DNA from: Spinacia oleracea
Lineage: Eukaryota; Streptophyta; Magnoliopsida; Caryophyllales; Amaranthaceae
Assembly (NCBI RefSeq): GCF_020520425.1
Contig: NC_079487.1
Span: 132,454,385-132,518,384 of the forward strand
Direction of reading: 5' to 3'
Length of the DNA stretch: 64,000 nt
The notes beneath the pieces are model-generated. The model saw only the letters and a program-made list of their open reading frames with translations. It had not been told where the DNA came from and made no database searches. Below, piece after piece: positions 1 to 64,000 of this stretch (position 1 is the stretch's first letter; each line of letters starts with the position of its first letter). The translations under genes and the position numbers were made by a program.

Positions 1-477
1 AAGAAAAAAGAAAAAAAATACAAATGAGTAAATCAGTAGGATATATCCATACAAGTGATTTTACTAGAAAATTGAACTTTGATGCTGACAATGCCACAGA
101 GCAAAGACAAAGAAGCCCGTTCATCTAATAATACCTAGCTCTTAGCTCTGCTCCTTTATCATGATTCAAAAGTACTATTTCCTGATATAATGGAACATTC
201 AGTTTCTTGTTTTGACACCAAAGATTCTAGGCAGAGAAAAAAGCTATAATTGATTGGACACTGTAGCTGATGCAAAAGACTTCCAAGCATGCATAATCAA
301 AGGCTCCTGTTTTTGAAAAATCCATAAAATATATTTCACTTCCTTTTATGGGTGAAAGAACGTGATTTAAACGAAAACCTCAGATTTTTCACATTTTCAC
401 ATCTCAATTGAACTACAAAAAAACTTACAGAAACCAACAAGTAGAATGTGCATAACAATAAAAAATTTATTGTTTAC

Positions 478-3400
478 GTGCCTCTCGTGCTGATACGATT
501 ACAACCCGCTCATCTGAATCAGGAGCAACAGGATCGCCTATCTTGACTGATGCCCCAGTTTCACTTTGAATCGCCCGTATAACGGACCCACCTTTTCCTA
601 TCAAACCACCAATTTTACTCACATGGCATAGCATTCTGAAAACGACATCATCTTCGTGAGTCATCCTATGGTTATGATCGGCAGCATGACCACCTCTTTG
701 AGGGAAAGAATCTGTCGGACTAATGTTAGTTCCTTGAAACATATCAGCTCTGGGGTGCTCCTGAAGACAACTTGAAACTGACAAGAGAGCTTTCTTTACA
801 GCTTGAATGTTTCCTGCTATCTAAATTTCAGGAAAGGTGTTAATACACAGAAGGATCTATTACCCATCATAATGGAGGAAAGAGATTGATGGATCGATTG
901 TATTTATCAAAATAGAAATATGAAAATGATGCATGAGATACTATTCAGCAGAAGAGACAAGTTACAAGCTTACTTATGTCTTGTGTCATCCACTCATCCC
1001 ATGCACTTCTTAATATTAAATCTTCCTATTCCTTCAAAGCCACCATTCCACCAACATAGATGATATATGGGATTTGACATCAATCAAAATACATCATAAA
1101 TTCCATCTTAATACTAAGATCTGAAGAATTTGTAAACCCTGATCAGCAATATAACTTAGGAGAAGACATTTAGGCTCCATTTGTTTTGACGGCAAACACT
1201 TCCCCCGAAAATGATTTTTCCATTTTTCCCAAGTGGAAAAACATTTTTCCTTCTCAAAGGAAGGAATGCCAAATTTTTCTCTCTACTCCCTTACATTTCT
1301 TTTTCTCTCCTCCTTTAATCTCTCATTTCCACTTCTATTATCTTTTTCTCTATAGCTTTTCTAATAAGGAAACAAAAAAAAGGAAGACTATTTTCCCATG
1401 ATTTTCTCTTGAAATTTGTTTTCAATGGAAAATCATTTTCCTTTGAAAATGTTTTTCGTTGAAAACAAACAGAGCCTTAGAGGACATATCGTTATGCAGT
1501 TCCACTTACCTAATCTACACTGACGCAAGATACAACCAAAATACTGAGTAATAAATTGGATTTCTCCAAAGTCTATTCAAGCAATACCACAAACTTATGA
1601 AAGTCTCGCCTAGTTTTTTATAACCTCGTATCTCTAATTTGACAAATCCATACCAAACAAACAGAAGATGCAGGGAGTGGTTCATTAAAAACAAGATGAG
1701 TTCCTCAGCCGAGTCAGCCTTGATAACTCTTTAGCATCGTCAACCTCCAAAGTCCAAACATCAATCTCTGAGTCTATCCCTATTTTGCAACATCGGCAGT
1801 AGTAGAAGCAGTAACATTCTACTACTTACCTCCCAGTAGTAGAAAGGGGAAAAGGTATAGATCAAAAGGTGCAACAAAGAGTTAGCAAGATCACATCAAC
1901 AGTTAAGCATACCTGGAATAACTCCTCCTTACCTCCCATCTCATTCTAAGCCTTTTCTTATACCTTTGAAAATCTCATGCTTTTAATGTCAATCCTGCAA
2001 ACCTGTCATTTCCTTACGAGTCATTAGGGTGCCTTCTCTTCATACATCCTAGTATCACCTCATTTTTCTTGAGCCCTATCTTCATCAGTGATCATTTCCT
2101 TCTCATCTAGAACCACTCTGATTATAATTTTATTTTCCCAGGATAACCAGAAATTCAGTCAAGCATACTCATCTAAGTGACTTTTGGTTTACAGCAGAAA
2201 TTAGATTCCTCTAATTTTTATCAGGTGGAACTCCTCTCATAATCCTTTGGAAATAAAAAGTCCATAAAAAATTTCAACGATTTTTCCCTCCAGTCATTCT
2301 CCCTACCATCTTCCACGGTTCCACCCCCTAACTGCAAGCTACTCTCAGACCCTCGCATTCAACAAATTTTTCAACTTAACTCCAGGTGAAATTGACATCC
2401 CAGCAAACAAATACTTACACCAAAGCTTCATTCTCCCCTTCCTATTTGGCACATTATGCATCCATAAAAGTGGTAAACACCAACAACGGTGTGGATGTTA
2501 CAACTACTATAGTCCCACAACTCCCGCACATATAATAGACCAAGTTGAGAGTTACAGTCAACCGTCAAGTCGTCAACACTCAAATAATGATGATCTTATT
2601 TATGACATGCCTACCACTGCCAGGCTACCATACTAAACCACACCCTAGATACTGTTATTTGCATATCTCAAAACTCCATGTCATTCGTACACAGAACCCG
2701 ATACCTTCCCAGAAAGATAAGCAAGTGCCCAAGAAAAAATGAATTCTACTACAATTATTTAGCTCTGCAGTGAACTTGAACAAAAATACAGTACAAATAA
2801 GTTTAAGCTAGCAATTATCAATGTCATTAGGAAGTGATGCTTTCTTCACAATACTATCTAAAGGTTGGATAGTTAAATATGCTAAGCTAACAAAGTCCAG
2901 TTTTCGGGTCAGAGATTTCATGTATGTAAATCAAATTTCACCAAAGCAAGGATAGTTGGGGGGATTGTATATTAGCTAGTCCGGACAAGGCTTTCCAACT
3001 CGAATTCACAGCGACTAATGATCGAAATACCATCTTAAAGAAATTCACAAGAAAGTACACTATTAAACAAAATATATCATTCTATGCAGCCCTGTGAATA
3101 GATTATCAAATTGAGCAAAATAAAAGAGGGGTTTTCACCTGAATGAGTTCCTCCCCAGACGAAGCACAAGCTGGAAGCTGCTCCCTCGGCAAAACCCTAA
3201 TTTGAGCACCACTATCTTGCCTAAGCTTCTCCACAATCTTCCCTCCCCTCCCAAGAACACACCCAACTTGATTACTCGGCGCCAACAATCTACAAACTAT
3301 ATGTGCACCACCACCGCCACTACCACCGCCATTACTATTACTACCACTCTCCCTTCTATCATCGTCCATTTTCTCACTCCTCTGCTCTTCATTCTTCTCA

Positions 3401-3786
3401 CTCCTCTCCTCATCGACCTTCAATATCCTCTCAAACACCTTCACCAACGCCGCCTGCGCCACCGACCCCTCTTCCCTCTCCTCAATTGAATTAGGGTTAG
3501 GGTTTTTAGAATCGGCAACGATATGGATTACCCTTTCGTCGCAGCGGGTAAAAGGGGGGAGGTCGTCAACGATACGAATACGAGCACCAGTATCTTCTCT
3601 AAGTTGCCGTATCACGGCGCCGCCTTTACCAATAACTCCACCGACTTTTACGGCGGGGCAAAGAATTCGGAATTGGATTTCGCCGCCGTTGTCGGTGGGT
3701 TTGGGTTGTTGAGTGGGCGGAGCTGATGACAATAAAGGCGGATTAGAGTGAGAGTGGTGGCGTTTGAGAGAGTATTGAGGTTCCAT
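478..3786 (-). CDS. KH-domain RNA-binding protein, PCBP/HEN4-like (5' part, partial)
   Basis: Exon 1 is 3139-3786 (216 codons, ends in phase 0 at CAG|GTGAAA). Exon 2 is 478-820 (acceptor TTTAG, donor CAC|GTAAAC). Joined, they read without a break. KH1 is about residues 36-122 with the GxxG loop GKGG, KH2 begins near 161 with GRGG, and KH3 lies in exon 2 with GKGG (IGGLIGKGG). A Glu/Arg-rich then Gly/Ser-rich linker (about 123-160) separates KH1 and KH2. Plant proteins of this family (HEN4, RCF3, At4g18375 type) usually carry five KH domains and bind single-stranded RNA in nuclear mRNA processing. The last two would lie left of the window, because 1-477 shows no further coding and reads as intron. 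An in-frame stop at 467-469 follows directly if exon 2 is not spliced. The ATG at 3786 is the first in frame and is preceded by a CT/GA-rich leader. The 2.3 kb intron 1 holds a Tourist-type MITE. Domain assignment is seen in the sequence; the precise orthologue is inferred. Confidence 0.9.
1173..1476. mobile_element. Tourist/Harbinger-type MITE in KH gene intron 1
   Basis: The terminal inverted repeats (TIRs) are GGCTCCATTTGTTTT at the left and the reverse complement of GGCTCTGTTTGTTTT at the right. The element is flanked on both sides by the 3-bp duplication TTA (1170-1172 and 1477-1479), as expected for PIF/Harbinger. It is 304 bp, has no transposase, and contains several internal inverted copies of a GGAAAA-type motif that would make a foldback. 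Confidence 0.75.
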
Positions 3787-4351
3787 TGTTGTTCGTGATT
3801 AATGGTGGATTCTTTTTTGTTTTTGGAGGTTTTTGGATTGGAGTGGAGTGGACCAGAGTTGACGAAGAACAGGAGAGAGAAAGAGATGGGGAATGCACAA
3901 AGGCTATGGATACACAGAGGGTAAGTGGTCCCTGTGTACCCTGGCCATATATTGGTTCAATCCACCTCAGCATCGCCACATCATCCCCCAATTTCAATTT
4001 GAAATTTCAGCTTCACTTTGAATTTGAAATTCAAATGGCTGAGGATTTTTTTTTCCTTTATTTTCTGTCGATGATACCAAAGTTAGAAGGAATTTTTTTT
4101 TTCCATTTCATCTCATCTCTGTCAATGGTAGGTGATGAAAGGCGATACACCATTTTAATTAAGGTCACCATGTTAATATCGCTGTAGATTGCAATTTCCG
4201 TCGTGTTTTTGGATTATTTTGTTCGAATTAAGAGCTGTTATTGGCACGAAATCAATATTGTCGAATTGATTAATGTTTAATTTGCGAAAAAAAAAATCTG
4301 CATTTCAGATTTGATAAGATCCAATCGGAGAAGATGACTGCGGAGTTTCCA
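3787..4351. other. 5' leader and promoter region of the KH gene
   Basis: This holds the transcription start region of the minus-strand KH gene at 3786, with a GA/CT-rich stretch at about 3840-3890 as often seen in plant leaders. No second gene is recognisable. Short open frames here lack codon bias or domain similarity. Confidence 0.4.
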
Positions 4352-4745
4352 AAGTAAATATTCTGTTTTAAAAAGCGCCCAAAAAAAAAAATTGAAAAAT
4401 AGTGGTTGTCAAGGCTCGAACCCCGTACCGCAGCGTGGATGAATGAAAGAGTTATTGATAATGCTAGTAACCATTGTGACAGTGAGGCAAAGCCATTGGC
4501 AATTGTCATACAAATTTTTAGTTAAGCACTCCTTGTAGTTCTAAACGTTAATGAGTAATTAATTTTACGTTGTATATCAATATTGACTCCCCATCATTGT
4601 GTTGTATGTTTTTATATAATGTATGATGATACCTCCCCTATTATGTTATACATTTGTATGTCTTATAAAAATGATGCCCAAATTTATTTTGTATTTTATT
4701 ATTTTATTTTTTTGAACCGAAGTTATAATTTAAATCAATCATTTC
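4352..4745. repeat. Direct repeat copy 1 (3' flank of the 59-aa gene)
   Basis: This closely matches 6855-7245 in the same orientation, with only scattered mismatches. Shared landmarks are GCCCAAAAAAAAA, CAAGGCTCGAACCC, GATAATGCTAGTAACC, and a common tail ending at TTTGAACCGAA. Read on the minus strand, the middle carries GGGTTCGAGCC, which resembles a tRNA B box. It may be the terminal region of a transposon or a degenerate SINE. Confidence 0.8.
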
Positions 4746-5042
4746 ATTAATAAACTATAATTGCAAGTTATAAGAATATTCAATAATTAAAATTTCTTGT
4801 TAAACAAATAGTACATCAAAATAACAACTTATAATATATATCCTTTAGTCCACAGTCGTACGTTGTTATATCCTAATTGCGTACACAAATGTTACATCAT
4901 AGTACCGTACACAAATTCAAAAGTGTCATACCAAAGTCCTAAACCCCTCTGAAACAGTATTAAGTACCGTTTTTACTACTTAAATTAGACACTAATAAGT
5001 AACGATAAACAAAATGTTACATATTAGTCTATTGCCGAAAAC

Positions 5043-5679
5043 CTATTCCTCAGCGAACAACCTACGCAACGACTCCCCGTAATCGTCGTCGTCCCAAATA
5101 CGTTTCCATTCCTTGCAAACAGCTCGAATTATTTTCCCTTGACGGGCCGAAAAATTCGGGAAAATATGAAGAGCTAAAATGAGTTCGTTATAAAACACAT
5201 CATGCGCCTACAACATTGAACATTTTAGTTAGGAATTGTTGTTTAACTAAAACTAACATTACGCAACCTAAATTAAAATCAAAATAAAGACCAAAACATA
5301 ATTTTCAAAATTTCGGAATAATAACACTAACAAACATAATTAAAACTTCTCACCTAAATTATGTACCAAAACGAAAAATAAGAATAGAAAGTAACTAATA
5401 TTTTCACCTTAAATTTTGTACGAAATTTTATTTTCAAGTCAAAATTAACAATATAATTTAACTAAAATTAACACTCATTAAGCCTAATTGACCCTAAATA
5501 GAATTGAAGTAAAATTAACAAAAATAACCCTAAGTTTAGTGGTAAATTTGTTACGAAAAAAACTTGCCAAAATTACCAAAAAATGACTATTACTAAAAAA
5601 AATCGAAATCATGATCTTACAACCTCCCATTTGAGTAACTAAAAAAAAGAAAATGTTTAATTACCTTGATCTCCTCCAT
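5043..5679 (-). CDS. Small two-exon gene, 59-aa hydrophilic protein, function unknown
   Basis: Exon 1 is 5665-5679 (ATG GAG GAG ATC AAG, then GTAATT). Exon 2 is 5043-5207 (acceptor TTGTAG). The splice keeps phase 0 and gives MEEIKAHDVFYNELI... ending ...LRRLFAEE. A TATA box (TATAAATAG at 5780-5772) lies about 93 bp before the ATG. The C-terminal half has an Arg/Lys/Trp patch followed by four consecutive Asp. The protein is too short for a whole domain and I do not recognise the family. The 3' side carries the same repeat as the neighbouring GRF gene, so it may be cargo of a related transposon. Missing upstream exons are possible, but the TATA box and leader argue for a complete small gene. 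Confidence 0.55.
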
Positions 5680-5771
5680 TGTTGAGTGGTTTTTGGTGGA
5701 AACTTGAGGGTTTTGGAGAGTGTTGGGTGGAAGAAAGGTGAAGTAGGATTTTTCAAGTGAACTTGAAGATC

Positions 5772-5780
5772 CTATTTATA
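5772..5780 (-). promoter_or_regulatory. TATA box of the 59-aa gene
   Basis: TATAAATAG is read on the minus strand. It sits about 93 bp upstream of the ATG at 5679, leaving room for a 60-70 nt leader. Confidence 0.5.
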
Positions 5781-6854
5781 ATGTGTTTCCAAGTAAGTGT
5801 TTTAGGGCAATGTAAACTATAATGTGAGGCTTGAATTGTTATTGTAATACGAGAAACTTTTGAACTTCCGGATTTTATTTTCACACTGCCAAATGAGTTA
5901 AGTTGTATTGAGATGTTAGAGCATTCCCCAACTTTGAACAATTAATTGTTGCTATTTACAGTTTTGTTGTATATGATTTTGAACAAATTTACTTTCGTTG
6001 AAAAACGAAAAAGTAAATCAGCTTTATTGATATAAGTGAGACGCGTGGTGCATGTAATAAATTAGAGGAAGCCAGCGCAATAATGCAATAAAAGTGGGTT
6101 CATTTTTATGTATTTTCTGAAAAAATTCGTAAACAATTTTGGTAAATTTTTTCACAATTGTGTAAAATTCATTTGGTTTATTTACTAGTAAAAGAAAAAA
6201 TCAGATAAGTTGGTATATATATTGTTTTATTTCGCATGTTAGTTTTATAACGACATTAACAATATTAGATAGATATAACAATGTAAATTATCGTAAAAAA
6301 CTCATATTTTAAAGAGTGGTAATGAAAAATTTATTGATTTAAATAAGTATATAATTTATAATATATAACCATAAATTAACAATTTTAGTTATCAGATCTT
6401 TTTGCATGTTATGTCAACGAGCCGAGCTCAACCGAGTATTTCGGTGTTCGACCTAGGATTAGGCTTGATGAGAAATTTCCGATCTCGAGCTCGAGCGGAG
6501 CTTAAATGAGCTTTCATTTTTCCGTTGTTTTAGCTTAGGTCACGAGTAGCTTGTTTAAGTTCAAGCTCGAGCCTAGCCGAGGTATTACCAAACGTGCCTT
6601 AATAAACGAGCGTTTAACAAACAAGCCTTAAATTACCAATATCGAATTTAAATGATCATATGAATAAATTAAATATTATTTAAAAATATTATAAAACATA
6701 AAAACATATCCAAATTAAAAGGTAGCACAGTATCCTATTTATATTTTGTTAGCTGAGAAGATTAATAGGACTAAGTTACATTTGCTGTGAGGCTTAAATT
6801 ATCACTGCATGGCTCGTGTATTAGGGCAACTCGAGCAGTGTAAAACCCTTCGTA
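5781..6854. other. Intergenic DNA with a GAGCTCGAG-rich element remnant
   Basis: No gene is seen. About 6415-6630 is locally GC-richer and made of GAGCTCGAGC/ACGAGC-type units. This composition is typical of non-autonomous hAT remnants in plants; complete termini were not found. The rest is AT-rich. Confidence 0.4.
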
Positions 6855-7245
6855 ATGTAAATATTTAGTTTTAAAAGGTGCCCAAAAAAAAATTGAAAAA
6901 TAGAGGTTCTCAAGGCTCGAACCCTGTACCTCAGCGTGGATGAATGAAAGAGCTATTGATAATGCTAGTAACCATTGTGACAGTGAGGCAAAGCCATTGA
7001 CAATTGTCATGCAAATTTCTAGTTAAGCACTCCTTGTAGTTCTAAACGTTAATGAGTAATTAATTTTACGTTGTAGATCAATTTTGACTCCCCATCATTG
7101 TGTTGTACGTTTTTATATAATGTATGATGATACCTCCCCTATTATGTTATACATTTGTATATCTTATAAAAATGATCCACTCATTTATTTTGTATTTTAT
7201 TATTTTATTTTTTTGAACCGAATTTATAATTTAAATCAATACATT
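6855..7245. repeat. Direct repeat copy 2 (3' flank of the GRF gene)
   Basis: This is the second copy of the 4352-4745 repeat, in the same orientation about 2.5 kb away. It ends about 105 bp beyond the stop codon of the minus-strand GRF gene. The pairing of each copy with the 3' end of a minus-strand gene suggests it is the 3' part of a transposon family. Confidence 0.8.
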
Positions 7246-7350
7246 CCATTATTCGGTAATTAACAATAAAACCAGAATAAAAACCTGTAACCAAAAAAAT
7301 AATAAAGAAATATATTGCGTCCAAAGAAACCCCTACTTTATTATCTACTG

Positions 7351-7893
7351 TTACACTCTCCAAGTATTTAGAGAAAAAAATAATACAAAGAATGTCAAAA
7401 TAACGCACATTCTAAAACTTAGTTTTTCATTTGATTTTGATTCATAAAAGCGTAGCATGATATCCTCATTCCTTGCCTCCAAATATGCAACTTTTTCCAA
7501 CAGCATTTTATTTTCTAGAAATATCTTTTCAACTTGGAATTTCAAGCGCACAGTTTCTTGCTTGAGATTACAATTCTCATCTTGTAGCTCATCTAGAATG
7601 TTACCGTTTACCTCACTTTCCCAAAAGAAAAAACCACAAGTATCATCCTGTAAAAAAACCGATCATCATTCTGAAAACCAAAATGTTGGGAAAAAGTGAT
7701 TTAAATCTACCTAATGAATCGATTATATTACCTTCCATACCGGGCAAGAGTAAAATTGTTGGCCCTTGTTTTTTGTGTGTTTGCATGTTTGTAGCTTGGC
7801 CTTGTAACCATGGTAACATTGAACTTGCTGTGCCTTACAAGAACTGCCTCGCGAAGAATTTGCCGAATTGGGTGTTCCTTGCTCAATAGCCAT
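7351..7893 (-). CDS. GRF-type zinc-finger protein with coiled coil and C-terminal TM
   Basis: Exon 1 is 7732-7893 (54 codons, AAG|GTAATA) and exon 2 is 7351-7647 (TTACAG acceptor), phase 0, giving 152 aa. Residues about 26-64 form a GRF-like zinc finger: C26, H28, the FYSC motif (C50) and C58 followed by GFFFW. The usual GR-F core reads GQQF here, a departure from consensus. Residues about 68-125 are predicted coiled coil, and a hydrophobic stretch (CVILTFFVLFFSL) near the C-terminus looks like a membrane anchor. Plants have many such short GRF/coiled-coil/TM proteins of unknown role, often amplified with MULE-type transposons. It sits in a run of minus-strand transposon-type genes. The two-exon model is strongly supported by frame and motif continuity; function is unknown. 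Confidence 0.8.
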
Positions 7894-8202
7894 ATATATT
7901 CTTACTAAATGTTAATTTTTGTTTTGTTTTTTTTTTTGGGCACGTAATGTAAGTAGATATCCCACAGAAACGGTCATTATATAGAAGTCCAGATTGTTAC
8001 CGTTGCAATTTAACTTGAATAAAAAAATAATAATCTAATAACAATACAACGAAAACCTAACCTAGTTAAATAATAAAAAATTAAAAAATCTAATCGTGGG
8101 AGATAGGATAACTAAAATGAATACAACAAATTAATAAAACTATAGGAAAGTTATTTGGACACATACTTGAAAATTGTTTGCAAACAAAGTCGACGACAAT
8201 TA
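7894..8202. other. Spacer between the GRF gene and the Ulp1/DUF1985-like gene
   Basis: AT-rich DNA containing the promoter side of the GRF gene and the 3' side of the next gene. I see no coding or repeat structure beyond a T-run near 7925. Confidence 0.4.
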
Positions 8203-8944
8203 TTAAATATTCCCATACACAAATTCTTCAATGACGGGTCCAAATCCGTAATCACCATTTGGTCCTTGATCTGCTTTTAATGTCCTGTCAATGTCCTGTT
8301 GGTCCCATACTCGTACGCGGCAGGCGTCGGGTGCGATGTTCAGATCAGCTCTGGACGATGCTAGCCTATCGATATATATGATCTGTTATTTTTAAGGGAA
8401 ATAATTGTTGTTAGGTACATGTATACCTATGGTTTTCATAAACAAACGAGTGTTTGTTATTAATTTTGTTATAACTTACAAGCAGTAGAAGTGTGCATCC
8501 ACCATAGCCCTGAATTGAATTTTTGAATTTTTCCCCGTATTTGACAAGCCAATCCAACACATATGCTGCCCAATTATACTTTGTTGCCTCTGAAGCTTTG
8601 TCTAAGACGGTGATATGTATCGGGCTTATCCAACCACATTTTTGTGTAGGACAAAGGAGAGTTCCTAAAGCATATAGTAAGAAATGTTTTTTGAAACTAA
8701 TCTTGTCTATATGACAGTCGATTATTTTTGAATAAACCTCAGATTCTGTAACCGCACCATAAGATGTGTTTTGTTTATACTGCCTCTTTGTGTGAATATC
8801 TACAAGTTTTGAAGAATTATTTGGTAGCAAAAGGTGCTTCCCCGAATTTAAACCTAAAACCCAACTAATTGTTTCCTCGTCTATTTTAACGTAGTAATTG
8901 TCCCGTATCTTCAGCTCTAAGTTGTCCGGGTCAAACCTAGACAT
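8203..8944 (-). CDS. Transposon-associated protein, Ulp1/DUF1985-like N-terminal region
   Basis: Exon 1 is 8480-8944 (155 codons, CTT|GTAAGT) and exon 2 is 8203-8382 (AACAG acceptor), phase 0, giving 214 aa. Landmarks are RFDPDNL at the start, ETISWVLGL, a FLLYALGTLLCP block, and KYNWAAYVLDWL. The splice joins ...CTLLL to IIYIDRL. This order (RFDP, VLGL, LLYALGTLLCP, NWAxxVLDxL, LxxxYxDR) is what I know from the large plant family found with Ulp1 proteases and MULE/Helitron cargo. No Ulp1 catalytic domain follows, so this is either a short family member or a truncated one. The frame stays open for six codons upstream of the ATG, so the N-terminus could be longer. Family assignment is from memory, not from a search. 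Confidence 0.72.
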
Positions 8945-9023
8945 GATCCAATAACCAAATATTTAAATCACTTATTAAGAAATAATCACAACACCGCTTG
9001 ACAACACATTTTATGTTTTGTAG

Positions 9024-9372
9024 GACAACATATGGAACGACATTAACTATTCCAATCCTGACAACCAATGTGACATACCGTATGAGGCTCCCACGGGCAC
9101 GAACAGAGGGGTAGGCAACTTTTCATATATTCGTTGCCATTGTTTGTGGGTACAAAGATGATTATCTTTAACCAAACTTTTTGTTGTAGGATATCGAGGG
9201 TCAACAAACTAATAATACAATTGAAAGCGATCCAATATTACCCAATGCGGGTAATGCTGCTTCTGGAGTAAACAATGATCTGCCGGTTGAAGAGGGTAAG
9301 GTTCAAAACAAGCATGGTCGTCCACGAACGTTGTATCGTGATCAGATGGAAATACGTCAATCACATTGTTAG
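9024..9372 (+). pseudogene. FAR1/FRS C-terminal-like exon remnants
   Basis: Two plus-strand exon-like segments are 9024-9110 (TTGTAG acceptor, GGG|GTAGGC donor, 29 codons) and 9190-9372 (TTGTAG acceptor). They join in frame. The second contains KHGRPRTLYRD, resembling the basic GRPR tail of FAR1-related proteins. After 9347 the frame runs into sequence antisense to the captured RAD51-like fragment of the opposite-strand gene and stops at 9372. No upstream exons are visible, because the Ulp1-like gene lies on the other strand there. This is best read as a broken fragment joined tail-to-tail with the chimeric gene. Confidence 0.45.
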
Positions 9373-9907
9373 CCACAACAACGGCAACATGATTGGATGC
9401 GGCAATTGTACGTAACCCATAACCAATAGCTTGTATAAGATCCTTTCTTTCGGTTGAGCCAACAACATTGTTTTCAAAATGACCAGTGAACATACTACCT
9501 ATTGAATCAATAACAACAACGCGGATTGGCATTGATGAATTTTGAGACATTTTACAACCGGTCACATTAGACCCAACACCTTTTTTCACCCCTCCCTTCT
9601 TGCATTTTAATCTAATAAGTTCCATCATATGAGGCTTTGCCTCATACTTTCCCACACCAGACTTAGATACTCCGCTTTCTTTGTACTCTTTTTTCAGCTT
9701 ATTACTTTTGATAAACATCTCAAATCCTTCTTTGAAGGCATACAACTGACAAAATTCGAAAAACTCATGGCCCGTTGTAAAACACATCCCTACACTAGGG
9801 GGGTTAACGATAACTTCTTGTCCATCAGTTATTAATCTATATTGTGAGCTTTCAGGAACATTTTCATTCAGATCAGGGACACTTTCGTTTAGGTCTACCC
9901 AAGCCAT
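9209..9907 (-). CDS. Chimeric FAR1-domain / RAD51-XRCC3-like fragment protein
   Basis: A single open frame of 232 aa. Residues about 36-120 look like a FAR1 DNA-binding domain as found in FAR1/FRS proteins and Mutator-like transposases: start PSVGMCFTTGHEFFEF, then LYAFKEGFEM, a Lys-rich loop, and a closing RLKC...TGCK. At about residue 124 the sequence changes to MPIRVVVIDSIGSMF and on to VAVVVANNVIDVF. That is the Walker B (VVVIDS) to loop-2 region of RAD51-family recombinases, most like plant XRCC3. The Walker A half is missing, so ATPase function is not expected. From residue 188 the protein is antisense of the plus-strand GRPR fragment and looks meaningless. Such fusion is typical of gene-fragment capture by MULEs. 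The open frame could still be expressed; whether it is functional is unknown. Confidence 0.65.
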   Translation of the reverse strand: MAWVDLNESVPDLNENVPESSQYRLITDGQEVIVNPPSVGMCFTTGHEFFEFCQLYAFKEGFEMFIKSNKLKKEYKESGVSKSGVGKYEAKPHMMELIRLKCKKGGVKKGVGSNVTGCKMSQNSSMPIRVVVIDSIGSMFTGHFENNVVGSTERKDLIQAIGYGLRTIAASNHVAVVVANNVIDVFPSDHDTTFVDDHACFEPYPLQPADHCLLQKQHYPHWVILDRFQLYY

Positions 9908-10941
9908 ACAGAACTCCCACGTATATCACTGTTGTACAAAATACGAAAAACGTTTAGGAATTTATACAATGCTGCCATACACCGAATTATCTGGCACGGT
10001 ATTTATATATAAAACATACAAACATAATATATACAAGGAAATTTATAATAAACTAACAATTTATTGTTTAACCATATGGGGTAGCATACAACTTATAACG
10101 TTCTTAATACTACGTAAATATAGAATTTGTTGAAATTATCAAAGAAAAACGCCTAGTTATCTCCGTCGTTCAGATCTACGTTCTCACCAACAACAAAGTA
10201 TGATTCATCAATATCAAGCAACTACAACTTATCATCAATTCAAACAAATTTAATTACCATTAAAAACACATTCATATACCATTGTTTTTTTCAGGAATTT
10301 ATGAGCTAGATTTGACAAAATCACTTGAACTAAAAACTTACATTATCTTCGATGCGGGATCTCGAAGCTGAATTTCGAAGCTGAATCACCATGTAGCAGT
10401 TCTACAGTTCTGCTAAAAACTCTCCTTTGTGTTTTTATTTGTGGCAAGCTAGATAACATGAGTCCAGCTTTGCCTAATTTTTTTTAAGAGTGATTTAGGG
10501 TATTAAAATCTTACCGTTGGGTTTTTGAAATTGGTATATTATGGTTTTTTTTTTTTTTTAATTACTTTGATATATGGGCGGGATAAAATTAGGGGAAGCA
10601 AAGGGCGCATTATTTCCCGCTTAGCATCCCTAAATGGCGCAATCAGTGAAAAATTTTCCCCCTAAAACCAATTGCTTTTCCCCCTAAAACTGAATTCCTC
10701 TTTGCCTACTTGGACCAACAAGCTTGCAGTGTACCTGGGCCCCAGTTACACCCAGTGTAACTGTATCAGCTCCCTGGGGAATGGTGAGAGTGAGGGGTTT
10801 GACTTCAAAAGTCAAAACCTCTGTGGTTTTGGGGTTTAACGAAAGAATTTCTGAATTTGAGATTGTCATAGGACATCAATCACCATTCACCTCATTGTGT
10901 TATTTGTGCACTTGACTTGAACCAATAGAATTGGGCCATTG
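9908..10941. other. Intergenic DNA upstream of the chimeric gene
   Basis: Promoter side of the FAR1 chimera, then AT-rich DNA. A minus-strand open frame at 10684-10869 has moderately protein-like composition, but no motif I can name. No clear MULE terminal repeat was found, although 10565-10620 has GGGCGGGATAAAATT-like sequence that could be a degenerate terminus. Confidence 0.35.
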
Positions 10942-11170
10942 GCCTTTGGGTTCGTTTTTTCGCATATCTGACATATCAACTAAAAGATAAATAGTTAAAA
11001 GACAAAAAAGGCAGTATCATTCATGTAAAAAAAGTACAATTCTGTAAAAAAAAGTACCATCTGTGTTTAGAAAAGTACCATTTAATTATTTTTTTGTCCT
11101 TTTTCCTATTTTGTCTTATGTTCTGATATGTATTTCCCCATACATATCTGATATGTATTTGTGCTTCCTC
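10942..11170. mobile_element. Mutator-type MITE, copy A
   Basis: Flanked by ATTGGGCCATTG (10930-10941) and ATTGGGCTATTG (11171-11182), a long target duplication with one mismatch. The body matches copy B at 11756-11994, with shared TTTTTTCGCATATCTGA at the left, several AAGTACCATT units, and CATATCTGATATGTATTTG at the right. There is no coding capacity. Confidence 0.7.
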
Positions 11171-11755
11171 ATTGGGCTATTGAGTTGGGTGTAGTCTTGC
11201 GATTTAAGTTACGTCCATAACACTCGGTTTTTTATTTGTTATCTTTTTTGTGATAAATTATGCACATATTTTCGGAAGTTGGCTAATAATGTTGGCCCTA
11301 ACTTGTGACTCTATGATCAACTCTAACCTAATGTATAAGAAAATCGATAATTTGAGTAAGGCGTTAGTTTTTAGAGCTTGGTAGGTAAATAATTATCTGA
11401 TGTCATTGAGTTTCCCCCCTTATTTTGTTTGATGAATGACTTACGCTAACCGATAACTCAATCTAGAACGGATCTAGACAGTGACAAATGATAAGTAAAT
11501 GAAGACAGGTCTATTTTATAAAACAATTACTAATATTAGACATAATTAAAGATAATCCGTATTGTGCAATAAAAACCACGACAAAACACGTGTAAATAAC
11601 TTTCAGAAATAATATATTAGTAATTTAGTATTATGCATACTTCTCTTGAAAAATGACATGTGTTGTCTATGACTCTATCCCATCAAGTGAAATAACTTGT
11701 TTTGGCCCATGGGTTGCTCCACGGCACCTAGTACTCCGTAATTCGGAATTTGAGA
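11171..11755. other. Spacer between two Mutator-type MITEs
   Basis: AT-rich, with no gene or complete repeat seen. One TACTCCGTA nonamer occurs at 11732. Confidence 0.4.
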
Positions 11756-11994
11756 GGGTTTGTTTTTTCGCATATCTGATATGTGTGGAAACACACATAT
11801 CAACTAAAAGACAAATAGCTAAAAGACAAAAAAGGAAGTACCATTCATGTAATTAAAGTACCATTCTGTAAAAAAAAGTACCATTTGTGTTTAAAAAAGT
11901 ACCATTTAATTACTTTTTTGTCCTTTTTCCTATTTTGTCTTTTGTTCCAATATGTATTTCCCCATACATATCTGATATGTATTTGTACTTCCTC
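11756..11994. mobile_element. Mutator-type MITE, copy B
   Basis: Flanked by an exact 10-bp duplication GAATTTGAGA (11746-11755 and 11995-12004), the size made by Mutator-like transposases. About 85 percent similar to copy A by eye. It carries an extra small palindrome (GATATGTGTGGAAACACACATATC) near the left end. Confidence 0.78.
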
Positions 11995-12941
11995 GAATTT
12001 GAGATGATGGTATTATACATTCATGAAGGAATGTGTTGCTTTCTCTTATGTGTTGAAGTTTTAACATCCATCTTAAAAGTGGACTATCTCAAATAGCTGA
12101 AATAGGAATATTGGGCCGGGGTTATACAGATGAATAACGGCCCAATGCCTCAAGGGTTTCCGGCCCATCTCCAGGCTAAAAAAAACATAAATTTCAGCCA
12201 TTTCTATTTTTGAAGCTTGAATAGATATACTTGTAAGTATTTGATTTTAGTTTAGTTAGTGACATTTTAATGTAGGCGTATCCATGCAAAAATAAATGAC
12301 CTCAACCTTTTATATTATCGTATGTAAAGTGTTTTTTCTATTGCAAAACTTGTGTATGAATTATAGAGTATTTAGTGATATTTATTTACATTAACCAAGA
12401 ACACTTCATCAATTACCTTAATGCTTCAAACATTGGGAGTATATTTCCTGGCCTCAAGGGAGGGGGCGGGGGAGGATTGCTAAACCTTAAGTAACTTGAC
12501 CCAAAAATAACTATTTTGAGTACCAACATTGCATATGTCAGTACTAATAACACAAATAATTTATATAGGTACTTCTTAGCAATGTATTGGTATACCAATA
12601 TCACACTAGTCTTAGTACCAATACCAAGTTAGCGGGTACGAATTACAAGCCACTTATATCCATATGGATACAAGTCACTTGAGGCCAAGACTTCCTTGGG
12701 GGGGGGGGGTTTGGCTGAGTATATGAAGAAATAGAGCCGTCTATCAATGCGGTCTTGATTACATGTATGAATCTCTCCACCTATGTTTGTTATTTGTATT
12801 GTCTTTATGGCACACTCACCCACACCCACACACGTCATGGTCTAAATTTTGAGAAATCGGTAGCGTTTTTTATTTTATTTTTTTAATTCGAAAGGAAATT
12901 AAGGGAAAGAGAATGTAAAGTTGTAAAGGAGGTGACACCAT
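11995..12941. other. Intergenic DNA without recognised genes
   Basis: AT-rich, with short homopolymers (a C-rich run near 12465, a G-run near 12700). Open frames here lack domain features. Confidence 0.4.
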
Positions 12942-13582
12942 TAGGGATGGCAATCACATCCGAATCCGAACCGAGTCCGACCCGATCTGAAGAAAAAAAT
13001 CCGATCCGAATCCGAGAAAAAAAATTCTGAATCCGAATCCGATTAAAAACATCCGAATCCGAATGGATATGGATCAGATATGGAGTCTGCAGAGACTCCG
13101 GCCCGAGTCCGAATCCGAGTGCAAATCTGACTTGAAATTATTTCAATGTGTATTGTTTTTCGTACATAACTTTTTTCAAAAGAAAGTTCCCAATCTAATC
13201 TAATATATTTGATTAAAGAACATATATTTGTAATTTATTAATTTATTAGCAACTCATTAGATTTTGGTAAATGAGAAATAGGATTTCTAAATTAGTTTAA
13301 AATTAAAAAATACAAGTTCTATGTAATTAAAGTTAACGTATGATTCGGATTTAGATTTGGATTCAGATTTGGATATGGATGTAATTTTGGAGTCCGAATT
13401 TTAAATGGATATGGATATGGATATAGATATGGATATGGATATGGATATGGATATGGATGCAATTTTAGAGTCCGAATTGTAAATGAATTTGGATATGGAT
13501 GCAATTTTGGAGCCCAAATTTTAAATGGATCGGATATGGAGTTTACTACATCCGATCTGAGTCCGATCCATTGCCATTCCTA
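12942..13582. mobile_element. Non-autonomous hAT element with internal hexamer arrays
   Basis: The termini TAGGGATGGCAAT and ATTGCCATTCCTA are inverted. The exact 8-bp duplication GACACCAT flanks both ends (12934-12941 and 13583-13590), diagnostic of hAT. The interior is built from ATCCGA-type hexamers at the left and a GGATAT array at about 13400-13460, reading ATCCGAATCCG on one arm and its complement on the other. 641 bp, no transposase. Confidence 0.85.
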
Positions 13583-13912
13583 GACACCATGATGTCATCG
13601 CGCTGCCACAATAGAGGTTTATAGTGAAATTCGTCATATATAACACCTTTTAAAACAACATGTATTTTTTATATTAAAACTTTTAAAGTGAGTAATTAAT
13701 ATGATGGGCCAAGGCTAGGACATTTATTTCAATGAGTAAGTTGATTGTGATTAGTAAACTCACATGATTCATCTTCACATCTAGAATGGAGAATTCAATA
13801 CGGAGTATAAGTTACTCCCATGGTTGTAATACCATCCACACACTTCATTTTCAAGGTTTCCAAAATTTATGTTCCACCCTCAATATTTTTAGTTACCCCC
13901 AAGTACGTATTA

Positions 13913-14219
13913 GAGCATTTTCAATGGTTGTAGATAGAGATTTGTTTGTAATTTTTAGAAATTTCAAGCTACTAGCTTGACCATTGGAGTTGAAATAATA
14001 AATTTTAAGCTAATTTGCTTGAAAAAACTTGGCCAGTGAAATTACATTAAATTAAATTAAATTAAAACATTAATTGACAAATATGTGTTATATGTTTACA
14101 TTAAATATCAAGCTAGTAGTTAACCACTATGGTACTAATTAGCTAGAAAGGAAGGTAGCTTGAAATATTATGTGGCATGACAAGCTAATTTAGAAATTAG
14201 TTTACCGTTGGAGATGCTC
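13913..14219. mobile_element. Tourist-like MITE (GAGCATCTCC family), copy 1
   Basis: The ends GAGCATTTTCAATGG and CCGTTGGAGATGCTC are inverted and flanked by TTA on both sides (13910-13912, 14220-14222). The interior carries CAAGCTAATTT-type motifs. A relative lies at 59284-59482. Confidence 0.75.
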
Positions 14220-15276
14220 TTAACACCCCAAATGAGTTAAGGATAAATAGTCTTCCAAATCCGATATTCACGATTTCCTTTTTAACGGAAAATTTGTAAC
14301 ATATAAAGAAGAAAAACCTAATTTGATCGAGTGTTTGAACATAAATCTCAACTCTTACAAGCTCTTACCATTTACCACCATTATTGACATAAAAATGTAT
14401 TTTGCTCTTTAAGATTGAAGGCTTATTGGCTTATTGCAGACCACATTTTCAATTATAAATAACTTATTATTTTTTCATCACAGCGTATAAATTTGAATAA
14501 GTTTGTTTTCAAACAATAAAATTCATCAAATTTTCCCCTTACTGTTATTTTTTCTAGATTAATTGATCCATTGTATAGTAATTTGTATTTGTCTTGACTT
14601 ATTTTTTTTATTGTCTCTTGGTAAAAGGTCTACCTAGGCTATGTTAGATGCAACTTATATAATATATATGGTAATATGTACTTCGTGTATTATAAAAGAA
14701 CCATAAAAGAAAAGAAAAGAGCATACTTTATACGAAATTGGTCCTTATGATACACTCATAATATATGGCTATAATTCACTTTGATGTTGCATCACACAAC
14801 TTACAATGACAACAATCATAACAAATAAATGGATGTAAACACTTGCATCATAGATTAAGATATCTTATAAGATTGGTTCACCCCATTGGCCCCAACCCAC
14901 ATAAAGAAACTTCATTAAAACCAAACAATGGGCTAAATATTGATCATTCGTGTCTTGTCAATCTTAAACATAAATTTGAACAAGAAAAAGGAAAAATGAA
15001 GGGACACAAAGAAAAGGGAATAATGAAATGACAAGAAAATAAATCATGCACCAACCACCTAACACATTCATCTAACACATTATGGGCCGGATAATAATAA
15101 AAGTTCTACCGGATCAGAATTTCACACAGATTAACTCGATTCGAATTAGTAGGCATGACTCTTTAAAAGTTACAGGAGGATAGGAGGATCCCTACCCCAC
15201 AATAATGCCACAAATGATAATTTCTTTCAATTTTTTATTTATTTCAAGGAAATTAACTTTAAAAAAGTGAAGTTTT
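14220..15276. other. Intergenic DNA without recognised genes
   Basis: AT-rich sequence; no domain-bearing frame or repeat boundary seen. Confidence 0.4.
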
Positions 15277-15674
15277 CACTACAAGAACATGTACCATTAA
15301 CTACGGGAAATCCCGTCGCTAAAGGTCAATAATCGTTGATTAACGACGGAATTTTTTGTCGCAAACTCGTCATAAAAGGGGTCGTCGTTAATGAAAAATC
15401 TCGTCGTTAACCCGTCATAAAAGACATTTGCGACGATGTATCCCGTCTTTGTTTGGTTGTTAAACTCAAATGGTTGATACATATATTTGGAGGATACGTT
15501 GCGCGTCGATCGAGCTTCTTCACCCGGTTCCTTTTCTTGAAATCGATCAATACTCTCCTAATATTCCTAGCTAGCTTCCATTTCTTTATAAATATGGAGA
15601 AAATTAAGCTTTTTACCACGGGATTTTTGACTTGTCGTTATTAGGTTGACATAAAAATACAAACTCTTATAATG
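15277..15674. mobile_element. Non-autonomous CACTA element, copy 1
   Basis: Starts CACTACAAGAACATG and ends with the degenerate inverse CTTATAATG, flanked by TTT on both sides (3-bp duplication typical of CACTA). The subterminal region has repeated CGTCGTTAA/CGTCATAA units, the usual transposase-binding type of repeat. Most of the left half matches 35632-35900. About 15465-15600 is unique to this copy. Confidence 0.7.
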
Positions 15675-16431
15675 TTTTTTTTTTTTAAAATGAATTTTTT
15701 TTTATTAGATTAATTATCTCCTCAATAATAAAGTACGAAATAATAATAATAATAATGTTGTTACGATTAATAATTAGTCCTCCACCATAAAGTACAATCT
15801 GTGGGCAAAAATACCAGAATACATTACGAAAAATCAAATATTCAGTATATTATAATACTATTAACACCAAACACATAGTACATGGAAATGATTTTGTGGC
15901 GCCCATTTTGGTTACTCAAATTAGTGGACCAAATCAAAGGTTGCCAAAATAAGGAAATACAAAAGCAACTTTGTGGGCCCACTTTAAAAAAAATTGATTC
16001 TTCACTAAATCACTAGTCACTACTCACATCCACATTCTTACCCACTAGTATAAATGTATAATCCCCCGATATTTGTCTTCCTACATCTTCCGTCCCACTC
16101 CAGCATGGTGTCTAAGCACACTCGGGTGTAGGATGAAAACTGTTCTCGTCTATTGTTGTTATCCATTTAGAATTCCCCAACATATGTCTTCCTATATCCT
16201 CCGTCCAATAAAATATGAATGTGATTTTGTTGTTTACTTGTTATTAAATTGTATACTCTGTACATTTTCATTTAAACTTGTTTATGAAAAGATCGATGGT
16301 GCAAACATCATTAATATCGTAAATTTATAAATTTAATTATACAATGAGACTAGTCATTAATCATTAACATCATTAGCTTATTATTTGTCGTCGTACCTCT
16401 TTCACCCCTTACTACAATTTTAAGAGGCTAA
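15675..16431. other. Intergenic DNA without recognised genes
   Basis: AT-rich DNA with poly-T and AAT microsatellite stretches near 15670-15760. Nothing coding is seen. Confidence 0.4.
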
Positions 16432-16824
16432 GGTAGTGTTCTCTTCACCTGAATTTCACTTATCATATCTTATCTTATTGGCCCTGAACTTATCTTATTT
16501 TATCTTATCTTATCTTATTGACCCTTATCTTATCTTATCTTGTCTTATCTTATTGACTCTTATCTTATCTTATCTCATCTTATTGAAACTTATAGTATTA
16601 CCTTACGTAATATTTACCTCACCTTATCTTATCTTATCTTATCTTATCTTATCTTATTGGCCCTGAACTTATCTTATCTTATTTTATTGATTATGAACTT
16701 ATCTTATTTTATCTTATCTTATTGGCCCTGAACTTATCTTATCTTATCTTATTGACCCTTATTTTATCTTATAATATCTTATCAGACCTGAAATAAGTGA
16801 ATATAATGTGAAGAGAACATAGCC
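16432..16824. mobile_element. Tourist-type MITE with CTTAT pentamer array
   Basis: Left end GGTAGTGTTCTCTTCACC, right end GAAGAGAACATAGCC (inverted). Flanks are TAA (16429-16431) and TTA (16825-16827), a Harbinger-like site with one change. The interior is almost entirely CTTATCTTAT repeats punctuated by GGCCCTGAACTTATC. Confidence 0.7.
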
Positions 16825-18318
16825 TTATACAACAACTAGTCAACTACCATTACGCAATTATCCTACAGTTGTATGTTATTGCTCAGCAACATTCTCCACA
16901 AACCCTACCACCTTCACCACCACGGCACCACGTACTTTATAGCTGCTTTGTTACGGTTATTCCGCAGATTTCTATGTATCGTTTTAACGTTTTTTGACTT
17001 GTCAAAATGATCCTCGGTAAGAAAGTGGATCATTACTATTCTCTCATGAGTCAAGAACAATATCACAATAATGTTGGAATGTCATAGATAACCATCTATT
17101 AAGAAATGGATGAAATATACCAATTACTACGTTACCTTTAATTCATCTTTCTTAGACATGGTCATATGAAGTCTAACCCGAAAATTCCAAACATTCAGAA
17201 GGTTTCAAATTTTTTGGACACTTTAAACCAGTTTTCTGTTTTTTACAAAATTAAAAATCAAAATATAAAAGCCTAGATAGTTTCAACTTTTTATTATCAA
17301 TTTTCAAAACTAACATGATTATTATAAGTATAGTTATTTTTAGTTCATTATGCGATCTTAATCATATAAGTTGTAAAACTTTTTAGAAAAATCCGAAAAC
17401 TAAACCTGAAAGTGGTATTGAATGAGCTCTTAATTATAATTTTGCCATTTGTTATCAAAGTCTTGCCCAATTTGCCATTTGATTAGTTCTAAACTTCTAA
17501 TCAATATAATACACTCGTAATTGTTTAATTGTGATGGAGTGATGGTCAAAATGTTCGAATATTACGAGCTGTAGAACTGATAGAAATTTGAGGACGCACG
17601 CGGAAGTTTTGATGGGCCTTATTAATATATCAAACTTGCATTTTCATCACTGATTACATTATAAGAATTATACAACAATATTTGCGAGAGTTCATGTCTC
17701 TCACTTATCTCTTTGGTAGACCCCTTGTTTCTACCCTCATATTTGTGGAAGCTCTCTTGATTGACTCATCCTAAACTTATGCAAATATAACCTATTTATA
17801 GATATTGTATTATGGTTTCTAGATTCTTCGACTCCCTCTCATCATCTAGATTTTTTTTAAGGTTAATTCTATACATTTCCTAAGTTTATTCTAGATTATA
17901 ATTTACAATCATATTTCTAGATTTTTATATACAATACATTTCACTACTAAATTTTTACAAACATATTATCTAGATTTTTCTAGATTAATATTTTAACACA
18001 TCACAGTCGGATTTCCGTGGTGAGCGGAAGAGAACAACCTCGCTAGTTAAAAAAAACACGTGTCAAAAGAGTGGTGGTTGAATATAGTTGATATTTTTAT
18101 TGATCCCTTCTCTAAAATTTGGAAAATCTTTTTCTAATGTTTGGTTATTCCTACGGTTGCTTTCTCATGTGATTTGTGACTCGATCAACCTTAACGGTCC
18201 GCTGCTCTCTTGCCACGTCATGCCGTGCTATTTATAATTTTACATGGTCCACATGCTATTAAATATTTAATTTTATTCTTAAAAATCACTCTATATGCTC
18301 CTACTTGTTTGCCACATC
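16825..18318. other. Intergenic DNA without recognised genes
   Basis: AT-rich; a possible LTR-like stretch around 17600-18000 could not be bounded. No coding signal. Confidence 0.35.
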
Positions 18319-18918
18319 TAGGGATGTCTATAGAGCTGAACGGATACGGATGTAATTTCCTCAATCACATCCCCATATAAAATTTGCATCTCCGTCCCTG
18401 CACATCACCGATAGCGGGTATAAATTTCAAATTCATCCCCACCCAACGGGTATAAATTAAAATCTATCATAGTACCACCACTTGCCTGAGTGTATATCTC
18501 AGTCTCACCCCTAACCCATATATATGCACCAACACCCACCTAGTTTTTTAGCAAACACAATAAAAAAAAGTGACTTTCATAACAAAAAGAAAATCAAACA
18601 AACAAACTTTAAAATCTCGTCTTAATTCATATTATTACATACTACAAACAAATCAAAACGTGTAAAAGTAATTGTTCAATATTTTATCTTATTTAAAATT
18701 TTCAATTCACGTAGAAAATGATACTCGGGTAGGATGGACGAGTATCAAGCGGGGCGGCGGGGATGAGGCAGATCCAACACAAAATCCACACATGCCCCAT
18801 CACCCATGGCGGTATACCAATCCCCGCCCCATCACCCGACGATCCTCCCACCATCCCTGCCTACTTGGGGTGGATGCGGGGCCGATCTTCCGTAAAATCC
18901 GCCCCACTGACATCCCTA
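18319..18918. mobile_element. Non-autonomous hAT element
   Basis: The ends TAGGGATGTC and GACATCCCTA are perfect inverted repeats, flanked by the exact 8-bp duplication GCCACATC (18311-18318 and 18919-18926). 600 bp. The right half has higher GC with CCCCGCCCCATCACCCG-like sequence. Long open frames inside are composition artefacts. Confidence 0.87.
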
Positions 18919-19455
18919 GCCACATCATTAATATGTGTTTTATTAAGAGATAGATGAGTAAAATTGAGAACAAGCAACAATAGTGGGCAAATGCATTTTA
19001 GGTGAGAGTAAAGTTGTGGTTCTATGATCAATTTTAGTAATGGAGCAATCTTTTAAAGACAGACTATGCACGGCATATAAGACAAACAAATATGAACGGA
19101 GGGAGTAGTATAAATATCATATGGGCTTAGAAAAATAATTTTGCATATAAATTTTTTATTTTTAACATTTACTAGGAAGAGATGTGTTTTATATTCACTT
19201 GATTTTTACTTATGTTTATGAACTTATTACTTTGTATTAGTTACGGAGTATAAATTATATTTGAATAACCCTTACTTTATCTGAATTTATCTTATTTGAA
19301 CCTTTTTTTTTTTTCTTTGACAAAATCTTATTTGAACTTATCTGAAGTTGTATAAACTTATTTTTGAAATATATGAGAATAGAGTGAACACAGCAAAGCC
19401 TAAAAAAAAAGATTTTAATTTTAATTTTAATTTTTTCCATTAAGGTTTAAACATA
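18919..19455. other. Intergenic DNA with a partial Tourist-like end
   Basis: About 19260-19405 contains TTATCTGAATTTATC repeats and the right-end motif GTGAACACAGCAAAGCC of the Tourist family, but the left terminus is not clear. No gene. Confidence 0.4.
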
Positions 19456-19808
19456 CTTTCTCCGTCTCTTTTTGTTTTTTACGTTTGGTATTTTGCACGC
19501 GCTTTAACGATTAATTAATGTGCATTGAGATTCTTCTAAATTTTTATGAAAACGAGAAAAATTACGTTTATTTATAATGTTTCACTTTTATCAAAATTCT
19601 TATATTGGAAAAATGAGTAAAAGTTAATGTCCTAATGGAAAAGTGTGAGACATTAAATGACCCAATGGATTTAATTGGTTAAAATAATAATTGTACACAA
19701 ATTTTAATAGAATATTAAATCATTTATGTATAATATAAAAGAAAATGTAAAGAACATTTTGAAACACACAAAAAGAAAAACGTAAATAACAAAAAGAGAC
19801 GGAGAGAG
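19456..19808. mobile_element. Stowaway-type MITE
   Basis: Ends CTTTCTCCGTCTCTTTTTG and CAAAAAGAGACGGAGAGAG, flanked by TA on each side. The terminal CTCCGTC motif is the Stowaway hallmark (Tc1/mariner group). 353 bp, non-coding. Confidence 0.8.
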
Positions 19809-20029
19809 TACTATTTTGAGTTGCTATACATTGAGTACAAGTTGAAAGAATGTTAACGGGCCAAGTTAAAAGCAATGTGCCGTCTGCCTTGGAAACCAAA
19901 TGCTAGACAAAGAGACGGTTTTTTCAACTTTTGATGCTAATTATATTCGTTCTACCTTTGCCTTTGCCTTTGTTGTTCAACATGTTACTTTCATCTTTGC
20001 TATATATATGCGATATTTCTAGTGGTGGA

Positions 20030-20421
20030 TAGACCTGGTTATTGGGCGGGGCGGGTCAGGGTCGGGGCGGGTTAAAAGAGGGTCGGGTATTGAAAGGGTT
20101 ATTTTTAGCGGGTCGATAATGGGCGGGTCAAAAACGGGTCGCGGGTCAATAGCGGGTCATTAGTGGGCGGGTCAATAAACGAGCAATGAAAAATGAAAAA
20201 CAAAAGAGCCATGTGCAAGTACAAGTAAATACGAAGCTATACACGTAATTTTTTGTATAATTACGATTTTAATTTTCAAAATAATTGTAGTATAAGTTTG
20301 ACCCTATAATGACCCTGTCCAATAAAGGCCATGTCCAATAAGAGCCCTACCCAATAAAAGCCCTATTAACTTGACCCTAACCCTATATCCATTGGATTAC
20401 CCTGTCCAATAACCAGGTCTA
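20030..20421 (+). mobile_element. Non-autonomous hAT element, GGGCGGGTC family, copy 1
   Basis: The ends TAGACCTGGTTATTGG and CCAATAACCAGGTCTA are inverted. The target duplication is GTGGTGGA/GTGATGGA (one mismatch). The GC-rich arm (GGGTCGGGGCGGGTT-type) is on the left. A second copy, 21007-21387, lies in the opposite orientation. Confidence 0.85.
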
Positions 20422-20559
20422 GTGATGGAGTAATACCAAATGGGGTTACTTCAAAATTTCAAATAATCAACTTGCATTGGATATATGTCATTAGGAAAAA
20501 AGTACCATTATCTAACGGATCGAGTCGTATTATTCGTACAAAAGGTCTTGTGCGCACAA

Positions 20560-20847
20560 GGTGTACAATAAATTTATTGTACACCAAGATAACTTTTATG
20601 CAGTTTTTCGTAACTTTAACCTATTTTTCTATAACTTTTATATTATAAAATTAAAAAGTTGATAGATAAACATTTTAAAGGGTTAAATGATTAATTTATA
20701 CATTATTAGTGATTTTGAAGAAAAATAATTTTTTATTCAAATGAAAAATTTATCATTAAAAAATAGATAACTTTTACATATATAAATGTAACTTTAAAGC
20801 ATTTTAAGTCAACTTTTACTTCGGTGTACAATATTTATTGTACACCC
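20560..20847. mobile_element. MITE with palindromic GTGTACAATAAAT ends
   Basis: Left GGTGTACAATAAATTTATTG and right CAATATTTATTGTACACCC are inverted relative to each other, and each is itself nearly palindromic. The similarity continues inward (AACTTTTA), giving inverted repeats of about 36 bp. A target duplication is not obvious. Confidence 0.55.
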
Positions 20848-21006
20848 ATTGTAAATAAGAATTTGTGTTATTCGTATACGTATATCATATTAACATCTTA
20901 CAAAAAGAAAAACTTTGATTTTCTTCGATATGGGACAATGGGATATACAATCTCTTTTCTCTCTATTGTTTTCTTTGAAAGTTTGAATGCCTATCGAACT
21001 TCCAAC

Positions 21007-21387
21007 TAGACCTGGTTATTGGACAGGGTAGTCCAATGGATATAGGGTTAGGGTCAAGTTAATAGGGCTTTTATTGGGCAGGGCTCTTATTGGACAGGTC
21101 TTTATTGGACAGGGTCATTATAGGGTCAAACTTATACTACAATTATTTTGAAAATTAAAATAGTAATGATATAAAAAATTACGTGTATAGCTTCGTATTT
21201 ACTTGTACTTGCACATGGCTCTTTTGTTTTTCATTTTTCATTGCTCGTTTATTAACCCGCCCACTAATGACCCGCGACCCGCTTTTGACCCGCCCCATTA
21301 TCGACCCGCTAAAAATGACCCTTTCAATAACCGACCCTCTTTTGACCCGCACCGACCCTGACCCGCCCCGCCCGATAACCAGGTCTA
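21007..21387 (-). mobile_element. Non-autonomous hAT element, GGGCGGGTC family, copy 2 (inverted)
   Basis: Same family as 20030-20421 but reversed. Flanked by the exact 8-bp duplication CTTCCAAC (20999-21006 and 21388-21395). It sits inside a retrotransposon RNase H fragment. Confidence 0.87.
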
Positions 21388-21395
21388 CTTCCAAC

Positions 21396-21666
21396 AGACA
21401 ATACGAGTAGTAAAATTATTTTAACTTGGAAAATCTCGTGGATGCTTCACTTCATCATTCAAGATATCAAGGATATTTTTACCTTTTTCGACAATTGGGA
21501 TATTAAGCACGTCTATCGAGAAGCTAACCAAGCAGTTAATTGGATCGCAAATGTTGGTCACTTAATTAGCAACACCATGAGTATCGAACCTCGCAATAGT
21601 CCCCAGTTATTTTCCATTTTAGACAGTGATTATTTCGGAGTAACCCTTGTGCGGAGGGGCTCCTAA
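21396..21666 (+). pseudogene. RNase H-like (RVT_3) retrotransposon fragment
   Basis: A frame open to a stop at 21664-21666 carries WKISWMLHFIIQDIKDIF and HVYREANQAVNWIA. This is the C-terminal part of the plant RNase H-like domain (RVT_3) found in LINE-type elements and derived genes. If the hAT insertion and one TSD copy are removed, the same frame runs a few codons further left, to a TGA just before 20987. There are no catalytic upstream motifs, so it is a dead fragment. Confidence 0.65.
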
Positions 21667-22013
21667 TATACTATTCTTCTTACCTTTTGCTAAAAAAAAA
21701 TTATGCTTCTTCTGTTAACAAGTTCAAAATCTAACTAAGATGTGAGCCTCTTTATTGGTTCACCAATATAATTCGTACGACTTTAAGATATGAAATCTAA
21801 AAATACATGTATTAAGACATACGGAGTACGATCTGTACGTGATTTCTACTAACATCTATAGATCATGACTTAATAAAAGAGATAGATATAAACTCAAATA
21901 CAACATTTACGAAAATATAAGATGTATTCTTGCATATTGTGATCAACAATCTTTATGAATCACGTCTTGATGTAAATACGGAGTAGATATAAATAGACAT
22001 AGAATAATACTAA
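21667..22013. other. Intergenic DNA without recognised genes
   Basis: AT-rich; two TACGGAGTA nonamers (near 21820 and 21977). Nothing else seen. Confidence 0.4.
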
Positions 22014-22220
22014 AGGTTCGTTCTATTCATTCGATTTTCACTTATTCTATCTGAACTTAACTGGATTTTATTAGAATTATCAAACTTGTTTTAGTTAAAC
22101 ATTGTACTTGACCAACCCTTATTTTTCCTGGACTTATCTTATACAAGTATGAATTTATATGAAATCAACTAAACTTATTTAAATTTATTTTTTCTGAAAT
22201 AAGATGAACAGAACAGATCA
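22014..22220. mobile_element. Tourist-type MITE of the TTATCTGAACTTA family
   Basis: Left AGGTTCGTTCTATTCATTC, right GATGAACAGAACAGATCA (inverted, imperfect), flanked by TAA on both sides. The interior has TTATCTGAACTTAACTGG-type units. Confidence 0.6.
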
Positions 22221-22905
22221 TAACTCGAACTTCTAGAGTCAATTAAATAACGACTAACATAAATATAGGGCGATTAGGTTACAATAGTTAAAGGGTAGTC
22301 CCACAATTTCCACAAGTAACCCATCATCAAAAAAGTGTATGATGGCAAAATTACAGAAGAAGGCAACAAAAAATTTAAGTTTCCTAAGAATGCAACGTAA
22401 GTAGTAAAAGCATGTCACATATTAGTGATATTACTTCCAAATGTTTTTGTGTCCAAAATTGTTGACGCGTCTTCAACTTGATCATCATCATCAACCTTGA
22501 TAAAGGACTTAGCCATTCTCATTGTAGGGCCCACCTTACTTGTATAATAAACCAAGAATTCAACAACACTTCTTAACCTCTAATTAAATTAAGTTTCTCA
22601 GATATTTTTGGTGGCTACTTTGAACTATTTGACTAACTTCCTTAATTTATTTATTTTTTATTAAAAAAAATAGTTTAATTTTCCATCACAATTTCCACAC
22701 CAACTAACTTCCTTGGGTGGTTGAATTTCTTTCAGGACTTTGGGTGGTTGAATTTGTGCTATGAATATGTATGTGTGAGCTATAATCACACACTTGGATC
22801 CATTTATATTATCAAACTATTCTTTGATTGACATCCTCCCATTCAATTTATATGTGATTTATTTGAGTGAATGAAAGTTGAATCAATTCTATATGAACGC
22901 GCTTA
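22221..22905. other. Intergenic DNA without recognised genes
   Basis: AT-rich. The phrase GGGTGGTTGAATTT with its context at 22740-22850 recurs at about 23745-23850, an old dispersed duplication. No gene. Confidence 0.4.
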
Positions 22906-23113
22906 GATTGTCATTCTGTTCACCTTATTTTCATATATTTCAGGAAAAATAGTGTCATATAATATCAGCGAAGTTCATATAAGATAGATTCAAGGAAAAC
23001 ACTGTTGGTGAAATGCAATTTATAACAAAAAAATAAGTTCAGCTAAATTCATAAAAGTTCAAATAAGATAAGTCCAAAAAAATAAGTGAAAATCAAGTGA
23101 ATGGAACACGCCC
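22906..23113. mobile_element. Tourist-type MITE of the TTATCTGAACTTA family
   Basis: Left GATTGTCATTCTGTTCACC, right AATGGAACACGCCC, flanked by TTA on both sides (22903-22905, 23114-23116). The interior contains TAAGTTCAGCTAAATTCA-type units. Confidence 0.65.
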
Positions 23114-24551
23114 TTAGTAAATATCAGAGTTACTCACAAATTCATAAGTAAGGTAAGACAAAGTAAATCGTTAGGATTGTTGGTTTTCAATGCAATATTT
23201 TAACGAATCAAACTATCTAAGCTACTAATATGGAGAAATTGTCTATGTGTATTTCGTTCAATATCGATCTTTTGGACTAATTAATGACAGGAAATAACTA
23301 ATGCCATGTTATATGTTGCCTGATTGGATTATCCCACTCATAGTCATAGACTCATAGTTAGGGAATGAGAATACCGAACTTGCAAATGTATATACGAACT
23401 TACGAAGTATATCTTTATTATACTCAAGCTAACTTTTGATAACTTGATGTCCCTTAAAATTTCTATTATACCCTTACTTACGTGACAAATTTGTAAGTAA
23501 CAATCATCTATCTTTGTAAAAGAAATCATTTCAAACCAAAATAAATAAAACATTTTCATTTATCTAAGCAATTATTAATCTTTTCCGCTTTCATGTATAT
23601 TGAGGATAACTCAGTTAACATAACTCTACTAATACGATATTCTATCATCAAGGATAACTACATTATCCTCGATAATTTTCCATCGCAATATGACATATGC
23701 TACTAAACTAACTTCTTTGAGTGGTTGAATTTGTTTGGGAACTTTGGGTGGTTGAATTTTGGCTATGAATATATGAGTGAGCTATAGTCACACATTTGGA
23801 TCAATTAATATAATGTTATCAAACTCTGTTTGAATGACATCCTCTCATTCAATTGTGTATACATTAATGTAGTACTTTTTGGGTGAATGGTAAAATTGAG
23901 TATGTTTGAATTTTTTTTCTTGGGTGAATAAAGTACTTGCGTGTATTTACGCATTTTTTATGGATATATTGTTATATTAAAATTCTGGGTTGTTAATATT
24001 ATAGTTAACTATAATGAATATGGATCGGAGACCACTATGAACTATGAAGTAAAAAGTAAATTAAAGACATGTATTAATATGTATGTTAGTATGTACTATG
24101 CGTCCATGCATATCCGCTCGGTGATCCTAAAATCACTTGTAATCGGGATGGAAGCTCTAACCACTAAGACACTAGTACCTTTCCCATTAGCCACTACAAT
24201 GGCATTTCATTGAGTTAGTTTAAGGGTTTCAAGAATGCTACAAATACTGTGCTCAAATTTGAACGTAAACATAATTAAAAAAAATGTGCTTGAATGAAAA
24301 TAAAGAAAATAATCAGATAGGTGTATGTAAATGATATTGGGTTAGAAAACAGATTTTCTCCTAGAACCTCCAAAAGGTTTTATGAACTACTCTATCAACT
24401 TAGCTGCCTCAAACACTAGGGTAAGGTTACACAAATCTTAACATATAATTAATCACGGATTAATGTTGTTAATTAATAATGCATAGGGACACACGTTGTT
24501 TCTTGTTTATACACCAGTGATACATAATAACACACATCATTTACCGTAGAA
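23114..24551. other. Intergenic DNA without recognised genes
   Basis: AT-rich. Contains the second copy of the GGGTGGTTGAATTT duplication (about 23745-23850). No coding or element boundary seen. Confidence 0.4.
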
Positions 24552-25070
24552 CTAGTGTGTTGCCCGGGCGATGCCCCGGTTGCTACTTTGAATAATTAAA
24601 ATTCGATTTTTTTTTCAACTCAATATTTGACTAAGATACATGTAGACCATAAAAGTGAAAAGATTCATTAAGTTCATCAACTACACATGTACATTACCTT
24701 CATCATGCAAAGTAATTTTTCTAATATTTTAATTGTTTAATTCACGGCTTTCCTAATATTGTAACTGTTCTTTATATTCTAATATAGTCCATACGAAATA
24801 AGAAGTAACATAAAAATTTAATTGTTTTAGACTTCATGTTAACATGTATTATAAATTAACGTGCATGGATAAATAACAATTAGTGGTTGGTTAAGATGGT
24901 AATGAAACTCAACTTCTACACATGAGATCTTGTGTTCAAATCTCATTGCATTAGTTTTAGTTGTCTATGACATGGCATAACACTTGGTGAGTGGATGATG
25001 TGGCGTAAAGGGGAGAGTACTATGTGGCACATATACATTTTTCACAACGCCTTTTAATATATTATATAGA
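24552..25070 (-). mobile_element. Non-autonomous Helitron with both ends
   Basis: Read on the minus strand, it begins TCTATATAATATATTAAAAG (25070 downward). It ends with a GC-rich hairpin (CCGGGGCATCGCCCGGG) a few bases before the terminal CTAG at 24555-24552. The bases outside are A at the 5' side and T at the 3' side, as expected for insertion between A and T without duplication. 519 bp, no Rep/helicase. It contains a tRNA-like A/B-box-like stretch (about 24890-24950). Confidence 0.8.
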
Positions 25071-25788
25071 TATCCGTAAAGATTTTCAAATTACGTACTC
25101 CATATATCACATGCCATACACGCCAATTTTCTTTATCAAACAGAATGCATTCCATACATTACAAAATGGTTGGCACATTGTATCAACCTCTTTTTGTTTT
25201 CAAAAATAGAAAAGATGACAAACTCAAAAATCACAAACATTAACCACCACCCTTCTTTCACACATATAGGCCCCACACAAACCAGTAAAAAAAAAAAAAA
25301 AAACTAAAACCAAATTTACTTTGCAAAAATAAAAATAAAAATAAAAATAAAAATAAAAAATAAATAAAAATTGAGTGTTTCGAGAGAAACGAGGTATTTG
25401 TGGACAAGAAAGCCCCTTCCTTTTTTTCTCACAAACCAACCCCACACAACAAAAACAACCACTTCTCCCTTCTCCGTATATTAAAAACCTTTGTAATCCA
25501 CATGATTTGAAAAACCCATTTCCACAACTCACTTTGATTCTTTCTTCTCATTCAACCACACATTCTCTCTTTCTCTCTCCTAAAATCCCTCGCCCCGTGT
25601 CCCTCTTTCTCAAGATTCTCTCTCTCCATATCAATTCCTTCTCTCTTATCGCTCCTCCATATATCTCCCCTTCCCCCACTTCCTCATTCTCTCTCTCCTT
25701 CGTCTTCCAAATCAACAACTCTTCTCTGAGTCTCTCATATATTTCCTTCAAATCATTTGGATTATTATACTTACAAAGACGACCAACA
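25071..25788. other. Promoter and 5' leader of the BBX32-like gene
   Basis: Contains an A-run at 25287-25302, an AAAAT pentamer microsatellite (about 25325-25372), and then a long CT-rich leader (about 25540-25720, TCTCTCTC) typical of plant 5' UTRs. The frame is open through the leader, but codon use and lack of conservation support the ATG at 25789. Confidence 0.5.
25325..25372. repeat. AAAAT pentamer microsatellite
   Basis: About eight consecutive AAAAT-type units (aaaaataaaaataaaaat), lying upstream of the BBX32-like gene. Confidence 0.8.
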
Positions 25789-26550
25789 ATGGCGGATATC
25801 ATTCGGAGAAATTGTGAGCTTTGTGCCGGGGAAGCGTCGGTGTACTGCCCCTCCGATAACGCGTTTCTTTGTTACACTTGTGATACCAAGGTCCACTGTG
25901 CGAATTTCCTTGTTGCGCGTCATGTTCGCTCTTTGATCTGTCCTAATTGTCGGACAACGGACGGGAATCGGTTTTCCGGTGCCGGAGTTCCTACTCCGGC
26001 GACGATATTTTGTAACGATTGCTCTCCTCAGAAGGAGGATTCTGTTGAGGATGGTTCTCACTCCTCGTATTCTTCCTGCATTTCAAGCACCGGTGAGGAG
26101 GCGGCAGTGTCGTCGTCGTCGACTATGTCGAGGAAGAGAGTGAAGGTTGATGTGCGGAGGAGAGAGAAAGGGACGGCTGTGGTGGATTTGAAGGTGGAGG
26201 GTGTTTTGGTAAATTGGTGCAGGAGGATGGGGGTGGTAGAGGAAAAAGATGTTTCTCAGGTGGTTAACATGGCGGTTGAGTTGCTAAGTGGTTGCTTGGA
26301 CGGAATTACAGTCTGGCCCTTTCGGGTTTCATTAGCGGCATCCTTCTGGGTAGCGGTTAGGGTTTGCTGCCGCCGTGGTGGTGGTGCGAGATGCTTATCC
26401 CCGCCGCCGACGACTCAGGATCTCAGGCGGGTGGAGCAGATCTCGGGAGTTCCAGCTAAGCTGATCATAGCCACCGAAGCCAAGCTGGCGCGTGTGATCA
26501 AACGCAGAAGCTCACGTGTGAATCACGAGGAAGGCTGGGCTGAGTGCTAA
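25789..26550 (+). CDS. BBX32: BBX32-like single B-box protein
   Basis: Intronless, 253 aa. An N-terminal B-box spans about residues 9-50: C9-x2-C12, C20, D23, C28-x2-C31, H36 and H45, giving two zinc sites for protein-protein contact. The middle is Ser-rich with a basic SRKRVKV patch. The C-terminal half has VEGVLVNWCRRMGV, then a helix with ASFWVAVRV, then VEQISGVPAKLI, EAKLARVIKR and the closing EEGWAE. This C-terminal order matches Arabidopsis BBX32 (At3g21150, EIP6) as I know it. That protein dampens light signalling by pairing with HY5-associated BBX factors and EMF1. There is no CCT domain, as expected for this class. The start was chosen because the B-box begins eight codons later and the upstream frame is UTR-like. 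Downstream, an A-run lies at about 26575-26593. Confidence 0.9.
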   Translation: MADIIRRNCELCAGEASVYCPSDNAFLCYTCDTKVHCANFLVARHVRSLICPNCRTTDGNRFSGAGVPTPATIFCNDCSPQKEDSVEDGSHSSYSSCISSTGEEAAVSSSSTMSRKRVKVDVRRREKGTAVVDLKVEGVLVNWCRRMGVVEEKDVSQVVNMAVELLSGCLDGITVWPFRVSLAASFWVAVRVCCRRGGGARCLSPPPTTQDLRRVEQISGVPAKLIIATEAKLARVIKRRSSRVNHEEGWAEC

Positions 26551-28186
26551 TCGTAATTTCCAAACCATAAATAGCAAAAAAAAAAAAAAAAAACAGAAAT
26601 TAGTTTGTTTCAATATTACTAAAAGAAACAAAAGGATGAGTAGGATTTCTATGGTGGAATGGTAGATTGGTAGGTTTAATATGTGGTGTTTGTTTTTTCA
26701 TTTGTTATTTGGGAATGAATGTATATCTAAACTAAATCCAGATCATGGTAATTTTGTGATTATCATACAATTGCAAAGTATTCGTACGCTTTATTATTCA
26801 TCTCTTTTCGTCTTGACTTTAGTTGTCATATTATCGATTTCAATTAATATAGTGATCGTATAAAGAGTACAATTAAAAAACAAAACCCACGCATAGAAAT
26901 ACAAGAGATTATAAAATAAAATAAAATACAAGAGATTTCTTAATAAAAGGCCTCGGAAAATTTTCAAAAATCAAATCTAACACCCGTTTCTGATAGAGCA
27001 AAGGATTCACGTTCTTTGGCTTTGAAACAATGGAGTAAATTAAAATGACTCTTTAAACCTATTCGTTTCAATTCATTTCCATGAAATATAAGTCGTCCCA
27101 TTTTAACATATGGGTCACTTAAAAATAATCTCCACATAATAACTGATGGGTCAATTGGAAATAATCTACTCCTTATCCCGCCTGTATTAACTATTAAGTA
27201 TTAAACATATATGAATAAAGATTAGTTACACATAGTCTTTTATCACTAGATAGATTATTGTTAAAACAATGATTTTCATTAATTGATGTTAAATCAATAA
27301 TCAATAATCAATGTTCAATAATAACGTCACTATATCCTAGCTTGAAGGAAGGCTTCTCTACCCCCAAATATGAGATCAAAGATAACACGAACAATGATTT
27401 ATAAAATAAAACGTATTCAAATTACAATTTTCATTAAAAATATTATACCTACATTAGTTGATTTTTTTCGGATTACATTACTTAAATTTTACAAGATAAG
27501 GTAAAAGAACTCAATTAGAAGACCTTTCTCGATCTAATCCTTAGGACAAGTACACTATATGCAAAAGATCGGGAGAGGAGGGAAAGTATTGTCTAGTCAT
27601 CTTAGACTCTATCTTGTTTACTTTACTTTTTACTTATTTTAGCTCAGGATAATATATAAAAGGATTATTTTTTAGTGCATCTAGTCCATAATAATATTAG
27701 CGTAGACCAAAAATCAATAGTTTTCTCTAACACTTTTTACGTCCATAGTCACATTTATTGTTCATATATTAACTATAATAAATTAAACTCCAAAATTTTT
27801 AAACATAGTAAACATTTTTTGAAGTATAGTAACCCTATGCTTTTAAAAGCGAATTGTGACTTAAAATCACATTATTCAAGCACAACATGTATCAACAACA
27901 CTAGTTTTATTTTATTTTTAAAAAAAATAATCCTAATAAAATGCCAAAATAAAGTATGAACAAGTTGTTGACTTTATTTTGAGGCATGGTCCACAATAAA
28001 TTCAGTGTGGACCAAGTCCATTTAAGAATTGGTGTACATAAAATAAGAGCCAATAACTCAATAAGTTTAGATAAGATAAAACAAGATAATATAAAAATAA
28101 AGGATAATAAAATAAAATAAGTTAATGGCCAATAAAATAAGATATGTAAAATTCAGGTGAAAAGAACACACTCTATCCATGATTAA
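26551..28186. other. 3' flank of the BBX32-like gene and intergenic DNA
   Basis: No gene is seen. About 28045-28175 is a Tourist-family fragment (TTTAGATAAGATAAAAC ... AGGTGAAAAGAACACAC) lacking a clear left end. Confidence 0.4.
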
Positions 28187-28901
28187 GGCTTTGTTCTCTT
28201 CAACTTATAGGACCTTATTTTCAGGTCCTACCAGTTTGGAAAAGTTTTAATAAGTTGAATAAGGTCCTATAAGTTCCAAGAACTTCCTATAAGTTTCAAT
28301 AATGTCTTAAATAAAATGTGTATGATTATTTGGATTGTTATATAAAATAAATCATATTTATATTATTATATTAGAATAATTTATGGTTACTAATTGACGA
28401 TAATGATTATCACTAATACGTAAATATGAATTAATATGTCAATATTAATTACTATCAATATAATTATAAGGGAAAAACCTTAATAAACACTTTTAAAATT
28501 ACATGTACATCACAAATCAATGGACAACTTTTTTTGGTGAGACGCAAATAATCTTAATATTACTTATTTACATCAATGCATCAAGTACAATTCTCGTACG
28601 GAGTATCAAGAGTTGTTTTTCGTTTGTGATAAAGGTATATTAATTACAGAGTGTAAAGAGGTTTATTAAAGAGTTAGTGACAAATATTTTTTTTACAAAT
28701 TGGTCGAATTCGTACTTGAATTTATAAATTTGGATAATGATTACAGAGTAACAATTTATATTATTAAATAACATAATAACATAAAAACATAAATAATAAT
28801 ATAAGAGTTAAATAATAATTGCTCTATTAATTTAAATTTTATTAATATTTATAATCAACTATTATCAATATTCCAATGGTTAAAAATTTAGTAATAATTA
28901 A

Positions 28902-29148
28902 GGCCCTGTTCTGTTCACCTTATTTCCATTTATTTCAGGAAAAATAAGTTCAGATAAGTTCAGATAAGTTCAGTTAAATTCAGATAAGTTCAGTTCAGGA
29001 AAAATAAGGGTTAGCCAAGTACAATTTATAACTAAAATAAGTTTTGATAAGTTCTAATAAGTTCAGATAAGTTCAGTTAAGTTCAGATAAGTTCAGATAA
29101 GATAAGTTCAGAAAAAATAAGTGAAAATCAGGTGAAAAGAACGCAGCC
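28902..29148. mobile_element. Nested Tourist-type MITE with TAAGTTCAGA array
   Basis: Ends GGCCCTGTTCTGTTCACC and GGTGAAAAGAACGCAGCC (inverted), flanked by TAA (28899-28901, 29149-29151). The interior is nearly all ATAAGTTCAG decamer-like units. Confidence 0.75.
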
Positions 29149-29178
29149 TAAACTACCTTTAAATAAGGTCTTATAAGT

Positions 29179-29775
29179 ACTAAATAAAAAGGTACGGAGT
29201 ACAAGCTTCTCCCCTCTCTCCCTTTTTCTCTCTCTTTTTAGGGTTTACAAAAATTAGGGTTTTCTAGGGCGGAAATAGCTAATTTTCTTCGGAAATTTGG
29301 TTATTTTCGCCCCTTCTCTTTCAATTTCGTTGTGTTTTTGCGTTAGATTTCAATAAAACTACATAGTTTCAGTGTGGTAAGTACCCCTATGGTGGGTTTG
29401 ATTGTTTCGGTGTAGTAAGTACCCATATGGTGGGTTTGTTTTTAGTTAAGTTTTGTGTGTTTAATTTAGTTCAGGTTATTTCTTTGGTAAAGATTTATGC
29501 GGGATCGAAGAGGATGTCAATCTTTCGACTACAATCAGACGGAAATCATATTTGTCACGGCTACACCAGATCTATAGACCACCTCGTCAATGAAGGCTGT
29601 AAATCGCAGCGATATAAAAGAGGGTATACAAAATGTTTGATATACTACGATCTTAGCTATGGTGAAAGGAAGTTTTTATTTGATTCGATTGATATGTATT
29701 TGTTAGATTTATATATTTATGTAGATGTCGTATGATTTTTTATCAATGAATTAACTTGTTTATCAAAAAAAAAAA
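29179..29775 (+). mobile_element. Polyadenylated retroposon with a 102-aa frame
   Basis: Ends in TTGTTTATCAAAAAAAAAAA and is flanked by GTCTTATAAGT at 29168-29178 and 29776-29786. This could be a target duplication, although the host repeat itself is rich in TTATAAGT. The 5' part is CT-rich and UTR-like (TTTTTAGGGTTTAC). An open frame (29427-29735) encodes 102 aa that I do not recognise. A truncated LINE or a processed transcript fits best. Confidence 0.5.
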
Positions 29776-30047
29776 GTCTTATAAGTTTCTATAAGTTCTT
29801 ATAAGTTCTTATAAAGTCCTATAAGTTCCTATAAGTTAAATAAGGTTCTATAAGTTCAGATAAGTTAAGATAAGTACTAATAAGTACTAATAAGTTCAGA
29901 TAAGTTTGGATAATATCTAATAAGTTCAGATAAGTTTAGATAATATTAGTTCAGATAATTTCTAAAAAGTTTAGATAGATTTAGATTAGTTAAGTTCAGA
30001 TTTTTTTTAATAAGTTAAGATAAGTTAGAAGAAAACACCTGAGAGTC

Positions 30048-31999
30048 TAAAACAGAATAGTACGTGTTGAGGACTTGAGGAAAGTTTCAAGTGGTGTGTA
30101 CGGAGTAGTAAACATTAGACAACTTCAATTCTTTTAGAAATGGCGTGCAGTAGACAAAGTTACTCTAGTCGTACATCATACACAGTTAGTTTCCATGAAC
30201 CACACACTTTTATTCAGACCCAGCCCTTTTGAATTGACATCAACCAAACTTTCCAAATTATTTTTTTCTTCTTTTTTCCCTGAAGAAGAAGAACCCATGC
30301 ATCTACTACAGTAAAGGCATCTTCCACAGTTAAGCCCTTCGAGTACGTAATACGGATAGGTATAAGCTTAATATCACACCCATCTAGTCATTTGTATGGT
30401 TCATGTAATATTTATATTTCCGACTATGATAGTAAAATTACGTGGTTGTAATTAAATGATTATAGTATGTGACTAATTGGCTACAAAATTAATATAGCTA
30501 GTTCAGAACGTACTATATACCCGAGTGTATTTAATTATCACTCAAATGAGCAATATGCGAAGTACTATGGCTAAAATAAAATAAAATGAGCAGCGTAATA
30601 TAGACATACGACTTTGTAGGCCGGAAATGTAAATATGTAATCATGCATGATAGAGGAATCATTATATTAATAGCTATTTTAATTTGCACAGTACGTACAA
30701 AGTGATTGTACGTACTTCGAAATCTCTCTTTTGATCAAAGCGTGATGTGTAACACATAGGAGTACGTATTAACTTATAAGTTATATATAGCAGAGTATGA
30801 TACAACGTTTTAGGATAATCGCAACACTTTAACAAGTGACAACAAAGTAATCTAAAAAACGTTAGTGTTGTTAGGATCGCCTAAAAGGAGAAAAAAAGAG
30901 GCAATGTGTTGTACTAGTAAAAGCCAAGATAAACTAATCATCTATATTTAATTAATTAGCTAAACTTGCATGGTTGCGTGATTAATCTAGCTTGATATAT
31001 ACACAAATAAGACGATGATATATGTTAAGAATGAGAAACACGTACACATCTTTATCTTTACTACTATAAGTAGTGCAAAATGTGAAAAGAACATATGCGA
31101 TCGATAAAAAGAAATAATATTATGGAACTAACACATGATTTCATTTACAGTTCAAACTTTGATTAATATATTTGTAAAATCAAATTTGCCTCTTAGGTTT
31201 TCTTTAAACCGTTGAATTTGCGACTCGGTCATTCAATTCCGACTTCTTTTTAGGTGCATAAAAACTCAAATGTCACACAAATTTTATCGTACACCGTAGC
31301 TAAACGTAAAAGTAACAACGTACAGAGTATGTTTTTTACACAAAGTACATACGAAAATGATAAAGGTCGCAACATGTGACCTTTAAGCCACGTCACAATA
31401 ATCTTATGTGTCATGATTTAAATTGGAAACTAAAATATTTAACTTATATAACTTATTATACATGTTTCATTAAAAGGTAGGAAAATCTTAATATTCTAAT
31501 TTGTTTCCTTTTTTATATCGACTGTCTTATTTACATATTTTCATAGTAAAATTATTGCATTAATAATAAAAATATTCAGATGACGCATAGTCTACGTGAC
31601 GCCTATATGTACCAATTAAAATCCGACACGCAAGATTGCGACAACTAAATATTGTCACAACTTGGACCTTTATCATCACCCAAGTACATATACATGTGTA
31701 TGTATGAGACTGCAATCTACAAAGAACATCTGATAAGTAGATACTCCATCCGTCTTTAAAGATTATTCCAATTTTCTTTTTAATATATCTGTCCTTTTGA
31801 GTTTCCACAATACTCCGTACTATTTATAGTATGTTTCTCTCGCAGTTTATTATTTAAATTAGCAAAATAACAAAATCACTTGTTTTTATTTTGCTTTCTT
31901 TCTTAATTATTAAGGTGAAAAATATTATTTGGGGAAATCTTTTAGGATGCCAAGTAAGTAACTATCAAATACAAGACGTGCCATTTCATTAACATCATA
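30048..31999. other. Intergenic DNA without recognised genes
   Basis: AT-rich. A lone Stowaway-like terminus (TACTCCATCCGTCTTTAAAG) occurs near 31741 with no matching right end. Nothing coding. Confidence 0.4.
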
Positions 32000-32258
32000 C
32001 TTCCTCCGTCTTTTAATACTCGCAACGTTTGGACTTTTGCCACTATTCATATAATCTACTTTGACTATTCTTAGTGCTTTTTATATAAGATAAAACATAG
32101 TCATGTGGGATCTTGTTAGATTCGTCTCAATGTGTATTTTCAAAATATTAACTTTTTATAATTTTTGCATAAAGAGAATTTAAGATATAACTGATCAAAA
32201 TTGTGCATTGGCATGCGTGAAATTAACAAACGTTGCGAGTATTAAAAGACGGAGGAAG
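32000..32258. mobile_element. Stowaway-type MITE
   Basis: Ends CTTCCTCCGTCTTTTAATAC and the inverse GTATTAAAAGACGGAGGAAG, near-perfect inverted repeats flanked by TA. 259 bp. Related to 36369-36627 (shared TTTAATACTCGCA). Confidence 0.87.
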
Positions 32259-33747
32259 TATCATATTAGTATATTACTTATAGAATTATAGCTCGTACAA
32301 GTGTACAACTAACAAGTACTGCTAGATATTTTTGCTAAATAATATTTTAATGATTTTTAAGTATAATATTGTAAGTTTGTAACAACTTCATAAGGCGATG
32401 ATGTAAAGCATTAGATTCCTAAGACTGATCGATGAGAGTAATTATGAACCACATGAAATCATCATGATTTTGAACAATGCTGCACTCCAACATCCAATTT
32501 TAAATTAAAAAAGGACAATAATTTTTTTCCAAAATTTCAATTTACAGGGGACATTATATTAAATCACAGCATGCCTAGGCTGGAAAGATAGAAGGGTCTA
32601 GATAATAAGATTAGTACTATCTTCTTTTAATTATGACCAATTATTTTGTATTAAAAATAATTAAGGTCTTTGTTCTATATATGTGGTTTAATGTATTTTT
32701 CAATGCAGATGTTGTCGTGTGACTGATTATTAATTATAATTCATATTTTTTCTTTTTTTAAAAGAAAAACACTCCGCAATTAAAGTGACCAGGTCGGTAT
32801 GAATTTTGTATTCAAATTACTACGGAGTATTTTTTTTTAATTGTAAAAATAAAATGAAAATCAGAAGAAGTAATCTTCAATTTTCAGTTGACAATTTTAA
32901 ATCAATATAGTTAGTGGAGTAGATTTTAGTTAAAAATTCAATCTAAATCATAAATCAACCCTAAATAGTCGGATTATGAAAATTGGACGGGACTAATTAA
33001 ATTATATGATAATGCCTATTCATTGGATAAAATGCATGGTCAAGAATGGTCCATAGTTCGTACCCTACAAAACATTGTAAAACTTTTCAAACCCCACCGA
33101 GAAAGAAATATGTGTTCCCATCCACATGTTAGATAAGATATTTTAGGGAACCTAAGAATTTATATATTTTAATAATTGTTAATTTAATTAATTATCTAAA
33201 ATTAATTGAAGGAGAAGTCATTAGATTAATTAAGTATTAGCAAGCGATTAATTTAACACCACTAATTAGGGTTTGTTATTTTTAATCTTGATATTTTTTT
33301 ATTATTTTTTAATCTTGATATTTTCTCAATGGCTGGTTGATATATTTTTTTAATTTTTTTTGACTCTTCATAAACAAGAATTGCTTAACTTTTAGCTTTT
33401 GAAATTCTGACCAACGTAACAACGACTTCATATATACTTTGAATTATTATCTTCTCAAGTTTTAGAAGGATACATATAGTTCTTACCTTTTAGTATTTAG
33501 ATCCTATCTATTTCTTATCCAAACTCTTATCAATCTTCATCATCTAATTTTAATTGTTAATTAATTATCAAAATTTAATTGAATGTATATGAATTAAACT
33601 TATTACAATTATAGAATGTTTCAAATTGATTCCCTTTTTGCATTGATTCCAATTTTGTATTATAAAATGTTTTTGTGTTTATTTTATTTTTATTTTTCTA
33701 AAGCGTAAAAAAAAAAATCACTATTTATGCCGCCTCATAGGTTCATA
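32259..33747. other. Intergenic DNA without recognised genes
   Basis: AT-rich, with no supported feature. Confidence 0.4.
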
Positions 33748-34540
33748 CTAGATTTTAGCCGTGCGATACACGAATTATTTATAATGGTTAAGTTAAAATA
33801 AAATATCTATTACAACTGCTATATTTTTATATTAAAGTGTTTAATTTTGAATGGAGTATTATATTAGATTAGTGTTTGATTTTTAATTGAATTTCATTTT
33901 AGATTGATTTTTTTTATTATTAAAGTGTTTAATTTTGGATGGAGTTGTATATATAAGTATTTAGTTAATTAAAATATCTATTGGCATCTAATTATTTATT
34001 TACGTGGCACTCATTTATTTTAATTCAAAAATAGTTGAGAAATCTTATTTTTCATTGGTCGAAACCATTAGATTTTCTACATGGCGCTCTAATATTGGAT
34101 AAGTGTTTGATTTTGGATAGAATTTTATTTTAGAGTAGTGTTTGATTTTGGATAGAATTTTATTTTAGATTTATATTTTAATTATTAGAGTATTTGATAA
34201 AATTAATTTAGAAATCTTATTTTTCATTGGTCGAAACTGTTAGATTTCTTAAGTGGCGCTCTAATATTGAATAAGCGTTTGATTTTGGATAGAATTTTGT
34301 TTTAGATTAGTGCTAGATTTTTTATTGAATTTTATTTTAGATTTTTTTTTAAAGTTATTAGAGTAGTTGATTTTGGGTGGAGCTGTATATATTATTAATT
34401 AATTAATTAATTAAAATATATACGTGATACCTAATTATTTACCTACGTGACATTCAACTTTTTTAATTTAAAAATAAATTAAAAAATTTATTTTCAATGG
34501 CCCAAACCACCTTCCACTATTCCACTTGTTATTAAAAGTT
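33748..34540 (-). mobile_element. Helitron-like 3' terminus and repetitive body (5' end not fixed)
   Basis: Read on the minus strand, CGTGTATCGCACGGCTAAAATCTAG ends at 33748: a short hairpin followed by CTAG, as in Helitrons. Rightward, several internally repeated blocks follow (TTTGATTTTGGATAGAATTTTATTTTAG and CTTATTTTTCATTGGTCGAAAC each recur). I could not find a convincing TC-type 5' end, so the right limit is approximate. Confidence 0.4.
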
Positions 34541-35059
34541 TAAAATAAACAAGTTTTGAATTAAAAATGGTAAAACAATATTGAGAGGTAGAGTTTTGAG
34601 CAACTAGCTAGTGCTTCATGCCATGCATGTCCGAGCTTAAGCGACATAAATATGTTAATGAACTTATATTAATCAAGTAATCTGACGTGTCTTATAATGA
34701 TCCACGAATTCTGCCAATATTTTAGAAGCCGTAATTAATTAATTTGGTGACATCATTGATCATATCATACGTTTCCATTCATCTTACCATACAAGTAGTA
34801 TGTTCTAATTCTTAACTTTATGGCATTTGAGGTGAATACGTTTTTAGGCCTTTACTTCAATTTTCCAACTTCCTCCACTCCCAACTGCCAATCATTCTAA
34901 ATATTACACTTCATCGATCTATTTTTATTTATATGACATAATTAGATTTTTGACACTATTTACATAACTCCCTTTGACTCATTTTTTTTATTTTTTTATT
35001 TATACTTAAGAAAAAATATAGTCGTGTGAGGTTTTATTAGATCCATCTCAATAAATATT
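34541..35059. other. Intergenic DNA with a degenerate Stowaway arm
   Basis: About 34910-35059 resembles the left part of the MITE at 48657-48914 (TTTATTTATATGACA, CCTTTGACT). Its continuation lies beyond the solo LTR at 35252-35390. No gene. Confidence 0.4.
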
Positions 35060-35251
35060 TGTTAAGATCTGACCCATGAAACATTACGTGTGAAAGTCCC
35101 ACATTGATAAAAGAAGAGAGAGTTAATCACTTAATAAAGACAAGGAGCTACTTCCCTTATTGCCATATGGTTTTAAGGTAGAACCTCCTACGATCTAGTT
35201 AAGTTGATTATCTCTTTTGATGAAAGGTGCGGTCCAGACCCGTATTTAACA
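35060..35251. mobile_element. Small solo LTR (TRIM-like)
   Basis: Begins TGTTAAGATC, ends GTATTTAACA, and is flanked by the exact 5-bp duplication ATATT (35055-35059, 35252-35256). It includes the phrase AAAGTCCCACATTG, common in plant LTRs. 192 bp fits a TRIM-size LTR. It splits an older Stowaway-like element. Confidence 0.72.
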
Positions 35252-35631
35252 ATATTTTTTAAATATCAACTTATTATAATTTTTCTCATCCATAAATTGA
35301 AAATATAAATGTTTAAAATGGTATATTGAAAAACGTGCTTAAATTTAACTTGTTCTTGAAAATTGATTAGTATTTTATAGTATTAGCTAATGAAGGCTTT
35401 AATTAGTTAGTGTAAGGACTATCCAAATTAAATTTACAGTTAAAATAAATTCATGTAATTTCAGTTAAGTAAACTAGTGATATGCAGGTGATCGATAGGC
35501 CACACCCACTTAAGTGGAGTGCATTTTGGTTTATTCACGAAACTAGATTAATTGAAAATAAGTATCGATCGTCCTTTATACGGAGTAATTACTTTTATAC
35601 CGACAGTATGAAATAAATTTACCATAAGAAA

Positions 35632-35900
35632 TACTACAAGAAATTGTACCATTAACGACGGAAAACTCCGTCGTTAAAGGTCAATAATCGTTGATTAATG
35701 ATATGATTTCCTGTTGCGAACCCGGTATAAAAGGGGGTCGTCATTAATGCAAAATTCCGTCGTTAACCCGTTATAAAAGACATTTGTGACGGTTGTTCCC
35801 GTCTTTGTTTGGTTGTTGGCCCTATCACAAAAGGCTTTTGCAGCGGAATTTTTGACATATCGTTATTAGGTTGTCAATAAAGATACAAATTCTTGTATTG
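35632..35900. mobile_element. Non-autonomous CACTA element, copy 2
   Basis: Begins TACTACAAGAAATTGTACC (first base C to T) and ends GATACAAATTCTTGTATTG, flanked by AAA on both sides. Subterminal CGTCGTTAA repeats match copy 1 at 15277. Confidence 0.75.
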
Positions 35901-36368
35901 AAAAATGAAAAAAAATAGGAGTATAAATAAAGTACGAAAAGTGGTTGATATATTTCGGGGGGACTAAGGTACGTAGGGGCAAAGTGGCAAATCGTTGATT
36001 AATTAGCAGATGAATATAAGACACTAATTAATAAACCTAAAACCACTCTATGTTGAAGTTGGTTACTTGGTTAACATGTCAATGCGATTAATTAGTTGTT
36101 TATTTGTGGTTAAAAACTTAAAATAGAATCTATCATAACCAGGCTTTAATTTATAGGCTAGTAGTAGGGTCTAAGAGTCAAATGTTAACCATAGATTTTC
36201 CACCACTAATACACATCTTAATCACAATAATCTTACCACTAAGAAAACTAAAATAAAAATTAGTTAATCTCACACGAAAGGTTAAAAGAATCACAAAAAT
36301 TGACATATGAATGTGTTAAACTACGTTTAAGTTATGTCCACAAACACTACATCGTGGCTTGTTAACTA
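35901..36368. other. Intergenic DNA without recognised genes
   Basis: AT-rich; nothing supported. Confidence 0.4.
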
Positions 36369-36627
36369 CTCTCTCCGATCTTTAATACTCGCACCGTTTT
36401 GAATTTTTACACTATTCACATAATTCACTCTGACCCTATTTTAATTCTAGTATATGAAAATAAATGTTAGTATATAATATATTGTTGGCTTCATCTTAAT
36501 ATATAGTTTCAAAATATTAATATTTTTATAAGTTTTTATAATATATAGTTAAAGATATTAATGGTCAAAGTTATGCATTACAAACGTCTCCAGTCAAAAT
36601 GGTGTGAGTATTAAAAAACGGAGGGAG
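36369..36627. mobile_element. Stowaway-type MITE
   Basis: Ends CTCTCTCCGATCTTTAATAC and GTATTAAAAAACGGAGGGAG (inverted), flanked by TA. Same size and family as 32000-32258. Confidence 0.8.
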
Positions 36628-38049
36628 TATATATCCAGCCATCGAGCTTGATAGAGTTGATACATGTGTGTGTCACTTTATCTAAATTGTTGACATGGAT
36701 TGACTAGGGTAGTATGGTAATGGTACACTTGATTAGTTTGTGGTTAAGGAGATTATGCTACATGTAGAGTGAAGTTAACAGGTTGCCAAACCAATTTAGT
36801 TGGTGTATTATAATTTATAAATATAATAAAGTAAAAGATTAATTGGTGATCGAGAAGAGGAAGACATTGGTTGATAAGTTGGGATGTCATTATTAAATGA
36901 GATTGAATGGGCTTACATGCATGCATGTTTGGAATGGAGGGCTTATCAACTTATATCCTTGCAAACATAAAATGCCAACATTATCATTTGGGGGATTTTT
37001 TCATTTATTGATGTTTTGTGTTTTTTTCAATTACAATATAATTATAATATAATTAAAATAGTAATAACAATAATAATAATAATATAAACTCCGATGTTGT
37101 CTTGACTAGGGATTAAGATTGAGGGTATATGTGTGATAGTAATCACATGTTCGAATCTCCAGTTCCCTATTTTCTATTAGCATTATCCTTGTGTCTCATT
37201 CGTATCGAAAAAGAATTAATTTAATTATCACTTTGTATCATTATTATTTCAAAAAGTATTTTTAGTTGAAAAGGAAATTTTTCTTTGACACCAATGTAGC
37301 TAAAATGATTAATTGAAAAAGATCTTAATTTTATTTTGACACCAATGATTTTGAATCACTTAAAATTATTAAGAAACGAAAGAGATACTATCTCAATTTT
37401 AAAATGAGAAAACTGTAAAGTGGTAGTAAATAAATTTTTTATAAAACTTTAAGGTAGTAATTTAAAATAAAAATTCTATAAGATAGTAAATACAAAGTGG
37501 TGTATTTTTAACGTTTTAAATACCAAAAATATCATTTAATTTACAACTAAAATAAGATTTTTTTTTTTTTGATGCAAATGAGGGCACAATACTCTGAAAC
37601 TAATACAAGAAAAGCTAAACTAGACGAGGTTTTGTGACACTCATTAAATCCTATAGAAGCAGATTAGTAATTTTAGAGGGAGGGAGCTCGAAATACACTA
37701 ATCTTTCCTCAAAAGTGACACCTACATTGGCAAGGTTGTCCGCCACCTACATTACAACTAAAATAAGTTATAATATATTAAAACATATAAACTCAATTAT
37801 ATTAACACAAGTTTAGCAAGTGAAAATCAAATAAATACAACATATCTTAATATAAAATGTTGAATTATGCTATTAGTTGATGCCAAAATCATACTCCGTA
37901 CTACGTACATAACAACTAATGATGTCTTAGTCTAATTATTAAGACTGATTACATGTTTGTGATAGTTTAGAAGTTGTGATCTTCATCTATCATTTGTAAT
38001 TTGAATTGCTTTTATTGTTCATTCGCGCAAAAGAGAAAAAAACGTACTA
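36628..38049. other. Intergenic DNA without recognised genes
   Basis: AT-rich. A B-box-like GTTCGAATCTCC at about 37150 may be a SINE relic. No gene. Confidence 0.4.
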
Positions 38050-38291
38050 CCTCCATTCCTTAATGTTCTTTACACTTACTATTTGCACGGAATCCAATGC
38101 AATATTTAACGACTTACATATCCATTTTTTTGTTTGTGAAAAAATTATTAAAGTTTGATATTTTAAAAATACATAACGAGACCAATCTTACATGATAACA
38201 TTTTGATGTATATAACAGTGAGAATCCACGGTTAAAGTTTTCACATTTTAAACACATATTCCAAAGCATAAAGAACATTAAGGAACGGAGG
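38050..38291. mobile_element. Stowaway-type MITE
   Basis: Ends CCTCCATTCCTTAATGTTC and GAACATTAAGGAACGGAGG (inverted), flanked by TA. 242 bp, about 430 bp upstream of the PNPOx-like gene start. Confidence 0.8.
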
Positions 38292-38721
38292 TAGTACATG
38301 ACAACGCATGTTTGGTTTGATGTAGGAATTCCTAGAACTCGTCCTGGGCTGAATAAGGAGGGCTCAGATTGGTCCAATTCAGAACCCAAATAGGAAGCCT
38401 GGAATTTGTCGAATTTTCAGCCCAAAAAGCCAACCAAATTGGACTGGAAAACAGATCTCAATCAAATACGGGTTAGTCCTTCACCCTTTTCAACAGCCCT
38501 ACCCGTTTTTCCATGGGCTTTCCCATTTACAGATTCTCTACTCACTGGTACCAATTTCAGGCAAATACGAACTCTTTAATCTTCACTACTTTTTCAGTTC
38601 TTGAGCATAACAAATAACAATTCGATGAGTATCAATTCCAATTCATAGTACTTTTTTTTAAAAAAATAATAATTTAAATTCCCCTATATTTTTTCTAAGT
38701 TTTTGATTTATTGTTTCTGCC

Positions 38722-41700
38722 ATGGAAACCCTTTCGAGCTCTGTGTTTCTGTCAAAAATCCCAGAAAAAAACAACAACCCAGGTTGTCAATTGCCCCAGT
38801 TTTCGATCAGACGATGGAACAATCGAAGTGGGTGTTTAAGATTTAACGAAAGTTTGAATCTTTGTTCGTGGGGGGTAACTTCTGAAAGAGTTGGGATTGC
38901 TGGATCATCAAGGGTTTTGGCTGTCTCAAAGAAGGTTTCTGGTGCTGAAAGTGAAAACAACCCTAGTTCCGATGATGTCCACGTTTTAGCTTCTGATGAT
39001 GTTCTCACTTTTCCCGAGGTAGTTTAAAATCTCTCTCTTTTTTTCTTCTTATTTTTTAAAAATTGAACTGCCCTCTCAAAAAAAAAAAACTCATGAAATT
39101 TGTAATGTGGTTTGCATTTGGTTTAAATTGCAGAGTTGGGATTCATGATTGTGGGTTTTGTGTGTGTTTGTTTGGTTCAAAGGTTCTGAATTATTTGGAG
39201 CAATGTAGCGTTTTGAATTTATGATGTATGAAATTCTGAAGGATTGGTTCATTGTGAATTTGTTTTGTTCTTTCTTGCATATAATTGTAAGATTGTGATT
39301 CCTAGAAGCTTGATAATTTTCAGCAGTGTAAGCTAATTCAGTGTATTTTTTCAACGAATTTGATTGGAATGCACGAGTTTTGACTGAAAATGGTCTTGGT
39401 AGTGTTTTTGTGGCTGCTTTGTTCAATTAAAGGTCAAAGTGTGGCTATGCTTATTTATTTGGTGATACAACAAGAAGGTGCAATCTGTATAGGAAGTGGA
39501 GGAAAGCTTGATGGATTTCGTATTGGGGACTGCATTCAATCTGTTGAATTGTATGGTGGTTTAATTTAATACAATGAAGGGAAAACCGGTGATGATTTGT
39601 TCTAAATTTACCGGTGATACAAAGGATTGATCTTCAATGGGTGAAACTGTTTTTGGGGTTGCTTTGTTCATTTAAAGGTCAAAATGTGACCATGCTTAAG
39701 TAGTTAAGTCTTTAGTGATACACCAAGAGGGTGCAATCTGTGCAGGAAGTGGAGGAAAGTTTGATGAATTTCGTATCGTGGACTGTGTATGGTGGTTTAA
39801 TCTAATACAATGAAGGGTTATAGGTGTATCCAAGGATGACGGTGTAATGATTTGTTCTTGTTTTTCCAAATTTAACGGTGATACAAAGGATTGATCTTCA
39901 ATGGGTGAAAGTATTTTTGTGGTTTCTTTGTTCAATTAAAGGTCAAAATGTGACTATGCTTAAGTAGTTAAGTCTTTAGTGATACACCAAGAGGGTGCAA
40001 TCTGTGCAGGAAGTGGAGGAAAGTTTAATTAATTTCGTATCGTGGACTGTGTATGGTGGTTTAATCTAATAGAATGAAGGGTTATAGGTGTATCCGAGGA
40101 TGACGGTGTAATGATTTGTTCTTGTTTTCAAAATTTACCGGTGATACAAAGGATTGATCTTTAATGAGCGAAAGGGTTAAAGGCTTATAGAGAACACAAG
40201 GACTCTGATCTTTGTTATTTATTTTGTGACATTTTTTTGGGGAAAATAGATTATTAGCTGATGTGGACTTCATATTTTCTGGTAGTTAGACCGTAGTTTT
40301 ATATTCTACTCGGCTTTTTTTGACTGTGCTCTGGATTATGGTTCGCCTGGTATGAGGTTCACTTTGTTGTTCTAGTCTTCTAGGACATTCTTAAAAGTGT
40401 ATTTTTCATGCCTGATTAGAAGTAGAACATTTGCTTTTCTTATTAAGTCTGTGAAGGAGTGTATGAAATGGCTACTTCAGCTTTGTTGTGATGGCTTCTT
40501 TCACATTCTGAAGGCTAATACTAATCCAACTCAAAGTCCCAAGAGAAGCTTCGACGACGCCCCAAAGACGGCGTCAACACCAGCGGGATCAGGAAGTGGA
40601 ACAGGAGGGTCCAGGGCAGGACTTTTCAGAACACCAATTTCTGGTGGAGTTCAAAGTGCAACATCCGCACATGGTTTACCAAGACCGGCATTGGCAGTTC
40701 GTAATCTGATGGAACAGGTGAATTCCCGTGATCTGTTTCTTTTCCTTGTAAAAAAAACTCAAAAGTGAAACTTGTGAACTAATTTTTTTGTGTTTCTTTT
40801 TTTAGGCTCGGTTTGCTCATTTGTGCACCGTCATGTCTCGTATGCACCACCGAAGGGAAGGATATCCATTTGGTTCACTGGTGGATTTTGCCCCTGATGC
40901 CATGGGACGTAAGTGATCGTGTCTCACATAATTTTTTGTGTGTAGTTTACATAATTTCTCACATAATCTCATTTCCATTGAAAATATGGAATTGAATCTT
41001 AAAGCTCAGCAGATGTTTGTTTTCACTTAGGAACTTCCGACAGTATGATCTGTTACAGCATTGAAATGTTTAGAATTGAATACAAACTGTACGTTTAGTT
41101 TTCTTCTAATTTCCTAATACATGGATTATTCTAAAGGATGTATGTATTAGCCAAAATTTCTTAGTCATCATGCCATCCTCCCCTTTCCTTTCCTCTCTGT
41201 ATTAGCCAAAATTTCTTAGTCATCATGCCATCCTCCCCTTTCCTTTCCTTTCCTCTCTTAGAAAAGGGGGTAAAAACATGAAATCAAGTACAGAGAGCCA
41301 AGAAAGAAACATAAATAGTGAGAGATTTGTGCACGTGCTGTGTCCAAAAAGCGTGAAATTTCTTTTTTTCTTTCTTGATACAGATCCGATTTTCTCCTTT
41401 TCACCATTGGCTATCCACACAAGAAATTTATTGGCTGATCCAAGATGTACACTGGTTGTACAGGTTTGTCCTCCTTTTATCACCTTTTTTTGATGTCTAG
41501 TAGGGTACGTTTTCCGTTTATATGTTTAATTGACAGTTCGTATTCATAGATACCTGGATGGAGTGGCTTATCCAATGCAAGAGTGACAATTTTTGGTGAT
41601 GTCTACCCGCTTCCTGAAGATCAACAGGTACTTGCTACTTCATTATATACTTTCAACTTGCTTGAATATGTCGTTTTTGTAGTAGCAGGTTTTTCAAAAC

Positions 41701-43318
41701 ATTCTCATTACAGTCGTTGGCAAAATACTGGAATTACGTTGTTGGTCATCGTTGATTTTTTTTTTTTAACATGGATGTGATCTTTAGATTTGTTTCTTCT
41801 TCCTGTGTTGTTAGTTGAAGTACTGTTGTTTTTTCAGGGCGAAGAATTAATCTTTGTTGATAATAATTCTCCAATATTTGTTCCTGTTGTCCGTGTTTCA
41901 GGAATGGGCTCATAAACAGTATATAAGAAAGCATCAACAAGGGCCTTCTCAACAGTGGGGAAACTTCTATTACTTCAGGATGCAAAACATAAGGCAACAC
42001 TCTCTTTCCCTCTTTTCTCTCCAACTCAGCTGATGAATGCACAATGTCTACTTAAATTCACGAGATTCAATCTAATATCACGTAGCTGACTCTTATCTGT
42101 TGTGTATAATGAAACCAGTGATGTCTATTTCATTGGTGGCTTCGGTACAGTCGCTTGGGTTGATGTCAAGGAATACGAAGACATACAACCAGATAAGATT
42201 GCTCTTGAAGGAGGTGAACAGTATTTAAAGGTAACTCATGCTAATTTTCTTGTTTTTTCAAGTAATTTATGCAACAAGTTCACACTATTTGAGAGCGATT
42301 TCCTTCAATATTGCTTAAAGATCCAATAATTCCCAAAATACGCCACTTTCTAACTTATTTCCCTTCATACCGTCCACGTCAGCATAAAAGCTTTTTTTTT
42401 TTCCCCTTTCGGTTCAGCTTAAAACCACCAATTAAAACAAAACCGCCATTTGAATTGGCGGTTCAGTGGTATAAACCGCCAACTCAAATGGCGGTTTGCT
42501 TTGAAACAAAACCGCCATTTCAATTGGCGATTTTGTATGCATCATATTCCCAAAACCTATATACGTTTTGTCCCCCCTTTTTTTTGGGTAATGTAAACCG
42601 CCAAGTGAAATGGCGGTTTAACAAGTAAACTGCCATTTCAGTTGGCGGTTTCCTGCTAAACGATTAAAAAAAAAATGAACCTGGTTACTTGCTGACGTGG
42701 ACGGTAAAGTGGGAATTAACTAAACAAATGACGTATTTTGGGAATTTACGAATCTTCGAGCATTATTGAAGGAAATCGCTCACTATTTGACTTAGAAAAA
42801 CATGGATTGAATGATGTGATGTGATATTCAGGAACTTAATGCCATCTTCTCAAAGCCCTTGAAAAAGCTTCTATCTACAGAAATTGAGTTAGATGATGCT
42901 GCTCTCATTTCTATAGACAGCAGAGGAACTGATGTTCGTGTTCGTCAAGGGGCTCAGGTATTATCTTCTGTTTCAACTTTAATTCAATCTGTATGCTATT
43001 TTTATTCTTCTTTTACTTTTTCCGACTTTTATTCACTGTAAATTCTATTTCACATCATGTTATTTTATTTATTTTTTGTTTTTTTGACAATAGCTAAATG
43101 TACGAACAACTAAAACATACAAGTAGAAACTACAACACTCTACTACGAGCTTTTTTTGCTCTCACATCATGTTATTAAAGCCTTAATTTCTTTTGTTGCA
43201 GTTCAACATACAGAGGATATCGTTTGAAGAAGGACATGCTGTTGAGACTCTTGAAGAAGCCAAATCTGCACTCCAGAAATTAATAAAAAATGGTCAGGTT
43301 TACAATTTTCAGAAATGA
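38722..43318 (+). CDS. PNPOx-fold (FMN-binding split barrel) protein, plastid-type
   Basis: Nine exons: 38722-39018, 40514-40717, 40806-40908, 41384-41463, 41550-41627, 41902-41993, 42119-42230, 42832-42957 and 43202-43318. They join in frame to 402 aa. Exon 1 (99 aa) is Ser-rich with basic residues and looks like a plastid transit peptide. The core begins with ALAVRNLMEQARFAHLCTV, followed by HHRREGYPFGSLVDFAPDAMG, then FSFSPLAIHTRNLL. Further on are IPGWSGLSNARVTIFGDVYP, WGNFYYFRMQNI and GGFGTVAWVDVKEYE. This order matches the plant proteins annotated as pyridoxamine 5'-phosphate oxidase family (At3g21140, At1g51560 as I recall). They have the flavin-binding split barrel but no proven vitamin B6 activity. 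Intron 6 has a GC donor (ATAAG|GCAACA). The exon 2 start is the least certain boundary. Introns 1, 3 and 7 carry tandem repeats or a MITE. Confidence 0.9.
39405..40175 (+). repeat. Three tandem copies of an about 250-bp unit in PNPOx intron 1
   Basis: Units start near 39405, 39650 and 39914. Each contains GCTTTGTTCA(A/T)TTAAAGGTC, GGTGCAATCTGT, GGAAGTGGAGGAAAG, and GGTGATACAAAGGATTGATC. Copies 2 and 3 are most alike, which suggests a recent duplication step. Confidence 0.85.
41144..41258 (+). repeat. 55-bp tandem duplication in PNPOx intron 3
   Basis: The unit GTATTAGCCAAAATTTCTTA... ends in a CCTTTCCTTTCC tract and is repeated twice, head to tail. The second copy has one extra TTTCC. Confidence 0.85.
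42293..42781. mobile_element. Mutator-type MITE with CCGCCA/TGGCGG hairpins in PNPOx intron 7
   Basis: The TIRs are GAGCGATTTCCTTCAATATTG at the left and its inverse at the right (TTGAAGGAAATCGCTC). An exact 9-bp duplication ACTATTTGA flanks it (42284-42292, 42782-42790). The interior has at least five AACCGCCA(n)TGGCGGTT inverted pairs separated by short AT-rich spacers, so the RNA would fold strongly. 489 bp, no transposase. Confidence 0.85.
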
Positions 43319-43742
43319 ACAGAGTGAAAACTTTGTGATCTATAACCCAAACCCCCTCAATAACAAACATATTTAGGGCGAGTTTGCATTTTCACATCTA
43401 ACCAAAGATGTGTCAGTTTGAACTTCACAGTAGCTAACGAGCTAGAGAGTTTTTACAATGCGTGTTTTCTCTGTATTCATACAAAGTAGTTGTTTCATAG
43501 AATAAGTATTAGATTTTAGAAGAATCTACATCTGTATCATCCTGTGCTCATAGAGCTTGTTAAGTTTTAGGGGTTTGTGACTCATGTATCATTTTTTTTT
43601 TTTTTTTGTTCATTGGTAAGTTAAGATTCTAACTTGTTGATTGTAGTTTCGATCTAGCGTGTTGATTACGATATTGTTTAGGTACATTAGTTTCCGATAA
43701 GGACTTCAGGTGCACCTAATAATTTTCATTGCTTCAGTCATA
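43319..43742. other. 3' flank of the PNPOx-like gene
   Basis: Likely 3' UTR followed by AT-rich DNA with a T-run near 43590. Nothing else seen. Confidence 0.4.
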
Positions 43743-44126
43743 GGGCGTGTTCGGCGGTAGCGTTTGAGGTAGCGGGTAGCGTTTTGACCTAGTCAATATG
43801 CTACTTGTAAAATTTGTAAGTGTTTGGTAAGTAGCGATTTTGGTAGCGGTTAGCGGTTGAGGTAGCGGTTGGGTAGCTCTTGTCAACGTTAAAATTAGTA
43901 GTGTTTAAGATAGCGGAAAGCGTTTGACAAATTTATAATAAAGTTTTAAATAATATTCTTGTTTTTAATTTTATTTTATAATATCAACCGCTACTTTTAC
44001 CGAACACTCATATTAGTTACCCGCTACTTTAACAACTAACCGTTATCCGCTACTATTCACCGTTACTCGCTACTTTAACCGCTACTCAACCGCTTACCGC
44101 TACCGCTAATTTTGCCGAACAGGGCC
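43743..44126. mobile_element. MITE with GGTAGCGG/CCGCTACC repeats, copy 1
   Basis: Left GGGCGTGTTCGGCGGTAGCG, right CGCTAATTTTGCCGAACAGGGCC (inverted), flanked by ATA on both sides. The left arm is rich in GGTAGCGGTTG units, and the right arm in their complement (CCGCTACTTT), so the element is a long foldback. Confidence 0.7.
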
Positions 44127-44448
44127 ATAAGTTTGAGAATTTAAGATAAGTATAATGTCACTTGCATTTTGTCAATAAGTCAATTTTGACGCTCAATGTG
44201 GAAAATTTTGTGCAATGCACTTTGGAAAATGACATTCATAAATCATAATCATCTCGTAAACGCAAGACTTTGGTCAAACAATAAGCTTCTGAAGGTAATA
44301 ATATTAGTAAATCCTTATACGTAGTACTACGTGTTTGCGAAGGAAATCCATTGTCAAACAAGTGCGTTTAATTTAACATAATAAATTCAGACCATACTGG
44401 AAAAAGAAAAATTAGATGGGACAGAACATAAAATGTGAAGAGAACATA

Positions 44449-44808
44449 GAGCATGTTTGGTAATTGGCTCTTTGTTAGCGTTTTCATTGGCTTTTGGCTT
44501 TTTCAAGTGGTCAAAAAACATAATCATCTCGTTTTGGAAGTATGTATGTTTGGTAAGTGGTTTTTTCCATAGCTAAAAAAAATAGATTTTCCATCAAAAC
44601 CCAAAAGCTAGTAAGAGTAGTTTTTTTATATTGGGTTTTGGCTTTTCAATTTACTAATTACATTTTGTACGAAACAACTAGTAGCCAACAACCAACTTTA
44701 CTAAACACATTTTTAGAAAGTCTACCGTCAAACAACCAACATAAAAAGCTAACACAAACCGCCAGATAAACAAACCAAGTAAAACAACATCTGATTTCCA
44801 AACAGGCC
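44449..44808. mobile_element. MITE with GTTTGGTAATTGG-type ends
   Basis: Left GAGCATGTTTGGTAATTGG, right CTGATTTCCAAACAGGCC (inverted, imperfect), with internal mirrored AAAAGCTA/TAGCTTTT motifs. The target duplication is unclear. Confidence 0.5.
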
Positions 44809-44819
44809 ATTACCTAAAA

Positions 44820-45360
44820 GTTAGTTAAAAACGATTTATATTTTTGATTAGAGGGAGCAAGACAAAGGGTTCCCAAAAATAAACCTTAGCTAGCTTTGAC
44901 AAAAAAAAAAATGACAATAGTAGTGGACCAATTTAAGTGTAAATCTGAAATAAGATTGATATTTCTGTCAAGCTATATTAGTAGTGTAATGCCTAGTGTT
45001 TAAGGTAGCGGGTAGCGTTTGACAAATTTATAATGAAGTTTAAATAATATTTTTGCTTTTATTTTTATTTTATAATATCAACCGCTACTTTTACCAAACA
45101 CGCATATTAGTTACCCGCTACTTTGACAGCTAACCGTTACCCACTACTATTCACCGCTACCCGCTACTTTGACCGCTACCCGCTACTCAACCGCTAAACG
45201 CTACCCGCTACCGCTAATTTTGCCGAATATGACCTTAGTTAAAAACGATTTATATTTTGGATTAGAGGGAGCAAGACAAAGGGTTCCCAAAAATAAACCT
45301 TAGCTAGCTTTGACAAAAAAATGACAATAGTAGTGGACCAATTTAAGTGTAAATCTGTCA
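44820..45360. repeat. Direct duplication flanking a truncated second GGTAGCGG element
   Basis: About 130 bp (TAGTTAAAAACGATTTATAT ... AATTTAAGTGTAAATCTG) occurs at about 44820-44950 and again at about 45237-45360. Between them lies a 5'-truncated copy of the 43743 element (about 44996-45235). This indicates a local duplication rather than independent insertion. Confidence 0.75.
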
Positions 45361-45773
45361 AGCCATATTAATGTTAAGTTGTCCAATTCCAATTGTACCA
45401 AATTTCCCTCAGAATTGGTCAGGTTTTATGAGGTAACTGTCAAGGGGTACTAATTGTCTATTTAAGTATTCATGTTTGTTTGTCTACTCATCTTTATGCA
45501 TATTCATTATTGCCATACTGTTATGCCTTTGTTGTGTGTGTAAACAACGATATGTGTATCGTTTGTTTCCCTCTTGAATCTACTGTTTGGTCCCCTTTTC
45601 CACTGTAAAAAAAGAGGCTAAAATTTGATTAGTTTTTCAAAATAAGTTACGGAGTAATTTTCAATAGACTTCATATTGATCTGACATGAATAGACATGTC
45701 GTGTACTTAACCCAAAAGGCCAAACGACCGAGTTACCTCTTGCCTATATGTTTCCATATTATTTGGTTGTAAC
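45361..45773. other. Intergenic DNA without recognised genes
   Basis: AT-rich, one TACGGAGTA nonamer near 45648. Nothing else supported. Confidence 0.4.
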
Positions 45774-46326
45774 AAGGGGTGTTCATCGGTTTAAACCCGG
45801 ACCGGATCGAATATCGAAATTTTGATAATTCAAGATTCAAAGGCCGGATCGATTATGTTTGGACCGGATCCGGACAGGAAAAATTGGTCTAAAATCCGGA
45901 CCGGACTGGAAAAATCAGTCCAAAACCCGGACCGGACCAGACCGGTTTGGACGGGTTGTAGACCTATTTCTATATTTTTTTATTTTTTCTAAAAGTTATG
46001 TTCAAAAAGAAAAAAAATATATATATAAAAAATCAATTGTTTAAGGTCCTTTTTGGAAGCTAAAATTAAACCAATTGTTTAAGGTCCTTTTTGGAAGCTA
46101 AAATAAAATATATCACAATATAGTAATATTTACAACATATTAAAGGAGATAATTAACTTTTTAAGTAGTTTATATTATATTTTATTAAGGAAAAATCGGT
46201 CCTGTCCAAAACCCAGATCGGACCGGACCGAAGACTGAAAACTGATGTTTCTCGACCTGGAGATCAGACCGATTGCCTTCGGTCCGGTCCCTTTTTTCGG
46301 TCCGGGCCAATTTTAGCACACCCCTA
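45774..46326. mobile_element. Non-autonomous hAT element rich in CCGGACCGGA
   Basis: Ends AAGGGGTGTTCATCGG and the inverse CACACCCCTA, flanked by the exact 8-bp duplication GTTGTAAC (45766-45773, 46327-46334). Both arms carry CCGGACCGGA-type units. 553 bp. Confidence 0.87.
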
Positions 46327-46334
46327 GTTGTAAC

Positions 46335-46839
46335 ACAAAGACGCGAATTCGTCCAAGGAGGAAAAAAAAGTGTGAATAATCCTTACTTCTCTCGTTCTTT
46401 TTTAGATGCAATGTTTTTATTTTTATCCGTTTGTTTTTAATTGAAAATTTTCTATTTTTCATCCACTCGGCTTTACCAAATTACCCTTTTTCACATTCAA
46501 TAACCACATTTCCTCCTAATTATATCCAAAAAATGGGGGTATAGATGTAATTTACTAAATATCACTTACATTGCAAAAATTGAGATGAACAGTAAAGATT
46601 GTAACTTAAACAAAACAAAGAGAACACTCTGTATAAGATAGAAGCTGTAGAATAGTGAATCTTCACTTATTTATGATTGTATAATGTTACACAATTAAAG
46701 ATTGCTACAAACTACGTTAAAAGTTAGGTACCAGTTAAAATTACACTATAGTAGCTACCATCATTTCTAGATGAGAAGAATATATGTTGTCCTCCTTATT
46801 TCACTATTCCAAAGTGGTGTACAATTACGAATAATTGTA
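46335..46839. other. 3' flank of the LBD gene
   Basis: AT-rich; contains the likely 3' UTR of the minus-strand LBD gene and possibly a degenerate Stowaway (46385-46640). No gene. Confidence 0.35.
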
Positions 46840-48185
46840 CTAATATAAATAGGATTCATCAGAAAAATAATCCCCAAAAGATGTAATTTGTTGTTGTGGA
46901 TTATTGTAAGAATAATCAAAATGAAAATGATCTTGATTATAATTAGTAATCAATTTTTCATCAGTTTCTGATTTTAATAATAAATGGTGTTGTTGTTGTT
47001 GTTGTTGTTGTTGTTCATGTAGATGTTGTGCTCGGCGTAAGGCAATGAGACCTTGTGTCTTGGCCAACTCAAATTCAGCTTCCAATATTTGTTGTCTAAG
47101 TTGAGTTATTGTCCCAACACTTCCATACACCGGGTCTCGAACCCGCGACCTCGCTTCCACCACCAGACTCTCCGCTGCCTCCCTCCTCTTTCCGTCTGGG
47201 AGTCGCTGCATATTCATTAACAACTTTATTAAAACAATTAATATCTACATATTATGATGAAATACACAACGCTATAAAATTATTCAGAGACAGATTTTGA
47301 GACAAGTACTATAAGAATCTATCTCAAGCTTGAGGTGAATTAATAAAATATTGTCTCTAAAAAATTGTAATAAATAGAGACAAAATTCATGATCTTTATA
47401 GAGTGATTTTTTTGTAGTGATATTGAACTCATTGCAACAAAACCATAACAATACGCCTTTTAAAAAGATTTAAGAGACGGTATTGTTTATACATTGATTA
47501 AACTATGTTAGTTTCCATGTCAAAAATAAATGCCTTTTTCTCAAATTTCTTATTCAAAAATGTGTTCAGCTTGAATCTTTATTCGAGTTCCTATTCTGAA
47601 ATCAATTTATATACTCTGGTGCATTATATTTTATTTTATTTTATTTTAGAAGAGGGTGTACTATTTCATTACAATTACCTTGTATATAAATTTCTGAATT
47701 GAACTTCAACTATTCATTTCTCTAGTCTACCACATTTTGATTTACATGCATAATGAAGTTTTAAACATAACATAAACATGTCATTTTAAAGAAGCAACAT
47801 AACATTTTCTTTACGTTGAATTCGAAATTCAGAAATAAAAACGTGTAAAATCCTTCTAATTACTATTCTGTATTTATTTTAAAGACTAAAGAGTCATAAT
47901 AATACACAGTTTACACACAAACATCGTAATCTATAGCATGAAGAGTAAATAATTAAATTGTGAAATCTTTTTTTCGTGTGAGGCGAATATAATTAGTAAT
48001 ACAAAATATAATAATTAAAAATGTGTTACCTTCAACATCTTGGCAACATTGCTAGCTCCAAAGATTTTATGCACACAAGAAAATCTCTCAATATTATTTG
48101 AAGGAAAATAAGGCCCAAAAACGCAATCTTTAGGACATCTTCTTCTCAAATATTTGCAAGCTGCACATCTTCTTGAATTCGACAT
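46840..48185 (-). CDS. LOB-domain (LBD) transcription factor, class I
   Basis: Exon 1 is 48030-48185 (52 codons, AAG|GTAACA) and exon 2 is 46840-47205 (ATGCAG acceptor), phase 0, giving 173 aa. The LOB zinc motif C7-x2-C10-x6-C17-x3-C21 is intact (RCAACKYLRRRCPKDC). The GAS block (HKIFGASNVAKML) and the RVRDPVYG signature follow. The predicted coiled coil (VGTITQLRQQILEAEFELAKTQ) is present. The C-terminal region has an HEQQQQQQQQHH tract and ends in an acidic/Tyr-rich tail. Proteins of this class bind DNA and regulate lateral organ, root or pollen development; which subgroup this is cannot be settled here. A TATATATA-like box lies at about 48298-48291. The intron is about 0.8 kb. The only uncertainty is the exact exon 2 start. 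Confidence 0.9.
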
Positions 48186-48656
48186 TCTTTTTATTCTTTT
48201 TATTTTACTAAATCTTTGATTATTTTTATTTTATTACAATCTGTAATAAGATGCACTTAATATTGTAAGATCTTTTTAATTATCATGTAGTATATATAAG
48301 AGTATCTTGGTTTTTGATCTTGGAAGAGGTAATTAGCGAGCTAGCTTTTCTAATATTGGAAATGTATTTAACGGCTAGTTAATTTTGAATTTACTTTGTG
48401 AAATTAGGAAGTTTTTTGAGGTTGATATAGAATTATATATTAGGTTGAAGAAGGTAAATTGTGTTATGTAATTATGTATATTTACATAACGGCTAGTAAA
48501 TTGATTTAGATTTTAAGTGTCAAGTTTATGAGGGTAATTTATTTTCCGTTGTAAGAAAAATAAGTACCCATTTGAGCCACGGCTTATTTTATTTGATTAA
48601 CCATTAAAAAACAAACTATAGAAGTAACTTTTTTTTTACATGATGCAAACTTTGTA
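48186..48656. other. Promoter side of the LBD gene
   Basis: AT-rich upstream region of the minus-strand LBD gene; no other feature than the TATA-like box named there. Confidence 0.4.
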
Positions 48657-48914
48657 CTTCCTCTGTTCTTATTTATATGACACAATGGGGTTTTAGAAAC
48701 TATTCACATAAACACATTTGACTTCCTTTTGTGGTTTATACATAAGAAAAAACATAGTCGTGTAGTGTTTTATTAGATTCGTATCAGTAAATATTATTTA
48801 AATATCAACTTTTTATAATTTTTTCTGATCCACAATTATAGATATTAATGTTTGAAATCGTGGATTGGCAAATGTGCCTAAATAATTGTGTCATTTAAAA
48901 AAGAACGAAAGAAG
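48657..48914. mobile_element. Stowaway-type MITE
   Basis: Ends CTTCCTCTGTTCTTATTTATA and the inverse TTTAAAAAAGAACGAAAGAAG, flanked by TA (48655-48656, 48915-48916). 258 bp; its degraded relative is split by the solo LTR at 35060. Confidence 0.72.
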
Positions 48915-48916
48915 TA

Positions 48917-49825
48917 CATAGCAGTAGATCAGTAGTAATTAGACCAGTAGTAATTATTACCTCACTGAAAAGAAAGTATGTCATGTTTATTTGAGATAAT
49001 TATCACTATAAGTATAAACCAATAGAATTTATGTATTGCTTAGCCTAAAAACAAGAATAGGGAACATTAAAAGCGGGTTTCGATTTTCTATTGTCAATTT
49101 TAAAATCAACAAGCTTACTATGTGTTTTACTAGTTTAACACCATCAAACCACCTATTATTAGAATCTCAAAACCAAGAATTGAAAGGTAGTGTTGAAACT
49201 TTATAATAAGAAGACCGGAAATGTCTTCTGGGCGGTAAATAAGATTTGAGATCAAATGACGTGTACATCATGTTACTCACAATACACAAAACAATCATGG
49301 GAAAGTTTTGGCTTGAAATTTGATACATCCAAAGAGTCTAAGCTCTAATTGCCTATCATCATGAATCTTCACCGTGTATCTGGTTTGCACCTTGCAACTA
49401 AGTCTGAATTTTACATTTTCAAATGAATCAAGGTACAAATGACAGTATGCTGAAAAGTGCACCTTTAACCAAGATAACTTATTTTTTGCCCAAAACTAGG
49501 CAAGCCGATCTAACTCAAGATTACTTCTGCTCCAAAAAACTCTTCTAACTCAAGATTACTTCTGCTCCGAAAAACTCCGTAATTAAAAACTTAAAACTAT
49601 TGACTTAAGTACTCAACTACTTATCTCAAAACTTATTGTGAATTGAACTCAAGAGACATTCTTAGAAAGTATGATATGATGGGTTATAGGAGAAAATGTG
49701 CATGATTGAGCAATGTGGGCATACAAAAATATGTATATACGACAAAAATGTGTCTCGTGGGAAATGCGTGGAAACGCCAAAGAAGTGAGTGAGTGAGCAA
49801 AGCAAAGCAACCCAGAAAAAAAAAA
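48917..49825. other. Promoter region of the F-box/kelch gene
   Basis: No gene. A short duplicated phrase TCTAACTCAAGATTACTTCTG occurs at about 49509 and 49544. The likely leader precedes the ATG at 49826. Confidence 0.4.
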
Positions 49826-52800
49826 ATGAGCTATGATGATGGCTCAACTTCCTCCTATACAACAACTGGTGAACCGAACAAAAAACCCATCAATAATTCT
49901 TCTTCTTTTTCTTCAAATCAAACAAATAATTTCCCCCCTTTCCCCCTTTTATTCATGGGTGAATCTAGCAATAATCATCACAATTTTGACAATTCCCCAA
50001 TTTCCAACTTAGTTCAAGACCACTTCTTTTCAATCCTCCTCCTTTTACCCATAAATTCAATCCTTTCTTTTGCTCAAACTTGCAAGAAATTCAACTCTTT
50101 AGCATCATCTGATGCTTTGTGGGAACCCATTTGTAGGAGAGATTGGGGTCCCACTTGTGTTGATTCCCTTAAATCTTCATGTTTTGTTGCTAATTATGGT
50201 GAGGTTAATTACATGCCATGGATGAAGGTGTATAAGCAGGTTGCTCAATTGGGGTCTGTTTCTTGTCTGAAATTGAGTGACCCAGTTGTTCATACTTTGG
50301 TTCCTTGCCCTAGAGCTTCTCATTCTCTCAATTTTGTTTCAAATTGCCTGGTTTTATTTGGTGGTGGATGTGAAGGAGGTCAGTTTTTTGAGCTACCTAT
50401 TTCAATTTGTTGTTCTTTATTGCATATTTTTATATTGGATTGTTGATATTTCATGATTGTTAGTATTTTGTTTGTGATCATGGTTAGATTACTGTATATG
50501 GGTGGTTTTCTAAGGTTTTTTATTGGATTTTTTGAGTAAGATTTGACCTTTCTTAGTTAGGGTTTTGGGATATTAATGATACTAGGTAATTTTTTTTAGT
50601 AAGATCTGTTTTCCTGTTAGTTGAGTGTTCTGTTTTAGTGTTTTGTACAAAAAGGGCAAAGCTTGACCCCACTCCCATTTCATGTTTGTTGAAAATTTTG
50701 AGGGTCAATTTGGAATTTCCTCAAGCACAAGGCATTCTTTGGAACAATGATCTAAGGGAGACAGGGAGTACTCTCAAGGACTAAGGCTGAACTTTATTGG
50801 CATTCATTGCCTCATTGGAATTATGATGATAGAACTAACCTGTAGACTATACTTCAGCTCATATCCTCGTGTCGGACATTTATGTCAATTTATCCCAAAC
50901 ACTTAATTATCTTGAACCTAGGGCTGCAAATGAGTCGATACGTTCGCTAACAACTCGTGAACAAACTCGGTCAAAGCTCGTTTATTAATTAATGAACGAG
51001 TTTGAACAAAACTTCTAGCCTCGGGCCGGTTCAAGCATATCCGTAGAGAATAAAATGTACAGAAAGAGAGATGGCACAAAGGAGATGAAACTGTGCAATA
51101 TACACACTCAGTCACTCACTAATGGATGATAAAAGTCTTCTAAGATCATAGAATGTCATGTCCTTACACTTGTATCCAATTTTCAAATAGCCTTTGTGTG
51201 TCTGAAATTGTGCGCCTTGGCGTGTTTGAGTTTCATGGGTTCTGATTGAACTTTTTACCACATCCGTTCGATGATCAAATACTTGTGCTATGCCAAAAGT
51301 AGAACCAGGGTGTGTTATTATATCTTCTCTCCATAAACAGTTGCCTGATCAGTAATCAGTAATCACCGTTTAGGCTTTTAAAGTCTATAAGGATATGACT
51401 GTTGTATTTATGTTATATGTACTCTCGAAATGAGGCTGGAATCATGCAGGATTTGTAACGAACAATATGCAATACACGGAGTAACTTGGTTTCATCTTTG
51501 CTTTATTTTGTTCTCCTTTATGTGTTTTTCTGTCCTTGCATCAAAATTCTGATGCAAGTGCCATTGTATCTGAACATTGACACTCTTTCAATATTTCATG
51601 AATAGAAGAGCAAAACATACACAATCTAGTTATATACCGGCAAAATAATGGCTAGCTTCTTTGTATCTTTAATATCAATCGTGCATCAGTATCTCTTATT
51701 TATTATTGGCGCTACAGACTGTTTTTATATTTCTTCACTGATTACGAAGGTCATAGTTTAGTGTAGTTTCCTTGCTGATTTAGTCCCAACTCCTTCGAAC
51801 AGTATGATACTTGTTGTAATATTTTTAAGATGTTCATTGTAGTTTCCTTGCTGGGTTTTTTTTTGACTAAAACATCCCTCGTAGTTCTACTTCTATCTAT
51901 CATCAATAACTTCCAGAGTTGCTGGAGAAATGCAGTCATTGTTTTTTTCTTCTGAACAAGAAACCTCTTCAAGATTGTTTATTCGCCGTATTGTCTTTAA
52001 AGATTCAGTAGGAATGTTCTTCCAAGAGTGATCAACTTATAAAAGAATGTTATGCCAAATGATAAATTTCAGTTCAAGTTTTTACAGCATCATCATCATC
52101 AAAGATATTCTTTCCAAGTGTGATGAAATTGAGTTGCTAACGAATTACTCTCATATTCTGATTCTTAACTTTTTTCATTCAGGGCGTCATCTTGATGATA
52201 CATGGATAGCGTGTCTTGGTTACGATCTGAAAACCATATTAAAATGGCAGAAAGTGACTTCAGGTTTTCCTAGTGGACGTTTTGGGCATACTTGTGTCGT
52301 AAGTGGTGAATATTTCATACTATTTGGAGGCATCAATGATCATGGTGTCCGTCTAAACGATACCTGGGTTGGAAATATTGTTCATAGTGAGACAATTGGT
52401 ATTACATTGTTTTGGAGGCTACTTGATGTGGGCTCCACGGCACCTCTACCACCACCACGTGGGGCCCACGCCGGCTGCTGCATGGAGAACCGGAGAATGC
52501 TTATTCACGGAGGGATTGGACCAGATGGTGTTAGATTAGGAGATTTGTGGATCTTGGAAATGTCAGAGAATTTCAGTCATGGAACTTGGCATGAGATTCT
52601 TACCAACTTATCACCACCACCGCGTTCTGGACATACTTTGACTTGTATCAACCATACACAAACGCTGCTATTTGGGGGAAGAGGATTGGGTTACGATGTT
52701 TTAGATGATGTCTGGATTTTCGATGCCAGCTCAGAGGGTAATCCACATTGGGTACTCGTTCAATTTGACTTATCGAGCACACCTTGGGGAAGTAACCTTC

Positions 52801-53132
52801 CACGAGTTGGTCATTCAGCTACACTCATCCTAGGAGGGAAACTTCTTATGTATGGAGGTGAAAACTCTCAAAGGTGTAGAAAAAATGACTTTTGGTTGTT
52901 TGATGTGAATGCCGTAAAAAAGCAGCCTTTTTCTTCTAGAATGTGGAGAAAACTAAAATCCCGTGGCTATAAACCCAAGGCTCGGTCCTTTCACGCAGCA
53001 TGCTCTGACGATTCAGGCCGTCTGGTGTACGTGTTTGGTGGAATGGTGGATGGATTACTTCCACCGGCAGAACAATCCGGTCTTGGATTTGATGGTGATG
53101 TGTTTGCTGTTGAACTTTGCTTGAGTGGATGA
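49826..53132 (+). CDS. F-box/kelch-repeat protein (At1g51550-like)
   Basis: Exon 1 is 49826-50378 (GGAG|GTCAG) and exon 2 is 52183-53132 (CATTCAG acceptor). The phase 1 join rebuilds a Gly codon and gives 500 aa. The F-box is at residues about 60-107 (LVQDHFFSILLLLP to ALWEPICRRDWG). Five or so kelch repeats follow, marked by PCPRASHS/LVLFGGG, SGRFGHTCVV/YFILFGGI, PPRGAHAGC/MLIHGGI, PPRSGHTL/TLLFGGRG and LPRVGHSA/LLMYGGE, with a last KARSFHAAC/VYVFGGM. It should act as the substrate receptor of an SCF E3 ubiquitin ligase, with the kelch propeller binding the target; the target is unknown. The N-terminus is Asn/Ser-rich and poorly conserved. An upstream in-frame GTG was not taken as start, because the ATG at 49826 is the first ATG. 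The 1.8 kb intron holds a hAT-like remnant. Confidence 0.92.
50919..51015. mobile_element. hAT-like element remnant in the F-box/kelch intron
   Basis: Begins TAGGGCTGCAAATGAGT followed by ACTCGTGAAC and GAACGAGTTTG motifs, the usual start of a common plant hAT family. The right terminus is missing. Confidence 0.45.
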
Positions 53133-54158
53133 TGCTTATGGCATGTAGTTCACAGAGGTGTGTAAATATACAATTCAATGTCTTATTAGATGTAGTATAG
53201 ACAGGATAACTCAAAGAATCCTTTGAGTTGTAGATAGTTGGGATGCTTTTTTCAGTTTTGCGTGCAAAATTGTTGGATGACATTTTTGTAATTTGTTTGT
53301 TTTTTACTCACTTGAACACTGGTTATTGGTTTAATGAAAGTATTTGTTGCTGGTATGTCATGAACACTGGTTATTGGTTATGTAACACGTCATGTTTACT
53401 GGGCACAATCTTATGTATATTTTATTGGTATATAATTGTTTCTGGGCTTTGAAAATTATTAGGTGCACCCGGGTGCACAAAAGAGATTGTTTCAGACGAT
53501 GTTTCCGAGAAGGACAAGTGTTGTCTGTCTAACACAAATATTGTTTCGCATTAAAAACCACAAATATTGTACGTCTTTTACTTTGAAATTATTTACACGT
53601 TTGCCATTGATATATACAAGTACGTATATATCCAATATTGCTCAATGAATAATTTGCTAGTGTTCAAGCTAAAATAATTACCCTTTAAAATCCAATACCC
53701 GGTTATTTTAATACGAAGTATGAAGTATCTTTCAAACCAAAGATTTTTTTTATATAAATGAGAAATATAACAGATATAATTTAGCTGCACAATTGATTAG
53801 AAACATAAATAATACGTTTAAAAAAAAAAAAAAAAATTGGTTAGAGAAACAAACCCTTAATTTAGCTGCACAAATGATGTATTGAGGGTTTCTTACAAAC
53901 TGCTGGAGGAATACAAAATTCCCTTGAACATAAAGGGGCTAGGCATCTTTGATTGATTCTTTTATGTTTACAAGCTATACAAGAATCCAAGTGAACTAAT
54001 TGAATGTTCTTTCTCATATTCATCCTCTCGCCTTCCCCGATTGACACGGTATAGCAGAAATGAACCAATATTGCTCCACAGCTTCAGATTCGAACATCTA
54101 ACAATGGTACATGAAGAATATGACCTACCTAAAATTGAAGTATTAAAAAATTAATTGG
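53133..54158. other. Convergent 3' flanks of the two kelch genes
   Basis: Both neighbouring genes end toward this stretch. It holds their 3' UTRs, an A-run near 53820, and a twice-repeated AATTTAGCTGCACAA (about 53780 and 53863). A minus-strand Cys-rich frame at 53862-54068 has no family I can name. Confidence 0.4.
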
Positions 54159-57100
54159 CTAGAAGCTTAATTTAGTTCTCCAAATTTCCCCAATGACCTT
54201 TCTGGGGGCTGGATCATCAGGCCCTTTATCTCGCTGACCGGAAGTAAAATAGAACCAACCATCCCAAAATCCAACTAGAGTTGTTTTGACACGGTACGGA
54301 AGTTTCCCTATCACTGACCATTTCTGTAACAAACCACAATACGAACAAGTTACGACATGAATAAAGAGATCAATAGAAGTGTAAGAACATAAATTTTGGG
54401 ACAATAGGCAGTTTAGGCACAGAATAGCAAGAAATATTATACACAACCCAAGAATCAGTTGTAAAGGGTTTTTACCAGTGTGTCTAGATCAAACCGGAAA
54501 ATTTCTCCATTCAGGATCATCTTTTTTGTGTTAGGATGCTTGTCAGTTGTGCCTCCCGCAATGATAATTGAATGGTTAACTATAGTCCAGGCAAACTCTA
54601 TATGGGAATCTGGCTTTGGCATGGGGGGGAGCGTTTTCCACTTCATCTCATCATCCAGCACATAAACATCGGCAAATACCACCTAAAAAATTTACAAGTT
54701 AATAGAATGCCTCGACCTTATTTGTCCAGAACTACTATAACAGAGCAACAGGTGATACACTACCAATCAGGACATCATGCATCTCAAAATTCTCAGTCAT
54801 GGTACGAAAGGTAGATGAAACATCACTTTAGCAGTTGACATAGATTACCAAATAAAACATCACTTAGCAGCTTGTCCAAGGGTAATTGTACACTCATTGG
54901 TGATAACTCCTAATCCTACAAGGAACAAGTTCAAACATACAATTGTATTTACTATAAATATTTCCTTATTGGTGATATCATATCCCTGGGTCCTTCCCGA
55001 GAGACCTCAGTCACATGGCCAAGGTTGAACGCCAGCATCTAGATCTCCTTCGGAGCCAGAAGTTCTGTGTTAAAAAACCCACCACTCCTAGGACTATGCA
55101 GCAGTAGAAAGTAATAACCAACAGTGACATCTTGGATACTGAACTCTCATTTGATCAATAGATTGGCAAAATTGGACAAGTTTTCGAGCAGGCAGTCCAA
55201 TACATAAACTATTCAATCTAATTACCTAAAGTAGTAAAGTTAAATAGCAAGATAGCCAATCTTGTAAACGAATACCAAGGTAATAATAAACTAAACATGT
55301 AATGTCAACTCAAATTTTGCTGCCTTATGCTAGCATAGAATGACAACCACCAGTCCCTATAAATAGGCAATACTAACACAGAAACTTAGATACCAAGTTG
55401 AGCTTGCGATGGTTACATTGAGAATGTTAAGACCTGGGAACAACAAGTTTTAAGAGATTCCACAATCATCCTAGGCCTGAGAGCTTAAAACGATCTATTA
55501 ATGGTTATTGCAATCACAGTGCATTGTCTGCATCATAACAGACAGGTGACAGGTTTTACAGCAGAAACTGAGCAGCTAAGAGAAAGACGAGTTAGTAATC
55601 TGTGTGGAATTCTGTTTGCTGAAACAGTCTACAGCCTTTGGATCCAAAGAAATGAGAGTCTTTTGGGACCTAAGAAGACGGAAGATCAAATGCTACATCA
55701 GATTATCTTTAGAGTAGCTTGTTGATGTCAGGATGTTAACAAGAATCTTTGTTTCTGTAACCTGATATAAATGAAGGGTTGTTTATTCGGCCCTTCCTAG
55801 AAGGTAGGGGTAAGTGGATACTGATGTATCAGAAAGCTTTGGTGTTTTGTTTGTTTATGCATTTTGTTCTGGTGTAGTAATGTGTTTATACTTTAACTTT
55901 CATTTAGTAATACAAAGTTCACTTGCCAGAAAGTTCACAGTGCAGCGAGAACAGATATGAAATTTAGCTTAATTGTGGCAAGCTAATTTTCATAAACTTA
56001 ATCACATAGTGCCCCAAATACCACATCATAGAGGGTTCAAAACTACTACAAAGTATATAAACAACCAAGAAATCCATCATGCTGTGGAAAAAGTTCATGA
56101 AATTACCTCATGCCTGCGGGAGCACTTAAAAATTGGTGACCCAGGTTTGGCCATGAAATCACCCTCTTGACCTCCAATAACCATTAGTTTGTCATCAACC
56201 ACAACACAAGCCCTGAAAAAAAAAAAAAAAGGGAATGAAAAAGTATTAGATCAAGGCAAGATATCCACTGACTTGATACATAAATGTAAGATAAAATCTA
56301 CGATATAAAACCTGTGAGGTCCACCACGAGGAATAGGCACTTCGGATCGCCACGCCTTCTCCAATGGTTTCCCATCCTTCACTACCAGACTCCAGTGTTC
56401 TATTTCAGGTGTGTACCGGTTTACCCCACTACCACCCATGACATGCAACCTTCCTCTCCAAAGTTGAGTAGCTGGTGCATACCTATATAAAATAGTGATA
56501 AATTCATACAATTGCATAATAACAAAGTACCAGACAGTAACAAAGAACCAAGGCATCACAAAATTACCTAGGGAATGGCAAAGAAAGAAGGTCCTTCCAC
56601 TGCCTTGTTTCAGTATCCAGCACGAAATTACGAGCTGTCGGCCCTCTGCATTGTGGACCATATTGTCCAGTTACAACATATATATATCTCCCATCCGTTA
56701 CCATTCCTAAATGAGAATGAGCCATCTCCTTAGGCATAGGAAAACTTTCTCCCCAAGTATTGTCCGTAAAATTGTAGACGTCAACATGGGAATGCACCTG
56801 CAAACCATAAGCAAACAAGCAAGACAGGTCATCATCCATGATATTGAGAAATCACTAAGACAAGTTTGTGAATCAAATTTTATACAGAGTGTTATCAAAC
56901 AACAATACTTGTCGTGCAGTTGTATTTTTCAACTTTTAGATCCAAACCAATCCCACTAAGTCAGCCAAAACTACAGGATTGTTTTAATTATTACGCTTGA
57001 ACGTTCTACTTGCAGGTTTAGCTATAGCCTAATACAAGACAGTTTACAACATTATTAGTTACTGTCATCTAAGTCATAGAAAGTGTCAGTCTCCAATGAG

Positions 57101-58624
57101 TGTCAATATTTCTATTTCAGACTGCACGACCAACAAGAAGTTCTTGACCACCATCAACCCAACATTGACTCCTTCCGATTTTCGTGGTGAAAAGGATGAT
57201 ATTACACCGAGGAAAATATTACTTGTACGAAAGAACGCATGACCAGCATATGAGAAGTACATCACTTATACTACATAGAAATCAGCATAGTAGTAAAAAG
57301 ATCGAGGCAATTTCCTTTTTTAATAAGACAGTATAGATTATGCTTCTTGAACAGCAAAATAGGCATTTTTTTGTTTGTTTATATAATGTATCCTGATCAA
57401 AAGGCATTGCACCAAAATGGTTTGTGGAGCGATAGATTCATAAAATAGCATAACTGGGGTAGTGGTAAGATACTACACCATACCAAATATAAATGTAGAG
57501 TTTCAAAATCAGATGAGTATCGAGTATACATAGCAGAAAAGACTGATGAATCAAATTTTACAACAAATGGGATACAAAATAGCTAAAGATACTCACAAGA
57601 TTAATGTTTCCATATCCAGCAAAAACGTACAAGATATTCTTAATCTGTATGGCAGCTCCATCTAGACGTGGCACAGGAGCCGATGGCATCTTCTCCCACT
57701 GTAGTTCGGGTCCTGGCAAGTCTGCAAAAGTAGCTGATAAAATTCTTTGTTGAGCTCCATTCTTTCCTTGATCTTTACCCTTTGCCTAAAGTAAGGAAAT
57801 CGGTAATGCATAGCTAAATCAGTATTTGAGCTAATTGACACTGTTACCAGGAAATCGGTAATGCAAAGCTAAATCAGTATTTGAGCTAATTGACACTGTT
57901 GCCAGGAAATCGGTAATGCATAGCTAAATCAGTATTTGAGCTAATTGTCACTGTTTCCAGTTTCCACAATGTACCCTAGTTTTATAGCACTAATCAGTTG
58001 AACAATTCCCTAATTGTGCACACTAATACCTTAGCAACATAAAGCATGATTCTTAAACACCCCGCCCTAACGAACACTCAAAACTTAAAGAGTTCAAATC
58101 AAACCTAAATCACGAAATCCAAGATCATCCCACCAAAAGAAAAATCAAATTCAGATAAATTACAGCTTAGTTTAACTATTTGAAAAAACTAGGGCAAGCG
58201 AACTAATAAAGATCAAATTGTAATCAATATATTGTTATGATAATAATCAATAGCATAAGATTACAACTATCAATTCAAACAGGAAATGTTCAATAATCAA
58301 CAAAAAAGAACAAAATTGGGAGCATAACAACCTTAATTTGAACAAAACAAAGAAATTAGGGCATAAAAATGGAGGAACCAGAAATCGAAATCAAACCTTA
58401 GGATGAGAAGTTAGGTTAACACTGGGAAGATTAATCGTAGTAGATTGCTGAGAAGGCCAATTATCAGCAACATATCGAAAAGCGGAAAAGGTAGAAGAAG
58501 AAGACGCCCATAAGAGATCTGCAACAACGCCAAATCCAACCAAAGCGAGAAACGATACCAGAATCACTAGTTTCAACGACGAAGATGATGACGAATGCTT
58601 GTGGTTGTGCCTTCCGAATTTCAT
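54159..58624 (-). CDS. Kelch-repeat protein with N-terminal membrane anchor (At1g51540/At3g27220-like)
   Basis: Seven exons: 58397-58624, 57597-57785, 56568-56797, 56312-56482, 56107-56212, 54476-54682 and 54159-54323. All have GT-AG borders and join in frame to 431 aa. After a His/Ser-rich start, residues about 17-38 (LKLVILVSFLALVGFGVVADLL) form one hydrophobic segment, a likely signal anchor. Kelch units follow: VPRLDGAAI/LYVFAGYG, MAHSHLGMV/IYVVTGQYG, LHVMGGSG, GGPHRACVV/LMVIGGQ and SIIIAGG. The last exon holds FWDGWFYFTSGQ. The kelch repeats should form a beta-propeller for protein or sugar binding, probably on the lumenal side of the secretory pathway (inferred from the anchor). MKFGRHN was preferred as start over an upstream in-frame MPRFLYF, because the latter lies in a CT-rich leader. 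Intron 5 carries a LINE remnant and intron 1 a 55-bp triplication. Confidence 0.9.
55501..55725 (+). pseudogene. LINE C-terminal (zf-RVT tail) remnant, antisense in kelch intron 5
   Basis: A 74-aa frame contains NLCGILFAETVYSLWIQRNE and HQIIFRVAC. This is the typical tail after the reverse-transcriptase zinc-binding domain of plant LINEs. The adjoining 55740-55920 reads like a LINE 3' UTR. There is no RT core. Confidence 0.6.
57795..57960. repeat. Three tandem copies of a 55-bp unit in kelch intron 1
   Basis: The unit GGAAATCGGTAATGCATAGC ... ATTGACACTGTTACCA is repeated three times with one to three differences per copy. It lies directly upstream (in transcript sense) of the exon 2 acceptor. 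Confidence 0.9.
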
Positions 58625-58964
58625 CGCATGATTTTGGAGAGAGAAAGTGAGAGATGTTGAGGTGAGAGGAGTGAGAGAGTGAGAGAGTGAGTGAATGAAG
58701 TTGCAGAGATGGGGGTGGATCGAAGGAGGAAGAAAGGAGGGAGGAAGGAAATAGAGAAAGCGCGGCACACAGGAATTGTTTTTGGTTAGTCGAATTGGTT
58801 TTGTCGGTACTCCGTTGTTTTAACGAACGCGGTTTCTTTCCTCCGTTTCGCCTCAGCCGGTTGAAATTGGGTTGTTCGGACTGGGTTTGGGTAGAATCAA
58901 TCTGGGTCGGGTCATGTTCAATTGAAACTACTTGGGTTGATAAATTGATACTCCGTATCAGTTA
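58625..58964. other. Leader and promoter of the kelch/anchor gene
   Basis: GAGAGTGA-type microsatellite in the leader (about 58640-58700), then promoter DNA for the minus-strand gene. One TACTCCGTA nonamer near 58949. Confidence 0.45.
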
Positions 58965-59224
58965 ATCTCTGTTTTGTTCAACTTATTTTGACTTATTTCA
59001 GACGAAATAAATTCAGATAACTTCAGATAATATATATATATATGTTCAGCAAAAATAAGTTTTTTTCAGACATTTTCACACACAAATAAGTTTATTTCAG
59101 ACAAAATAATTTTTTTTTCCAGATAAAATAAGTTCAGTTAAGATCAGTTAAGATCAGTTAAGTTCAGTTAAGTTCAGTTAAGATCAGATAAGTTCAGTCA
59201 AAATAAGTCCAATAGAACTGAGCC
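58965..59224. mobile_element. Tourist-type MITE of the TAAGTTCAGA family
   Basis: Left ATCTCTGTTTTGTTCAAC, right CCAATAGAACTGAGCC (inverted), flanked by TTA on both sides (58962-58964, 59225-59227). The interior is TAAGTTCAGTTAAGATCAG units. Confidence 0.7.
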
Positions 59225-59283
59225 TTAGACCCTTTTAACCGATAGTCCGATAATGTATATCGTGGGATCGTGGCATTATATTA

Positions 59284-59482
59284 GATCATCTCCAACAACA
59301 TGCATTAGCTTGTCATGCCACATTTTCTTTTAAATTTTTTATTTCATTAGCCAAACTTTTTTCAAGCAAATTAGTTTGTCCAATCTAATTTTACATTTCA
59401 ATTCGAATGGTCAAGCTAATAACTTAGAATTTCTAAATATCGCAAGCAAGTCCCTAATTAAATACAACCATTGAAGTTGCTC
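59284..59482. mobile_element. Tourist-like MITE (GAGCATCTCC family), copy 2
   Basis: Left GATCATCTCCAACAACATG, right CCATTGAAGTTGCTC, with TTA/TAA flanks. The interior shares CATTAGCTTGTCATGCCACAT with the copy at 13913 (in inverse). Confidence 0.6.
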
Positions 59483-60541
59483 TAATATGATCGATGAGTA
59501 AACTCAAAATAACACATTTTACCTAGTTAGCCAATTTGCAGCACGTTGAGCATCGCTAATAGATTATGTAAATGATCTTGGAAAATCTCGTATATTTGTA
59601 TATAATATCATATATTATTATTTGGTGTATTATAACATTATTTGTTATCTAAATGTATGCTTGTATAAAGAGGTTAATGAAATCTATCAAAGGCTTAATT
59701 ATTCTCTTTCAAAGTTCTACGATCCAGCAAGATTTCAAGTAGCCTGGTTGTACTTTTTTCGTGTACGGAGAATTATCAATTCATGCAACTCTCTTAATTG
59801 AAACCTTAGAAAATTAAGTCGTTGTCACAATATTTGGTGCAACCGTTGTCTTTACTTTTTTTAATTTGAGAAACTAATATCAAATACAATAAGATAGTGT
59901 TTGGATACAATCATTTCATTTGAAATGAGTCATTTAAAATCTGTAATTCAAATACCGGAATTCAATTCCAAATACTATGTTTGGGTAAAACTAGAAATGC
60001 CAATAATTCGCTAGTAAATCTCACCCAAGTACATAAAAAATGTGGCTCATTCGCACCCGAAAAAAAAAATTGATCTTTTAAAACGCTCTCCGCTTTAGTA
60101 ATAAAGGAGTTGTGAGTTGTGACAGAACTTTGTGTGCATTCGGTGTTGAGCTTGACTCCTAACAAGCACAATTTTCTTTTTTTTAATCCAATATTTTTAA
60201 CGTTTCGCCCCAACAAATAATTTATGATAAAAATTTCTAGAAAATAATGAGTAAATGGAAACTTAAAATCATACTCATAACAAGATTCGAAATCACAAAA
60301 TCAACTAAAAATAAAAATAATTATTATGACTAAGAACTCAACTTAAATAGAAACGATAACAATGATAAGAAACTAATTTAACCCTGAAAAAAATTTCCTA
60401 AAACTATTTAAAAAAAAAACCAACAATAAAAAATTATTCTCAATATAGCATGAAATATATGCTATATTTCCAACAATAACGCTAGTCGTCCTTAAAAACT
60501 CCTACAAAAACAAATGAAAAAATAAATAGCTTCTCTTCTCA
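59483..60541. other. Intergenic DNA and 3' flank of the prolamin-like gene
   Basis: AT-rich with no supported gene; the last hundred bases are the probable 3' UTR of the minus-strand gene. Confidence 0.4.
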
Positions 60542-60931
60542 TCACTTAGAGCAGTGACTCTTAGCGAGTTTGAAAATGGCGGAGTGGTGAGCCTTAAAGA
60601 TAGGGCAAGCCTTTCCAAGCTTATGTAAGGCGGCGCAACAATCTTGACTAAAGGTAATCTTGTGTGACTTATAGTAATTCTTAAGATCTTTCGAGCAAGC
60701 CTTCAAATGGGTGTTGTGGACCGCCTTGTAACACTTCTTCGTGGCGGCGTTGTGGTTGTTGTTGAAGTGAGGTGCGGTGGTTGGAGGGTGTGGGAACAAC
60801 ATATCGGTGAAACCCGCAATATTGTTGTTGATGTAGTTATCATTATCGTTATCGTGATCGATGCTTAGTTCGTGTGCTCGTGCCATTGTAATGGCAGCGA
60901 ACAAGGCTAGAGTGGCGAAAATAAACTTCAT
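60542..60931 (-). CDS. Secreted prolamin-like (ECA1 gametogenesis-related type) protein
   Basis: Intronless, 129 aa. A clear signal peptide occupies residues 1-19 (MKFIFATLALFAAITMARA). A variable Asp/Asn/His-rich segment follows (20-62). The C-terminal domain has six cysteines: C67, C79, the CC pair C98-C99, C109 and C127. The C-x11-C-x18-CC-x9-C-x17-C layout fits the prolamin-like/ECA1 family (PF05617 type), which includes egg-cell-secreted EC1 proteins and other small secreted reproductive or tissue-specific peptides. It is not a close EC1 by eye. A TATA box at 61047-61040 supports the start. Function would be extracellular and is not known further. Confidence 0.8.
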   Translation of the reverse strand: MKFIFATLALFAAITMARAHELSIDHDNDNDNYINNNIAGFTDMLFPHPPTTAPHFNNNHNAATKKCYKAVHNTHLKACSKDLKNYYKSHKITFSQDCCAALHKLGKACPIFKAHHSAIFKLAKSHCSK

Positions 60932-61039
60932 TTTTGGATGAGTGTAAGTTTTTGTTGTAGGGTTTGGAAATGAGGAGGATTGATTTAATTGTAATTTGTG
61001 ATGTAATTTGTGATGTTTAAGAATGAGGGTTTGGAGGGG

Positions 61040-61047
61040 TATTTATA
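61040..61047 (-). promoter_or_regulatory. TATA box of the prolamin-like gene
   Basis: TATAAATA read on the minus strand, about 110 bp before the ATG, giving an estimated leader of about 80 nt. Confidence 0.6.
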
Positions 61048-62344
61048 GTGTGTTAAGAAGCTTAATAAGATTGAAAATTTCAAGTAAATTTGCGAGAAAT
61101 AAGTGGAAGTTGGTGTGACATCCCCTAAAATGTTGTGTTTGAAATTGTCAGTAGTAAGACTAGGACTAGCTCTTAACAATTACGGAGTAATTGATAAATG
61201 AATTCTCAAATGTTTAATTATTTACTTTTGCTAATTAATAAATAACAAAATAAAACATTGATTTGGAATGATTTGTTAAAAGGGTTTTAGCGTTATATTT
61301 TCCCAACTTAAGTATTTTTTATCTCCTAAAATCGCACTAATCACTTTATAATCCAAATAAATAATAATTTTTTTTTATTTTTCCAACAATCGTTGATAAA
61401 AATTGATTTTATTTTATTGAACACTTCGTTTAAATAAATTTTCAGAACAGAAAATAAAAATAAAAATTTATTCTCATCCGTGCGTTGCCCGAGACCTAAC
61501 ATAGTTAATAAATAAATGAGTGTGGACAAAATCGTGTGATATTCTTGTAAGAATCTGGGAAAGAAACAAGTTACTGTCTTAAATAGATAAGTTAACAATG
61601 AAAGTGAAAGTTTTATCTAATAAAAAGTCAAGATTCTACCAAATAATAAAATAATACAACTATAAACGACTAACTAAAAAAAATTATTTTCTTTTTTAAA
61701 TGGGTCTGCGGGTTTACACCCACGACAAATATTATCTCGCTCATGTCCACTCGTTATCATTAACTAGGCGAACTAAGTCCGTCCAATTTTTTTTTTGCCC
61801 AAATCGTTGTTCAAGACCGCTATTTGAACGGGTCGGATGGGTCGGGCTTAGCGGGATGGAGCGGGCTTAACGGATCGCCCCGCCCATGATCAACTCTACT
61901 ATCGAATGGAAATGGTGTTACAATAAACTTATAAACCCAGTGTACTTTCGGTCAGACATGTCAAGATTTTTGGTGTCAAAAAGCCCTCAAATGTAATAGT
62001 CACACAAATGGGGGTTTGAATTTATCAAGATTCGAATTAAGAAATGAAATTGGATCTGATTCAACCCAACTCCCACACCTACTTGTATGGTGCACCCCAA
62101 GTTTGGTCACGATGTATGGTGCACCTCGAGTATGGTCACGATAATGACTATGAATTGAATTGATATTTTGTATAAAATACTATAGAGATCGAAAAGACAA
62201 CTAAGAAACTATTAATGCATGTAAGAAACTTAAAAAAAGAAAATAACCATCTTGATAAGGATACAAACACAAATATCAAACTAGGATTTGCATACTTCAA
62301 TTTCCACCAAAAAATGTAGTCTTATTTAATATTAGTTGCAAAAG
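61048..62344. other. Intergenic DNA with element remnants
   Basis: About 61690-61890 carries GGGTCGGGCTTAGCGGG-type sequence, like the GC-rich arms of hAT MITEs but without ends. A Helitron-like CATCCGTGCGTTGCCCGAG lies at about 61478. A short tandem phrase (TATGGTGCACCCCAAG / TATGGTGCACCTCGAG) lies near 62085-62125. No gene. Confidence 0.4.
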
Positions 62345-63060
62345 CAACGGCGGATCTTCCATGGGGGCCAGTTGGGGCCTGACCCCTGTTAGCCCAAAAG
62401 AAAAATATATATCTAAAAGCAGGCCCTGTTAGCCCAAAAGAAAAATATATATCTAAAAGCCCAAATGAAATAAATAAAACCCAGCTAATTTATTCTCTTT
62501 CTTATATTTATGGCTTTGACCAAATATAGGATACGGCCCACTTCTTTTTGTCATTTGCTTTTGGGGTTTTGATTGAATTGGTGGGTCCACGGTGACGTAG
62601 CAACCCCACCCCAACTTCTTCCTTTCTTTTTTTTTTATTATTATTTTTACTTTTGCTAACACTAGTAGTTCTTGTTATTCATTCATCAATTTTTCTTAAG
62701 CCACACATTCTCAATCTTGCCTCCTGCTATACTCTGTATTTTTTACGGATAAATTAGTAATTTAGTTTTTATATCATAAATCGTAAATTCCAAGTATTAT
62801 AATGAATAAAAATTGTGGTAAAAACTATATGCATTACTATAATTGTGCCTCTGAGAAACTTGTTACAATGTTTAATTATAATATATAGTCTTCGATTGTG
62901 CGTTAAAAAGAGGAACTTATTTAATATTTATTGTTTCTAGAGGATTACAATGTTTTGTATGCTCTAATAATATAGTATGTATTACTCCGTATATTCGCAT
63001 TTATTTAGTGATCAAAATATTTGTGGCCCCTGGAAGAAAATTCTTCAAGATCCGCCACTG
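62345..63060. mobile_element. Non-autonomous hAT-like element (GGCGGATC ends)
   Basis: Ends CAACGGCGGATCTTCC and the inverse AAGATCCGCCACTG, flanked by the exact 8-bp duplication TGCAAAAG (62337-62344, 63061-63068). The left arm contains a tandem duplication of about 38 bp (CCCTGTTAGCCCAAAAG twice, about 62384 and 62423). 716 bp. Confidence 0.8.
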
Positions 63061-63185
63061 TGCAAAAGGATCCAACTTTCCGATCTCTCTTACAACCAAA
63101 ATAGTATATCATTCAGTTTAACTCGTATATATCCCAAATATTAATTTGACTAAGAACCATACTAATTCATACTTAATTATGTTAA

Positions 63186-63805
63186 TTAGAAGTTTTTGCT
63201 TCCTTCAAATGTTTGGCCAAATTGCCAATTAGCCGGTACGACGTTATTGGATTGCACAATTTTACCATCACTAGTAGTCACTTGGAATGACAAACTTTGC
63301 CCTATCAAATTTTTCGTGAATTGCCAATTTTGACCCCAATTACGTGTCATTTGCATCCAATTTGGGGAATTTGACGGCTTAATCTTAACATCTGCAACAT
63401 TTCCAACACCTCCAACATTAAACACTAATACAAGGTACCAACCTTGATTCCCTTGTAGTAGGAATTTCAAGCCACCCTTCCTAACACAAGGAACTCGGCG
63501 AAATCTTACAGGTACAATCCCGGCTTTGTATTCCGCAATTGTTAAGAACATCTTAAGTGATAGATCGAAGTGTTTTTGAGGAGGATTACACCAAATATCG
63601 ACTGTTTTTGTGTAATTAGGGGGGCAGAAGTTTGTGGCTGTGATCCTAATAGTATTATGGCTGGGTTTGCACCATTTGGAGTTTATGCATTGTATCTCAT
63701 AACACGATCCACATGCCGATCCATTGTTGAATAATGCCGTGCTTAATGCTGCTGTTTCAAGGCCGTAACCTTGTGAGTATAGATCTTTATACCCACAAGC
63801 ACCAT
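63186..63805 (-). CDS. Alpha-expansin, last exon (partial)
   Basis: The exon runs from the acceptor TTTCAG|AT (63805) to the TAG-type stop at 63186, 205 codons. The first exon with the signal peptide lies beyond the right edge. Domain 1 (GH45-like fold) has GACGYKDLYSQGYG, the Cys series with SACGSCYEIQC, TATNFCPPN and the HFDLS motif. Domain 2 (CBM63) has VPVRFRRVPC, NVGGVGNVADV, NWGQNWQF and the QSLSFQVTTSDG end. Expansins loosen cell walls without hydrolysis during growth. The loop after NFCPPN is shortened (NYTKTVDIWCNPP where most have a longer Gly/Asp-rich stretch), and the C-terminus is FEGSKNF rather than the common GGQF. No second intron is present. Confidence 0.9.
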
Positions 63806-64000
63806 CTGAAATCAACTCAAAATAAGTTAGCAAATGTAATTTCACAACAATGCATGACTACCCAATAATCACTTTAATTTTGCAATTTATGTATGAGGAA
63901 TTTGTCTTTTAATAGTCAAATTTCGACTCAAACTGATGATTAGAGACAGAAAGTTAAAACTCCTGAGATGGAATTTGGCCAATGGGCGCACTATAGAATT
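63806..64000. other. Expansin intron
   Basis: AT-rich intron sequence upstream of the last expansin exon; no ATG-bearing first exon is seen before the window ends. Confidence 0.5.

Follow-up and report, generated by a model that had tools for sequence, protein, structure and literature searches.

The window analyzed here, a stretch of 64,000 nucleotides of Spinacia oleracea DNA, contains a chimeric open reading frame of 232 aa on its minus strand, at positions 9209 to 9907. The frame starts with an ATG and runs without interruption, as a sequence-only reading of this DNA had reported, and it exceeds the longest ATG frame, 161 aa, found in 30 mononucleotide shuffles of the 64-kb window. The frame is made of three parts. 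Residues 1 to 119 (9551 to 9907, minus strand) come from the beginning of exon 1 of a FAR1/MULE transposase, from which they differ only by K78S, and include a FAR1 segment that is cut short. Residues 120 to 193 (9329 to 9550, minus strand) are the Walker-B part of a RAD51-like gene belonging to the same transposable element; 226 bp are 100% identical to the parent element, and the 74 aa are those of residues 130 to 203 of the parental 274-aa RAD51-family frame. Residues 194 to 232 and the stop codon (9209 to 9328, minus strand) arise from reading in antisense through the terminal part of the gene that lies downstream in the element; these 39 residues are antisense to its GRPRT-containing frame. 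Near-identical copies in the same genome thus uphold the earlier view of an in-frame fusion between a transposase-type FAR1 segment and the Walker-B portion of a RAD51-family member, with XRCC3 as its nearest relative. The join is indeed sharp, near 9550, and the Walker A half is indeed missing; the parental frame has its Walker A at position 40. A second join within the 232-aa frame, at 9329/9330, had escaped that reading. Also absent from the chimera is the FAR1 segment's HNH motif, located at residue 140 in the parent and taken here to be a zinc-ligand pair.

The frame lies within an internally deleted, non-autonomous copy of a Mutator-like transposon of about 18.4 kb. This copy is 6,879 bp long and occupies positions 3896 to 10774 on the minus strand; it was delimited by BLASTN against the copy at G000:C4:149048562-149066952, with its ends set by a 9-bp target-site duplication, TGGGGAATG, present on the left at 3887 to 3895 and on the right at 10775 to 10783. 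Aligned with the C4 copy, the window copy matches in reverse orientation over four blocks, separated by gaps of about 3.3, 3.3, and 4.8 kb. Deletion junctions 1, 2, and 3 lie at 9548 to 9554, 9329 to 9330, and 8946 to 8963; they mark losses of 3.3, 3.3, and 4.8 kb and have microhomologies of 3 bp (TAA), 2 bp (CG), and 4 bp (ATTT), respectively, each of which is also found in the parent, on both sides of the lost segment. When 96 bases across junction 1 were used as a query, only one of the 40 places scored, the window itself, matched at full length. Given this single occurrence, the 9-bp repeats, and the missing blocks, the window copy is a single internal-deletion derivative.

A six-frame search of the genome (894,210,420 bases in 242 contigs) with the chimera is in agreement, since its sole full-length match is the window itself. 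The partial matches fall into three sets: 19 other places at 98–99% identity to residues 1–121, 16 places at 96–100% to residues 118–193, mostly 3.3–3.7 kb downstream of the FAR1 part, and 14 places at 95–98% to residues 193–232. Therefore, the parts of the chimera represent three places of one repeated element. Since the FAR1 and RAD51 pieces both already reside in one element of about 18.4 kb, 3.3 kb apart and in the parental order, the join of the chimera is an internal deletion: deletion 1 brought the transposase's FAR1 exon into frame with a central stretch of the RAD51-like gene that the element itself carries. The frame is open because two parental frames happened to meet in phase and were followed by a short chance read-through; in a copy that is unique and nearly unmutated, openness is not the sign of selection that it had been taken for. 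That a host XRCC3 fragment was freshly captured beside a FAR1 gene, giving a new chimera under selection, as first proposed, is hardly credible, for although the frame is open and single-copy, both of its parts come in parental order from one element, the comparison with the intact host gene shows the RAD51 piece to be 100% identical to the transposon gene while the transposon protein shares only about 37% identity with host XRCC3, there are three deletions rather than one join, and Walker A and part of the FAR1 domain are missing.

Profile searches say little about the chimera on its own. With Pfam, Rad51 reaches 14.2 bits (E = 0.027) where 22 are required, and FAR1 gives no match at any E up to 1. 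Pfam alone is therefore insufficient to identify the chimera, and the proof lies in its near-identity to other copies in the genome. Two methyl-coenzyme M reductase matches obtained with phmmer against the PDB, at E of about 0.5, were taken as chance, and a fold predicted without an alignment (pLDDT 31) is uninformative. Because Walker A and the end of FAR1 have been lost, the chimeric protein is probably inert. The chimera itself is an ordinary by-product of deletions.

The window copy retains remnants of two other genes of the element. One, at 9190 to 9330 on the plus strand, is what is left of the convergently oriented downstream gene (the GRPRT frame), found as the same frame on the minus strand in the parent. 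The other, at 8411 to 8944 on the minus strand, weakly resembles the plant mobile domain, with 17 bits against a cut-off of 34.9 (E = 0.0036); the parental gene likewise matches this domain below the cut-off (E = 0.0097). We also suspected a second parent for the window copy, the first ~820 bases of which are only 70–71% like those of nine parent copies. This was rejected, as a 5′ end of the window type occurs at 99–100% identity and full length in nine other copies. The element family therefore has two 5′ variants, and positions 9950–10774 of the window carry the variant that differs from the ~70%-alike type of the nine parent copies.

Four copies of the parent element, on C4, C5, C3, and C2, align with one another over about 18 kb, at 99.3–99.8% identity in large blocks. 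The FAR1/MULE transposase has two exons and is recognized through its MULE domain (PF10551, E = 8.3e-25, 87.6 bits, cut-off 27.6) and a SWIM zinc finger (5.4e-07); the FAR1-type domain, searched with a partial exon-1 piece, scores 16.1 bits (E = 0.02), below the Pfam cut-off of 28.1. The transposase is followed, after a gap of 0.98 kb, by the 274-aa RAD51-like frame and then by further genes on both strands. No Ulp1 (C48 peptidase) domain was matched by Pfam in the neighbouring and downstream frames tried, in a search of single exons, which a split domain could escape. Target duplications of 9 bp, within the span of 8–11 bp that marks the MULE superfamily, flank three of the five copies examined (the window copy, C5, and C2); none was seen at the C4 copy, and the ends of the C3 copy were not located with the search string used. 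Long terminal inverted repeats were not seen: judged by eye, the ends, GGGAGATGATACAG... and ...CCTTTGCG, are not inverted repeats of each other, and for this reason we class the element as a non-TIR MULE. Two direct repeats of 300 bp, 95% alike, lie inside the element at 4383–4682 and 6884–7183 of the window; they are present in the parent copies too and are perhaps nested small elements. The parent also contains 255-bp tandem repeats (G000:C4:149058510-149059455), the number of which varies among copies.

The RAD51-like gene of the parent is intronless and complete. Its 274-aa frame corresponds to a 266-aa protein, and the transposon protein matches the Rad51 domain (PF08423) at 2.7e-26 and 9.3e-30. 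A genome search with the 266-aa protein gave 68 matches, host XRCC3 among them. When a full-length copy is defined as one aligned from residue 15 or before to residue 250 or beyond of this query, there are 35 full-length transposon copies, 31 of them without a stop. Fifteen belong to the parent family, at 98–100% identity (14 without a stop), and 20 to other families, at 53–60% identity to the parent (17 without a stop). Same-family copies that are broken or deleted inside the RAD51-like gene were also seen, at G000:C3:21329252 (plus), C3:21352067 (minus), and C4:188840693-188841286; the first two are about 23 kb apart in opposite orientation.

The association of this gene with the transposase was counted once second fragments of the same loci had been removed, 11 from the 68 RAD51-like matches and 1 from the 90 transposase matches, which left 57 and 89, respectively. 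In all 19 parent-family copies (98% identity or more) and in 25 of the 36 copies at 69–76%, the 6 kb behind the transposase core contain a RAD51-like match. None was found behind the transposase in the nine copies of the sister family D (78–80%), nor in the 25 copies at 65% or less, a figure that is a sample because 89 of 1806 transposase candidates were scored. Viewed from the other side, a scored transposase core stands in front of 44 of the 57 RAD51-like loci, and the remaining 13 include host XRCC3 and the window copy, which has lost its transposase core to deletion. Behind the transposase of family D sits the next gene of the element, and the RAD51-like frame was not found there. From family D, and from the 11 of 36 copies at 69–76% without a match, it follows that one lineage at least can do without the RAD51-like gene. 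Family D is sister to the parent family in a transposase tree of 15 rows (support 100/99). Presence of the gene requires four changes on this tree, a degree of clustering not beyond chance (101 of 500 shuffles were as low), and given outgroups without the gene, the simplest reading is one gain and three losses. In this transposon lineage, the RAD51-like gene is a conserved component.

Is this conservation due to selection on the gene itself? Pairwise Nei–Gojobori estimates for 13 transposon RAD51-like sequences gave dN/dS values of 0.08–0.24 between families wherever they were computable, and of 0.10–0.24 for pairs with dS of 0.3–1.5, with dS saturated in several deep pairs. Within families, where dS is at most 0.11, the ratio is noisy (0.21–1.47). 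The transposase gave 0.10–0.12 at dS of 0.71–0.83, with a full range of 0.07–0.26. The low between-family ratios, close to that of the transposase, show that the RAD51-like gene has been kept by selection, that is, by purifying selection across families about as strict as that on the transposase. It could be argued that the gene is passenger cargo, conserved just through young copies spreading with the transposase, in keeping with parent-family copies that are 98–100% alike and with a family D that lacks the gene. This is very unlikely, as neutral cargo would be expected to approach a ratio of 1, yet the ratio stays at 0.08–0.24 between families separated by dS of 0.3 to above 1.5.

Sequence comparisons and the predicted fold show XRCC3 as the probable nearest relative of the transposon gene. 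The host XRCC3 gene (C4:148009940, L045), itself best matched in the PDB by XRCC3 (142 bits; RAD51B, 97), is a single frame of 333 aa, about 37% identical to the transposon protein, and is the nearest non-transposon locus to that protein in the genome. XRCC3 is also the best PDB match of the transposon protein as a single sequence (101.8 bits). A profile of 12 transposon proteins, built without the host gene, scores XRCC3 at 134.2 and 94.4 bits, against 84.9 for RadA and 81.8 for RAD51B. The fold model of the transposon protein is moderate (pLDDT 64, pTM 0.72), and the alignment behind it contained host XRCC3; the top three Foldseek chains are from 8gja (XRCC3), at E of 5.8e-19 to 3.6e-18, with RadA close at 4.6e-18. 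In a protein tree with 10 of the 13 transposon proteins, near-duplicates being left out, these form one clade (100/99) on a long stem. Their nearest neighbour is plant XRCC3, at a support of 79/58, which is not firm. A clade of all XRCC3 proteins with the transposon proteins is neither established nor rejected (p-AU 0.144), RAD51B standing with animal XRCC3 in the best tree. This loose placement leaves room for derivation from another fast-evolving member of the RAD51 family, such as RAD51B or a RadA-like protein. We regard such an origin as distinctly unlikely, since XRCC3 tops three kinds of search (single sequence, profile, and fold) and the nearest locus outside the transposons is the single-frame host XRCC3.

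The Lys-Thr of Walker A and the Asp of Walker B are kept in all 13 transposon sequences. In contrast, the column of the catalytic Glu, which follows the second strand and is E143 in human XRCC3, holds I, L, or V in every one of the 13, versus E in host XRCC3. According to passages of PMC7614784, RAD51D and XRCC2 lack the catalytic Glu and bind ATP without hydrolyzing it. Passages of PMC7618403 describe that mutation of the catalytic Glu of human XRCC3 abolishes the residual ATPase of its complex, and that this complex caps RAD51 filament ends stably, independent of ATP hydrolysis. In Arabidopsis, RAD51, RAD51C, and XRCC3 form a complex, as stated in part of PMC5470734. The transposon protein thus shares with XRCC3 the RecA-type core, Walker A and B, and an uninterrupted frame, but differs in its low identity to the host protein, the replaced Glu, shorter loops, and a transposon-borne existence in tens of copies.

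The closest systems to the parent element are VANDAL (with VANC) and Kaonashi (with KIU, which has an Ulp1 domain), the features of Arabidopsis VANDAL and KIU being taken from parts of PMC13317346. Like the parent, these are non-TIR MULEs with a FAR1/MULE-type transposase, no clear terminal inverted repeat, a 9-bp target duplication, several extra genes, and one host-derived domain conserved across families. The parent differs in that its conserved gene of host origin encodes an entire RAD51-family recombinase paralog, and an Ulp1 domain like that of Kaonashi was not found by Pfam in the neighbouring frames. Pack-MULEs are also Mutator-like elements with host-derived sequence, but passages of PMC6446971 and PMC6431247 describe them as lacking a transposase and carrying mostly gene fragments, whereas the parent elements retain the transposase together with the gene in its entirety, conserved despite deep divergence. 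Maize MuDR resembles the window family in the internal deletions of Mutator-element copies; its second gene, mudrB, is to our knowledge not RAD51-like. The function of mudrB is called unknown in part of PMC6446971. In the open-licence PMC literature, we found no description of a MULE with a RAD51 or XRCC3 gene.

A cut-and-paste transposon can increase in number only when the host uses a homologous template to mend the site of excision. Beyond a conserved RAD51-like protein without the catalytic Glu, every step of the role proposed below is one that we infer. MULE excision would leave a double-strand gap at the donor site. The transposon protein would bind ATP but hardly hydrolyze it; by itself or together with host RAD51C, it would associate stably with RAD51 filaments as their partner or cap. 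Such a cap would stabilize invasion of the sister chromatid and bias repair toward copying from it, which would restore the donor copy and raise the copy number. Interrupted copying would end in microhomology joins and yield internally deleted copies like that in the window. Interrupted gap repair is reportedly, in a work cited by PMC2686159, the published model for the internal deletions of MuDR, and the three microhomology deletions of the window copy are the leavings to be expected of it. RAD51 has been reported in the repair of MuDR-induced breaks in maize, according to part of PMC6412738.

The RAD51-like protein is most likely an ATP-binding, non-hydrolyzing paralog that would tune RAD51 repair of transposition breaks. 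We consider it rather probable that the locus as a whole combines a deletion-scar chimera with the legacy of a transposon-borne XRCC3-like paralog that binds ATP, hardly hydrolyzes it, and steers RAD51 repair of excision gaps. The complete, conserved gene in the full-length elements suggests that these elements may affect the plant's repair of the breaks they cause. It is tempting to go further and propose a eukaryotic DNA-transposon lineage with its own dedicated XRCC3-derived, hydrolysis-dead filament cap, which would decide gap repair so that a cut-and-paste element copies itself, deletion derivatives of the window type being its failures; this we advance tentatively, with somewhat more doubt than belief.

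The main rival to a protein that aids repair is one that blocks RAD51. As a dominant negative, it would cap or poison host RAD51 filaments and thereby slow donor-site repair or blunt repair-linked silencing. Loss of the catalytic Glu in 13 of 13 sequences, the lack of an N-terminal domain, and the hydrolysis-independent capping ascribed to the human XRCC3 complex in passages of PMC7618403 would all suit a blocker. The same data fit a protein that aids repair equally, and nothing in them separates the two. A harmful protein should be costly to the host, yet 31 of the 35 full-length copies are without a stop, and we judge a blocking role to be possible but rather unlikely. For the favoured role in repair, a conserved transposon-borne RAD51 paralog and a sister family without the gene make the influence of an element on repair choice directly testable. 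The transposon paralog would also offer a natural experiment on the abilities of a RAD51 paralog that does not hydrolyze ATP.

Two other features of the window may be mentioned. A KH-domain gene (KH_1, 4.6e-28) lies at 3106–3786 on the minus strand, with its start codon about 100 bp from the transposon copy. Because the transposon lies this close upstream of the start codon, it may affect the promoter or the 5′ leader of the gene. A long array of TTATC-type pentamers and 10-bp repeats occupies positions 16435–16832.
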